From positions 40,060,370 to 40,124,369 of the forward strand of contig NC_135168.1 of NCBI RefSeq assembly GCF_041146795.1: a stretch of 64,000 nucleotides of DNA, written 5' to 3'. The translations under genes and the position numbers were made by a program. Position 1 is the first letter of the stretch. Every line of letters begins with the position of its first letter. Of the stretch, positions 1 through 64,000 are shown one piece after another. The notes under the pieces are model-generated. The model had not been told where the DNA came from. It saw only the letters and a program-made list of their open reading frames with translations, and searched no databases. This DNA is from Maylandia zebra. Lineage: Eukaryota > Chordata > Actinopteri > Cichliformes > Cichlidae.

Positions 1-374
1 TTCTGACTCCTTCGTTCATTACTGTAGAAGTTCAGACGTTTGAATGCACCCTCACTGACAGTTGTTGAATGTTGCTGTCCCTCAGGAACCCTAGCCCTGC
101 CCTGGGGGTGGAGTTAAATACTCTCCTGCTACAAGGGGTGCAGACGATGGACAGGTACCCCAGGCCCCTCCTCCCACAGTCCCCATCCCGCCCCTACCAC
201 CCCACCAGTCACCCTTCCTTCATCCCCAGCTTCAAGGCTTGTCATCCCCCAGTTTTAATTTGGGCCTGTCATTTTACATCAAGAGTTAGTCGTTCTTTGA
301 TTTCTGTCGGCGTTTGTTTATTTGAGCCATTATTCGCCTTTCTGTGGTCATCACTGTTGTTGTTACAGAAGACG
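1..374. other. Unassigned intergenic sequence at left edge
   Basis: An open frame crosses this stretch, but it is proline- and leucine-rich low complexity (C-rich at about 155-235) with no recognised domain, so I do not call a gene. It may be spacer or the end of something that lies outside the window. Confidence 0.4.
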
Positions 375-770
375 ATGTTGGTGTTTTTGTATAGTGAATT
401 TAGTTATTTTGCCTTGTCATAACTCTTGATCTCATTTCATGTGTGGACATGTTTCATGTGGTTTTGATTATTATTATAATGGAATGTTTTATTTTATGTT
501 TTATTTGAAAAGACTGAAAATGCTGTTTGTCTGATTTATGTGTGTGTGTAAGGAAAATGTAACCTGAAGTATTTATGAGTTATTTTTATTGCATAGGTTA
601 TATAATCTAAGCCTCTGTTTATTTTAAGGTATCTCATAAAACCCTATTTCTGACCATGTCTATGTTTGCATTTATTTTTTAAAAAAAAAGTATTTTTCCT
701 CTTCCAGACACCACACAGTGACTCGAGGAATCACCAAAGGAGTGAAGGAGGATTTCCGTCTGGCCATGGA
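375..770. repeat. Duplicated TLR spacer, copy 1
   Basis: This stretch aligns by eye with about 6120-6525. Shared landmarks in the same order are a TAGTTATTTTG block, a CATGTTTCATGTGG block, a TATGTGTGTGT..AAGGAAAATG block, TAAGCCTCTGTTTATTTTAAG and a CCTC..CCAGA..ACACAGTGACT block. The second copy lies on the 5' side of TLR copy A (the TLRs are on the minus strand). By position, this first copy should therefore be the 5' flank of a further TLR unit to the left of the window. That last step is inference; the similarity itself is visible. Confidence 0.7.
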
Positions 771-1414
771 GAGGCAGGTGTCGCGTTGTGGGGAAAACTT
801 GCTTGCTGTGCTTCACCGTTTCTGCATTAATGAGAAAATAATCATCATCCAGTCGCTTCCCTGACACCTGGACTTTAGCTTGTGAGGTTTCAGGCACAAT
901 TTAAATGCAAGTGGACTGACTTAATGACCAAGAAAGCTGATTCTCTGCAGACACATTTCCAGCTCTCTTGTCTTTCTCAGCCAGCACTGAACTCTTAACA
1001 TGCAGGCTTATTCTTTACCTTCATAGTGAACTTCTCTTTTTAGAGTGTTAGCAACAATACTGATAGACAACTGCTTTCATTTTCACATTACAGTATGTGT
1101 ATTTTTTCTTCATCAGTGGTACAAAGTTGAGATGGTAACATAAATAACCACCACATTTCATATTGTGATGTCTTGCCGGAGTCAGTAATGACAGAAAACT
1201 TAAAGTGCATTTTTGATACTTTTTGTTAGGTAATGTTTTTGCTACAATCTTGAATCAAATTGTTAGTTTGTATGGATGTTTCCATTAAATGTTACTTGAA
1301 TGGTTTAAACAAGTTTATGTGTTATTTCATAATTTATACATTGCAATCATATCAGATGGTCATTAAATGCTAATTAAACAAATGAGATAAATTAACCCTA
1401 AAAGGTGCCCGGTC
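771..1414. other. AT-rich intergenic stretch downstream of TLR copy A
   Basis: No gene, RNA or repeat is recognised. A reverse open frame at 679-897 has no recognisable domain. The similarity shared with the 3' flank of the second TLR begins at about 1415. Confidence 0.4.
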
Positions 1415-1479
1415 TTTAAAGGTGCAGGGTAGCTATGACATATTTCCAGTGTATCCAAATACTTCTGTAGCCCTTTTTT

Positions 1480-3936
1480 TTACCCCTTTAATCTGTGTCC
1501 CTCTTCAAGTCTTTCCTCTGCCCAATGCTCCTGTACTTGTGTGACTGGAGCATTGGGCAGGTCAGTCTGTAGGGCAGCTCTGAGGTTAGCCCAGAATAAC
1601 CTTTGTTTTGCCCTGTCTTGAGGCCACTCCAGATATGTGTGGCGGTTCATCATGGACTTCAGCTGGTAGTACTTGGATGGGATTAGGTATTGAGGCAGAG
1701 GCTCAAGCAGTACCAGCACAATGCTGTCTGAGCCCAGAGTGAGACGTTGGTGGGTGGCGAAGTAGAGCTCGTAATGACACCACTCGCTCTTGACAAAGTG
1801 AGCAGAGAGGACAAACACAGAGCGCCTGCATTTCTCCACACAGCTGATGATGTTCTCAATGATCGTCTTTCCCGGCACAAAATGTTTCTCGTGATGACAG
1901 ATTCTAAGCCCTCCTGCGGGGCCTTCGAGGTTGGGAAGAAGGGAATTGCGCACCCAGTCAACATCGTGCTGGCTATAAGACACAAACGCGTGGAACTCCA
2001 GACCCACCAGATCCTCGGGCCGAGCTTGTTGCAGTCTTGCACGATGTTTGGCTCTTGTCCACTGCCAGATCATGCCCATGTACCAGGGAACATCCAAACA
2101 GTGACACAGAATCACAATGGAAATAATCAGTGTCCCTGCTGGAACCAAAATTGCAACCACTAGAAGGCCAATGCTGCAGGAGACCTCTGGGATCGAGATG
2201 TCTCTTAAAGTTGAGTTTCTAACGTCCTCGGGGTATGTGCAGTAATAGTCCTGTGGCCAATTCAGCAGCTCAATACCTGATTGGTTGTTGTTGTTCTTTT
2301 CAGAATTGGTAGCGAGCTTTATGAAACCTCTGAGAGTGCAGGTACAGGTGAAGGGGTTAAAACTGACATCTAGGATATGCAGTTCGGGACAGCTTTCCAA
2401 TATGTTCACAGATGGGGCATGGAGAGAATTTGACCTGAGCAGAAGCTTGTGGAGTGTGGGGAAAGTGCCACAACCTGGCAGGTCCCGCAGCCGGTTAGCA
2501 TTTAGATTCAGAGTTGAAAGGTTTCTCAGTTTAAAGATGGATTGCGGAACCACCGAAATCTGGTTGTTCTGGAGGTCCAGTATCTGTGTCCCATTTGGTA
2601 GACATTGAAAAACTGACTCAGTCAAACTATTAGAAGACAGATTTATATTGGTGATGCTTGCTGGCCAGATGCACTGTGATGACTGGTCATACCCTATGGA
2701 GTTGACGCTGAGGTCCAGATGTTGCAGGGACGACATATATCGAAAACGTTGGCTCAGTAACTCAAGTTTTTTAAGACTGTTGCCTACCAGAGTCAAGTTC
2801 TTCAGGTTACGCAGGTTCTGACATTCAACTACGTTTTTACCCACCGCACTTGAGAAGATGGAATCAGACATAGCACCAAAGGAAAAATCCAGCTGGCGTA
2901 TTGGACTCTGTGACTTGGGACAGGTCATGTGTATCATTGGTGCGTCAGTAATCGCAACACTCTCCACTGGCATGCTGATGAAAAAGTTGTATAAAGCCTC
3001 CTGTGAGAATTGGAAACTTGTTACCACTGCCTGGCTGGCTGTGAAAGAAATCACCTGTGATGTTTTGATCACTTCAGTTGTGTAGTGAGGAGGATTCTTT
3101 ACATTCATTTCAGAAACACGAACATGTTTCAAAGTTGTATTTAGAGCCACATTTACATATTCAGTTAAGTCTTGCCATTTAATTGTTATGTTGGTGAGAT
3201 AAAAACTCGTTGTGTGGATTTTCACCGTCTCTCTTAGCTGCTTACTTAGGTCTTTGTAGCCATTTATCATATTCATCATCTCCACTTCAGCAAACAGAGA
3301 CAGAGCATCAGCAGTCAGATTACGGTCAATTTTTGGATTATGTCCAAAGGCTATCTGCAGCCTTTGAGCATGAACATCCTCCAGGCTGCCTGCTTCATAA
3401 TAAAGTCCATCCTCTAGTAATAACGTCAATGTACGTAGTTTCATTTTAGCAATGTTCTTGAAGTCACCCACGCTGATGTTTTTTGCTCCAACTGTTAATC
3501 TTTCCAGTTTTACAAGAGAGCTGAACTCACTCCCCAATGTCATGGTAAGAAATCTGTTAAAGGCCAAGTTTAGCACCAGGAGGTTCACTGTGTGTAGCAG
3601 GTATTGTTGACCTGAGAGATTCTTGAGATTGTTGTGCGACAGGTCCAGATGTTCCAGGAGAGGCGTGTCAAGAAAAGTCTGTGGATCGATCTCCTCCAAA
3701 TTATTCCATGACACATTCAGGAACCTGAGGTGAGTGGTTTTTTGAAAGTCTCCATTGTGAAGCTGACGTATGTAGTTGCGAGAGAGGTCTAAAAACTCAG
3801 TCGTCTGTGGCAGGTCAGTTGGGACAGAGGAGAGGTTTTGGGATGATCGGTCTACAAAGTTGTCAGGTGATGAAGTGCTCTTCTGAAGTCCCACCAACAC
3901 GGCTGCTGTCCAGAGTACGGCTGCTGTGACCCTCAT
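1480..3936 (-). CDS. tlr1: Toll-like receptor, TLR1/6/10 group (copy A)
   Basis: Single coding exon of 818 aa on the minus strand. It starts with a hydrophobic signal peptide (about 1-22), followed by leucine-rich repeats from about residue 45 to 525, a cysteine-rich LRR C-terminal cap (NPFTCTC...YYCTYPE...VSC), a membrane helix (about 589-614) and a cytoplasmic TIR domain (about 646-790). The TIR shows box 1 FHAFVSYS, box 2 with the FVPG proline loop, SEWCHYELYFA and box 3 FW. These are close to mammalian TLR1/6/10, which pair with TLR2 to sense lipoproteins and signal through MyD88. The family usually has a single coding exon of about 780-820 aa. The ATG sits five bases after a splice acceptor (AG at 3942-3943), so a 5' UTR exon lies upstream. 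A paralogue is at 13253-15706. The fish-specific name (tlr1 against tlr25-like) cannot be settled by eye; the TLR1-group assignment is firm. Confidence 0.93.
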   Translation of the reverse strand: MRVTAAVLWTAAVLVGLQKSTSSPDNFVDRSSQNLSSVPTDLPQTTEFLDLSRNYIRQLHNGDFQKTTHLRFLNVSWNNLEEIDPQTFLDTPLLEHLDLSHNNLKNLSGQQYLLHTVNLLVLNLAFNRFLTMTLGSEFSSLVKLERLTVGAKNISVGDFKNIAKMKLRTLTLLLEDGLYYEAGSLEDVHAQRLQIAFGHNPKIDRNLTADALSLFAEVEMMNMINGYKDLSKQLRETVKIHTTSFYLTNITIKWQDLTEYVNVALNTTLKHVRVSEMNVKNPPHYTTEVIKTSQVISFTASQAVVTSFQFSQEALYNFFISMPVESVAITDAPMIHMTCPKSQSPIRQLDFSFGAMSDSIFSSAVGKNVVECQNLRNLKNLTLVGNSLKKLELLSQRFRYMSSLQHLDLSVNSIGYDQSSQCIWPASITNINLSSNSLTESVFQCLPNGTQILDLQNNQISVVPQSIFKLRNLSTLNLNANRLRDLPGCGTFPTLHKLLLRSNSLHAPSVNILESCPELHILDVSFNPFTCTCTLRGFIKLATNSEKNNNNQSGIELLNWPQDYYCTYPEDVRNSTLRDISIPEVSCSIGLLVVAILVPAGTLIISIVILCHCLDVPWYMGMIWQWTRAKHRARLQQARPEDLVGLEFHAFVSYSQHDVDWVRNSLLPNLEGPAGGLRICHHEKHFVPGKTIIENIISCVEKCRRSVFVLSAHFVKSEWCHYELYFATHQRLTLGSDSIVLVLLEPLPQYLIPSKYYQLKSMMNRHTYLEWPQDRAKQRLFWANLRAALQTDLPNAPVTQVQEHWAEERLEEGHRLKG

Positions 3937-3941
3937 TGTAG

Positions 3942-5380
3942 CTTGTATAAGAAAATATAGCCATTAAACGGGTAGCATTTGTCTGTGTGTCATTCTGTCT
4001 GTAAATATATAATAGCTTAAAATGATTTGAATAAATTCTGATAAATGTTTGTAATGTTAAAAAGTGGAGTCATGTTAACAATACATTATAATTTGGTTAC
4101 ATATACCAGGGTTATCAAGGTCAACTTAATAATAATTAACAATATTGATCAAAAATTAAAAAAAAAAGGAGATTCTAAATATCACGTTACCTTGGATGTC
4201 TGACACTGAAGAAGAAGTCAGAAGATATGTTTAAAATTCTACTGCTTTTGTTCGTATTGCCAACATTTAGGGGAAGATACTGATGTTGTGGGATTTTAAC
4301 GATCACATTATAGTTTGCATCCAAATTTCATTGCAAATTTGACCTCTGATCTCACATTTACATTTCACATCTGCCTTTCTTTTCAAGAGTTTTGGAGTCA
4401 ATACAGCATTGGCTCCAAAATGCATATAATAATAATGCTCGGAGTCAAGTTCGTGACATATATAATGTAGTATAATGTCATATAATATGATTAAGTGATT
4501 TGTGTCCAGTCAATTGCAAATAACTAACTTTAAATTTTAATAAACAACAAAAATAAATGCCACACATGTACTGCACCTACATGAATACAAATAAGAAAAA
4601 ATAATTATACTCAAAAAAATGTCAGGTATATTAAAATGGGTTTCAAACTAAACAAATATATACAAAACACAATATTATATCCTTAAAAGTAAGAAACTAC
4701 CCAGAGAGTGAGCTGCCTTAGTGGAGGTTTGCACTCTTGGAGTAGTTTTTGTTTAAAATAAATGCTGTCTACCTTTTTGTTGGCTACAATTCTCAGAAAC
4801 TGCTGGGGAGAAGTAAGGATTTGACTTAACGATCACTTTATAGGAAGCAGTGTGTAACAGTATCCTTTCTAAACTTGTTTAAATAAGACAGGATTGATAA
4901 AAGCACAAATCAGGTTTTTATCATCTGAGTGATAACAAAAATCTGGTATTTGGAAATCATCATCATGTGTCTGTCATGAATAAATAAATGTGTAAAATTA
5001 AATAAATGGTTCTAGTAGCTCATCGGTCAGATGTCATGCAAATATAAAACAAAGTTTTTGTTAATTGATAGATGTCCCTTTTTCAGAATTGTCTGTAGTA
5101 GATAATGAAAAAATAAGAACTTTTCTCCCATTTATTTGTTGATCTATCAGTTAATGACTCTGGTGTAGTATGAAGTACCATGGTGGAGGTCTTTATACAG
5201 CTGACATTTCACAGAGCCACCCAGTGTGATGGATTGGTGTCTTTACTGGGTCGATTCTGCCCAGAATTTGATTTTATTTATTTCAATCTAAATCTTAAAA
5301 TAAAGAAAACCCAAAACCACATTCACATTAATTCAAAGGAAAACACAATTTTATTCAAAGATGGTTAAGAGTCCACTAAC
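3942..5380 (-). other. 5' UTR intron of TLR copy A
   Basis: On the minus strand a GTTAGT donor (complement of 5375-5380) and an AG acceptor (3942-3943) bracket 1439 bases. Parts are recognisably shared with the intron of copy B: 4785-4960 with 15835-16010, and 5270-5380 with 24290-24399. No coding sequence or inserted element is seen, so this is probably close to the ancestral intron length. Confidence 0.65.
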
Positions 5381-5465
5381 CTGTGTTGCCGTCTGATGGT
5401 CACATTTTGAAGTCTCAAGTACCAAAAATATCAGAGTCACAATGGTTCAAAATCTCTATATGGGA
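5381..5465 (-). other. Probable non-coding first exon of TLR copy A
   Basis: The stretch before the GTTAGT donor is conserved with 24400-24480 of copy B: the block around GACCATCAGAC on the minus strand and the TCAGAGTCACA..GGTTC block are shared, as is the donor. It lies at the far end of a conserved-position intron from the coding exon. The 5' limit (transcription start) cannot be fixed from sequence; about 5465 is a guess. Confidence 0.5.
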
Positions 5466-5944
5466 AAAGAAATGGAAATCAGTCAAACAAAACTGACTGA
5501 TAGAGGAACATGTAGCAGCAAATGAAGTCTGGCTCAAATGTGACCAAAAGGCAAGCATCAGCACTGAGTCAACAGTTGCTAATTTTAGTTTCTAAGTAAC
5601 AGTAAAAAAAACATGAAGTTGAGCAGAAACAGGCACAGAAATAAAAATAAGTTCCCAGGCTCTTCATCCTCTTTTACCTTCCCTTTTTATGCAACAGTGC
5701 ATTTTATGGAGAGAAACTTATACAATAATGTATATTAAAAAATGGAGATAAAGTCCAGAAATTGGATTCAGTGTATATTATTGCCTTGAGGAGGGTTTTG
5801 CTCCTGGTCTCTAGACACATTTTTGTTTGTTTGTTTGGTTTTTAACACATTTTTTTTTGTGATGGGGAAGCTATGTGTGTGTGCAGACAGATAAACAGAC
5901 ACACACTCGCATTAACCCAGTTCCGAGCAATGTTTTTACTCTGG

Positions 5945-6080
5945 CAGTGCCAATCTTGCCTTGGGTCAGCGACTGCTACGCAAAAAGCAATAGGAGCTCA
6001 ATTGAATATCATCTTATAAGCCAGTGTCACTAATCTCACCTGGAACAGTTTGATCAAATTCTAAAAGAACACTGCTGATT
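5945..6080 (-). promoter_or_regulatory. Conserved upstream block of TLR copy A
   Basis: About 135 bases upstream of the putative first exon match 25370-25510 upstream of copy B better than the sequence around them does. They include an exact 30-base match at 5953-5982 and 25382-25411, containing TTGGGTCAGCGACTGC, and further shared strings (TTGAATAT, CTTATAAGCCAGTGTCACTAA, TTTGATCAAAT). Because the surroundings have diverged, this block is a candidate for retained promoter or enhancer function. No specific factor site is claimed. Confidence 0.45.
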
Positions 6081-6119
6081 CGGTTATAGCAGCTTCTGGC
6101 TATAAGATAACAGAAAACT

Positions 6120-6525
6120 GGCTGTCTTTGTACAGCAAATGTAGTTATTTTGTCTTTTCATAACACTTGATTTCATTTGATATGTGAACATGTTTCATGT
6201 GGGTTTCATTATCATGATGCCATATTTTTCTTTTTTTAATTTGAAAACATCACGTTTTGCTAATTATGTGTGTGTATAAGGAAAATGGATCCTGCAGTAT
6301 TTCTGACTTACTTTTATTGCATGGGCCATATAAATTTAAGCCTCTGTTTATTTTAAGCCAGCTCATAAAACCAGATTTCTGCTCATGTCTGTTTTCATTT
6401 ATTACATGTATTTTTTTTTTTTATCCTTTTCCTCCTCCAGAGAACACACAGTGACTTGATGAATTACCAAGACTCAAGAAGGATTTCTGTTTCTGTGAGA
6501 GTGACTCAAGTGACTCATTATGCAA
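6120..6525. repeat. Duplicated TLR spacer, copy 2
   Basis: Partner of 375-770, with the same ordered landmarks. It is cut off on the right by a LINE at about 6530, so the tandem duplication is older than that insertion. Confidence 0.7.
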
Positions 6526-6583
6526 ATGTCCTGTTTATCAGACCCGTTGCCCTGACTTCACACCTGATGAAGACCATGGAGAG

Positions 6584-6774
6584 TGTTATGTATTTAGTAA
6601 AATCAGTTTATAGTTTGTGGTACTACTTTCTGTTACAAAGTAGAGAACACAAAGTGTGGTGTATGTGCGCATTGATATGCCTGCGCCTTTCCTTAGACTG
6701 GTTATTAAAGTAAATTACTACAACTAAAGAAGGCGTCGTTACTTACCAGTTAAGTTATAAGAGAGAATATAACA
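6584..6774 (+). repeat. Left LTR of the gypsy-type element
   Basis: 191 bp, TG...CA ends, same sequence as 9349-9539 by eye. It is preceded by target duplication GAGAG. Sequence resembling a primer-binding site (TGGCGACGAGGAT) follows at about 6778. Confidence 0.93.
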
Positions 6775-9348
6775 GACTGGCGACGAGGATTAAAACGGAT
6801 CCCTGATGTGCATTGGACGACAGAGAGGGGGAAATCCTTGTGAAAGTGGCCAAAAAGACACGAAAAAGGTTAGGGCCAAAACAACTAACCCTCCGTGTGG
6901 ATGCTAGCTCACCTGCCTGGCTAAAGAGAGGACGTGAGTAACATCAATTCTTTTAAGTGAAGGACGCTTATAAAAATACCGAGAAAATGTCAGGAGGCGT
7001 TGGACAAATGGACGTTTTTGATAATGGCACAGAGGATTGGACAACATATGTAGAGAGAGTTGAACAGTATTGTCGGGCTAACAAAGTAGAGGATGAGAGG
7101 AAAGTTGCTGTGTTACTGAGTGTGATGGGAGCGAAAACATACAACTTGTTGCGCAGCCTCATCACACCGACCAAACCAGCTGACAAAAGTTTCAAGGAGA
7201 TCACAGAAGTGCTCCAAAAACATTTCCAACCGAAGCCACTGGTTATAGCCGAACGTTTCCGATTTCATAAACGAAATCAATTAAAGAATGGATTTGGCAT
7301 GCCTGGAACTGTACACAATGCAAGAGAAAGATAATGATGCAATATGGCTCACACCTAAAATACAAGGGATTGAGTTACAGATGGAACTGGACACTGGGTG
7401 TGCTCTCTCACTGATTTCATATGAAGATTACAGAAACAAATTCCTAATCTGAAACTGAAGCACACCTCAGTGAAACTGAAAACGTACACAGGTGAAAGAA
7501 TAACTCCTCTGGGAAAACTAAAAGTGAAAGTGGAATATGAGAAAAAGAAATGCAACCTGGAACTTTATGTTCTGAAAAATGGAGGTGTGCCATTATTTGG
7601 GCGTGACTGGTTGAAACACATCCACCTCAACTGGAAAGAAATAAAGTCAATGAGACTAGAACGAGGCCTGAGTGCAAATTCTGTAGATGAAAGACTGAAA
7701 CAGATCCTTAATAACCATGCCCAGGTGTTCAAAGATGGAATCGGCACCCTGAAAAATATTAAAGCACAGATCATACTAGAGGACAATGCAAAACCAAGAT
7801 TCCACAAGGCACGCCCTGTACCTTATGCTTTACGCCCTAAAGTTGAAGCAGAGCTCCAACGCTTGGAAGAGCAAGGAATACTTACCAAGGTGGAATGGTC
7901 AGATTGGGCTACACCAATAGTATCAGTAAGCAAGAAAGCAAGTGACAGTGTGCGGATCTGTGGTGATTTTAAGGTTTCAGTGAACCCAGTTCTCCGCATA
8001 GATCAGTACCCACTTCCACGGATAGAAGACATATTCACAGCAGTAGCAGGTGGCAAACACTTTTCAAAAATTGACCTTGCCCAGGCTTATCTCCAGATGG
8101 AAGTAGAAGAGACATCCAGGAAATATCTGGTAATAAACACTCACAAAGGCCTATATCAGTACAACAGACTGGTATTTGGTATCGCCAGTGCACCAGCAGT
8201 ATGGCAACGTGCCATGGATCAGGTCCTACAAGGCATTCCAGGAACACAGTGTTTTCTGGATGACATAATCGTCACTGGTGTTGATGAGGAGACTCATCTG
8301 GCTAACCTAACAGCAGTCCTGGCCAGGCTAGAAAAATATGGACTGAGAGCAAACAAAAACAAATGTAAGTTCTTTAAGGATGCCATTGAGTATTGTGGAC
8401 ACAAGATCGACAGACATGGGCTCCACAAAACCAAGGACAAAGTTGAAGCAGTCCTGAAGGCACCAGAACCTAAAAATGTGAGTCAGCTACGCTCTTTCTT
8501 GGGCTTAGTTAATTATTACCACAAGTTTCTACCAAACCTTTCAACAGTCCTTCAAGCGGTCAATGAAAGCCAGTCGCACAGAGGGGAAGCCGCTACAACA
8601 GAAAATAGACAATTTCTTACTGGCTTACAGGAACGCCACTCATGCAACAACTGGACACACACCTGCAATGCTCTTCATGGGACGGAATCTGAGATCACGT
8701 CTAGATTTGCTGAAACCAGACATTCGCAAGGATGTCCAAGATAAACAGTCTTCCATGGTGGAAGCAACAAGAAACAAAACTAGATTCTTCAATGTTGGAC
8801 AAAAAGTTCTCGCCAGGGACTACAGAGACCCAAGTCAGAAATGGCAGCCTGGCACGATTCTGTCACGGACCAGACCACTGACATACACTGTAAATGTTGG
8901 AGCCAACTTAGTCTGGCGTAGACATGTTGATCAGATTGTAGATGCGGAAAGTCACATGGTTCCACAGCAACCTGAGAGCACATCTACACCTCAAGATTCA
9001 GAAGAGTTTGCCCTCGCTTCACCACCTGAGGTTCAGGATTTACGTAAAACTACCAATGCTCAAACACCTGAACTTCCCACACAGAGCACTATGGAGTCTG
9101 ACCAAACAGGCAGACGGTACCCTGAGAGAAATCGCAGAGCACCTCAGAGACTGAACTTATAGGTTTCAAGTTAATTTTGTAGGAAAGCAGTTCAAATGTT
9201 TAAGAGGAAACAACCTACCTCCATGTTGTAAATCACTGAGTAGGTGTCATATTTCAGTTCAAGTTAAATTATTGGTTTACAGCATTTATCTGAAAATATT
9301 TTGATTGTTTGGTACCTATTGTGTTCATCAAAGTTGGATGGGAGGAAC

Positions 9349-9539
9349 TGTTATGTATTTAGTAAAATCAGTTTATAGTTTGTGGTACTACTTTCTGTTA
9401 CAAAGTAGAGAACACAAAGTGTGGTGTATGTGCGCATTGATATGCCTGCGCCTTTCCTTAGACTGGTTATTAAAGTAAATTACTACAACTAAAGAAGGCG
9501 TCGTTACTTACCAGTTAAGTTATAAGAGAGAATATAACA
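9349..9539 (+). repeat. Right LTR of the gypsy-type element
   Basis: 191 bp, preceded by a purine tract and followed by the second copy of the GAGAG target duplication (9540-9544). Confidence 0.93.
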
Positions 9540-10794
9540 GAGAGTATCATTCTACACCACCTTTGCCCACTAGTCGGGAGAGATCTAGACTCGCTGCAGT
9601 TTACCTACCAGCTGAACATCGGGGCGGATGACGCTGTCACGTACCTGCTGCATCGGGCCTTCTCTCATCTGGAGAGCACCAGGTGCACACTGAGTCATGT
9701 TTTTTGATTTCTCCAGTGCCTTCAATACAATCCAACCCTCAGTGCTAAGGGAGAAGATGCAGGGAGCTGGAGTGGACCATCAGCTGTCCTCATGGATTAT
9801 TGACTACCTCACCAGTAGACCCCAGTATGTGAGGCTGCGGGACTGTGTTTCTGAGGTGGTAGTCTGTAGCACGGGGGCCCCACAAGGAACAGTACTCGCC
9901 CCTTTTCGCTTCACCCTGTACACTGCGGACTACAGTTATAACACGGACACTTGCCATCTCCAGAAGTTGTCAGATGACACCGCCATTGTGGGTCAGGTGT
10001 CGGAGGGAAATACAGTGGGGTCGTCAATGACTTCGTCAACTGGTGTGAACAGAACAGATCTTTGCATCAATGCCAGCAAGACAAAGGAGCTGGTGATTGA
10101 CTTCAGCAAGAAGCCACCCCCTATTACACCAGTGAACATCCAGGAATTGGACATTGAAACGGTGGAGGAGTACAAATACCTGGGTGTTCACCTCAACTAC
10201 AAACTGGACTGGTCCACAAACACAAATGCACTTTACAAAAAGGGTTTAAGTCGTCTCCACCTGCTACAGCGGGTGAGATCCTTCAGGGTGAACAGGACAC
10301 TCATGAGGACATTTTCCGACACTGTGGTGGTGTCTGCTATTTTCTATGCTGTGGTCTGCATGAGTGGTGGAATGGCAGAGAGGGACAGGGGGAAACTCAA
10401 CAAACTAGTCAGGAGGGCCAGCTCTGTCCTGGACTGTCCACTGAAGTCCATCGAGCAGGTTGGGGAGGAGAGGATGTTGTCTAAGCTAATATCCATCATG
10501 GACAACACCTCCCACCCCCTGCATGAAACTGTATGAGCACTGAGCAGCTCATTCAGCAGTCGAGTTTTACACCCACAGTGTAGGAAGGAGCGCTACCGCA
10601 AGTCATTCTTACCAGCAGCTGTCAGACTCTATAATGCAGCTTAACATTCTTTTGGTCATCTTACTCACCAGCTTGTTTGTTTACCACCTTGTGTCTTCCT
10701 TTTATATTTTATTGTCCTTTGCTGTAAGAGTTCTGTAACACCGAAATTTCTCATCCGTGGGATAATAAAGGTTTATTCTATTCTATTCACACCC

Positions 10795-11325
10795 CGTTCT
10801 CTGTTTACCATCGGGGAAGGGGGTGTACGGAGGAATTGGCCATCTGATTGGGGTCTGGATGTGGGGCCTCCCTGCTGCTGGGGCGGCCTGCTTGTCTCCA
10901 CCCCAGGGAACAGGGTATCATCTCCTGGGTCTAGGTACCATCACCTCTCTGAGGGTGAAGGTGCCTGGACCTAGGGTATAGAGTATGTTTAGGGATTGTG
11001 AGTGTGTGTACAGTGTCCATTTATGTTTGTCTCCACGTTTGGCGAGTGACAAGTATTTGTATATGTGCGCATGAGAGTGGGAATGTACACTTGTGTCTGT
11101 GTGTGCCTGTTTGTCTGTGTCTATATGTCAGGTCAAGTCTTAGACTCCACCTCTCTGGGAACATCTCAGGCCCTCCCAGGTGTGGGGGCCTATCTCCCCC
11201 ACCACACTATCTGTCGTTGGCTGATGCCCTCAGACATTGGTGCATTGGTGGTTCTGGGTGTCTGGGGCCGGGCGCTCAGGTATGTACCGGCTCACTCCCG
11301 GTGGCTACCTAGCGTGTAAACCAAC
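10795..11325 (+). repeat. Unclassified interspersed repeat, forward copy
   Basis: The stretch from about 10985 matches the complement of about 63660-63980. Shared landmarks are GTGAGTGTGTG, ATGAGAGTGGGAATG, the TGTGTGCCTGT..GTCTGTGTCTATATGTCAGG run, CACCTCTCTGGG..CATCTCAGGCCCTCC, GGCCTATCTCCCCC, CCTCAGACAT..GGTGC and GGCTCACTCCC. Two distant inverted copies make it an interspersed family. The open frames through it are by-products. Family unknown to me; it may be the non-coding part of a larger fish retroelement. Confidence 0.65.
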
Positions 11326-12834
11326 TGATTACATTTTAACATTCTACTAGAGTTTATTCATTCATTCAAGTGTTAAAGTCTAATGTGAACTTCAAAGAAA
11401 GTTTCAATGACGCTGGCCAGCAGCAATTGACAGTAGCGTTGAGCAACTGAAAAGTTAAGGATATCCTCAACAACTTACCTTGGTACCAGAAAAGAGTCAT
11501 TTTTGTTGCATCTTTGTGCTGCCATCCTGCCCTGGTTAATATATCATGATGACCATGCTATCTTACCATTTTTGACAACAAAAGTTTCTCATTCAACTTG
11601 AGGGGGTTTTTTTTGTCAGAAGATGCATGATTCTTCATGACTCTTCCATGGCAGCTGATATTTCACACACATGGTCTGGAACTGATTCGTTTCAAATTCA
11701 CTGCACAGCAGGAACTGCAAAATGACACTGACCCTGATAATAACTCTTTCTTCAACATTAAAATCTGTTTTTATTACTCCCTGGACGACCAGTTTAATAG
11801 CACCATCACACAAGATAAATTTTCAATACTTCACAGTTTTACACTTTAATAACAACAGAAGCCTGTAGGCCAACTTTCACAACATCAAACATTACCCCAG
11901 TCACTTTGCACATATTTTAATACAATAGCTATATCATTTGAAATGTGTCACAACTGAAATTTTTATATGAAAAAAGAAAAAGGTTATTGTAATTTGTAGA
12001 ACAACAGGCTCTAGTATAGTTGCATTTAATAGTTGGAAGAAAGACCTGGAATAAAATTTTACCAAAAACACCCACAAAAATAATGTTTATCTTTGGCAAT
12101 GTCGATACTGATTTGTTGAATCCAAATTAGCACAAATCAACAGATGATTTTATCAACATATACAATATATACAGACTCAACTTATGTCCTAACCTCATTA
12201 GACCCGGCTGAATTCCTTCTCATTGTGTAACATATATTTACTAATAAAGAACATTCTAGAGAATAATATACTGAGTGCATTATTTAAAAAATGATATCAG
12301 TTACAACGTACCAGTATTTAAACGAACTGTTTTTAATGTAGCAATTTTCTACTCTGCTTGAGCACTCAAAGCACTTAGTACAACACATGCAGGCATCCAT
12401 ATAATCTAACATTCACTCACACTCCAGTGAATGCATTGCAGTTCAGTATCTTGCAGAATGATACTTTGGCATGATTTATTGGCAATGATTTATTGAATCC
12501 AAACAAGCACAATTTGACAGCCAAGCATCGAACCACCAGCTTTCCAATTGGCAGACAACTTGTCAGGGATATCCTTGTAAAGTAATTTCCCCTTGTGTTC
12601 TACATAGTTGTTAAATTCGCAATTTACAGTTTACAGGTGAAGATTTTTCCGCAATTTTTGTGAATCGCCTGTTTTTAACTTAAATAACTTATAGAATGCT
12701 AATAAAATAGTAAATCAATCAATCAACATTTCATAATTTATGTATATCATGTCAGAGCTTCATTGACTAGAAAAAAAAACTATAATTTTTTATATTTTTT
12801 ATATTATTATTTCTTCTTTTAATTCATGCTACCT
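11326..12834. other. AT-rich spacer between the TLR copies
   Basis: No gene, structured RNA or classified repeat is recognised over about 1.5 kb. Small opposed open frames at 11616-11849 overlap each other and have no domain. Confidence 0.4.
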
Positions 12835-12837
12835 AGA

Positions 12838-13170
12838 AGAGTGGCATGGTGGTGAACACTGTTGCCTCACAGAAAGGTTCTGGGTTCAAATCAACCATCT
12901 AACTGGGGCCTTCCTGTGTGGTGCTTACTTTTTCTACCTGTGTCTGCATAGGTTCTCTCTGGGTATTCCAGCTTCCTCTCACAGTCCAAAGTCAAGCAGT
13001 TATTGGTGTTAAATGGTGAATCGAAATTGTGTTTATGAGTATGAATGATTGTCTATCTCTATGTGTTAGTCCTGTGACAGGCTAGTGACTTGTACCCAGC
13101 ATCTCACCCTATTTCAGCTGGGATATAGGGTAAACCTGAATTGGATAAGAGGAATAGATGGAATAGATAG
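12838..13170 (+). mobile_element. SINE-like repeat with tRNA-type head
   Basis: The head reads GTGGCATGGTGGTGAACACT..GTTGCCTCACAG, then a Pol III B-box-like GGTTCAAATC (12883-12892). The body has the familiar fish repeat strings GGGGCCTTCCTGTGTG, GGTTCTCTCTGGGTA, CTTCCTC..ACAGTCCAAA, CTATGTGTTAG.CCTG, GACAGGCTAG and CAGCTGGGATA, ending with GGATAAG. The copy is diverged. It lies immediately 3' of TLR copy B. Confidence 0.65.
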
Positions 13171-13252
13171 GGTATTAGGTGACCATGTCTTTAAAGATTC
13201 AGGGTAGCTACGATGTATTTCCAGTGTATCCAAATGCTTTTGATGCCTCTTT

Positions 13253-15706
13253 TTACCCTATTAACCCCTGTCTCTCTTCAAGTCTTTCCTCTGCCCAATG
13301 CTCCTGTACTTGTGTGACTGGAGCATTGGGCAGGTCAGTCTGTAGGGCAGCTCTGAGGTTAGCCCAGAATAACCTTTGTTTTGCCCTGTCTTGAGGCCAC
13401 TCCAGATATGTGTGGCGGTTCATCATGGACTTCAGCTGGTAGTACTTGGATGGGATTAGGTATTGAGGCAGAGGCTCAAGCAGTACCAGCACAATGCTGT
13501 CTGAGCCCAGAGTGAGACGTTGGTGGGTGGCGAAGTAGAGCTCGTAATGACACCACTCGCTCTTGACAAAGTGAGCAGAGAGGACAAACACAGAGCGCCT
13601 GCATTTCTCCACACAGCTGATGATGTTCTCAATGATCGTCTTTCCCGGCACAAAATGTTTCTCGTGATGACAGATTCTAAGCCCTCCTGCGGGGCCTTCG
13701 AGGTTGGGAAGAAGGGAATTGCGCACCCAGTCAACATCGTGCTGGCTATAAGACACAAACGCGTGGAACTCCAGACCCACCAGATCCTCGGGCCGAGCTT
13801 GTTGCAGTCTTGCACGATGTTTGGCTCTTGTCCACTGCCAGATCATGCCCGTGTACCAGGGAACATCCAAACAGTGACACAGAATCACAATGGAAATAAT
13901 CAGTGTCCCTGCTGGAACCAAAATTGCAACCACTAGAAGGCCAATGCTGCAGGAGACCTCTGGGATCGAGATGTCTCTTAAAGTTGAGTTTCTAACGTCC
14001 TCGGGGTATGTGCAGTAATAGCCCTGTGGCCAATTCAGCAGCTTAATTCCTGATTGGCTGTTGCTCTTTTCAGAATTGATAGCGAGCTTTATGAAACCTC
14101 TGAGAGTGCAGGTACAGGTGAAGGGGTTAAAACTGACATCTAGGATATGCAGTTCGGGACAGCTTTCCAATATGTTCACAGATGGGGCATGGAGAGAATT
14201 TGACCTGAGCAGAAGCTTGTGGAGTGTGGGGAAAGTGCCACAACCTGGCAGGTCCCGCAGCCGGTTAGCATTTAGATTCAGAGTTGAAAGGTTTCTCAGT
14301 TTAAAGATGGATTGCGGAACCACCGAAATCTGGTTGTTCTGGAGGTCCAGTATCTGTGTCCCATTTGGTAGACATTGAAAAACTGACTCAGTCAAACTAT
14401 TAGAAGACAGATTTATATTGGTGATGCTTGCTGGCCAGATGCACTGTGATGACTGGTCATACCCTATGGAGTTGACGCTGAGGTCCAGATGTTGCAGGGA
14501 CGACATATATTGAAAACGTTGGCTCAGTATCTCAAGTTTTTTAAGACTGTTGCCTATCAGAGTCAAGTTCTTCAGGTTACGCAGGTTCTGACATTCTACA
14601 AATTTATCATCCACCACACTTGAGAAGATGGAATCAGACATAGCACAATTAGAAAAATCCAGCTGGCGTATTGGACTCTGTGACTTGGGACAGGTCATGT
14701 GTATTATTGGCGTGTCAGTAATCGCAACACTCTCCACTGGCATGCTGATGAAAAAGTTGTATAAAGCCTCCTGTGAGAAGAAGAAACTTGTTACCACTGC
14801 CTGGCTGGCTGTGAAAGAAATCACCTGTGATGTTTTGATCACTTCTGTTTCAACTCGAGGAGGCTGCATTATGTGCACATCAGAGGCATCAAGATGTTTC
14901 AAAGTTGTATTTAGAGCCACATTTACATATTCAGTTAAGTCGTGCCATTTAATTGTTATGTTGGTGAGATAAAAACTCGTTGTGTGGATTTTCACCGTCT
15001 CTCTTAGCTGCTTACTTAGGTCTTTGTAGCCATTTATCATATTCATCATCTCCACTTCAGCAAACAGAGACAGAGCATCAGCAGTCAGATTACGGTCAAT
15101 TTTTTGATTATGTCCAAAGGCTATCTGCAGCCTTTGAGCATGAACATCCTCCAGGCTGCCTGCTTCATAATAAAGTCCATCCTCTAGTAATAACGTCAAT
15201 GTATGTAGTTTCATTTTAGCAATGTTCTTGAAGTCACCCACGCTGATGTTTTTTGCTCCAACTGTTAATCTTTCCAGTTTTACAAGAGAGCTGAACTCAC
15301 TCCCCAATGTCATGGTAAGAAATCTGTTAAAGGCCAAGTTTAGCACCAGGAGGTTCACTGTGTGTAGCAGGTATTGTTGACTTGAGAGGTTCTTGAGATT
15401 GTTGTGCGACAGGTCCAGATGTTCCAGGAGAGGCGTGTTAAGAAAAGTCTGTGGATCGATCTCCTCCAAATTATTCCATGACACATTCAGGAACCTGAGG
15501 TGAGTGGTTTTTTGAAAGTCTCCATTGTGAAGCTGACGTATGTAGTTGCGAGAGAGGTCTAAAAACTCAGTCGTCTGTGGCAGGTCAGTTGGGACAGAGG
15601 AGAGGTTTTGGGATGATCGGTCTACAAAGTTGTCAGGTGATGAAGTGCTCTTCTGAAGTCCCACCAACACGGCTGCTGTCCAGAGTACGGCTGCTGTGAC
15701 CCTCAT
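13253..15706 (-). CDS. tlr1: Toll-like receptor, TLR1/6/10 group (copy B)
   Basis: Single coding exon of 817 aa, with the same order as copy A: signal peptide, leucine-rich repeats, LRR C-terminal cap, membrane helix and TIR domain. The TIR is residue-for-residue the same as copy A, as is almost the whole N-terminal third. Differences cluster in the central repeats: 12 of 15 residues between about 272 and 286 differ (14849-14893), with further changes at about 309, 332-334 and 353-369. A small block near residue 535-555 (with a one-residue gap) and the last few residues also differ. The ATG follows a splice acceptor at 15713-15714. Likely role: membrane sensor of microbial lipopeptide-type ligands, pairing with TLR2 and signalling through MyD88 (family knowledge). 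It is intact, with no frameshift or stop. It could be named tlr1 or a fish-specific TLR1-group member. Confidence 0.93.
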   Translation of the reverse strand: MRVTAAVLWTAAVLVGLQKSTSSPDNFVDRSSQNLSSVPTDLPQTTEFLDLSRNYIRQLHNGDFQKTTHLRFLNVSWNNLEEIDPQTFLNTPLLEHLDLSHNNLKNLSSQQYLLHTVNLLVLNLAFNRFLTMTLGSEFSSLVKLERLTVGAKNISVGDFKNIAKMKLHTLTLLLEDGLYYEAGSLEDVHAQRLQIAFGHNQKIDRNLTADALSLFAEVEMMNMINGYKDLSKQLRETVKIHTTSFYLTNITIKWHDLTEYVNVALNTTLKHLDASDVHIMQPPRVETEVIKTSQVISFTASQAVVTSFFFSQEALYNFFISMPVESVAITDTPIIHMTCPKSQSPIRQLDFSNCAMSDSIFSSVVDDKFVECQNLRNLKNLTLIGNSLKKLEILSQRFQYMSSLQHLDLSVNSIGYDQSSQCIWPASITNINLSSNSLTESVFQCLPNGTQILDLQNNQISVVPQSIFKLRNLSTLNLNANRLRDLPGCGTFPTLHKLLLRSNSLHAPSVNILESCPELHILDVSFNPFTCTCTLRGFIKLAINSEKSNSQSGIKLLNWPQGYYCTYPEDVRNSTLRDISIPEVSCSIGLLVVAILVPAGTLIISIVILCHCLDVPWYTGMIWQWTRAKHRARLQQARPEDLVGLEFHAFVSYSQHDVDWVRNSLLPNLEGPAGGLRICHHEKHFVPGKTIIENIISCVEKCRRSVFVLSAHFVKSEWCHYELYFATHQRLTLGSDSIVLVLLEPLPQYLIPSKYYQLKSMMNRHTYLEWPQDRAKQRLFWANLRAALQTDLPNAPVTQVQEHWAEERLEERQGLIG

Positions 15707-16329
15707 TGTTGCCTAAATAAAAGATATAGGTATTAGCTTTCATAATATTATTTATTTTTACCATCAGTTGTCAGAGTGTTGGATACATCAAAAAGAAATG
15801 TTCAAAAGTCCTACAATAAATTCTTTGTGGTGGTTATAATGCTTAGTAATTGCTGTAGAGAGGTGTGGATTTGATGTAATCATTTTAAAGGATTCAGTGT
15901 GCAATGCCTTAATTAAACAGTTTAAGTTTTTAATTAGGGTAGACAAATTGATAAATGTACAAATTAGGTTTTTATCAACTGAATAATGCAAAAATTGGAA
16001 ACTGAAACTTCAGTAGAGTGTTAGAAATAATTGTTACGTCTCAAATTAAAACATTTTAATTTGAAGTCAGACTTGCACTGTTAGAAAAATCTGTAATTTC
16101 AGAATTTTCATATAAATTTTACAGCATTTTCCTGTCATTTTAAACACATGAAATATCAGTAAAATTACAAGAAATATTCTCTGCATTAACATATCTGATT
16201 TAATAAAAAATAAATAGAGAAGTGTACTTATGAATAAACATGTTTTTTTACATGCATTTACAGAAAATGTATTCATTTTTACACATAAAAAGAGTGTAAA
16301 AATACAGTTGCAAGCTTAACATGATTTAT

Positions 16330-16610
16330 AGAAGAGACTAGAATAGAACAGAATGCCTATATTGTCTCTATACATTTGTACAATGAGATACAGAGCATCT
16401 CCTACTCACTTGGTGGGGGGTGGGGTGGGGTGGTGGCACAGTTCTGCAGCACTATATACAAATATACAAGCCAGTTTTAAAAAGTAATATGTAATAAATA
16501 GTGTTATTGCACATAGAATTTGGTATTGCACAGTGGGGAAACTGTTTTTGAAGAAAAAGAAACTGTGGGGAGTCGGTGCTCAGTGTGTGAGAGGAGGAGA
16601 GATAAGCTAT
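16330..16610 (-). mobile_element. LINE 3' end fragment, minus strand
   Basis: Read on the minus strand the element ends GAGATGC..TGTATCTCATTGTAC, TGTATAGAGACAATATAGGC, ATTCTGTTCTATTCTAGTC. This is the usual 3' end and (TTCTA)-like tail of fish CR1/L2/Rex1-type LINEs. Only the 3' UTR is left and the 5' limit is uncertain. A G-rich run (16414-16436) lies inside. Confidence 0.55.
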
Positions 16611-16619
16611 GATACTGAT

Positions 16620-18005
16620 CACTTATAAGCTATGTTTATTTAAAAAATATTACAGCTAAATTCTAATTTAATTCTAGAACTACATCCAAATTTTGATTCA
16701 TTTAGTATAAAATTACACAAAACTGACTGATGAATGATGCAGGGTTACTTTACAGATAAATATGACAAGTACTGTAGTTAATGTCGTCTTGATAATAGAC
16801 TTCAGGTTCTTCCCTCAGTGTTTTTCACTCTCCATGAGGTCCTTTGGTGTTAATTGTTATCATTATTATTACGTATTGTTATAATCTCTGTGTATTCCTG
16901 TTTCAAATGATTCTCTCTACCAGTTTTTTGTTTTTGTTTTTTGGGGGTTAGTCATTTCTCTCCTGTGTCTTGCATTTAGTTTTGCTTCCTTTGTATCATT
17001 TCCTTTGTTCATGTTCAGGTCATTCTTTAACCTCCACTCATGTGCTCCCTGTTCTCCAGATGTTTTTATTTTTTCCCCGTGGATATTCTGCATACATTCT
17101 AATTAAATTGTAGGTTTCACTTTCATTTGAAGTACTGCATTTCTATGCCTCTCACTCGATCCTTCATGACAGATCACACATGCATATGCAAATGCTGCTC
17201 ACACTGTTACACAATATAATTAATTTAGACTTTCCACTTAACCTAAACTCTTTACATACACACTACTCTAGTGCAAGAATAACTCTACAAAAACTTTGCA
17301 AACTCTCAATGATTTGCTTGGTGATATATCAAAAAAAAATATATTAATGTCAGTATCAATGTAATTGTAACCTGGACGTGTGTCCCTCTATCTATAAAGA
17401 GATGATCTATACTGCTCACCCAAGTGCAATGTCTACAATATCCGAATCTAGGTTTGGGAAGGAGATTGGCGGTAGCAACTCTGTAAGAGCAATAAGACTT
17501 CCAACCCACATAACACGCACAACCACAGGTTTATGAAACAAAGTTTGCTTTATATATATTTCCTTTGGATCAGTTCCCTTTACTCATCCTCAATGTAGGG
17601 ATAACTTCAAATGCAGTAACTATCTCAAATGCATCACAAAAATAATTGAAACAATCAAAATAGATGTAAGACAAGAAACAATATTTCAACACCCCAAAGA
17701 AAAGGAAAAAGAAAAGAAAATAGCATGTGAGTGTCCAGTTCTTTATGGTGTCAGTTTATTCAGTTACCCACTGTCCTGGGTTAAGAACTGAAAACGACCT
17801 GAATCTCAGGCGGGGAAAAAGTAGCAAAAGAAAATGATAAGGTATCTCTCAGGTGGGCTTCCTTTTGTTTTTTTCCCTACCGCCCTCCTAGTACGGCAGG
17901 CATCAACGTGTCGGTGTCCTGACACACAGAAGGCCTCCACAACAGCAACAGTGTCTTAGACTCATGATACCAGCTCCTCACTCGGCACACATGGAACTGT
18001 ACCTC

Positions 18006-18039
<34 letters not shown>

Positions 18040-19000
18040 AGTCTGCACACAAATACGCAGAATGTTAGATGTCCACATTCCTTAAATGTCCTTGTTCCTA
18101 ATGTCCTTGGTTCTTTTTAAATATTAAAATAAATTTGCATCTTGTGACACCTTAAAAGTAAATACACCGGTATTACTGTGCATCACCCGCAGTTACAGCT
18201 ACAGCACAGCTATTGCACGTGAACTGCGCATAACCACTTAGCTGGCCGCGGCTGAACTAGCAGGCCCAAGAAAAGAAAAACACTAGACACTCATAATAAA
18301 CAAAACTGTCACAACGTCACAATACTATAAAAACACATCTTAAACATCATTAAACACATTTACTACTATTCTGACTGGTTAGTTATTTTTTTCAGTGCAT
18401 TGAACTGCAATCCGGTTCTTCAGTCTGACGTCACTAGCCGTGTCTGGGTCTAAACTCCGCTGTAGGTCCATATATCAAATGATCACTATGGCATTACTGA
18501 GAGTTGAAAAACTGTCTAAAGTCTTTCATCTTTAATAAAATGATCAGCGTTCTGCTCTACCAGGTGTAACAATTGAGTTTAACATCTAGGCATCCATGAA
18601 AACGGAATTTATGACATTTAACGGAGTTAGAAGTTAGCAGGGAGTTAGCTCGCTAGCTTCTATCTAAATACAATATAGCATGTCCTGACTGCGGGGTTTT
18701 GGAAACAAATTAAAACGTACAGCTCTGTTATCACTTCCAGCATAAATGAAGACAGAAAACTAAACAGCAGTGACGTTTGTAGGGTTACTGAAGTTGGGCT
18801 AGCTGGTATATAATGATGTGCTACGTGACCGCTAGCGACACAGCTATGTTAGCATAATATAAACAAGCTAACCTTTTTTCCACTCGATAAAAGTTAACGT
18901 GAGTGTTCTCGGTGGTCAGGAACAAATGTAATCGCATGGCAGGATGCTGTAAAATGACCAAACTTCAGCCAGGAGAACAACTGAGATAATCCATCCACAA
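16620..19000. other. Unassigned intronic sequence, possibly an old composite repeat
   Basis: No coding exon is recognised. The stretch contains a 30-odd-base poly(A) run (18007-18038) and, from about 18100, GC-richer sequence with several GCTAGC/TTAGC motifs, the texture of a fish DNA-transposon derivative. A comparable texture resumes at 21150-21480 after the LINE and hAT insertions. One older element may therefore span 17.5-21.5 kb, but I cannot define its ends. Confidence 0.3.
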
Positions 19001-19004
19001 TACG

Positions 19005-19816
19005 AGGTTAGTCCACATCTCCTCAGACCTGACATGGGCTGCCCACATTCAGGTCCAGACCAAAAAGGCTAGGCAGCGCCTGTATCACCTACGACAACTG
19101 AGGAAGTTCAGGGTCTCTCCAAAGATCCTCAGGATTTTCTATACAGGCGCTGTGGAGAGCATCCTCACACAGAACATGACATCGTGGTTTGGGAACAGCT
19201 GTGTGAAGGACCAAAAAGCTCTCCAGAGAGTGATCCGTACAGCAGAACGCTGCTGCAGGATTGCTCTCCCCCCGCTTCAGGACACCTACACCAGGAGATG
19301 CCGGACTAGAGCAGCGCAGATACTGAAGGACCCGTCCCATCCTGGCAACAAACTGTTCCAACTTCTGCAATCTGGTAGAAGGTTCCGCATCTTCCGGGCA
19401 AGGACAGAGAGACTCAAGAGGAGCTTCTATCCCCAAGCCATCCGTGCCCTAAACACACACACCCGCCCTCTCACATCATCTATAATTGACTGAGTCAGGA
19501 CTCTTCCAGACACTAAACCAAGGCACAATGTACATTTCAATTCCTTTAATTTTAAATATGTTTATATTGTCTATCCTGTAAAATAGTCAGATGTCTATTC
19601 ATATTAATGTACAGAATTCACCTGCTTGCTGCTACTACTGCACATTCACCCAATGTATATACTATATACTATATATATATATATAATGTTCTTCCTCTAC
19701 ACCCCCCCCCCAATTTTTTTTGCACATGTCGAGGAGCGTGTCAGGCTACATTTCACTGTGTGTTATACTTGTATAACTATGCATGTGACAAATAAAGAAC
19801 CTTGAACCTTGAACCT
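19005..19816 (+). mobile_element. 5'-truncated LINE (Rex1-like), C-terminal and 3' end
   Basis: The reading frame shows the thumb and C-terminal region of a fish non-LTR reverse transcriptase: TWAAHIQVQTKKARQRLYHL, RQLRKFRVSPKILRIFYTG, VESILTQNMTSWFGN, LQRVIRTAERCCR, TRRCRTRAAQILKDPSHP and GRRFRIFRARTERLKRSFYP. It ends at a stop near 19492. The 3' UTR finishes with GTGACAAATAAAG and an (AACCTTG)n tail (19797-19816). Its 5' part is missing, so it is a dead-on-arrival copy. Confidence 0.8.
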
Positions 19817-19950
19817 AGTCATTCATATACTGCTGCATGGGATGGGCTGTAGTTAGGGCTGCTCAATTAATCGAATTTTAATCACGATTACGATCTGGGC
19901 TTTCAACGATCATTAAAAATGACTGAGCCGATTATTGGCCCCTCCCTCAT

Positions 19951-20034
19951 TTATCCGCGACACCTTAAAGGCCGGTCCGTGAAAATATTGTCGGGCATAA
20001 ACCGTCCGTGGCGCAAAAAAGGTTGGAGACCGCT
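19951..20034 (-). mobile_element. Fragment of a second hAT-like element end
   Basis: The minus strand begins CAGCGGTCTCCAACC, then TTTTTTGCGCCACGGAC and GCCTTTAAGGTGTCGCGG. This matches the widespread fish hAT end that starts CAGTGGTCCCCAACC. Only one terminus is present. Confidence 0.5.
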
Positions 20035-20179
20035 GATTAAGAGGACCCAAGGGAAGCTCGGAAAGCTAAGCAGAAGTTATTTGGAGAGGAGAGTGACTGC
20101 CGTTGGTTGAAAAGAGAGGTAAAAAAAACTTCAGTGGTGTTGCACACTATTTTATATTATTTTTTAAAGTCATTGTTAA

Positions 20180-21055
20180 CCCTTTAGATCCGGTCAGAGC
20201 AGCACGCTCCGTTTTGCATAACTATTTTTAAATCCCTGTAGAACCTGGACCGTGTAAGCTAGCGCAATAATTTGTTTTGCATATGAAACCGGAGGAGTTG
20301 TACTTACATCTGATGCCATCAGTTTGTCCTCGGTCACGGTTTCCTTCCACATAAAGCTTTGCAAAAACTGCATAAAAAGCGCTTGCAGGAACAAAAACAT
20401 AATATTCCAGAAACAGGCTTTGCCGATCCGATCAGCTGTTCGTAACACTTCCCACAGTTAAACAGACGTCAGCGCGAACTGTCACATGTCCGCCATTTCC
20501 TGCCCGAAACCGGAAGTGACGTCATTTTCGCGGAAATTGTAGTTTTTTTACTTGTAGGCCTTAAAAGCCTATACTGGTCATGTTTGACTTTTCTGAATAG
20601 TTTCTGGGATGCTTAGAACTTGAATTGCACTGCTGGAAATAGTTTATTTTGATGCTGTTTTCTTTGCAAATTTGCATCATAGGATTGTTTTTTCGTTTTT
20701 CCTGCAGTATATAAAAATTGATGTATCTCCAAAATAAAACTATGAAGACACTCAAAATAAATTTCCTGTTGTAAACTATTTTTTGCAACTTTTTTGTATT
20801 TAAAGTTTTGAAGGATAAGCCTCTTAAATTTCTCCAAGTAGAAATATATGCAAAAAAAACAAAAAATTTTTTTTGTAGTTTATTGCACTTTTTTGCAATT
20901 AATGTAGTTACTAGGGACTTAATGCATACATATTATTAAAATATGGGCTATAATAGTTGTATAGCAACTTGAAATGCTCCCACAAATGGCACTACAACAT
21001 GTAAAAATATAATATAAGCTCTGGCGGACTTGGTTCTATGGTAGGTCTTAAAGAG
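20180..21055. mobile_element. Probable piggyBac-type MITE nested in the hAT MITE
   Basis: TTAA occurs on both sides (20176-20179 and 21056-21059). The termini are related inverted sequences: CCCTTTAGATCCGG at the left, and the complement of the right end reads CTCTTTAAGACCTA. TTAA duplication with CCCTTT-type ends is typical of piggyBac-type elements. There is no transposase; small open frames inside have no domain. The terminal repeats are imperfect, so this is less certain than the hAT call. Confidence 0.5.
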
Positions 21056-21149
21056 TTAAATAAATATCGTCAAATAATCGAGATCTCAATTTCAGTGAAA
21101 ATAATCGTGATTATCATTTTTGCCATAATCGAGCAGCCCTAGCTGTAGT

Positions 21150-22640
21150 TACATCGTAAGGTTTTAAAAACTGAGCTTAAATAAATGATTAGCGGTAATA
21201 AAAGCAGAGGGAGGTCAACAGTGATCACTGACTGTTTTAGGAGCTTTTTGAGATTAAATAGAAGAAAATACATAACATTAAACATGTTAACAACACAAAA
21301 GCCATATTAAACGCAGACTACTTTAGGCCCGGAAGTAGGATTCCTCACGTCATCACTTAACAATCGGATAGCGGTGCTAAGTGAGCTAGGCTAACTCACC
21401 AGAATAGTTCAAAAAGTTCAAAACACTCCGACTCCTTTGAGGTAGGTACCCGTCTGTGGTTCACCGCTAACGACAGCGCTCTCACAAATGTTAATAGAAT
21501 CTCTTTTCTCTCTTTCAACTGGGAAAAACCGTGCTCGCGGCAGCATGGAGTTTTTCCTTGCCGTCCTTTCCCCCCTACACCACACCTTCACGCGCACCGA
21601 GCTGCAGATGATGCCTTCAGGGCAAGCCCGGAAATTAAACTATCAAACAAGAACTACGATGCATTCAAAGAACCCTGTACTTCTGATTGCTGTAAATCTT
21701 ACCAGGGTTACATAATTAAAGTCAATGTTTACTTACTAACTACAAATTATTTTTTTGTTTGTTTTTTGTATTTAATTCAAATGATGCTTCTTGAAGATAA
21801 ATCCTAGCACAAGATGATATAGAGAAGAACACTTTCAGCAGCCATCTTCCCTGAAATGAGAACATTTTCTCATCTTTAAGGAGAACTGGATGCTAGTCTG
21901 GTTCTGATATTCTTTGGAGAATGTCAGATGATTTTCACAGTGCGGTACTGTGAGCACGAGTCCCACTAAAAGGCTGCCAGCATTTATTCTGTACCTTTTT
22001 GCACAAAGAGATAGGTCCTAAGGCTCAGTCCTGTCCTGTCCTGCTTCCCTCATGCAATAGCCTCTCCCCTGGTATCCCCTCTACCACATGCAAAGCTTTT
22101 AAGAAAAAAAAAACTAAAAGCACAGAGCTGCAAAAAAAAGAACTAGGTTGCAGGGCTGGCATTACCAAACTGTTAAATGGTGCGTTATACCCATTTCCCG
22201 GTGTGTACATTCACATGCATCTGAGAGAATTTTACCACACGTGCCTAGCCCCCACAACAAGCGACTGTGCCGCCACTAAAGCAAAATCAAAAAGAACCTA
22301 GAAGTTGTGGCATACAAAACAGCAAACAACTCAGGAAATAAAATATAAGGAGACAAGAACAAATGCACACACTCTAAAATACAACTCCTTTTAAAAGCAC
22401 AATTACAATATAACAAACAGTTAAGATGAAAACACCATAAAACAATGAACCAGTCAATGCCAGTCCATAAATAACAGCAAAGCAACAACAAGGCTACAAC
22501 AAGACAGCAGCAGTGTGTAGGCCTGTAACAAGAGAGGGAAAACAATCATCCAGTGTCCACCCTACGATAGATAACCCATGAGGATCCTACTTACCCTTTA
22601 ATAGTTATACATATTATTATTATAGTATTATTATTATATT
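21150..22640. other. Unassigned intronic sequence
   Basis: No coding exon or classified element is recognised. Short open frames at 21488-21715 and 21999-22301 have no domain. The left part may continue an older repeat interrupted by the hAT MITE. Confidence 0.3.
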
Positions 22641-23006
22641 CCTCCCTGCAGCTGTCAGACTGTACAATCAGAACTGTACTGTACAATCAGAACTGCTCCC
22701 AAAAAACATAGATGTTTACATCTGCGCTGTAACTGCAATAAGTTAATTAACCGATTCGCACTACAACCTGGTTTGCCTCTTACCTGTAGTTATTTTTATT
22801 TAATTTAATAACTGTACAGTACTCTGTTTATAGTAACCATTGTCCTTAATGTAAGAAAAATTGTGTATGTTTCTGTTCCGTGTCCTGTGTACTGTTTGTT
22901 TGTATATGTGTCTTTTTGGCTGCTGTTACAACCAAATTTCCCCTTGTGGGACAATTAAAGGATTATTCTATTCTATTCTATTCTATTCTATTCTATTCTA
23001 TTCTAT
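22640..23006 (+). mobile_element. LINE 3' end with (TTCTA)n tail
   Basis: It begins with the remnant of the conserved LINE C-terminus (CTCCCTGCAGCTGTCAGACTG, residues PAAVRLYN), then the 3' UTR with CTGTTACAACCAAATTTCCCC and GTGGGACAATTAAAGG, ending in about nine TTCTA units (22964-23006). It is the same general class as the LINE ending at 10789. Confidence 0.75.
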
Positions 23007-23985
23007 ATTAACCAGTTGCCAGGGGAAATGAATGCGGTCTGCAATACTTAACAGGCTGTGATCTTTGCCACCTTGAACAGAAATTAGTGCAAACTGCCAG
23101 AGCTCAGGAGTAGACTACAGTTGTTCCTTATAACCAACATCTGATTAACAGCTAAGGGAGAGGTTAATGTTCATGCTGCATTCACAGAAAGCATGTTTGA
23201 ACCAACATCCACCACATCTAACCCACTACATTTACTTTTACAAATTGTTAGGAGTTTTCTGTATTAGTGCATTACAGCAGTATTATGAAATTATTACACA
23301 AAGTAAATTTAGTGTTTTATTTAGCTAAACTCTTTCAATATTCACATCCATCAGTATGCACTTGATAAGATCTGTAATGTAATTACAATAACATTTTCTG
23401 TATATTTCTAATATTGTTTAATTTCCATTTACACCTAAAAGAACTGTATTTTAATGTAATACAACGTAAAAAAAAAAAATGGACTTTTTTGTGTATTTTA
23501 ATTATAGACAATTTCTGTGTTTTTACATGATGACAAATGTAAACACGGTAAATTTCAGTTATTGTGCGCTATTTTTCTGCTGCTAGAATATTACTGGGTT
23601 TTATGGGTTTAAAAAAAAATAGTTTATGTAACACTTTTTGATTTTAGTCAGTATACTAAAAATATGCCAGACGTGTATTAAAAGCATCAAGGCTAAAAAG
23701 AAATTTGGCTGAGCAGAAAGATGAAAGAAATTTAAGGAACAGGCCAGAGTGATGTGAAAACATCATTTTGAAAGGAACTTACCTGGAACAACACTGGTTA
23801 CTTTCTTTAAGATCAGACTTACTTTTAATTTTTTTGAACTGGTTAAATTCTAATTGGTTTGGTTTACCGTTTTTTCTGGAAGTGAGTTTTTCCTTTGTGA
23901 ATGTGGCTTGCTGTGTGCTTATCATGGAATTGTTGCTCTGTTTTCTTTAATTCCCGTGGTTTTCTTGGTGTCAGTTTTGTTGGAA
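23007..23985. other. Unassigned AT-rich intronic sequence
   Basis: Homopolymer-rich intron sequence of TLR copy B; no gene or classified repeat seen. Confidence 0.35.

Positions 23986-23989
<4 letters not shown>

Positions 23990-24050
<61 letters not shown>
23990..24050. repeat. (TA)n microsatellite
   Basis: About 30 uninterrupted TA/AT units. Six opposed open frames of repeated Tyr-Ile run through it and are artefacts. It lies about 350 bp from the first exon of TLR copy B; long TA runs can extrude cruciforms and are unstable. Confidence 0.97.
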
Positions 24051-24055
<5 letters not shown>

Positions 24056-24399
24056 GGGACAACAAAGAAAGCAAATAGACATTTAGAAAAGCTGCTTTTT
24101 CTAAATATCAAAAAACAGTGTGAGCAAAAAGGGAATGTTAATACTGTCATAAATATAAAATACTGCCATTTCATATCATGGTATGAGTTTATGATTATTT
24201 ATGCATTCATAAATCCCACCAAAACTTTAAAAGCAGACATTTGACATCGTCATATTTTAGATTACTTTCAATTAAGTGTTTTTCTTGACTCATGTAATCT
24301 AGATATTAAAATAAAATAAAAAAATCCAAAACCACAATAAAAAAACCACTCTGGAAAACACCATTTAGTTCATAGACGGATAAAAAAAAGAGCACTAAC

Positions 24400-24480
24400 C
24401 TTTATTGTGGTCTGATGGTCACGTTTTTAAGTCTCACGTACAAAATCATCAGAGTCACAGTGGTTCCAAATCTCTGGATA
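24400..24480 (-). other. Probable non-coding first exon of TLR copy B
   Basis: Counterpart of 5381-5465: same GTTAGT donor, the same GACCATCAGAC block on the minus strand and the TCAGAGTCACA block. The 5' limit is unknown. Confidence 0.5.
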
Positions 24481-25275
24481 TGGGGAAAAAAGGAAATCAG
24501 TAAGACAAAACTGACTGATCGAGAAAGGTATACCACCAAATAAAATTTGGATTAAATGTGACCAAAAGTCATGCGTTAGCACTGCTCCAGCAGTAGTTGC
24601 TAATAGTTTTTAAGTTACAGTAAAAACAACATGAAGCTGAGCGGAAACAGGCATAGAAATGAAAGCAATTCCCAGACTACTTATGCTTTTCTCACTTCAA
24701 CATCCTCTTTTCACTTCCCTTTTTATGTAACAGTGTATTTTATAGAAGTAAACTGTGATAAAAATGTATAAATAAGCGGAGCTAGTGAAAGTAATGAAAT
24801 CAGTTCCTTGGATTTAGTTTACGTTATTGTTTTAAGCAAACTAATACTTCAGATTTTGTTTTGTTTTTTGTTTTGGCACCCTAAAAGACGTTGGTCTGTA
24901 GTTTGAGAAACATGAACTGATTTTAAAATATTCTAAAAATCAATGAAATGGGCCTTTACTAAGCAATGCCATGAGTATACTGTATCTTTAGTTTGTTCTA
25001 CTATGTTGTGAAAAGTATGAATGAGAAGGCTAAACTACAGTGTTTCTGAGGTAGCTCTCTTGTATCATAGCGACCACACCGAGGTCACCTGGGTAGTACA
25101 TGAACATTTTCCAACTCAATTGACTTATCGCACTAATGCCTTGAGGCAGAGTGGCTTCAGGTCCACTGTGTTGTTTACTCTAGACACTGTGTTAATGAAG
25201 GATGATGAGAAAGGGTTTCTTTTAAAATGGCTTTTTATTGTGATAGGGAAGCTATGTGTATGTACAGACAGACAG

Positions 25276-25282
25276 ACACACA

Positions 25283-25333
<51 letters not shown>
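25276..25333. repeat. (CA)n microsatellite
   Basis: A GACAGACAGACACACAGACA lead-in is followed by about 26 CA units. At the same place upstream of copy A (5880-5912) there is only a short GTGTGTG..GACAGATAAACAGACACACAC, so the run has expanded in copy B after duplication. Confidence 0.95.
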
Positions 25334-25337
<4 letters not shown>

Positions 25338-25369
25338 GCATGAACCTTCTTCCCAGCAGTGTTTCTAGC

Positions 25370-25510
25370 CTGGCAGTGCTAATCTTGCCTTGGGTCAGCG
25401 ACTGCTACGCATACAGCAAGTGGAGCTTAATTGAATATTGTCTTATAAGCCAGTGTCACTAATCCCACCTGGCACAGTTTGATCAAATCCTAAAAGAACA
25501 CTGATGTGAT
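25370..25510 (-). promoter_or_regulatory. Conserved upstream block of TLR copy B
   Basis: Counterpart of 5945-6080, with the exact match at 25382-25411 and further shared strings to about 25500. It lies about 0.9 kb upstream of the first exon, in the spacer between the divergent TLR and klb genes. Confidence 0.45.
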
Positions 25511-26255
25511 TAGAAGCTTCTGGCTGTAAGAAAACAGAAAACAGCCTGTTTTTTCAGCGTCACAGTGTAAGATTATCTCTTATTTAATAAATGTGTCAAA
25601 ATGTGCCGTTGTTGATTTGTTAGAAAGCTGAAATCCCCTAATGCAAGTGATTACAAAATACAGTGTGTGTGTTTGTAATGTGCAGTAAGTCTTTCTTATG
25701 AAGCTAAGATCAGAGTACAAGCTAATTATTGACACAAATGTTCTTTACAGCAATCAGCATGTGCCTGAGAGCTCTGAGTCAGTCTCTATGCACCCTTTGA
25801 AAGATAGCTCACTATTATCTTTATTAGCTGTGTTGAATTATGACTCTTTATTTATTTATTTTTATTAATTTGGCTGAGATCCAAGAATAATCAAGCGCTT
25901 TTTGAAGGACGGGTTAAATTAATGAGCCGGAATGGCCTCGGTAGTAAAACAAGTATGTGAGGACATGAGTCAACCTTTGTATGTGTGAACGTTATGTGGT
26001 AGGGAGGGGTTGAGTGGGAGCAGAAGTACACTGGGAGTGAGAGATAGGGACGCAGGGTGTCAGATGGAGAGCGCAAAACCTCGAAGCTTCAAATGTTCCA
26101 CTCTGCTCGCTTTGATCACTTCAGCCTCTTCTTCACCCACATTATGGATCTCTTATCAGTCATAAAGGAATGCATTATTTTCAAACGTGCGCTGACGGAC
26201 TGACATCAGCTGTCTCATTAAGGTGGATTTTGGAATCAAGGTAGAAACCTTCAGT
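25511..26255. other. Intergenic spacer and 5' region of klb
   Basis: The stretch between the divergent TLR copy B and klb holds no recognised gene. The klb promoter and 5' UTR should lie here, but no clear TATA box or start is evident. The in-frame codon at 26223 is GTG, not ATG. Confidence 0.4.
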
Positions 26256-29200
26256 ATGCTGAACCAGCCCAAATGTCACTTCCTCTTGTCTTCTCTCCTG
26301 TTTTCCTTATATTCTTGGAACAAGGCAACCTGCTCTCTTGGGAAGGGCAGGGATATTTGGCAGCAGCCCAAACCGGATCCCACACTCAAAGGGCAATCTT
26401 TTCTACATGACACCTTCCCTCTAGGCTTCCTCTGGGGCTCTGGAACTTCTGCTTTCCAGACAGAAGGAGCCTGGAACCAGAATGGGAAAGGTGCCTCAAT
26501 TTGGGACAGTTTCACCCACTCCTCTGTCAGTGGCAGCTTGGACAGAGAGGCTGCCAATGTGGCAAGTGACAGCTACAACAGATGGGAAGAAGATGTGAAA
26601 GCATTGGAGTATCTAGGTGTAAGGTCATACTCTTTTTCTCTCTCCTGGCCCAGACTCTTTCCTGATGGAAATGCCAGAGGTCAGCCCAATACTGCTACTG
26701 TGAAGCATTACAGCTACCTCATAGAGAGGCTTCTGGAAAAGAAAATTGAGCCCATCGTCACTCTCCATCACTGGGACCTGCCACAGGTGCTGCAAGAGGA
26801 TTATGGAGGCTGGAAGAACGAAACTGTGGTGGAACTTTTCGAGGAGTATGCTACTTTTTGTTTCCACACTTTTGGGAGTCGTGTTAGGTATTGGCTCACA
26901 ATGCATAATCCCTACCTGGTGGCTGTACAGGGATACGGGACAGGAGTCCATGCTCCTGGAGAAAAAGGGGGACCTGCCACCTCTCTTACTGTGGCACACA
27001 ATCTGATAAAGGTCAGTTACACATGGGGACCTAGCAGATTTTGTCAAATTTCTCACAAGTATGTAATTTTTACTCTTCGTGTTCCTCATCTGTTTTGGTT
27101 GCAACGCCAGCGATATGAAGAATATCTCCAGTTACACACATACACAAACTGTGTAAACTTTGAACTCTCACAGCTTTATCATTTTACGATAGACAGTGAA
27201 TCTGTATATTGCTCGAGTGATTTTAGGTCAGAGGACAGTGAAGCAAGAAAGCCCTGATATTTCATTTTAATACAATCAAATTGGTCAGGGCGTATAAAAC
27301 TAGTGCAAACAAGTGCAAAACCTGGCTGCTTGCTTTGTTTTGTTTTTTTGTTTTATCTCCTTGATGACTCGTCAATTTTATTTATATTGATTGGCTTGTG
27401 ATAAACACGACAGTTAAAGAGACACTGCGGTCAAAGTCCACCACATCAGCACTTGTCTACTGGAGAAAAATGGTGTGTGTCAGGAAGTCGGGGAGACATG
27501 CCTCATTAATAATCACTTTCAGTTTACGCAAAGAAGCACAGATGGTGTACCTGCAGCGCCCAGTGAGCAAACAAAACCAAAAAAAATTCAAATAAAATAA
27601 CCATTTATATGTAATTGTTTTCATAATTACTCTCTTATCTCTCATTTTCCCTCTCCTTATCCAGAATTAACTATGTTATGTATACCTGTGCTTTTCATAG
27701 AGACACAGTAAATTTTGCTGAGTCAAATAAGTTTATTTTACAGTGAATATGTTCAGGAAAAAAAACAACAAAACTAAAAACATCACACTAATGTGTCTGC
27801 TGTTATTTCCAGGCTCACGCTAAAGCATGGCATGCCTACAACGCCAACTTCCGCACAACTCAGAAGGGTAAAGTGTCCATTGTTTTGGGCTCCCACTGGG
27901 TGGAACCTCAAAGAGGCAAAGCCATTGATGCAAGTGCTGAGCTCTGTCAGGAGTCAATAGAGGCAGCACTGGGCTGGTTTGCCAGTCCCATCTTTGGTGA
28001 TGGGGACTACCCAGTCTCTTTAAAAACCAAGCTTGGGGCTCTTCTGCCAGCATTCACCCCTGAAGAGAAGCTCTGGGTGCAGAAGACAGCTGACTTTTTC
28101 GCCCTATCCTTTGGGCCTAACAACCTCCGTTTGGGGCAGAGTGTAATCAGCTACGGGCAGACGGTGACTCCAGACCTAAGACGACTCCTGGGCTGGATAA
28201 AGTTGGAATATGGGAATCCAAGTGTCTTAGTAGCTGAGGGAGGCTGGTTCTCTGAAGCCACTGTAGGAAAGGAAGACACAGTGGGCATCTATCTGATGAA
28301 AAGCTTTATCAACCAAGTCTTGCGAGGTAAGCAGAACGCTGGGAAGAACAAATAAATATGAGTTAGACAATAAAGTCATTGAGACACAAACATTTGTCTA
28401 TCTTACTCTATTATTACTTTGTTTTCTTTCATAGCCATTAACCTTGACGGTGTACGGGTGTTTGGATACATGGCCTGGTCTTTAGTGGATGGATTTGAGT
28501 GGAATTATGGGTATAGTATTAGACGAGGCCTTTTTTATGTGGACTTCAGCCAACCAAACAGAACTAGGAGCCCCAAGAGCACCGCTCAGTACTACAGAGA
28601 AATAGTTAATGATAATGGCTTCCCAAGTGATGAAACCTCGCAAGAGGTGAAAGGCTATTTCCCCTGCAACTTTCACTGGGGTATTGCAGACTCCACTTTA
28701 CAGGTAACATGACTTTATGATTATCAGCTATGGAAGATGTTCAATAATGCTCCGGACGCCTAAAGAACACATTTTAATTGTATTGTTTTGTTTTGTTTTT
28801 GTAGGTCAACTTCTACCCTTTCTCCCCACAGTTTACTGACCCTCATTTGTACAGTTGGAACTTGACAGGTGACGGATCGTTGCATCAGGTCCCAGGGGTG
28901 AAGCTCCAGACCAGGCGAGCACAGTGCACAGACTATTTGGCTATCCGTGATCATCTTAACCTGCTGGAATCGACAAGGGCATCTCACTATCGCTTCGCTC
29001 TAAACTGGTCTCTGATTTTACCCCAAGGAGACCTCTCTAATGTAAACACAGAAGCTCTGAGGTAAAGATGCGCACACACACACAGTGACAATTCAAATAA
29101 CACAATTCATGTTATACCTGTAACTTTACCTGAGTCACACCCCGGTTATTGACAGAGCAATTTCGAGTTCATACGCACTTACTTTGCCTGAATCAGTCTC

Positions 29201-30970
29201 TCTGTGTCTACACTCTTTACTTTTACAAAGATACTACCGCTGTATCGTGACCGAACTCAAGAAGCGGGATCTCGAGGCTCTTGTGGTTATTTATTACCCA
29301 ACACACCGATCTCCAAATCTGGGTTTACCTGTGCCGCTGCATGCCTCAGGTGGTTGGCTCAATTACAGCACAGTGAACGCTTTTCAGGAATATGCAGCAC
29401 TTTGTTACCAGGAGCTGGGTCCCTGGGTTCAGAACTGGATCACTATTAATGAGCCAAACAGACTTGTAGACGTTTATTCGAGTGGGGAAGACAAGCATCT
29501 GGCAGCTCATAACCTTCTTCTGGCTCATGCAAAAGCCTGGAGGTTATATGAGAAGGAACATTACAGTCAACAGCAAGGACTGGTATCGTTAGCACTACAT
29601 GCTGACTGGGCCAAACCTGCTAACCCCTTCCTGGAGTCACACACAGTGGCAGCTGAAAGATTCCTTCTGTTTGAACTTGGTCGCTTCTTAGACCCATTGT
29701 TGGGGACTAGACGTGAGGAGAAGCACAACATGGGGGACTACCCACAAGAAATGAGAACGTATCTAGAAGAGAGAGCTCGAGTAATGGGCCTTCCTGGATC
29801 TCCTCTTCCTAATTTTACTGAGACTGAGAGAGAGGAACTGAGAGGGGCCTTGAGTTTTATCGCACTAAACCATTTTACTACCCGTTTGGTCTCCCTGCGT
29901 TCCCACACACAGGACAGTTTTCAGCAGAAACCACCTCCTGATCATGACTGTCTGATTCTTTCTGATCCAACATGGCCCTCTTCTAGCCTGCGGCAAGCTA
30001 TTGTGCCGTGGGGCTTGCGTAAGATGCTAAAGTGGGTTAGCCAGAGGTATGATGGAGCTATACCTATCATTGTCACCGGGAGTGGGATTGACGATCAGGC
30101 TCCTGTTGAGGATAAACTCCGGCAACACTACCTAAGGAGTTACCTGCAGGAGGCACTCAAAGGTAGGGCAAACATTTTAGACAATTTTCTACCTCAGTCC
30201 AGGATGTGTTGTGTAACAATATTTGGCAAGAATCAAAATAGAGTCTGCAGTGTTCAGGATGCTGAGACAGAGATACAGTTCCACATGTGATACAGGCTTA
30301 ATGACCTTATTGCTTCCTACTATAAAAAGCTTTATATACTGAGAAACCATGAAAACCATAAAAGCAGAAACGAGGGACGAGGACAAACAGTGCCATAAAG
30401 GCCATATTGCCCTTTATGGCACTGCCCTTTATGACTCACCTGTATTTGCACATGGAAGCAGTGTAGTTTTCTAACACAATAAAAGCCGTGTTTTTTAGAT
30501 AAAGTATTCATCTTACTTTTCTGTTGTTATATTTCTATTTCTTTGCAGCTTACCATCTTGATGGAGTCAACTTGCACGGCTTCTACGTGTGGAAACTCCA
30601 AGATCGACACGTACCACAGTATGGCCTCTTCACCTCAGCCCAACACCAATCCAAAGCCAAAGCCTCCATTAATGTGTACAGAGAAATCATTGCTCTCAGC
30701 GGATCCCCTAACAATGACTCAGTGCAGCCCTGCAGGTTTAGCGAGCTGCATGAGCCTTGCTCTATATGCGCATGGATGTTCACAAACAAAGCAATGCTGG
30801 TTTTTGGGGGGTGCCTCCTAATAACAGCTGCAATGCTGGCAGCGCTAGTGGTTTTTGTCATAGTCACCAAAAGAAACCAAAGACATGGCAGAGGAAAAGC
30901 GAAAGTTGGGTTGAGCAGGAGGAGAAGAAAGGAAGGAGTGTGTTTGTGTCCACCTGGTGTAAAGCGATAA
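26256..30970 (+). CDS. klb: Beta-Klotho (FGF co-receptor)
   Basis: Six coding exons: 26256-27011, 27813-28326, 28435-28703, 28805-29061, 29231-30162, 30549-30970. All junctions are GT-AG and phases join exactly to 1049 aa (human KLB about 1044). Type I membrane protein: signal peptide (first about 27 residues), two glycosidase-family-1-like domains (KL1 about 45-500, KL2 about 520-955), one membrane helix (about 990-1014) and a short basic tail. Beta-Klotho binds FGF19/21-type hormones and presents them to FGF receptors. KL1 has THE acid/base glutamate replaced (TMHNP, Asn218, where enzymes have NEP) but keeps AEGGW. KL2 keeps TINEP but has SGIDDQ where the nucleophile motif belongs. Both domains should therefore be non-catalytic, as in mammalian beta-Klotho. 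Start: ATG at 26256, just before the signal peptide; the upstream in-frame codon at 26223 is GTG. Confidence 0.95.
30388..30424. repeat. 37-bp near-perfect inverted repeat in klb intron 5
   Basis: Arms CAGTGCCATAAAGG and CCTTTATGGCACTG flank a short centre and could form a hairpin. It lies between klb exons 5 and 6. A partial direct repeat of the right arm (GCCCTTTATG) follows at once. Confidence 0.75.
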
Positions 30971-31109
30971 CACTAGGAAAGACTGACTCATTCGTGTGTC
31001 ATAAAAAACCCTGTGGCTCACTGACTGGGAAGGGCAACGACTTCTGTACGCTCCATTTGTGTCTGTTTCTGCTCATGTGACGAATGTGTGATTAGTTGTG
31101 TAAAATGTA

Positions 31110-31115
31110 AATAAA
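31110..31115 (+). terminator. Possible klb poly(A) signal
   Basis: AATAAA 140 bases after the klb stop codon. It overlaps the left terminus of the decayed DNA transposon that follows, so klb may use a signal supplied by the insertion. Confidence 0.35.
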
Positions 31116-31889
31116 AGCAGAATGCAATGATTTGCAAATCTCATAAGTTTTATTCACAGCAGAGCACAGGAAATATATTAAATATTTAACAGTCCATTAA
31201 GATCTAGAAATCGAGAAGACCAGCTGTTCATCATTTAGGAGAGGAATATTGTCCCATTCATGTCTGATATAGCATTGTCTTGCTGAAATATGCAAGGCCT
31301 GACGTCATCTGGACGGGATCATATGTTGCCATAAAACTGTATATACCTTTCTTGTTTGATGGTACTTTTCCATACGCACTAATACACTTTCATACCATAT
31401 GAGATGCAGGCTTTTTAAACTGAGAGCTGACAACAATACGATACTATTGGATATGTGAAGATCACGGGTCTTGTCTCTTGCACATAGGGATTTCTCCAAA
31501 TTTTCTGAATCTTTTGATGATATGTAGTATAGATCAGTAGATATTCAAAACTTTCTGTATTTTACCTTGAGGAAAAATATTCTGAAATTGTGCCACAATT
31601 TGTAATCACAGTTCTTTTCCAGAGTGGTGAACTTCTACCCATTTTTACTTCTGAGAAACTGCCACTTTAAGATGTTCTTTTTATATCCAGTCATGTTACT
31701 TAACTGTTGCCAATGAAGTTAAACAGTTGTATCATGTTTCTCTACCTGTTTCTTAGTGGTACCACTTATTTTTCCGGCCTTTTGTTGTCACTCTCCCAAC
31801 TTTTTGGGACTTGTTGCATTTTCACAAAATTGTAAAGTGTCTCAGTTTAAATGTCGGATATTGCCAAATCATTGCATTCTGTTTTTATT
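31112..31889. mobile_element. Decayed DNA transposon or MITE with inverted ends
   Basis: The left end reads AAAAGCAGAATGCAATGATT (from 31113) and the complement of the right end reads AAAAACAGAATGCAATGATT (to about 31886), so the termini are inverted repeats of about 20 bases. The interior has strings common in fish repeats of this kind (CAACTTTTTGGGACTTGTTGC, TGTCTTGCTGAAATATGCAAG). No intact open frame. Superfamily not identified with confidence. Confidence 0.65.
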
Positions 31890-32776
31890 TACATTTTACA
31901 CAACATCCCAATATTTTCAGAATTGTTTTTGTGAAGCTATTTTGTTTTATTGTTTCTACATATTTAAAAGACTGTAAAATGGCAACAGATTTAATGACTG
32001 TTGCAGTGAGAAGCTAGGGCATGTGTGAGTTTTTTATAACCTTACGTAAGTGATTACGTCAGCTCTATGTTTTATAATAAACAAATATGAGAAAACATAC
32101 CAGTGCAAAACATCTCATAACAATAAAATCTAATAAAAACATGATCTCAAATCACCAATCAGTTTTATAAAAGTGGCTTTCTTTTCATAAGACAACAAAG
32201 GCATTTATTATAACATGTTTTTTTCATAGACTGGATGTTCATGGGGCAATGATGCCCCCTAGTGTGACTGTTTGCAGGTATGATGAAACACTATGAAACA
32301 CTTCTCTGTTATTTGTTTAAAAAAACATGCATATTTCTCATGTGTGTCCTGTGATAAAGCAGTGTGGCTACAGAATGGGGTTTGTGTCTGATTGCTGCAC
32401 AGCGCAGTTTAACTGACAAAAAAGTCACAAAAGCACAGTGGGGTACTTTTGGTGTTATTATATATATACATACATATACAATATTATACATGAAGATTAA
32501 AGATAAGTATTCCACCCTGATTACAGCATTTAGCCATGTTAGTCTGTAAAGGTTTGCTGATGCAGATATTTAAGACTATAACATAGTAGTTAATTTTGAT
32601 CTGATTTTAACTGGGTTTTGACTCTTTTCTGAAGATATAATGAAAGTCCGATTTGACCAAAACGGAGCATAGCATTTTCCTTCTCATTAATAAACATATA
32701 TTTTTTAATGTTCCTATATAAAAGTCACTTCTTTTTAAAAAAAAATAAAAGATGTAACGATCTTGTTTCTGATAAA
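31890..32776. other. AT-rich intergenic sequence
   Basis: No gene, RNA or classified repeat is recognised. Confidence 0.4.
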
Positions 32777-32779
32777 TTA

Positions 32780-33067
32780 TGGTCCTAGGTACTTTGGACT
32801 ATTCGTTGGGCTCATTTCAAACAAGTTACATTTGACTGATTGGTTTATAACTTTGTTAAGTTTTGAGTTATTAGTAAAAAGAATATTTTCGGTCTTCCTC
32901 AGATGAAGTGACAGCTTATTTTCCTCAAGCCAAATGTTAAGAGATTCTAATTCCTGACACAATTTGATATCCTTAGGATTTCTTCCCACTAACTCTAAAA
33001 GCAGAATTAGAATACAGCTAAGCAGGATCACATCTGAATGGCCACAGTGGCCTTTTAGTTGTTTCAT
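32780..33067 (-). mobile_element. LINE reverse-transcriptase fragment
   Basis: The minus-strand frame contains LCQELESLNIWLEENKLSLH followed by LRKTENILFTNN. This is the segment after the reverse-transcriptase active site that reads roughly EL..L..WL..NKLSLN..KTE.ILF in many fish LINEs. Only about 0.3 kb remains, with no 3' end seen. Confidence 0.55.
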
Positions 33068-33480
33068 TTTTGTTTTTTATTCTTTCTACACTTTTTCTAC
33101 GCATATGTTTGTGTCGCCAAAATGCATAAGAGCTTTGCTCTGATCATCAGATGAAAACACCTCCTCATTTCTGTAATGTGTTAGAGGCAGTTTTCATACT
33201 GCATGTGGTGCTTTAACAGTAATAGTTATCAACAGCAGAGTTGTCAATTTTGACTAAAAGGAAGTTATCACATTTTACTGATTAAATGTAACCGTAAATG
33301 CATGCCCCCCACGGACACCCTAATATATTCATTGTAAGCCGATGAACCAATAGCAGAAGGGATTCGGGATGGCAATACTGATCACATGACCCCTCTCCTC
33401 CAGACTGCATGCAGTTTGGTATTAAAATGTTTTCAGTAGCCCCAACCATTGTGTTCTTATACATTTGAGATGACAGACAG
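33068..33480. other. Intergenic sequence upstream of ube2k
   Basis: No feature is recognised until the ube2k core promoter. Confidence 0.35.
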
Positions 33481-33512
33481 ACGTTGAGACATTTTGGCGA
33501 ATTATAACTTTG

Positions 33513-33520
33513 TATAAATA
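33513..33520 (+). promoter_or_regulatory. TATA box of ube2k
   Basis: TATAAATA lies about 170 bases before the ube2k ATG. It is followed about 25-30 bases later by the GC-rich ACGGCGCTCGGCGGCC, where transcription would start near 33545. CpG-rich sequence continues through exon 1 to about 33900. Confidence 0.6.
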
Positions 33521-33684
33521 GCGAGGACTGACGGCGCTCGGCGGCCAGCAGCCTTCCTGTTGTTATTTTTCAGAGTGTATTTAAAACGTGCAAAGGTACT
33601 GTAGGCAGAGCAAGCTAGCTTTAGCTTACGTTAGTCAGGTCGGACGGCGACGAGGCCCAAGCCGGACGGGAACACGGGTGAGCC

Positions 33685-36600
33685 ATGGCTAACATCGCAG
33701 TTCAGAGGATAAAACGGGAATTCAAGGAAGTGCTTAAAAGTGAAGAGGTGGGTTGTCATGTTTGCCACTCGAAGCTGTGGCTTTAATTCTTTTCTTTCCT
33801 CTTTCCGTGACTGCGGGGGCTGAATGAGAGTGACGCGTCGCTGGCTCAGCTGTCAGACTGCTAATCACCGAACTGCTAGCTTGAGCTAGCAGCCTCGCCG
33901 ATAGTTATTAATACACCACAGCGTGGAAGATAAAGCCAAGAAATTAACTTTTGCTCCAATTTGGAAGCATGACCGCATTAAATCATCCACAACTTCTTGT
34001 TGCTAGCAGTACTCGGTAGCTTACCATGCCTTCTGTGATGGTAAAGCTAATCGGGATAGCCATAGCAAAGAGTGTAAGGTGGTGTCCGCATGTTTTATTG
34101 AAGGTGTTCTTTGCACATTTACCCTGTACAAGCTCTTCCCTATTTAGATTAGTGTGTATATCAAACCTAAATCCAAAGGATTTGCGCAACAAGTTGATCA
34201 ACTTTAGTTAACGCCTGTGGGGGGTGTTAACTTGTGCTGCATAGTCTTGTTTTATATTTGGTGGCTTAACACCTTGCGTTTTCCTTTTCTACTTAAGCCA
34301 TAACGCACATTTGGTTTTCCACCTTTCAGACTAGCAAAAACCAGATAAAGGTGGACCTGGTGGACGAAAACTTCACAGAACTTAAAGGAGAGATAGCAGG
34401 GCCACCTGACACGCCATATGAAGGTGAGGAGCTTTGGGGGACACGCTCTCGGCTCTCGTGAATACATGGTTGCATAACTTTTGTGATATTTATCATCACT
34501 GAGAAAAGGTTGATCCTGAAGTCTGCCAAACTCTTTAAATGCTTGAATTGTTCTGTATGATATCCCCATATTTTCTTCCAGGAGGTAGATATCAACTAGA
34601 AATTAAAATCCCAGAGACGTATCCATTCAATCCACCCAAGGTAGGGCTCAATGTCTCCTTCTCATACAGTATGAAATACTCTTGAAAGTATTCCCCTCAG
34701 AAGTTCTCATTTACTGTAAGAATCCAGCAATGCTTTTCTTCTGCGTTTTTCTCATCTCAGGTTCGGTTTATCACGAAGATCTGGCATCCCAATATCAGCT
34801 CAGTCACAGGTGCAATATGTCTGGACATTCTTAAAGACCAGTGGTGAGTAAATGTGCTCCAAGATTCTTGACATTCTTCATCTGTCAGACATCCATTATG
34901 AAATATTTTGTGAAATTTAAGGCCAACTGCAGGTTGCTTCTAATGCCTACATGATCAACAGTTGAAATTAGCACAAAGCTTTTGGATGGTAATTTAGGGA
35001 AAATGACTAGATATAAATAGGATTAAATAAAAGATTGTTTAATGCATTTTTTTTTTTTAGTCATAATATTTAGGCCTTCTAAGAAAACTTGCAAGTGTCA
35101 GAGGCCACGGTGTATAGGTACTATGAATAGTGGTTGCTTTAAAAACTGCGTGCATGTCATTTCAGGGCGGCAGCTATGACACTGAGGACAGTTCTCTTGT
35201 CATTACAAGCCTTACTGGCAGCCGCAGAACCAGATGATCCACAGGATGCTGTGGTAGCTAATCAGGTGGGTGTGTATTTATGTTTTCACTTCTTTTCCTG
35301 CTTGAACATGATGCATCTCTACTAGCAATTGTTACTAAATATGTATTCACATGTATACCATACTACAGACGTGCCTCATAGTGACTAACAGTACTACAGT
35401 ATTGCTGTAATTTGGCTGATATATATGCAGTATGTTATTTATACTGAAAATTGAAAAAATGTGGGGTCATTGTGTAATTTTGTAGCTTTCTATTTAACTA
35501 TTTAGCTACGTACTTTGAGGCCTGGTTGATTCTGCACCTTCTGATCACTTGCAGTGGAGAGTGTGTTCAGAATATATCAGTTTTGTTTTTAGCCACTTGT
35601 GTTAGCTTTACAGTTTGAAGCCCTGGATTCTTCCCTCAAAGACACAGTTTGGTGTTTTCTTACTGGTTGAGCAATGTTCAGTGGTATACCAATACTGCAT
35701 GTAGGTTTAGTTTCTTTTTTGGTTGTCATAGTAAATAAAGTTTGCTACCAAAAACAGAGTATTATAAAACATGATCATTTTGGGAATACAGTCAAAATTT
35801 TAAGAAGAAATGAAATTGTATCCAGAAAAAGTCAAAATGTGCAGATTTCTTTTTGTTTATGTGCTGAAATAAAATTTTGTGTAACTGATTCTGTAATATG
35901 ATTTCACTAACTCTCTAATCCACCTTGTAGAGGGTATAGCAGCCATGCTCTAATCTCCACATATAGGCTTTGTTTTTTCTCAAAATGGTATTTTCTTAAT
36001 GTGGCCCTAATACTCTGTAATTTACTGGGATTTTTTAGAGAAAAGGAGGGGAAAAAAGGCCTCCCAAGCCCTTGGACTTTACATTATTTTGGCTTTGTAT
36101 CAAATACTTTTATTCTTCCCATACACGGAAAATAGCAGCCAAACCCTGTAAAACTTGGCAGTTGATCCCTTCAAAGTTGATCGCAGTTATTTTTTAAGTG
36201 TAGGAAATGCATTATCCTGCGATCCTGTGAGAGGTTAGTGGGCAGTGTCTTGTCTTTTTATTTTAAAAGATTTCATTTTCTAGTAATCAGTGTAGCAATG
36301 GCATCCAGCCTATAATCTTTGGAAGGTATGTTCCTTCACCAGCTATTCCAGTTTTATAGTTAATAGCTTTTCTAGTTAACAAATGCAATCCTACTCTGAG
36401 CACATTACTAAACCTACTGTTACTAATCACTTGTACAGTTAATTTATCCTTTGGTGAACAAAATGCACTCCAATGAGAAACAAAGTAATGAAATGAGGTT
36501 AAATAAGAGGAGTGGTATAAACGTTTTTGATATGTATATCACAACAGTGAGTTTTTCTTTTTTAAGTTTACACTAAAAAGCGTTTCAAAGTTGATCGTCT

Positions 36601-38237
36601 CTTATAGTACACCAGTTTCAATGGCAAAGATTAATTTCTGTGATGTACAGTAACGGAAGTATCAGTTCCCTGAAATTGTTTATGACTAAAGAAAACTTCT
36701 AAAGTGCATCTGGGTAAACTTTAAAGAATCATATTACCATGTGGGATAGGTGACTCGTCAAAGCGCGTTAAAGGGATATGAATGCGCTCCCTATATGTAT
36801 TTTATTACCCGACCCATCTACCAGCCACAATTGCATCAAACGATTTCAATAATAATCATGTTTTAACATTCACCAGACGTGAAGTTTGTGGTCTTGTTTT
36901 GTTTTTTGTTTTTTTTTTCGATTTTATTCATGAGATTAGAATTATTGTATTGCTTGAAAAAAGCGTGACATACTGCGCTGCTTCATCATGACTACATTCC
37001 TGCCTCCTTCACCTTTGCACTGTGGTGCATACTTGAATGCTTCTATTTTGATAGAGGTGCTTAACCTTCAATTTTGAGGAAGTGGAACTGGCAGAGAAAG
37101 AAGTCTAGTAAGCAGAGCTGATGGCAAATGATTATGCTGGTGGCCCTGGGAGACATAACTTGGTGATTGTCAGTACACACACCTAAAAGGACAAGCATCC
37201 TGATCATACTTCTGCTAACCTAAATCGACTTTAGAAACTGAAACTTCATAGCTAGGGACCTGGCTCTCCTCACCAGCAACAATCCTCTACATGTTAGTTG
37301 GATTAGCTTCAAAGAGAAGTTGTTTTCTTGCTGTTTGAGGTAAATGCTGAAAATGCATTTTTGCAAGTATTGATACAGATCCTCTAGAGAGCAAGAGATA
37401 AATGTCCTCACCATTGTTGGGTATTACCAAAAGTTTCCAATCCCCCCCCCCCCCCCCCCCCACCCCCCCCCACCCCAAAAAAGAAAGAAAAGAAATTGTA
37501 TTAACAGGAACCTGCGTCTAATGTCTTATTCACTTAGCAGCTTCGTTGTTAATAGTTTATAGTGATGAGAAATCTACACTCTAAATTTCAGCTGAATAAT
37601 GCCTACACAGCATGGAAACGGAGCGCTTGGCAGAATTGGCTACCTGGCAAAGTACAGCTCTACCACTTCCTCTGGCCCTGAATTATCATGTTAGTAATTT
37701 GTTGTGTACAGAAGAGTGACTATAGCACTTGCCCCAAAATATATGTTAATTGTGACACTGAATATTTAATTTCTTAACACAATGCCAACATGGTGCTTTT
37801 TAAATGTTTCAAATCTAAATAATTCTTCTCTTGGCATTGATGACCTATATACAAGAGTTTCTGTTATGGAGGGTGGTGTGCATTATTTTAATTCAAATGT
37901 AAAGCTGTTTTTTCCATTTGTTTTTACCGCGCAGTACAAGCAGAATCCAGAGATGTTTAAACAGACAGCGAGACTCTGGTCTCACGTCTACGCAGGCGCT
38001 CCCGTCTCCAGTCCGGAGTACACACGCAAAATAGACAAACTCTGTGCCATGGGCTTTGAAAAAGTAAGCGTCTCGAAATCTTGTCTCTCCTGCTTTGAAT
38101 CGCGATGTGAAACTCTCGCAGAATAAATCAGCATGTGTGACTGGTTTTGTTTTCCTCCGCAGAATGCAGTAATAGTGGCATTGTCGTCGAAATCCTGGGA
38201 TGTGGAGACGGCGACAGAGCTGCTGCTCAGTAACTGA
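33685..38237 (+). CDS. ube2k: Ubiquitin-conjugating enzyme E2 K
   Basis: Seven coding exons: 33685-33747, 34330-34423, 34582-34640, 34761-34843, 35166-35265, 37935-38063, 38163-38237. All have GT-AG borders and join in frame to 200 aa, the family's exact length. Residues 1-150 form the UBC fold with HPN (81-83), the catalytic Cys92 in [12 protein letters not shown], and [10 protein letters not shown]. The C-terminal UBA domain (about 160-200, [25 protein letters not shown]) binds ubiquitin. The enzyme makes Lys48-linked chains, and the UBA is particular to this E2. Compared with human I see only conservative changes (such as GFEKN for GFDRN). ATG context GAGCCATGG is strong. Intron 5 is long (2.7 kb) and holds the poly(C) tract. 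Two fish paralogues (a/b) exist; which one this is cannot be told here. Confidence 0.96.
37441..37476. repeat. Poly(C) tract in ube2k intron 5
   Basis: About 20 C, then A, then about 10 C, A, and four C. The minus strand is a long G run able to form quadruplexes, and the plus strand an i-motif. It is a likely sequencing and assembly weak spot; the exact length should not be trusted. Confidence 0.95.
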
Positions 38238-38910
38238 GTACTTCTGGCACCTCCTTCATCTTCCACTTAATCCCAATCTCTCCTTCCTACCAAACACATC
38301 CTCTCTCTCTCTCTCTCTCGAATTCCCACTGTCTGAAGGCGTCTCTTCCCTTAATGTACCCTCTGTTTTAAAGTGGACTCCTCACATCTACACTCGCCCT
38401 CTTCTCCAGCCCCACCTTTATCCCCTCTGTGTTTCATCTCTCATCTGCACACGTCACCATCTGCTGTACAACACTCCAATCAGCCGCTCTGTGAGCTCTT
38501 ATCTCTGGTTTCTGAATTCATTCAACATTCCACTCAGAGCTACAATCAGAAATTCAATCACACCTCACCACCTTTGAAGCAAATGCCAGACTTAAGACCC
38601 CGCCCACATCCGCCAATCTCCCAGCTCTTACTGGCTCTGTGCAAGAAGCAGCTGACAGCAGCTTATCCTTGCCTATGCAGTGCATTTTACTTTAATTTGT
38701 GAAAACTTTGGTGGGAGAGAGTCAAGCCATTTAGGGGAGGGGCTCTTTTGGACCTGGTCCTGATTTAACGCACTTTTGGGCTGTTTTTTCTGGACAAGGA
38801 TTAAGCTGAGATTTTGAACTTTTCAATTGGAGACTCAGTCAAAACTTTCTTGCACTGTTTCCAAACCATACCTTAATCCCTTCACTATCCCAAAATAAAA
38901 ACTTAGTAAT
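38238..38910 (+). other. ube2k 3' UTR
   Basis: Runs from the stop codon to the first good poly(A) signal, AATAAA at 38894-38899. It contains a (CT)n run (38293-38318). The end is inferred from the signal only. Confidence 0.5.
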
Positions 38911-41520
38911 GTTGGCGTCATTTCTAACAGCATAGATTGCTGAACAGAGAATTTATAATTTTAGGTGTAATATTAGGATTTTGAGAATAAGTTACTGGAA
39001 GTATCTAATTACAATCCTAGACATATTTGTTATATTGTGGGAGTTTTCAGGGCAATAACAGTGCTTTAATTGGACATAAAATTGAGGGGAAAGTCACAAA
39101 ATGCAACAAAGTAAATGCAGAATGCGTGCATCAGCTTATTCCGTGTTCTAGAAATCAGTTCATCAAGTGTCAAAAGGTGTTCACACAGTAGCCATATTCA
39201 TTTTCATGCCATGTTTCACCCTCTTAAGCTGTTGGCAATTGACCCAAAATCCAGGCAATCTTCAGTTACTGTCCTCACAACCTGTTCTTCACTTGGCTTA
39301 CTTCCTTTCTTCCTTTACCCCCACATTTTTTTTTTTTTTTTTTAAGAAAAAAATCGTGTTTTATTTGGATATGACTTCTACAGGAATACATTTTGATTCT
39401 TGTTTTTAAACGGAGAGAAAATAAACGCATTCAGCAGTAACACAACCTGTCACAAGTCTGGATAAAAAAAAAAATGGTTCAAAATGATAGAAAAATATAG
39501 CATCAACCTACCTAGGCCAACAGATAAAATGTCAATGATTCATCTGTAAATAAAATATTGAAGTCTGTGTAAATTAATCCACCCTCTGTCCTTTCTGTGT
39601 TGCCTCTCTCACGCACACCACTTGACAGTAATGTGAAGTTCAGTTTTAATGGATTTTTTTCAATCATTTGTGGCATTTTGAACATTTCTTTTGCTTTGTG
39701 TGAATTTGAATAAAAACTAGACTGAGCCACTAAAATTGCTATACTAATGTCATATAATAGAAATGTAATTACAGGGATTCAAGTTCCATACTGAAATTCA
39801 ATTTTCAGTGTTTTGGGCATTAGTATTATAGATCATTTGTCCTTGCTCAAGAAGGTAAATTTTCTGTGCAGTCAGATCTTCAACGAGCAAAAGGATGCCG
39901 GAATTCTGATAATATTCAGAGCCTCTTTTTCATAGTGCAGATAACAGGTGGCCTGCTTGGTACCATGTTGTGCCATGTTGAACCTATCCAAGAAACCCTG
40001 GCAGTAATCTGAGGGCTGTTTCAGCCTGCACATTTGCACCACAAAGACAAGAAAAAAGCAACCTCTGATATTTGTATTGTAATCCAAAGGGGATATTGTA
40101 GATTTAACTGTACAGCCTTCACTGCACAGTAAACCAGCCTCAGGCATCCTAAATAGCCAAAGCTCATTTTCTATCCTTTCATTAAAAGCTGACGTGTCTC
40201 TCGCATCTACCATCTGGAACTTTTTATAACATCCCCTAATCGACGGAGCCGCTCTAATCTGAATACGTGACACCGAAATAGTATGCTTCCTGGCTCAGGT
40301 AATGGCACTGAGATAATCATTGTGTTATTAAAATGACACAAAATAAAGTAACTCGCTGCCTTATTAAAGTCCTGAAGGGTTCAAAGCAGCTGATTTCACC
40401 GCAGCTGCGTCACTTTCTGTCAGTCGTTCTGCCATAGATGATGATCGGTGTAATATTCAGGTGCATGGGAAGCAAAAGGCCTTATTAAATATTTTATCAT
40501 GGCAAAACTAAAGCGCACAGCTTTTAACATCCTGACGCGGCGTTTCAGCGAGTTAAGAGTAGTGTTTCCACTGTGAGCATGTACTTTCAGCAGAAACTGC
40601 AGGGGTTTCTTTTCGTGGTGTATAAAAGCCCTGTGCTGTGCTTTGTGTGGCTGCCATCTTTCTGGAAAAGGGCCATATTGCATCAAATTCCAATAAGACA
40701 TTACCAGTGTGATATATGAAGCTAAAGGAAATCCCTCAGCTGTAAAGTGAAAGGTGACACTTTGTTAATTGTGGGGAATAGATGCACACTAACAGCACCC
40801 CAATCACAAGCATTTCAGGAGTGTTATAATAAACATATTTTTCTCTAATTAATGATGAAAAATGTATTTTTATATTTGTATTGTAAATAATTGTTTAAAT
40901 TAAAATGAGTATGCCTTTCCTATTTAAAAGCCTGGGCCTTACAAAACCTGCTACTTTAGGTTCTACTTTAGCTGATATGAAATGTTCATTTTTTATGAAG
41001 TCGATTCCAGTTGAAAAAATGCTACTTCTCACTTTTTCATCATGCCTTTCATTAATTTCAATGATTTGCTGCCAATCTGTACTTTGCTTGATTGAATGAT
41101 AGATTTACAATCCCCTGAATTTCAAATTCCCATCTTTCCTCCGTTGACATAACAGCAGCATGTTGCAGGAGCAGACCAGTACCCCACCTGACTTCACAGG
41201 CGAATAGCCCCTTGTGTGGCGAGGCGATGATTCGTGGGCATCCTGTTTCTCTTGATCTGCTGCTGCTATGTGATAGCTGGAGTTTTATTCCGTGTCTCAG
41301 TCAGCAGACATGCTGCCTCCCCTGCCAAACATTAGGAGCTGGCCTTACAGCAAAGACGGCCAGAGGAAACAGCTCGCTGCTATCTGCATCTGAGTTCAAC
41401 TGGGGTTGAATGCTCATCATGTAGATCTTGAGGAATGAAACCAAGAACTGTTAGATTACTTGTCGAGGCCACCTTTAATTTCTTCTTTGGAGTTATTAGT
41501 TACCAAGAGGCTTGCTAGCA
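38911..41520. other. Intergenic region between ube2k and chrna9
   Basis: No coding exon is recognised, and there is no trace of PDS5A, N4BP2 or RHOH, which separate these genes in human. A poly(T) run lies at 39328-39344. A moderately complex, non-repetitive stretch at 40250-40700 includes two CAGCTG E-boxes (40387-40392 and 40402-40407) and could be regulatory. Confidence 0.45.
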
Positions 41521-44500
41521 ATGTTCCCAATAATCTTTCTGGTGATGCTGCTTCCCAAAGGTGAGTCAAACTTAAGCCTGTCTTCCTTTGGGGAAAAAAA
41601 GAGACCTCTCCATTTTGCTTTTAATTCATTAGACTAGATTATATCATTTAACTCAGGTTTACATTATTTTTCATAACTGTATAAAGTCACAAATGCTTGC
41701 ACTTTTACCACCTATAATAGTTTAAAATATTTTCTTCACGTGGCCTTAAAATGTATTGTTTTAACAAATGGCAAGAAAAAGTAAACCAATCATTTGTGAC
41801 TAGAAGGAGCTAATTTAACCTCCTGCATGTTGACAGATGACCACTTGTGTCTCCTCTCAGTGATTCACTCTGCTCAGGGTCACTATGCCCAGAAACTCCT
41901 GAATGATTTGATGGAGAACTACTCCAGTGCCCTGCGGCCTGTGGATGACACAGACAGAGCCCTCAACGTCACCCTGCAGGTCACCCTCTCTCAAATCAAA
42001 GACATGGTGCGTGCTCTCTCATCAGCAAGTCTTGGTTCGTGTGCGACGCATTCTGGTTAAAGGCGAGTTATAAATGGAAGAGGTTAATTATGTCCACGAC
42101 TAAAATTAAACACCTCACTGAGAGTCATAGCATTTCTTTTAAATAGTCTAGCTGCAGAAACGTAAAAATACACTTTCTGTTTTAGCGGTTAAGGTGATTT
42201 ATGCACACAAACGGGGCATCAGCATCTGATTTATGTATGTTGAATAATATGTGGTAATCACGAATAGCGTGTTCTGCTTACAGCATTACTGTGCAGTCAA
42301 TAGTTGGCATATAATGTATTGGCCAATACATTAGCCACACTGCAGTAAAACTGACATCGATTTAGCAGAAAACATGCAAATGCGAAGAACTGAGTTTTTT
42401 AACTTGACACTGAGCCCAGCATGAAGGAAAACATGGAGGTGAACAGACCTTTTATTCTTAACGTTGTCCATGACCTCCTATTGTACAAATCGACCGGCTG
42501 GTGGCTTACACGGCTGGGTCAGGTTCCCGTTTGGGTTCAGTGCTGCGTCACTCACTCCACAGTGAATTAGCAATTCACTGTGGAGTGAGTGTGGGTTTGG
42601 GCGTGCGTAGTTGAAGACACAAAACCAGCTGCTGAATGTAATGTTTCCATATAATATCTGGGCATTTGTTGTCGTCACTCTGTCATACTTTGGAAGAAAC
42701 GGATGCGAGCCAGACAGCAAATGAGTGTGTGTGCACCCTGGAGTGTCCTGTTACCAAAGCGGTTATGTGTTCCCCCAACCTCCTGTACTGTGCTCATCCA
42801 CCTGATATTGACAGACGGGTCTGGATTTCAGCCACTGTGAGGCTTTGTGTTTGTCCACCTGGTGTTGATGAGCAGTGAACCGAGAAGATCAAGAGGGATT
42901 TTTTTCTTACTGTCTGTTGTGTGTAGATATACAGTTATAAGACACAGTAACTGAGGCATGTGCAGAAAGTCATAACCTCTTATAGACCTTAAAAGTTTTT
43001 AGCAGTTGTGGATTTGACATTGGGAGTCTAGTGTTAACTGGTAACTGTAACCACTCATCAACAATTAGTTCTTCTAAGCATCCGAGTGAAGATGCTGAGA
43101 GAAATTCAAAGTTATCAAAGGTATCTTTGATGGAAAAATAGAGGAAGTATTTAATGTTAGGCTTTGGGTTATATGACAGCAATATGCACACGCTGCAAGA
43201 GTCAAAAATATAAAACTAAAATAAGGCCATATCCTGTCAGAGGACGGTAACCATAAACAGGCCTCAAAACTCACCACAAACTACTAAAGGAAAAACAAGC
43301 TGTAGCTGGTGTTTTTCACAACTGCCATGACATGACCATCAGTGGTCATGTCATTCTTGCAGATTGCAAGCATGCACTATGTCACATGGTCTAAAAATAT
43401 CCCAGAGCTCTAAGCAATGTGGAACTATAATAGAGAATTTCTAAATGAAGAAGCTGGCAATAAAGTTTCTGCAAGGTGTGATATACGTCAATGAGGCAAA
43501 TACCACAGTTCCTCTTTTTTCTGTCAGTTTCTTATTATTTTCATGTAGTATAAATTATAAATTGAAATGATCAGTGCAATAACATTTAATTTAGCATTAT
43601 GAGCTGCAGGGATCATTGTGTGTGTGTGTGTGTTTTTTTTAATATCTTCACACTTAAAGTAATCAAAAACAAATTCTCCCAGAGGCACCAAAACGGTTGC
43701 ATGCTAGTTTGTGTTTGCATACATTTGCAGGTCCTTTTTTGTGACTAGTATGACTGTGACCGTAGGATGAAAGGAACCAGGTGCTGATTGCCTACCTGTG
43801 GATTAGGCAGACGTGGCATGACGCTTACCTGAAGTGGAATAAGGAGGATTATGATGGACTGGATGTGATCCACATCCCTAGCAGCCTGGTGTGGAGGCCT
43901 GACCTCGTCCTGTATAATAAGTATGCTCACATAGATGAATTTTCCAGGAATGCAGAATGTGGACAAATCTTCTTGCTGCCATTAATGTCTCTTATATTAT
44001 AATTCAATATAACGTTTATTCACAATGTTTAAAGACTACATGGTTATCTTTAAAGACTACTTGTGAGATTATAAATACTAGCAATTAGCAACAGAAGACG
44101 CTGAATCTGACCACTGTTTAACCAAATCACACACATGACTTGCCAGTTAGTCTCAACTTGTTTTCCTCCTCTAGAGCTGATGATGATTTCTCTGGGCCCA
44201 TGGACACCAACGTGAGGCTGCGCTACAATGGGGAGATAACCTGGGATGCTCCTGCCATCACCAAAAGCTCCTGCGTGGTGGACGTCTCCTACTTCCCCTT
44301 TGACAGCCAGGAGTGTAACCTCACCTTTGGTTCCTGGACTTACAATGGCAACCAGGTCTGGAGAAATACTGCCCATCTACCATACCTTGTTTAACAAAAT
44401 GTAGATGGAACAACATGCTGTGGAGGATAAACCCATATTGAGTCTGTGTAGCTTACATTTCCTTTCAGGATAGTGGCAATCTGGGTCACCTAAATTTACC

Positions 44501-46612
44501 AGGCCACTTAAAATGGTTAAATAACACAAGACCCAGCTCTTGCTGTGACTCTGGCCTCTGTGTTAGATCAGAGAGTAACTGAGATTGACCTTTTTGACAT
44601 GTAGATCAGGTACACATTGCTCATTGTATTTGTCATCATACATCTGTGTATACGTACACATAACGTTTTTCTCAGTAAATGTGTCCCTCCCCTCTATTTC
44701 CAGGTAGACATCATTATGGGCATGGACAGCGGTGACCTGTCAGACTTTGTGGAAAATGTTGAGTGGGAGTGCCGTGGAATGCCGGCCACCAAGAATGTCA
44801 TAATGTATGGTTGTTGCTCTGACCCGTATCCAGACATCACCTATACAGTACTCCTGCAGCGTCGCTCTTCCTTTTACATCTTCAACCTCCTCCTCCCCTG
44901 CTTCCTCATCTCCTTCTTGGCCCCTCTGGGCTTCTATCTGCCTGCAGACTCTGGGGAAAAGGTTTCCCTGGGGGTGACAGTTCTTCTAGCTTTAACGGTG
45001 TTCCAGCTCATGGTGGCTGAGAGCATGCCGCCCTCAGAAAGTGTGCCTCTCATAGGTAAGAAGGTTTTGGTTTTTTTTAGAAATATATTTAATAACTTGT
45101 TTTTGTTGCATGGTTTATGTTTCTGTCACTCTATTATTAAAAAAAATATACCAGAAATCGTACAGGCATGCATAATTAACAACACTAAATTGTAAGTGTT
45201 GTTGCCATTGCACATTGCACTTTTTTCGATGGAATATCTAGGTTGTTTTATCAGGCTTATATTATATTATAGTATTTTTTTAATGAGTGTACGTGATGTG
45301 TTGGTTGTATGTTTGTTGTTTGTTTTGACATACTGCGAATCAATTTCCCATCAGGGACAATAAAGTTACCATTGACCATTGACCATGGTCCAAAAATGAC
45401 CTATGATCTAGTGATGCATTGGTATGTTTTTAGTTTTCAAATTAAAGGTACCCTTAGGAATTTTACTGTTAAAACTTGGGCCATATTTATCTATGTAGCA
45501 ATGTAGCATAGCACAAGGTTACACCTTTAAGGGTCACAGGGGCAGACACTGAATGAGAGGCAGGTGTACATGCTGGAGAAGATGACATTCCATATGTTAC
45601 AGGACGAACATGTCCAAATATTTATAGCACACCCTATAATCTGACCTGGAGTTGGAAATTTTTAAATGTGAACAAAAAGTATTTGCTCGTCTGCTTTCAT
45701 ATGCATATGAACTTGAGTGACATCCCAATGCTAATCCATAGGGTTTAATAATGATGTCGGGCCACCTTCTAGTACCTACAGTGTGTTAATGGTCATGGAC
45801 TTGTCTTCCATCTGTTTTTTGTTCCTTCCTGTTACACAGGGAAGTACTATATCGCCACTATGACAATGGTCACAGCCTCCACATCTCTCACCATCTTCAT
45901 CATGAACATTCACTTCTGTGGTGTGGAGGCCAAACCAGTTCCACACTGGGCAAAAGTCCTCATCATTGACTACATGTCAAAGATTTGTTTTGTTTATGAA
46001 GTGGGTGAGAACTGTGCCTCTGCCTCGTCTTCGTCTTCTCGCTCCACCCAGGATGAAGTCCGTCACCAGCAGTTCAACACTCACATTCATTCAAATGGTA
46101 AACCTGGTAGGCAAAGTAGCCGAGAGGACCGGCATAGCGACAAGTATCCCAGATCCCAGAGCTCCAAGCTGCAGCAATATCCAAGAGTTCAGCACCACAT
46201 CACCAGAGATGAGAGCGCCCACATATCTACTTTTGAACCCGGAAAGTATGAAAGCTCTAATGGTAAAATTCAGATAAACGACTACTATAAAGAAGACCAT
46301 AAGGTGCTGTATTGTTCTGAGGACCAGAAGATTCCCTGCTGCCCTGAGGATAAAAAGCCTCTACCTCAGGGTCCCACTGTAACCTTTGGCCCCTGTGTCT
46401 TCTGCACCCATGGCAGTGGCTTCGCTGGTATGGACACTAAGCTAGTGCGCAATGTTGAGTACATAGCAAACTGTTTTAGAGAGCAGAGAGCCACGTGCGC
46501 CAAGGGGGCAGAATGGAAAAAGATAGCTAAGGTCATGGACAGATTCTTCATGTGGATTTTCTTTATCATGGTTTTCCTCATGAGCATCCTCATCATCGGT
46601 AAGGCACCATGA
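41521..46612 (+). CDS. chrna9: Nicotinic acetylcholine receptor subunit alpha-9
   Basis: Six coding exons: 41521-41560, 41861-42006, 43766-43920, 44175-44355, 44704-45055, 45840-46612. Phases join to 548 aa. The signal peptide is followed by a ligand-binding domain with WRPDLVLYN, the Cys loop [15 protein letters not shown] and the vicinal cysteines [10 protein letters not shown] that mark an alpha subunit. M1 is [21 protein letters not shown]2 [21 protein letters not shown]3 in [20 protein letters not shown], and M4 [15 protein letters not shown]. Alpha-9 (with alpha-10) forms the Ca2+-permeable efferent receptor of hair cells. Synteny with ube2k and nsun7 and the sequence ([15 protein letters not shown]) favour alpha-9 over alpha-10. 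The M3-M4 loop is clearly longer than in the 479-aa human protein and contains Ser-rich and Cys-rich patches ([27 protein letters not shown]). The exon 4 donor is GTCTGG, weak but phase-correct. Confidence 0.94.
42550..42590. repeat. Perfect 19-bp hairpin with 3-nt loop in chrna9 intron 2
   Basis: ACTCACTCCACAGTGAATT, AGC, then its exact complement. All 19 pairs match. It is the cleanest foldback in the window and has no transposon-like ends around it. Confidence 0.9.
45190..45387 (+). mobile_element. LINE 3' end in chrna9 intron 5
   Basis: It ends TGCGAATCAATTTCCCATCA, GGGACAATAAAGTTACC and a short (ATTGACC)n tail (45371-45387). This is the standard 3' terminus of fish CR1/L2/Rex1-like LINEs. 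Only the 3' UTR is present; the 5' limit is approximate. Confidence 0.6.
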
Positions 46613-48890
46613 CCAAACTGTGGTTCTACAGATTTTTTTTTAAAATTTGCATATTTATACAGAAGGTCAATTGGGACTATTTTCCCTTTTTTTCTAAACA
46701 AATGGGACAATCAAACATATGTGAACTTTCCAGCTTTTCTTTATTAATCATCGAAAAAACAAATTTCAGCTGTCATTCATTGTTTTGTCCACACGCATTC
46801 AAGCCACTCTGCATTCCTTACCTTTAAAAATATGTTTAACCTATTATGTCTTCAACACATAATGATTTCATGTACTGTACATAGTGATATAAGTTTTTTG
46901 TTGTTGATCTAAAACGCAACAAAATAAGCCAGATCATGACACATTCAGTATGTGCAGGCAATGCCAAATAACAGATCTATTGAAACCACAGTTCATAACT
47001 CATTGCTTTCAGTTTACTTCATCTCGTTAATACATTCGATTTTACTACTTTGTCAGCTATACAGTCTATAGCATCTCAATGTGTAGCTCGCTACAGCCTC
47101 CATCAATCATACCTTTGATGTAGGAGTACTTCATCATTTGACCATTGAATACATTTGAGGGGATCAGCTGTCAAGTTAAAATATGACCGGTGGAGACAGC
47201 ACATGTCTTATTCACAACTGTGTAATCAGACGCCTGGGGCCGAGAGACGCAGCGCCAGTGCTAGCTCCTGATCGGCAGAATCATTTTTCTGTTCAAAATC
47301 ATCCAGTGAATAGTTAATGAGCAAGCTTTGTTTGTAGCACAGCCAGGGCCGTCAGGATGTAAGGTAATATGGAGCATCAATTATGTAACACAATGTGCGC
47401 ACTCTGACACCCCCGTTCTCCCGAAGGCCCATCCCTTTAACTTTGAAAGTCAAGTGAATGTGTTTGTGTGTGTGTGCATGCCTGAACACTGGAAAGCCAA
47501 GTAGAAAAGGAAGAAATAAAAGAGGTTAGGGCAAAAGGAATGCAGGAAAAATGAAAAGCAATCAATAAGAGGTTGAATGCAAATAATTGTATTCATTTTC
47601 TGAGCTTTGTATAATTGAAATTATTTGCATTTTTGCTGAACAATACAGTTACTCATACTACATTTTACATGGAAATAGTCTCCCAGAGTTCTCACCATAA
47701 TAAATAGAAGACGTATTATGGCAATTCTATAGTTTAATACTTCCTCAAAGCAATAACTGGTCTATCTCAGTTTACTTTATAAATGTCCTAGTTTGTTTCA
47801 GTTCAGGGATGAAATTAAAATACACACTACAACACTCAAGCTGAATGCAGCGATGCATTATGTCAACTGGCACAATGAATGCCCACTGATATGTTTTAAT
47901 AACTTTGGACAACATTAGAGCCTTGGGCCAACACTTTGAAATAAACTTGCACTTTAGTAAAATTACACTGTGATATACTTATTTAGGCGTGTAAATGATG
48001 GCTGCTTCTTCTTCGTATGCATTCTCATAAGTTTTCATTATTCCTGCTAAGAGCTGCAAATATGAAGAAAAATGAGTCGTATTCTTTAATTTCACATTAC
48101 CTTAAGCTCACAGTAGAGGGCGCTCACTTCCCGCATACCATTGTAGTGGTGGTGGATGCCCCAAAGCTTACTGTTTGAAGCTGCATGTGGCAACAGAAGT
48201 GTACAAGATCTGCAGCTCAGAAGCATCCCCACTCATTTTTCATCTTCTACAGAGACCCGCTCACATAACTTCACTACTGAGAGGAGGCAAAAAATATTTG
48301 GAGAGTATTCATTCCTCTGGTACTCTGGGGTAGAGTATGGCAAGTGGCTATAGCTCTGTGTCTCACTCACTTCCATTCTGTAACCAGTTCATTAATTTTA
48401 ATTGACCTGGAGGCTAATAATTAAATTAATTTTCTAAGTAAAAAGGTTTTAGCAGTAGGTGGCATAACTTTTGATTGTTCTGTGGGCTCTGTTTGACAGA
48501 ATTTGATGGAGATGGTGAGATAGTGTTGTGTTTTTTCCCTCCACCTCTCCAAAGTGATTGTCATGGTGAAGCGGAGAGAGAGGTGAACCATGTAATCTGG
48601 GCAGGCTCAGAAGCTCAGGCACTCTGGGAAACAATGCTTGGGAAATTACCAAGAGCCTGGCACAATTTCACTTGAAAGCATTATTTATCTTTAGGTTGTT
48701 TTGTACAAAACAACAGAAATACAAAAATAAGGATCACTGTGATACGGTTATTTCACCAGTGAAAAGTAACTGCTTTCATGGCATTTTGTACTACTTTGAG
48801 ACACTTTACAAAAGCCTTTATGCATCTAATGCATTTTAAAGACTGCACCATTTCTGTTTAATAGAGCTTTACACAAATTACACACATAAA
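46613..48890. other. Intergenic region downstream of chrna9
   Basis: AT-rich. It should begin with the chrna9 3' UTR, but no convincing poly(A) signal is assigned. No other gene is recognised. Confidence 0.4.
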
Positions 48891-49013
48891 TCCATCCATC
48901 CATCGATTTTCTTTTACTTATCCATTTCAGAGTTGAGGAGGGAGCTGAAGCCTGTCACAGAGTGAGAGGCAGGGTACACCCTGTACCGGTCATTAGTCTT
49001 ATCACAGGGCTCA
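48891..49013 (-). mobile_element. SINE-like fragment, minus strand
   Basis: (CATC)n, then GATTTTCTTTTACTTATCC and the strings GAAGCCTGTCACAG, GAGAGGCAGGGTACACCCTG and TACCGGTC. This is the complement of the 3' part of the common fish repeat to which 12838-13170 belongs (..GGTGTACCCTGCCTCTC..CAGCTGGGATAGGCTCC..GGATAAGCGG). Head absent. Confidence 0.55.
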
Positions 49014-49045
49014 GTAATGACATATAATAAATGTTAATCATTAAT

Positions 49046-49076
49046 CTTTGATGTAAATTCATCATTTACATCAAAG
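49046..49076. repeat. 31-bp inverted repeat (hairpin)
   Basis: CTTTGATGTAAA, a 7-base centre, then the exact complement TTTACATCAAAG. It lies just beside the SINE-like fragment. Confidence 0.75.
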
Positions 49077-49821
49077 GAATTACAAAAGACCAAATACCCC
49101 ACAAATACAATTAGCAGTTTACATCCTGTATGGGCGACTTTTGGGGAAAAAAAAGGAGGATACTTTTATTTATTGTATTTGTGTGTAGCAGGGAGGATCT
49201 GTTCTGGGTAAATTACAGTAATGTCTCTTAAAATGTTTAATAATTGTGAGGTGTTGTAAACTTGGACGTGCTCTCAGTAGAGTCAGATTTAGTGTGTCAT
49301 AGAAAAAAATGGATTCTGTCATTGCATTTAAATACAATGGTCCTCTTGGTTATTGTCAGAGCTATAAAAATGAATGGTGTAGACTCCTGTCTTCTTTGAA
49401 GTATAGACAGCTCCCTGGATGAATGGGCAGGGAGGGATGCTGAGGCTGACGATCTCTGATGGATGTTCATGACCTTTGGCCACAGTGTTTGAACCGGAGT
49501 GCAGAGAAAGCGATCAGTTGAATGTAGACAATGCTGACATGTTACTTGTGACCCATCTGGTGCATTTTTGGGGCATTGTCAGCTGTTCATTTTTGTCAAA
49601 ATACAGAATACTATACAAATCCTTCAAGACAGAATCTGTCTGGCACCCTTGTAGGTGGCCTATTTAAATTAAATGGAGAGATCCAAAACTTTAATGGTCA
49701 CAGTAGATAAAAATGTCAAGCGCAGATTTACCATTCTAATGTAAAACAAATAAATAAATAAACCAATAAAATTTGAGTGTGTTTGTTACAAATAACCTGC
49801 ATTTATTTGGCATACGATAAA

Positions 49822-50800
49822 CAGTACTGTGCCAAAGTCTTCATTATTTCTTTATATATTGCAAATATAAATCACTGCACAGGAACATGTATTCATAAAT
49901 AGAATGCAGCATGTAAAAACTTGCTGCCATTCTAATGAGCTTGAAAATCCATAATTGGTATGAGCATCCTCATTCTCCAACACAGCCACAACTCTTTTTT
50001 TGGCAAGCTTTCTTATCATTTCTTTAAGTAGTCTTCAGGAGTAGTTTTCCAGCCTTGAAGGACAATCAAAGCTCTTCTTTGGATGTTGGCAGCCTTTTGT
50101 TCTGTTCTCTGTCAAGATGATCCCAATAATGCTGAAGTCTGCACTCTGGGGAGTCCAGTTCATGACTGATGGTGTTCCTCTGTGTATGTTTTCTAACTAC
50201 ATATGCTTTTTCTGCACCTGTAGTGCATTTAGGAACACTATCATGCTGAAAACACTGAGTCATTGGCAATCAGATTCTTTCCAGATGGTATTGCAATCAA
50301 ATTTTGGAAAATCTGACAGTACCTTTCTGCATTAATAATTCCATTAATGTTGACAAGATCCCCAACACCAAACTCTGACAGAGCCTCTGAGTAGACACTG
50401 ACTATTTGTACCTTCTCCAGACTTCTTCCCTACATATTCATGACGATTTGTACCAAAACTTTGCAAATTTGCATCATCAATCCATAAGACCTGTTGCTGA
50501 TGATTTTCAGTCTAGTTCTTGTGTAATTTAGAGACAGTAACTCACCATTAAGATCATTCACTGGTGAGTTTTCAGAGAATGAAGACCAGATGCGTCTCTC
50601 AGGTCCTGTTTCTTCTCTAGAATTTTTTTTCCCTAATTCTTAAGGCCATGACTTTCAGGTAATTCTCATCTGCTGTAGATATTTTTTATTTATTTATTTA
50701 TTTATTTATTTTATGTCTGCCAGATCTTATTTTGTCCTCTATTTGTCCAGTTATTTTAAATTCCTTAAGCACACTGCATACCATGCCACTAATAGCTCTT
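49822..50800 (-). mobile_element. Decayed Tc1/mariner-type transposon
   Basis: Read on the minus strand, pieces of a Tc1-type transposase appear in order: LWIDDANLQSFGTNRHEYV (matching WSDESKFEIFGSNRRVFV), FQHDSVPKCTTG (matching FQQDNDPKHTS, the second catalytic Asp block), then ECRLQHYWDHLDREQNKRLP and TSKEEL (third acidic block region). The end at 49822 reads CAGTACTGTGCCAAAGTCTT, a known fish Tc1-like terminus. Many stops and shifts; the distal end is not resolved. Confidence 0.75.
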
Positions 50801-51640
50801 TGGGAATTACCTTGTGTATGTAAATACTATTTTATGTCTCTCAAAGGCTTTGTGTTGGCATTTTTTTGTAGATTTAACTAAACAAATGGAACAAATGATG
50901 TGTTTTTTGATGAGCTGCTGGTAACAAAGTACCAAAAGATTTACTAAGTTGTCTGTTATGTGTAGACACAACACTTGATTTGAGTGTCTTTTTGTGCTTG
51001 AATGAGTCTGTGTTAAGTAGCGTAACAAACAAGCAAAAAGAACAGGACTGGACTGAACATGAACAGAAACAAAAAAGCAGTTACATACAAAGAAAAACTT
51101 CGAAAAAACTAAAAAAAAAAAGGTCCAGCTTATACAAAAGTATACAAAAAACATCATATGAGTTATTAAGTATTAAGACTTAAATGCAGGGCAGCACAGA
51201 GAGAAATTGAAGGTGGCAGAAAGTCCCCCCCACCTCCCCAGGGGGCAAAGGAACCAAGGCTTTTTATTTACGCCACTGCTTTTCTATTAACTTCCCTTGG
51301 ATGAAACAACAGCTGCGTGCCATCTGCAAGCGATCTAATATTGTTAGCGGTTTTCTGACATAATGCCCTGTAAAATTTTAACAAGCCCATATGCTCTAGA
51401 TAGATGGAGGGCATCCAGCGTTAAGGAGACTCTTGATCCGTGAAGAACGGGGCATTAAAATTAGCATGCTGTTGCCCTGGTGACGGAAGCAAGCTAACCC
51501 GAAGCTGCACCGTAATGTTGACGTTTAGAAAGTTTATTTGTAAGTGGAGACTCTGCGGTGTAGCATTTTTATAAATTACCCATTCAAGGCTGCCGGGGGG
51601 CTAGCAGTAAAACCCGAGGAAACCCCTGTTACTGCTTGGT
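50801..51640. other. Intergenic region upstream of nsun7
   Basis: No gene is recognised; a (TTTA)n run lies at 50688-50712 just before. Sequence becomes GC-richer from about 51200 towards the presumed nsun7 promoter. Confidence 0.35.
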
Positions 51641-51649
51641 AAGGGGTCA

Positions 51650-51782
51650 GGGTTTGTGTGTGTGTGTAGCGGGGAGTTGGCAATTAAAACTTGCTGAGCA
51701 GCTAGCAGCAGCGCCACTACCGTTAAGCTACCTGCGCAGGAAAATACGGAGAATCTCGGATAACGGGAGGCCGTCTCACAAG
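51650..51782 (+). other. Probable 5' UTR exon and promoter region of nsun7
   Basis: GC-rich, CpG-containing sequence in an AT-rich region ends in a good donor (ACAAG|GTAACG at 51783). The first coding exon of nsun7 has an acceptor at 52859-52860, 28 bases before its ATG, so an upstream non-coding exon is required. This is the best candidate; the start is not defined. Confidence 0.4.
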
Positions 51783-52888
51783 GTAACGAATAACAACACG
51801 AATTTTCCAGCTCTGCTACTACAGAAAGTGAGGTCTGCTTTGTTAAATCACTGCTGTGGTAAATGGCGAAACATACATAGCAATTACACACGTGTTTTGA
51901 AAATTGTAAGCAACGGTGAAACATGATAACAATTACTCCATATTATTTATTGGTTCATTTAGGGTCATTTTATTGATAATCTAATCTGTAATATTTTTAT
52001 TTAAACTGGTTAAAACGTTTCTCTTTTTAAGGCTAACTGAAACTATTATAGGTATTTATATATTCTATACATTATTATTGTTACTTAATAAAATAAATTA
52101 ATAAATGTGTTTGTATTGGCTTACAAACTTTGCATTTGGAATTTAATGTTGCCTTCTTACACTGCAAAATGTCGTGTTTAACTATTAAATTCAACTAAAC
52201 GTAATGTCATCAGGGAAAAAAGTTTTAATTAATACACTTGTGAGATCATGTTAATAAATCTTTAGTTTAATCATGTCCTTTATTCTGGCTGTATTGTGGC
52301 TTTTATTTACAGATATCCTGTTTCACTTAATTAACCATCATATGTACAAAATAAAATCTCTTTTTTTAGGTAAAGTCGAGTCCATTATGTTTATATTGCC
52401 CCAAATCAGAAAATCTCTGAGCTTCAAGTTTAAATTTTTCAGTGCATTGTTTAACTTTAATATTAAGAGAGTCCAGCTTTGCATAAAGACTTTTCTATTT
52501 GTGTCTATTTTCTTATAATAACTAATATAACCATAGTCCAAGAGTGAGTATTTGAGTAGGGTAGGTAAGTCTAATTGCCTGAGGGTAAAAGCTCCTCAGA
52601 AATCTTTCTGTATTGGCCGCTGGTACGCAGGAGTATCTTCCTGATGGGAGCATATGGTATGATGTTTTTTATAGTGAAGAATAACTAAAATCAGGGGTGA
52701 AAAAGTCATTATAGTTAGCTTTAGCTTCTAAATATAACACCTTAAAATGAATCTCTGGAAGCAACTGGAAACTTGAATAAATCAGAAACAAAAGCAACTA
52801 AAAATAAATGCTAATTTTAAAAAAAGAAACTATGATAACTCTGCACGGCATGCTTTCAGGTGTGCAAGAGAAAACCTGACCTTAGAAG

Positions 52889-55800
52889 ATGGTGAAAAAA
52901 AAAAATGCCAAAGGGCGTCACAGGTGCCCTTTCACAGACAAGACACAAAAGTCTGTTTCTCACATCGCAAGCAGCAAAGACCTGATCCAGCTGGATGATG
53001 AAGCTGAAAGTGACACCTCTGCAGCTCCTCCACAGCCCCACATAACCATCCAAAGCTGCCAGGGCTTCCCAGACAGAGTTTACCTGCTGGCATCAGTAAT
53101 CTATCAGAATAACCATCTGGAAAAGCCCGCTGCACAACGGTTAGTGAGTTATGGCAAAGAAAGAGGACTCCGGTTACCTGAAGTCAAAGATGAGGAGATG
53201 CATCGTGCAGCTTATGAGTTGGCCTTCAGCACACTAAAATGTAAGTTGGCAATTAACTGTTAGCTCAGGGTTATTTCTCGAACCTTTATTATTCCTTTTT
53301 TTGCCTTTCTCTGCCCGCCTGCCATATAAACATAAATCAACAATCTCATATGAGGAGCAGCTGATGTTTCTGTTCATAGTTTGTTTAGTTTGTTTTTGCC
53401 TTGAGATGATCTTTCACAACACTACAGAAGGGAAAATGTCTTAATAAACATTACTTTCTAGCATCTGATTGTTAGAATCTGACTGGTATTAGATCCTAAT
53501 GTGGCAGTCTAATTGAGATCATGGGATGAGTCGTTTAAGGGCCTGAAACAATTAAAGTCTCATTTAACCATTAATAAATTAAGTCACTGTTTGCTGTGGG
53601 TGGATAACCAGTCTGTTACCTCAAGTGCAGCACAAAGCATACAATTTTTTATGATTAAGAAACTGAGATTGTCCTTTGATATAGTATTAAAAGTCATAAA
53701 AGTCAATAACAAAATACCAAGACTGCATCTTCTCTGGGCCTGTGAAGCTGTGCTGACCCTCGACTTAAAAGTGTTAAAAAAACAAACAAACAACAAACCG
53801 ACAGATTAAAGCGATTCCTAATTTTTGATTTATACCTCTTGGTAATGGTCTGTGGTTTGGGTAAATGTGAAGCGACATCAGGAAACGTTTTCATCAGCTC
53901 TCATTTTGAATCATTTCTCTTTCTAGAAATTGCAAGCAAAATTGATTTGATTTCTGGCAAACAAACAGCTTTGGGCAAGTTAATTGACAGGTAGAATTGC
54001 ATATAGATAGACTGATGAAGGGCGAGTAGAAGAGGGGGAAAAAAATGCTCGAGTGGTCATGGGGGAATTCTGCGTCATGCTACAAATCAATTTGTCCCTT
54101 AATCTGTTTGCTGGGACTAGGGTGAGGTCTGGGTGACCGAAGTCACAGGGTGTGTAATCACCATGGCAATAATGCAGAGGAGGCGAGCCAACAGCCAGGG
54201 CAGGAAGCCGGCTGGAATCGATTTAACGTGTTTTCAGTGGATGCCGAGGTCAGGTTGCTAGAACACCCCCATGGCCATGGATGATTTTTTTCATCTTCTC
54301 GCTGTGTGTCCACTGAATCTGGATGAATATCAGACATACATGTTAAACAGTTAATGCAGATCACCTCAAAAATATCCATCATCACCAGCTCCAGCACCTC
54401 ATTTGAGTAACTTATACTAGATTTGTAGCTCTAGGTCATCACAGCCTGCTTGCATTACCAGGCGAAACTAGGAAGATTGCTAAGGATAATAGAAGAGAAA
54501 CTAGCAACTAGTAACTAGTTACAAAATTTAAAGAAAGGAAGGGTGACTCAAGACTTCTCCACAATTTACTCCACATTTTACTTGTTTTTTTAATCACTCC
54601 TTTCTTATTATTTTAAAGATAAATACTGTTATAAGTTTGGACTAGACAAGGTAAGATCATTTAAAGAAGCTGTGGAGCCTCACCTCCTTGTGTTGAGTAC
54701 TTGAGATAGATCAAGTCATTTTTACAGTAGGTGTGTATGTATATATATGACTATTTTGTGTTGCAGAGACATTGCTACTGACATACTTTAATCATGTATG
54801 TGTTTTGGATTCGTGTTTGTATTTTTGTGATGTTTGCTGTGTAGATGAAGCGACACACCCTCGAAGCGTCTTAGTTTTTCTTCTTCCTCCTGCAAACACG
54901 CCAGCTTTTCGTGCAGAATTTGATTTTCTCCTGACACGCAGCACTAGGATGCTGGGAGTCATGACAACACACATGCATCTTGTAGGTACATTCAATGACC
55001 AATCCAAAACTGAACAAAGGTCAGATGTTAACCTAAAGAAGAAGCGCTTCACCAGTGAAAAGCACACAGAGCAAAATGTCAGTGAGTATGAACTGGTATT
55101 GATCTTTGTGATTATAACTCTTATCTGTTCTAAACAAAAGGTTCAGTGAGCTCCATGTCGGTGGCGGAAGACACAGACACTCCCTTTCGGGGTGTTGTGA
55201 GGAGTGTCGAGCAATGCTCAATGTTATGGGGTTGGTGTTGAGGTTGATCTTTACCCTGGTTTAGAATTGCCATTTCATAAACAAAAGACAAAGCTGTTGG
55301 GATTTTCTCCACATCTTCTCCTTCTCTTACACTTCATTCTCACTCTTTTCTTCTTCTGTGCCTACTTTTGTCTCTTAAAAAAACAATTTTCCAGTGTAGC
55401 TCTGCTAGATCAGTGACCTAAAGGCAGGTTATGTTTTCAAGGTTTCATATCTTATTCAGTGGTCATGCAGTGTGCTGTCATTGCTTGAGGAATACGCTCG
55501 TGTTAAGCTGTGTAAAGTAATTTTTGTGGGAATGTGGTAGAAATTCATTTGACCTTGTCAGTAGCCATAAAAGTCCTCCCTCCTCCTCTTTTTTGCCTCT
55601 TTCTACTGGCTCCTCTGAGTATTTCTGTCTCATTGTCCACTGGCCAACTGGGCTGCCAGGCTGTCAAATGACTGAGGCTGCTCTTCTCTCTGTGCAATGA
55701 GAAAGGGCCACTCTGTGTGCTATGCTGGACTTGGAGTATGAGACAAAGAGAGAAAGATTTGTCTTTTTTTTTTTTTTGTCCTTGACCACAATCAGGGCAG

Positions 55801-58800
55801 TTATCACCACTATGCCTCAGCAAATATTAAATTGTCAAGATGCATAATACGTAAGATAGATTGAGCATTTAGCCCAAAGGTGAATGTATAACTTACTGCA
55901 GGTACCTTCAATGGCTGTTCCAATGTTAGATTAATGTGCAATTGGGTGTACTGATGCAGAACACTGTGAGACAAAGACCTGCTGAAGAGGAAAAAGAGAC
56001 GCCATTCAGGTCTGGCTCTTGTGCTGAGCATTTGTTTGACTACAGGCACCATCAGTCACTGCTCATTGTGTAACACCTGGATGGAAGCCACACGACACAT
56101 AACCTCAGTTCTGCATCCTACAGTGCCTCCTGCTGATTGAGGATGCATCATAATTTATTTAATTTTTTTTTTGTTAGACTCATTTCAAGCGACTGTTGCT
56201 TGTCAGACTTAAAAGAGTTTGCATCATCCCCCAGGTAAAAACCCAGCGTGGCGTCTGCTGTGCAAAGATGTCTCCTGTAAGTGATTTATAGCAGAATTCC
56301 CTCTGTGTTTTGCTCAAATTGCAGTGTGTGATTTATAGCATGTTAAAGACCATGACCTCTGCAGAATGAGGCGTCATGGCCTCTTTAGAGATCTGTTTTG
56401 CCGTGTACAGTGAGCGGTTATCTCTTAAGAGATTGTCTTTAAGGACTTCTGCAGTAATGGGGACAATTCTAAACCTTATTCACCTGCATCTGCAGTAAAT
56501 TACACCACTGCTGATGTTGTAGAGTTCTGTTTCCTCAATTAAAGATAAGCTCTATCATGTGAAAACAGTTATTTGTGTAGCCGCCAGTGTGTGTGTGTGT
56601 GTGTGTACCTGCATGCAGATGCTTGCCTTGCCCTACACTGTATAGGGGTGCCCAGTGTGAATTTGTGATGTTGCGATAAGTTAACAGCAGTATGTGGTTT
56701 CCGTGGTGTCTCGGTGGATAGGGTCTGGTTTTAGATCCTATTTGCAGTCTTAGAGGTGTGTCTGTTAGGAATAGGAATCAACCAAAAGGCAAACCACCCT
56801 TGTGACAGACAAAATTTCAAAACTGTGGTTTCACACTTGAAGAAACACATGCATCTTATTGACAGCTTTCGCAGTTGTCTGTTTCTTCACTAGATGCGCA
56901 TTCATATTAGAGAAATTATCCTTTTGCCCCATTCATTCACTGTGCAGAGAGCAAACGCTACCTGCAGAGAAACTTTGGAAGCAGCGGTTCTTTAATCCTA
57001 ACATGATAGACGGGCAAGTGTTCCTGTCTCTCCATCTCATGCATATCGAAAAGGAGAGCCTGCTGTTCACAGATGGGAATGGTAAGGATAAGCCTGTTTG
57101 TTTTTATGTATATTTTAAGAGAAAGAATCCTGTTGGTTAGTGGGGCAGTTGCTGCTTTTATGATACGATAGCGTGGGTATGGGGGTGGAAAACCACTATA
57201 AACCGAGGAAAGATATCTGATAGCGAGCTCTCACCTTTTAGCAGTTTAAAGTCAGCCCTTTCAGACTTCTGTCACCTTTTTCATAAAGAAGGTCAAGAAG
57301 AGTTTCCCTGGACTAAAATGACAGAATTAAGTTATTGATTGCACCATAGCGGTGTGCAAATAATTTTTATAGGACAGCAAAGTATAGATGAGCAGGTACC
57401 TCTGTAATACTCTGTATACAACAAATTACAGCATCCCCATAATCAGGATGGATTTTTTTTAAATCCTTTCTTATTCCTGTTAAAAATTAAATATAATCAG
57501 AGATCATGCAGTCAAAATGAGATGCCTCATTAAGGAATAATTACTATAAAAGCAAAAGTGAGCAAAAGTAGTGTTATGGGAAAAAAAATATATCCAAGGT
57601 CATAAATGTTCCCACACTACCTTGTGTTATCCTTGGTAAAAACGTTCTAGGAGAATTAGACTAGAAATATCATAATGACGTGCATATGGTTAGATATACT
57701 TGGGATCATAAATTACTTGGTTACTTGAGGGTTAATTAATGGTGTGAATAAAATGGAAAATTGAATCATACTGGCACATACTAGCCTGGTATGAAAAACA
57801 CGCTCGCGCTCTATGTTTGGCTTCACTGATTATGTCTCGATCTGACCTTTTCATTATTTTATATGTCATTGGTGTCATTATTCCTCCAATTAAATGGGCT
57901 CTCATAGCAAAGACACACTAAGTGAAAGAAAAGAACCAAATGAAGAATCAGATTAGGTCTAATTAAACACCAAATAAGCATTTAATCACGGGAAATTAAA
58001 CCCCCGATCTAATTGAATTATCTTTTGAAATTAAATTGCTATCATTCGGGGTGCCTCTAGGAGACTCTTTTGTTCTTTGTCTTCATCTCCTTTAGCTCTT
58101 TTTTTTGTGTGTTTTCTTGTTTTTATCATTAGATGTGGATTCATTAATGGATAGGAGTAATTTATTGTGCCTTTGTCTCCTCCTCCAAATGGAGGAGTCG
58201 GGATTGGTTTCGAGGGATAATTAGACATTGATATAAAAGATGCATTAATATGCATCATCGTTACTCACTCACAATTAGTTATTGAAATCTCTGTTATTAC
58301 ATTTCTATCCTTTTAACCTTGTTTTATTATTCCTGTGCAGATCAAGAACTGCTGGAGGACATGATGATTGACAGCTGCTGTTATCTTACTCAACCAATGG
58401 TAAATCATTTCATATAATTTTATATGTCCGTAATTTCTCAGTTTACCTTGTTATCCCTCTGTGTATAGTTTTGTTTACCTTAGTGCTTCCACAAACACTC
58501 TCCAGTGTTCATGTCTTGCTGTTTACACTCCACATATTGTTTGTTCTATTCTCTCTGATGTTATAATCAGTAACAGTAATATTGATTTATTGCACTGACA
58601 TGCTCCTCTCACCAACTCACAAAGCGTCTCGTTTTGTTCATATTCCCTCTAATCAATGACAATGTCTCCCTTTGGAGTAAAAAACATCATAAGTTACTAT
58701 GTGGCAGAACATATCTGGCTGTGTATTATCCTTTATTACACCCCATTAATTAGCGATGAAATCAAAACAACCCAGGGGCAGTGAGTTTGTATGTACCATC

Positions 58801-61800
58801 TGAGTGTATTCTGCACAGTGTGTATGCTGTATTTGTCCTCTAACCAATTTTTATTTTGTTATGATGCTGTGTACTCGTAAAAGAAAGCTTTGTAGCACAG
58901 CCGTGAACCTACAGCCTTCTTAAATGAAGAGGTATCCTCTGGAGGAGGCTGGCATGTACTTTTGCCCTACTTTTAACACACCACATAAAAGATTCTGAGC
59001 AAAGAGGAGGGCTGCTTAAGCTGTTTTCTCCGACGTTCTGGATGATGATAAAACATGGGCAGAATACAGAGCGACTGCGTGGCTGGTGAAGCAGGTGAAA
59101 GAGACGTGAAATGAAAGCGAGCGGCGGTGAATGTGCAAACAGAAAACAGAGCTGTCATAGAGTTTACAGATCGAAGATAGCCAGTGTCTATTTCAGCGAG
59201 GGCCTAAGCATATCCGGGCACATTAATACACATGAATATATGTGTTTGCAGTGTAATCCCCACAGGCACACAGATGTACACTTGCATCGTAGCCTTGTGA
59301 AATATGGCCCTGGGTGAAATGAATGGCTCTCCCTACGGGATAGTGGCAGGTCGTTACTCTGCATTTCTCTAGCTAGACAATAAAGCCCAGACACAATGAG
59401 ACAGTCTTTAGAGCTCACTCTCACCTTCTTTTACACTCCTGGCATCTATAAAGTTCAACCTTGGTAGAGAAATAGAGACGGGAGAAAGAGGTGAATGAGA
59501 GCGAATAGACTGCATGTAAAAAAGGGGGTACATGAGGGTATTGGATAGGGAAGAAAAAAAAAAAGTAGAACGGAAAAATGAGGGTATACATAGGCTTTGA
59601 GCCTAAAGCACATTTGATCACAATGGAGGAGGAAATTGAAGCCTAAATCCCACAGAGGATGGAAGTAACCTGAATAAATTCTAGTCAGGAAGACAGAGAA
59701 GGTAGAAAGCATTTGACATGACAGAGTTCCAATCCACGTGTAAAATGAAGCATATGAAACTTTAATAGTAGATGCATTCGGGATATTTCATCTATAGTTT
59801 GTTCATTTGTGTTATATCAGTAATACACTACTGAATTGAAATTAGCCCTGAAATTAAACAGAGTGAGATGAAGACAGTCTCAAGAGACTGGGATAAGAGT
59901 TGCTAAGCAGAGCTGACATGTTTACTGTTTCCCACCATGGGACACTGTTTCCAGGCAAGCTTAGTGACTGGGAATTTTCCCACACCCAAGTGTTTAACCT
60001 TGGTGAAGGACAAGTGGAATTTGAGGTAATGAGGGAAGTCGAGTGAGCTAAAAAGCAAAGCGCCACAACCTGTCTCAGAAATCGACCTTTCAAAAAAAGA
60101 AAAGAAAAAAAAAAGAAATTAAAGGCCTCTGTACCGAATAATAAGGACAACCTAATTCCTCCCCTAAAACAGAAACCTTTGTAGCGTTCTAACTTCTCTG
60201 CCCATTAGCCCAGTTGTGAGGATGTGGCAAGCTGTTTCTGCAATGGAGCACCATCTGCCACTAATGCGGCTGGTGCCCTCCCACCCTCAGGGGGAGAAAG
60301 GTGGGGTTAGAGAGAGGAAAGGACAGGGATATGGAAAGAAGTGGAGAGAGGAAGATAGTGAGTTTAAGGGAGAGCGATAATTGTAGGGGAGTGGTGGAAA
60401 CATAACTCAGACTTCCTCCGAGTTTTAATTAAGTACCAAACTTTGGGTCATGGCAGGACATCCTTGAGCTACTGTGTGTGTGTGTCAATTGTGTAAATGA
60501 GAAACAGTTCAGTCACTGAATCAATACAGATAAATAGTATCAGTCCACAGTTCTCCTCATTATGTAGCTGAAATAGGGCCATTTAAAAACCACTGAACTA
60601 CACCGATGCAGGTGTAAATTCTGGACATGCAACATATGCTGACTTTTGAGCCGTTACCACTGAATAAAAACAAGGTTGTTCCTCAAGTTATTAAAATGAG
60701 AAATATTTCTATTATGCCTCTGCTCTTGTTCTTGCTTTTAAATGAAACGTGGTGCCTTTTGCTCTTACACTCTAGCCAGACGAACAGATGAGCCTTGTTG
60801 CCGTCATGCTCTATGACTTCCAGAACAGGAAGTTCCTCCCTCGGGATTGCAAGGTGGACGAGATCGTACAGGAAGTTAGACATGTGGAGGACTACCTCCT
60901 CAGGTGAGGAAAAAAACAAACCAAAAAACAAAAGCACAAAAAAGCTGAAATCACTGCGGGTGAAATTATTAAAAGACAAACACAATAAAACATGAGGAAT
61001 TTTAGATAAAGTATTTAAAATCTACACAGCCTGGCTGGTATTGTCTTCATGTACATTTGCCTGTGTGTGGGTTTGTCATCACGTGTTTCTGTATTTGTTC
61101 TGGTTTTTTTTGTTTTGTTTTTTTAAATCTGTTTCATTGTCTTCAGAGAGATTTTGTAAAAGCAAACCCCAAACAAACCATGATAGCTCTGCAGCTGTGC
61201 AAAACACAGTGACAAAACTTTACAGAGATAAAAGAAAAGGTCAATTTGGCAGATGGAAGTAGTCCAACCCATGAGTACTGAGCAAGGGGAGTCAGAAGAA
61301 AGGAAGCCAAGAGCTCACTGGTTACCATTCACACATTCTTTTTTTAATCTGTAATGTATTTGTAACTTTCCATGTAAGGTATCTGGTGGATAAACATAAA
61401 AAATGTTCAAAGTTCAAAGAGAAATCTGGCCTGTGTGCTGTCATCACAAGGATGCCCCTAATGTTTTTTTTTTGTTTGTTTGTCTTGTGTGCAGGTTTAA
61501 AACCAAACTGGCTGCCTCTCTGGCCCGCTGCAGGATCAAACATGATCTCTTGTCCATTGAGTGTATCCTGCCAGAGAGTGTGAAGAAGAAGCAGCAGAGG
61601 TCGAGCAACCTTCCACTTTACGCATGGGTCAACACGCTGAAGAGCAGGTCAGCTGAGCATGCTGAGAGTACATGCTCACCTTCCCAGAAGCAGATAGCAC
61701 ACACTTATACATTTACACCTGTACATAAACACAGACGTGCACTGTAAGCATACCCAGGATGTGTCCACACACACCTGCATTTACACAGACCTTTAACTTT

Positions 61801-62486
61801 GGGCGCTATCCAGTGTTTTATGGGCCAGGTACCCGGCTGACATCCAATTAAATGCTCGCCCTACACGCTGTGTGTGTGCGAGCGCTAATGTGTGTTCTTG
61901 CCTGGGCCTGACAGCCTGATTCAGTTAGGTGTAAATCCTGCTGCTGTAGACAGATTCAATCAGCAGCAACCCTCAGTGAGCTCTGGGACTGTAAAGGTCA
62001 CCTGTTGGGACTAATGGTGTGTATGTACATGTGCACGTGTTTGTATGTGTATGTATGAATGTGTGTGTCTTAATGGCTTTTATAGACCATATTACTATTA
62101 AAGACTCTTAAAAGGCCAAATAGCAACTCTGACACTCTAACATTATTATTATCGAATAATGAGAGATAATAATAAGGAGAGGAGAGAGCCTTCCTCTTTC
62201 TGCTACCTCTGACCTTCGTCTTTTATCCCTTCTCTTGGGCTTCCGCTAATCTGCTCTCTCCTCTCTCTTCGCCTTATCGCTCCTCTCCTCTTTTACTTCC
62301 AGTCTTGATGAGATCCAGAGTGTCCTGAAGAGCGCAGGTTTCTCTCAGGTCAAATCGATTGGGCAGTTGGAGGGCCAGACCTTCTGCCAGGATCCCCACT
62401 GTGGGGATATACTGGTCTTCCCTGCACAGCTGAAAGCTCAGCTGTACTCCACCAAGCTGCTCAGCGATCACAAACTCATCATCCAG
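52889..62486 (+). CDS. nsun7: Putative RNA methyltransferase NSUN7 (5' part, runs off the window)
   Basis: Five coding exons seen: 52889-53240, 58341-58399, 60776-60903, 61495-61647, 62303-62486. All are GT-AG with matching phases, about 292 residues. Segments match mammalian NSUN7 in order: PDRVYLLASVIYQNNHLEK, YELAFSTLKYQELLEDMMID, VAVMLYDFQNRKF, FKTKLAASLARCRIKHDLLS, LPLYAWVNTLKSS, and DPHCGDILVFPAQLKAQLYS near the end. NSUN7 is a NOL1/NOP2/Sun-family protein; mouse mutants show sperm motility defects. The SAM-binding and catalytic part is encoded by later exons outside the window, so catalytic residues cannot be judged. Start: ATG at 52889 after the acceptor at 52859-52860; the first 60 residues are fish-specific and Lys/Ser-rich. 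Intron 1 is 5.1 kb. RBM47, which lies next to NSUN7 in human, is not seen before it. Confidence 0.9.
53241..58340 (+). other. nsun7 intron 1
   Basis: 5.1 kb. It holds no classified transposon. It contains an open, splice-bordered stretch at 56948-57081 that is not in phase with nsun7, and an AT-rich block at 57830-58260 with many TAAT/ATTA motifs and the near-palindrome at 58239-58256. See findings. Confidence 0.6.
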
Positions 62487-63299
62487 GTACTAGGTGCACT
62501 GAGAGACGAGGTTTCTGACAATATCAGCCTCCTCTCTGAATACTCTAATATAGCTGTGGAATCTCTTTAGCTCCATCAGTCTTCTGTGATATTTATGATT
62601 TCACTTTGATAATGGACTTTCTCAAATTGATTGTAAGACTGAAATCACTTATGCCAAGAAAGATTAGTTTGCCCAGATACAAATATTTCACATCACTTCC
62701 ACTCATATGGGTGTGCTTCACTTTGAGCCATAAAGAATTATCCTGTTTGGGAGGATTGGACAGTTTAATCATTTAATTTCTGCTTCATAAAAGTCAAGCT
62801 GCCACATAAACTGTGAACAGTACGCAGCACCACAACACAAGTAAATCAGATTTTTGTGGCCAGATTCAATCAAATATTCACTGCCTCTCCCTTTTTTTTT
62901 TTTTTTTTTTTTTGGCCTGTCCCGTTTGGCTCTTTTGCCATCAGAATTGTTGTCTAAAGGCAAAGAAAGATGCCCAACGGATTTACTTTACCAAACTGAC
63001 CATCCCAGCCTTGCCGTAATGGTCCATTTGATTCACCTTTTATTGTTTATTTTATTTTCACTTACTGAATACGGGACAGACTTGACTGGGGGAAAGAAGG
63101 GGAGAAAGAAAGAGGGAAAGAGAAACAGCTGAGAAGAGGGACGGGGGAGAAGGGCAAAAGACAAAAACCAACAGAACGGGCAGAGAAAAAAAAATGCATA
63201 TATCAATCACCTGGATCACCTGCTGAGAAAGAAAAAAGAAAGCAAGCAGAAGAGAACAAGAGTAATAGAATAAACAACATCACAATGATTTTTTGTTTT
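62487..63299 (+). other. nsun7 intron 5, left part
   Basis: No exon recognised. A poly(T) run lies at 62891-62912 and a purine-rich stretch at 63080-63250. Confidence 0.5.
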
Positions 63300-64000
63300 T
63301 TTAAAAGGTTCCTTCATGTAATAATCTGCTAGAGGGTGTGGGGGGGCCACAGCCCCGTCCTCCAGGGCGTGAAGCAGGTGTGGAGGAGATCAAAACTCCA
63401 GACATCCAGAGGCCCCCAGAACACAAGAGACCAAGGAAGACCAACAGAGGGGCAGCTGCGCCACTGTCCCGGAAAGAGCTGAGGAGAGTCCCAGATGAGG
63501 GCTCACTCAGCAGCCGCGGAGCAGAAGCCAGGGGGAGTTGCAGTGACGCGCCCGTGAGCTCCGCCGGCAGCCAGCTGCGCCTGAGTGACCGAGCCCCAGG
63601 CCGAGAGGCCGGGGGCACCCCACCTCCGAAGTGGCCCGAGCGAGCCCCAGGCTCCAGGCCCCGATAAGCGGCCGCCAAGGAGTGAGCCGGTGTGTACCTG
63701 GACGCCCATCCCCGGACACAAAGAACCACCAACGCACCGATGTCTGAGGGGGTCCGCCACTGGCAGGGGAAGTGGTGGTAGGGGGAGATAGGCCTCCAAA
63801 CCTTGGAGGGCCTGAGATGTCCCCAGAGAGGTGGCGCCTGACACCCAACCTGACATATAGACACAGACATACAGGCACACACAGATACAAACATCCATTC
63901 CCACCCTCATGCTCTCATATGCACTTACTCCACACTCAACCAACGTGGAGACAGACATAAAGAGACGTTGTACACACGATCACACTCCCCAAGCGTACTC
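63300..64000 (-). repeat. Unclassified interspersed repeat, reverse copy, runs off the window
   Basis: The part from about 63660 to 63980 is the complement of about 10985-11310 (shared strings listed there). 63300-63660 is GC-rich and would be the 3' continuation of the element on the minus strand, not present in the first copy. It lies in nsun7 intron 5. The long opposed open frames here are by-products of GC-rich repeat sequence. Confidence 0.65.

Follow-up and report, generated by a model that had tools for sequence, protein, structure and literature searches.

How two tandem receptor genes come to be almost identical and yet differ in a few short stretches, and whether these stretches lie where the receptor chooses its ligand, are the questions raised by a locus of the cichlid Maylandia zebra. 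The window analyzed here is a stretch of 64,000 nucleotides (NC_135168.1, positions 40,060,370 to 40,124,369 of the forward strand), to whose first letter all positions given without a contig refer. An earlier note, made from the letters alone, had described in it a pair of Toll-like receptor (TLR) genes with one diversified island, placed this island in the lipopeptide pocket, and proposed that the two receptors see different ligands.

Results

Two tandem genes resembling tlr1

The two genes, termed A and B, are intact ORFs on the minus strand with a spacing of 11.8 kb (Table 1). In both, the Pfam models LRR_8 and TIR score over their cut-offs, which gives each copy an LRR ectodomain and a TIR domain; a signal peptide and a transmembrane segment were assigned by eye in copy A. 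The best PDB matches of copy A are the TIR domain and the ectodomain of human TLR1, and among the solved chains nearest to A and B TLR1 comes first, followed by TLR6 and TLR10. The NCBIfam matches remained under their cut-offs. In bony fish, tlr1 is clustered with beta-klotho, according to the part of the source used here (PMC10086376), and a beta-klotho-like ORF in the window fits this klb neighborhood. Judged by their domains, their nearest chains, and this neighbor, A and B look like tlr1 genes of the TLR1 subfamily.

Table 1. Features of the gene pair, its flanks, and its neighborhood in the window, and of the receptor trio on contig C6.
Feature	Position	Strand	Basis or remark
Copy A (putative tlr1)	1480..3936	-	single coding ORF, 818 aa; Pfam LRR_8 and TIR
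Copy B (putative tlr1)	13253..15706	-	single coding ORF, 817 aa; Pfam; human TLR1 alignment
Island 1, A, codons 272-287	3076..3123	-	21/48 nucleotides differ from B
Island 1, B	14846..14893	-	codon alignment
Codon 309, A (Q)	3010..3012	-	no base in common with B; opposite human TLR1 G313
Codon 309, B (F)	14780..14782	-	codon alignment, human TLR1 mapping
Codons 332-334, A (332 A/T, 334 M/I)	2935..2943	-	334 aligned to human TLR1 M338
Codons 332-334, B	14705..14713	-	codon alignment, human TLR1 mapping
Island 2, A, codons 352-370 (differences at 352-354 and 364-370)	2827..2883	-	alignment; two-state segmentation
Island 2, B	14597..14653	-	alignment; two-state segmentation
Last six codons, A, unshared C-terminal end	1483..1500	-	6/18 nucleotides differ; segmentation
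Last six codons, B	13256..13273	-	segmentation
3′ flank of A, diverged	1403..1479	-	63/74 aligned bases identical to B
3′ flank of B	13177..13252	-	alignment to A flank
Residual upstream homology, A side	4773..5002	.	matches B at 170/211 aligned bases; 36 gap positions
Residual upstream homology, B side	15823..16050	.	alignment to A side; shuffles
Beta-klotho-like ORF	26223..27257	+	top chain beta-glucosidase, then beta-klotho and klotho chains
C6 trio genes (L033-L035), third = L010 (L035)	C6:16638028..16640391, 16646675..16649038, 16652900..16654903		

The genome assembly (962 Mb in 63 contigs) was searched with the protein, and the following holds for the best 55 of 266 candidates, with family names given by our reading of the matches. 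No third tlr1 copy was found. Beyond A and B, the closest full-length relatives are 33% identical, namely, one TLR on contig C17 (L005) and, from a tandem trio on contig C6, the members L006 and L007. Shorter matches comprise a TLR2-like gene on C11 and a pair of TLR fragments on C3, and TIR pieces reach at most 47% identity.

Between A and B, a direct repeat of 193 bases, 100% identical (6584-6776 and 9349-9541), surrounds an ORF that by eye is reverse-transcriptase-like (7470-8744); repeat pair and ORF together look like a recent LTR element insertion. Another ORF in this interval (9697-10536) resembles, again by eye, a fragment of a non-LTR retroelement reverse transcriptase. Farther along the window, the end of ORF 45860-46612 resembles a nicotinic acetylcholine receptor subunit.

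Differences between A and B are clustered

Over 817 aligned codons, A and B differ by 61 substitutions in 2451 aligned bases and by an indel of one codon at 548 (exon identity 97.5%). Forty residues are substituted and five codons differ silently; at conserved residues, the codon is identical in 772 of 777 cases. That 12 of the 15 residues between 272 and 286 differ, as the earlier note had stated, is true by codon alignment (A 3079-3123, B 14849-14893, minus strand): A and B agree only at 275, 282, and 283, 20 of the 45 nucleotides differ, and all 12 differing codons alter the residue, none being purely silent, whereas codon 287 adds one further silent change. Neither 20 differences in 45 bases (maximum 12) nor 12 residues in 15 (maximum 8) was ever reached in 20,000 random placements. 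The clustering is, thus, far above chance expectation, and codon alignment did not even out the spread of the differences. The near-identity that had been claimed to include silent sites is real for the rest of the gene and breaks down in 272-287, where third positions differ at 7 of 16 codons versus 14 of 801 elsewhere.

Identity is as unevenly distributed as difference. The three longest identical runs measure 577, 431, and 267 bases, and, rank by rank, none of 20,000 placements equaled them; the fourth, of 177 bases, was equaled in six. Over the TIR stretch 646-790, all bases are identical. The stretch 272-286 is the largest of several clusters, the others being 309, 332/334, 352-354, 364-370, a looser one at 543-563, and the last six codons. 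Two-state segmentation recovered 272-287, 352-370 (as two parts in one setting), and 813-818 in three of three settings, codon 309 in two, and 543-556 in one. By region, codons 255-347 contain 16 residue differences and codons 348-400 another 10, which places 26 of 40 in codons 254-400 and 14 outside. Even when 272-287 is set aside, half of the remaining residue differences (14 of 28) fall into 255-399, compared with 16% expected (p = 3e-5). The looser group at codons 543-563 (2248-2310 in A), which contains the one-codon indel, lies outside the pocket region.

Near-identity is limited to the exon

Beside the exon, the flanks of A and B are 76-85% identical (22 of 29 bases directly 5′ of the start codon), and the alignment is lost beyond ∼80 bases on the 3′ side and ∼30 bases on the 5′ side, save for one diverged upstream piece. 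In this piece, 41 of 211 bases differ, and its alignment scores 89.7 bits compared with at most 35.4 in 200 shuffles. When used to search the genome DNA, the A-side and the B-side piece each returned nothing but the query itself, so neither looks like a common repeat; as the other copy was missed each time, the two may also be members of a diverged repeat family. Silent changes outside the pooled islands amount to 3.5 in 556 sites, versus 11 differences in 74 bases of the 3′ flank (Fisher p = 3e-8, for which 3.5 was rounded to 4). The flanks have, thus, diverged further than the shell that they enclose. Near-identity limited to an exon between diverged flanks is the pattern expected from gene conversion, and the identical runs beyond chance and the identical codons at conserved residues agree with it.

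Silent and replacement divergence are alike in the islands

In the pooled islands (30 codons, with limits drawn from the same data), pS is 0.40, an estimate that derives mostly from path averaging across codons changed more than once (purely silent codons number three), and pN is 0.45. In the remainder of the gene, pS is 0.006. A dN/dS above 1 could not be established: it was 1.20 in the pooled tlr1 islands (bootstrap P(dN≤dS) = 0.33; 30 codons, hence low power), 0.85 in codons 284-370 of the C6 pair L006/L007 (P = 0.69), and 0.93 when pooled (P = 0.62). As silent divergence in the islands is estimated to reach the level of replacement divergence, positive selection is not demonstrated, and diversification by point substitution, the origin that the earlier note had implied, finds no support in a dN/dS near 1. 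Together with the contrast in third positions, a pS of 0.40 makes the islands resemble older blocks spared by conversion, not a recent burst of amino acid changes. Since identical stretches surround codon 309, sparing by conversion is a difficult explanation for it, and it may have changed later. As to which of the copies had changed, matches to the references human TLR1, L005, and L006 were too few to polarize the differences (B matched at 3 of 25, 2 of 29, and 7 of 32 positions, and A at 1, 1, and 2, respectively).

Position of the islands on the receptor

Alignment to human TLR1 runs at an offset of +4 over residues 272-354, so that 272-286 corresponds to human 276-290, with lower alignment confidence in the second half. 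The stretch falls within the LRR9-12 module and would, by our reading of the repeat register, be the strand and first turn of LRR10. In the part of PMC2077338 used here, this module is cited as discriminating tri- from diacyl lipopeptides. The claim that the divergence sits where ligand choice is made is, thus, borne out for the island itself and only partly for the differences as a whole: 16 of the 40 residue differences, including the largest island, align to human 259-351 (repeat borders being our reading), 10 lie just past 351, and 14 lie elsewhere. Island 2, by the same reading of the register, would be located past LRR12.

Individual positions were compared with those named in the portion of PMC2943521 at hand. 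Residue 309, where A has Q and B has F, aligns with G313, the backbone of which contacts the lipopeptide in a docked model, and 334 (M/I) aligns with M338, which, like L360, is a position taken by channel-blocking phenylalanines in TLR6. Human TLR1 286 lies inside island 1, and the fish residue opposite to it, 282, is the same in A and B. At the seven pocket positions from this source (D288, G313, P315, Q316, Y320, M338, and L360; D288 and Y320 are those of TLR10), A and B differ at three (p = 0.003 over the whole protein and p = 0.11 within 254-400); with two TLR10 dimer positions added, they differ at three of nine (p = 0.007 and 0.20, respectively). These enrichment p-values are weak, as the positions were picked after the map had been seen. 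The four hydrophobic positions of the island remain hydrophobic in both copies, which also occurs in 18% of random draws and is, therefore, not unusual. Structure prediction from the two-sequence alignment reached a mean pLDDT of only 29.1. From the position of the island, it is plausible that A and B recognize different ligands.

A second array with differences in the corresponding stretch

The C6 trio is unlinked to the tlr1 pair, to which its members are ∼33% identical (28% for the third; best 55 of 266 candidates). Its full-length pair, L006 and L007, differs at 47 of 787 residues, 42 of which fall into codons 280-400, as do 9 of the 10 silent differences. In human TLR1 numbering, most of the differing positions lie between 282 and 386, a span that takes in the second half of island 1 and reaches past LRR12, and seven columns (282-285, 290, 336, and 338) are common to the A/B and the L006/L007 differences. 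As in the tlr1 pair, near-identity is limited to the exon and its immediate surroundings. The bases adjoining the start codon are identical over 67 to 97 positions; farther upstream, the matches are 64-72% alike, save for two stretches free of differences (79 bases in L007/L010 and 22 bases in L006/L010), and on the 3′ side, similarity amounts to 60-72%.

The third member, L010, is a mosaic in which blocks like L006 and blocks like L007 alternate. Over codons 1-378, L006 and L007 differ at 67 nucleotide sites, of which three matching neither were dropped and 64 were scored; L010 alternates between them in only 11 runs compared with a mean of 33.0, and 0 of 20,000 shuffles were as low. It is mostly like L006 in codons 284-308, like L007 in 314-357, and again like L006 in 364-370. 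At about codon 378, L010 is short of one codon, and its frame runs out into an unrelated tail that has no TIR domain; a decoy receptor and a decaying copy are candidate readings of this gene.

Further tandem TLR sets are located at C16:18910081-18943294 and C9:28045460-28063854. Among 12 TLR pairs compared, L012/L013 (C16) and L017/L019 (C9) have clustered differences, whereas L012/L014 and the C3 pairs have broader spreads; the pattern is, thus, recurrent and not universal.

Discussion

The most probable history of the pair, to which we give good though not full credence, is that of an old tandem tlr1 duplicate, the exon of which has recently been homogenized by gene conversion, while the pocket islands were kept apart, probably because they would serve different lipopeptides. 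Fish tlr1 would have duplicated in tandem long ago, yielding A and B, and gene conversion would recently have overwritten most of the coding exon. Conversion would, thus, keep in common a shell of N-terminal repeats, C-terminal repeats, transmembrane segment, and TIR domain, which both copies may have to share as they need the same TLR2-type partner and signaling adaptors. The short blocks in and just past LRR9-12 of the ectodomain would retain older differences, conversions in the pocket being selected against since the two pockets would serve different lipopeptides. Directly observed are the clustering, near-identity within the exon only, the divergence of the flanks, the lack of a third tlr1 among the best 55 of 266 candidates, and a similar pattern in a second array; that conversion is the cause, that selection has kept it out of the pocket, and that the ligands differ is what we infer. 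Some A/B differences must be newer because codon 309, as a single codon, is unlikely to be a block that conversion has spared. The receptor placement of the earlier note appears broadly right, and its evolutionary reading should probably be replaced by conversion with spared islands.

The islands might instead be spots that random conversion tracts happened to miss, devoid of functional meaning. Selection is not needed for a dN/dS of ∼1, and codons 254-400 do not account for 14 of the 40 differences, among them those at 543-563 and at the C-terminal end. This reading is nevertheless unlikely, as most differences of two unlinked arrays fall into matching parts of the receptor (26 of 40 in 254-400 for A/B and 42 of 47 in 280-400 for C6), and the same concentration is described for birds and mammals in the portions of PMC3125219 and PMC2077338 used here. 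Quite unlikely, too, is that one copy, once homogenized, acquired the islands through short conversion tracts donated by a divergent allele or by a since-lost paralogue. The islands are indeed discrete, highly divergent blocks, and block-wise mosaicism among copies does occur in the C6 trio; yet no donor is seen, a third tlr1 being absent from the best 55 of 266 candidates in the genome, and each of several separate islands would require an import of its own.

Recent duplication followed by fast positive selection, with point substitutions building up in the pocket of A, of B, or of both, would account for the concentration of differences near the ligand module, for codon 309 differing at all three bases, and for 12 of 12 differing codons in 272-286 changing the residue. 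The divergence of the island third positions (7/16 in 272-287 versus 14/801; estimated pS 0.40 versus 0.006) speaks against it, and a recent origin would not lead one to expect flanks that are 76-85% identical and then lost save for one piece. We consider it improbable, and recent duplication with point substitution as the sole cause is set aside, given the diverged third positions of the islands and the old appearance of the flanks. That the assembly has set two alleles in tandem, as an exon identity of 97.5% (61 of 2451 bases differing) might suggest, is scarcely credible, since alleles would share flanks and those of A and B are unalignable beyond ∼80 bases 3′ and ∼30 bases 5′, save for the one diverged piece.

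Old duplication with spared islands has counterparts in other vertebrates. In mammalian TLR1/TLR6, according to the part of Kruithof 2007 (PMC2077338) used here, conversion extends from about residue 436 into the TIR domain and stops before the stop codon, LRR9-12 is left different, which its authors tie to ligand choice as opposed to shared partners, and in the unconverted regions, the codons are identical at 56% and 65% of conserved residues. The fish pair shares with it the tandem arrangement of TLR1-type paralogues, the near-identity in the C-terminal repeats, in the transmembrane segment, and over most of the TIR domain, which ends before the stop codon, and differences that lie partly in LRR9-12. 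It departs from it, as far as that part of the source goes, in that the whole of 1-436 is different in the mammalian pair, whereas in fish, the N-terminal repeats and most of the center are near-identical, leaving islands of 3 to 57 bases.

The corresponding portion of Huang 2011 (PMC3125219) describes conversion of the C-terminal part in avian TLR1A/1B, and of N- and C-terminal parts in avian TLR2A/TLR2B with the central region spared. This spared center, at alignment positions of about 714-1290 (∼codons 238-430, by our division), lies near fish 254-400; in contrast to the fish tlr1 pair with its small islands, the birds have, in that portion, a TLR2 pair with one continuous spared block. The fish pair, thus, resembles the avian TLR2 layout transferred to a tlr1 gene and seemingly carried further until islands alone remain. 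The expansions of tlr22 (PMC3549756) and TLR25 (PMC4850435) in Atlantic cod are also duplicated, partly tandem fish TLRs with diversified ectodomain sites, for which the parts of these papers used here report positive or diversifying selection across the ectodomain. Unlike in the account given here for tlr1, the phrase "gene conversion" occurs 0 times in the main texts of both papers, as judged by a term search. No fish tlr1 pair with this pattern was reported in the titles and abstract openings of the open-access matches listed. The mammalian and avian pairs are, thus, direct precedents, of which the fish tlr1 pair with its small islands would be a variant.

One further, rather doubtful possibility is that tandem arrays of the TLR1 family are, in this fish, small cassette systems, in which conversion would keep a common frame while short pocket blocks are kept distinct and reshuffled among copies, giving rise to new ligand pockets. 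If this were true, the C6 trio, with its mosaic third copy devoid of a TIR domain, would be the clearest instance, and the tlr1 pair would be the two-member case.

If the favored history of old duplication and spared islands is right, the fish pair would be another parallel case of a TLR design with a shared frame and private pockets, after mammalian TLR1/6, avian TLR1A/B, and TLR2A/B, and the arrangement would here be present in two unlinked arrays of one genome. Since no more than 40 of 817 residues distinguish A from B, and 26 of these fall within codons 254-400, the pair comes close to a natural domain swap, and any difference between A and B in their response to ligands could be assigned to few residues.
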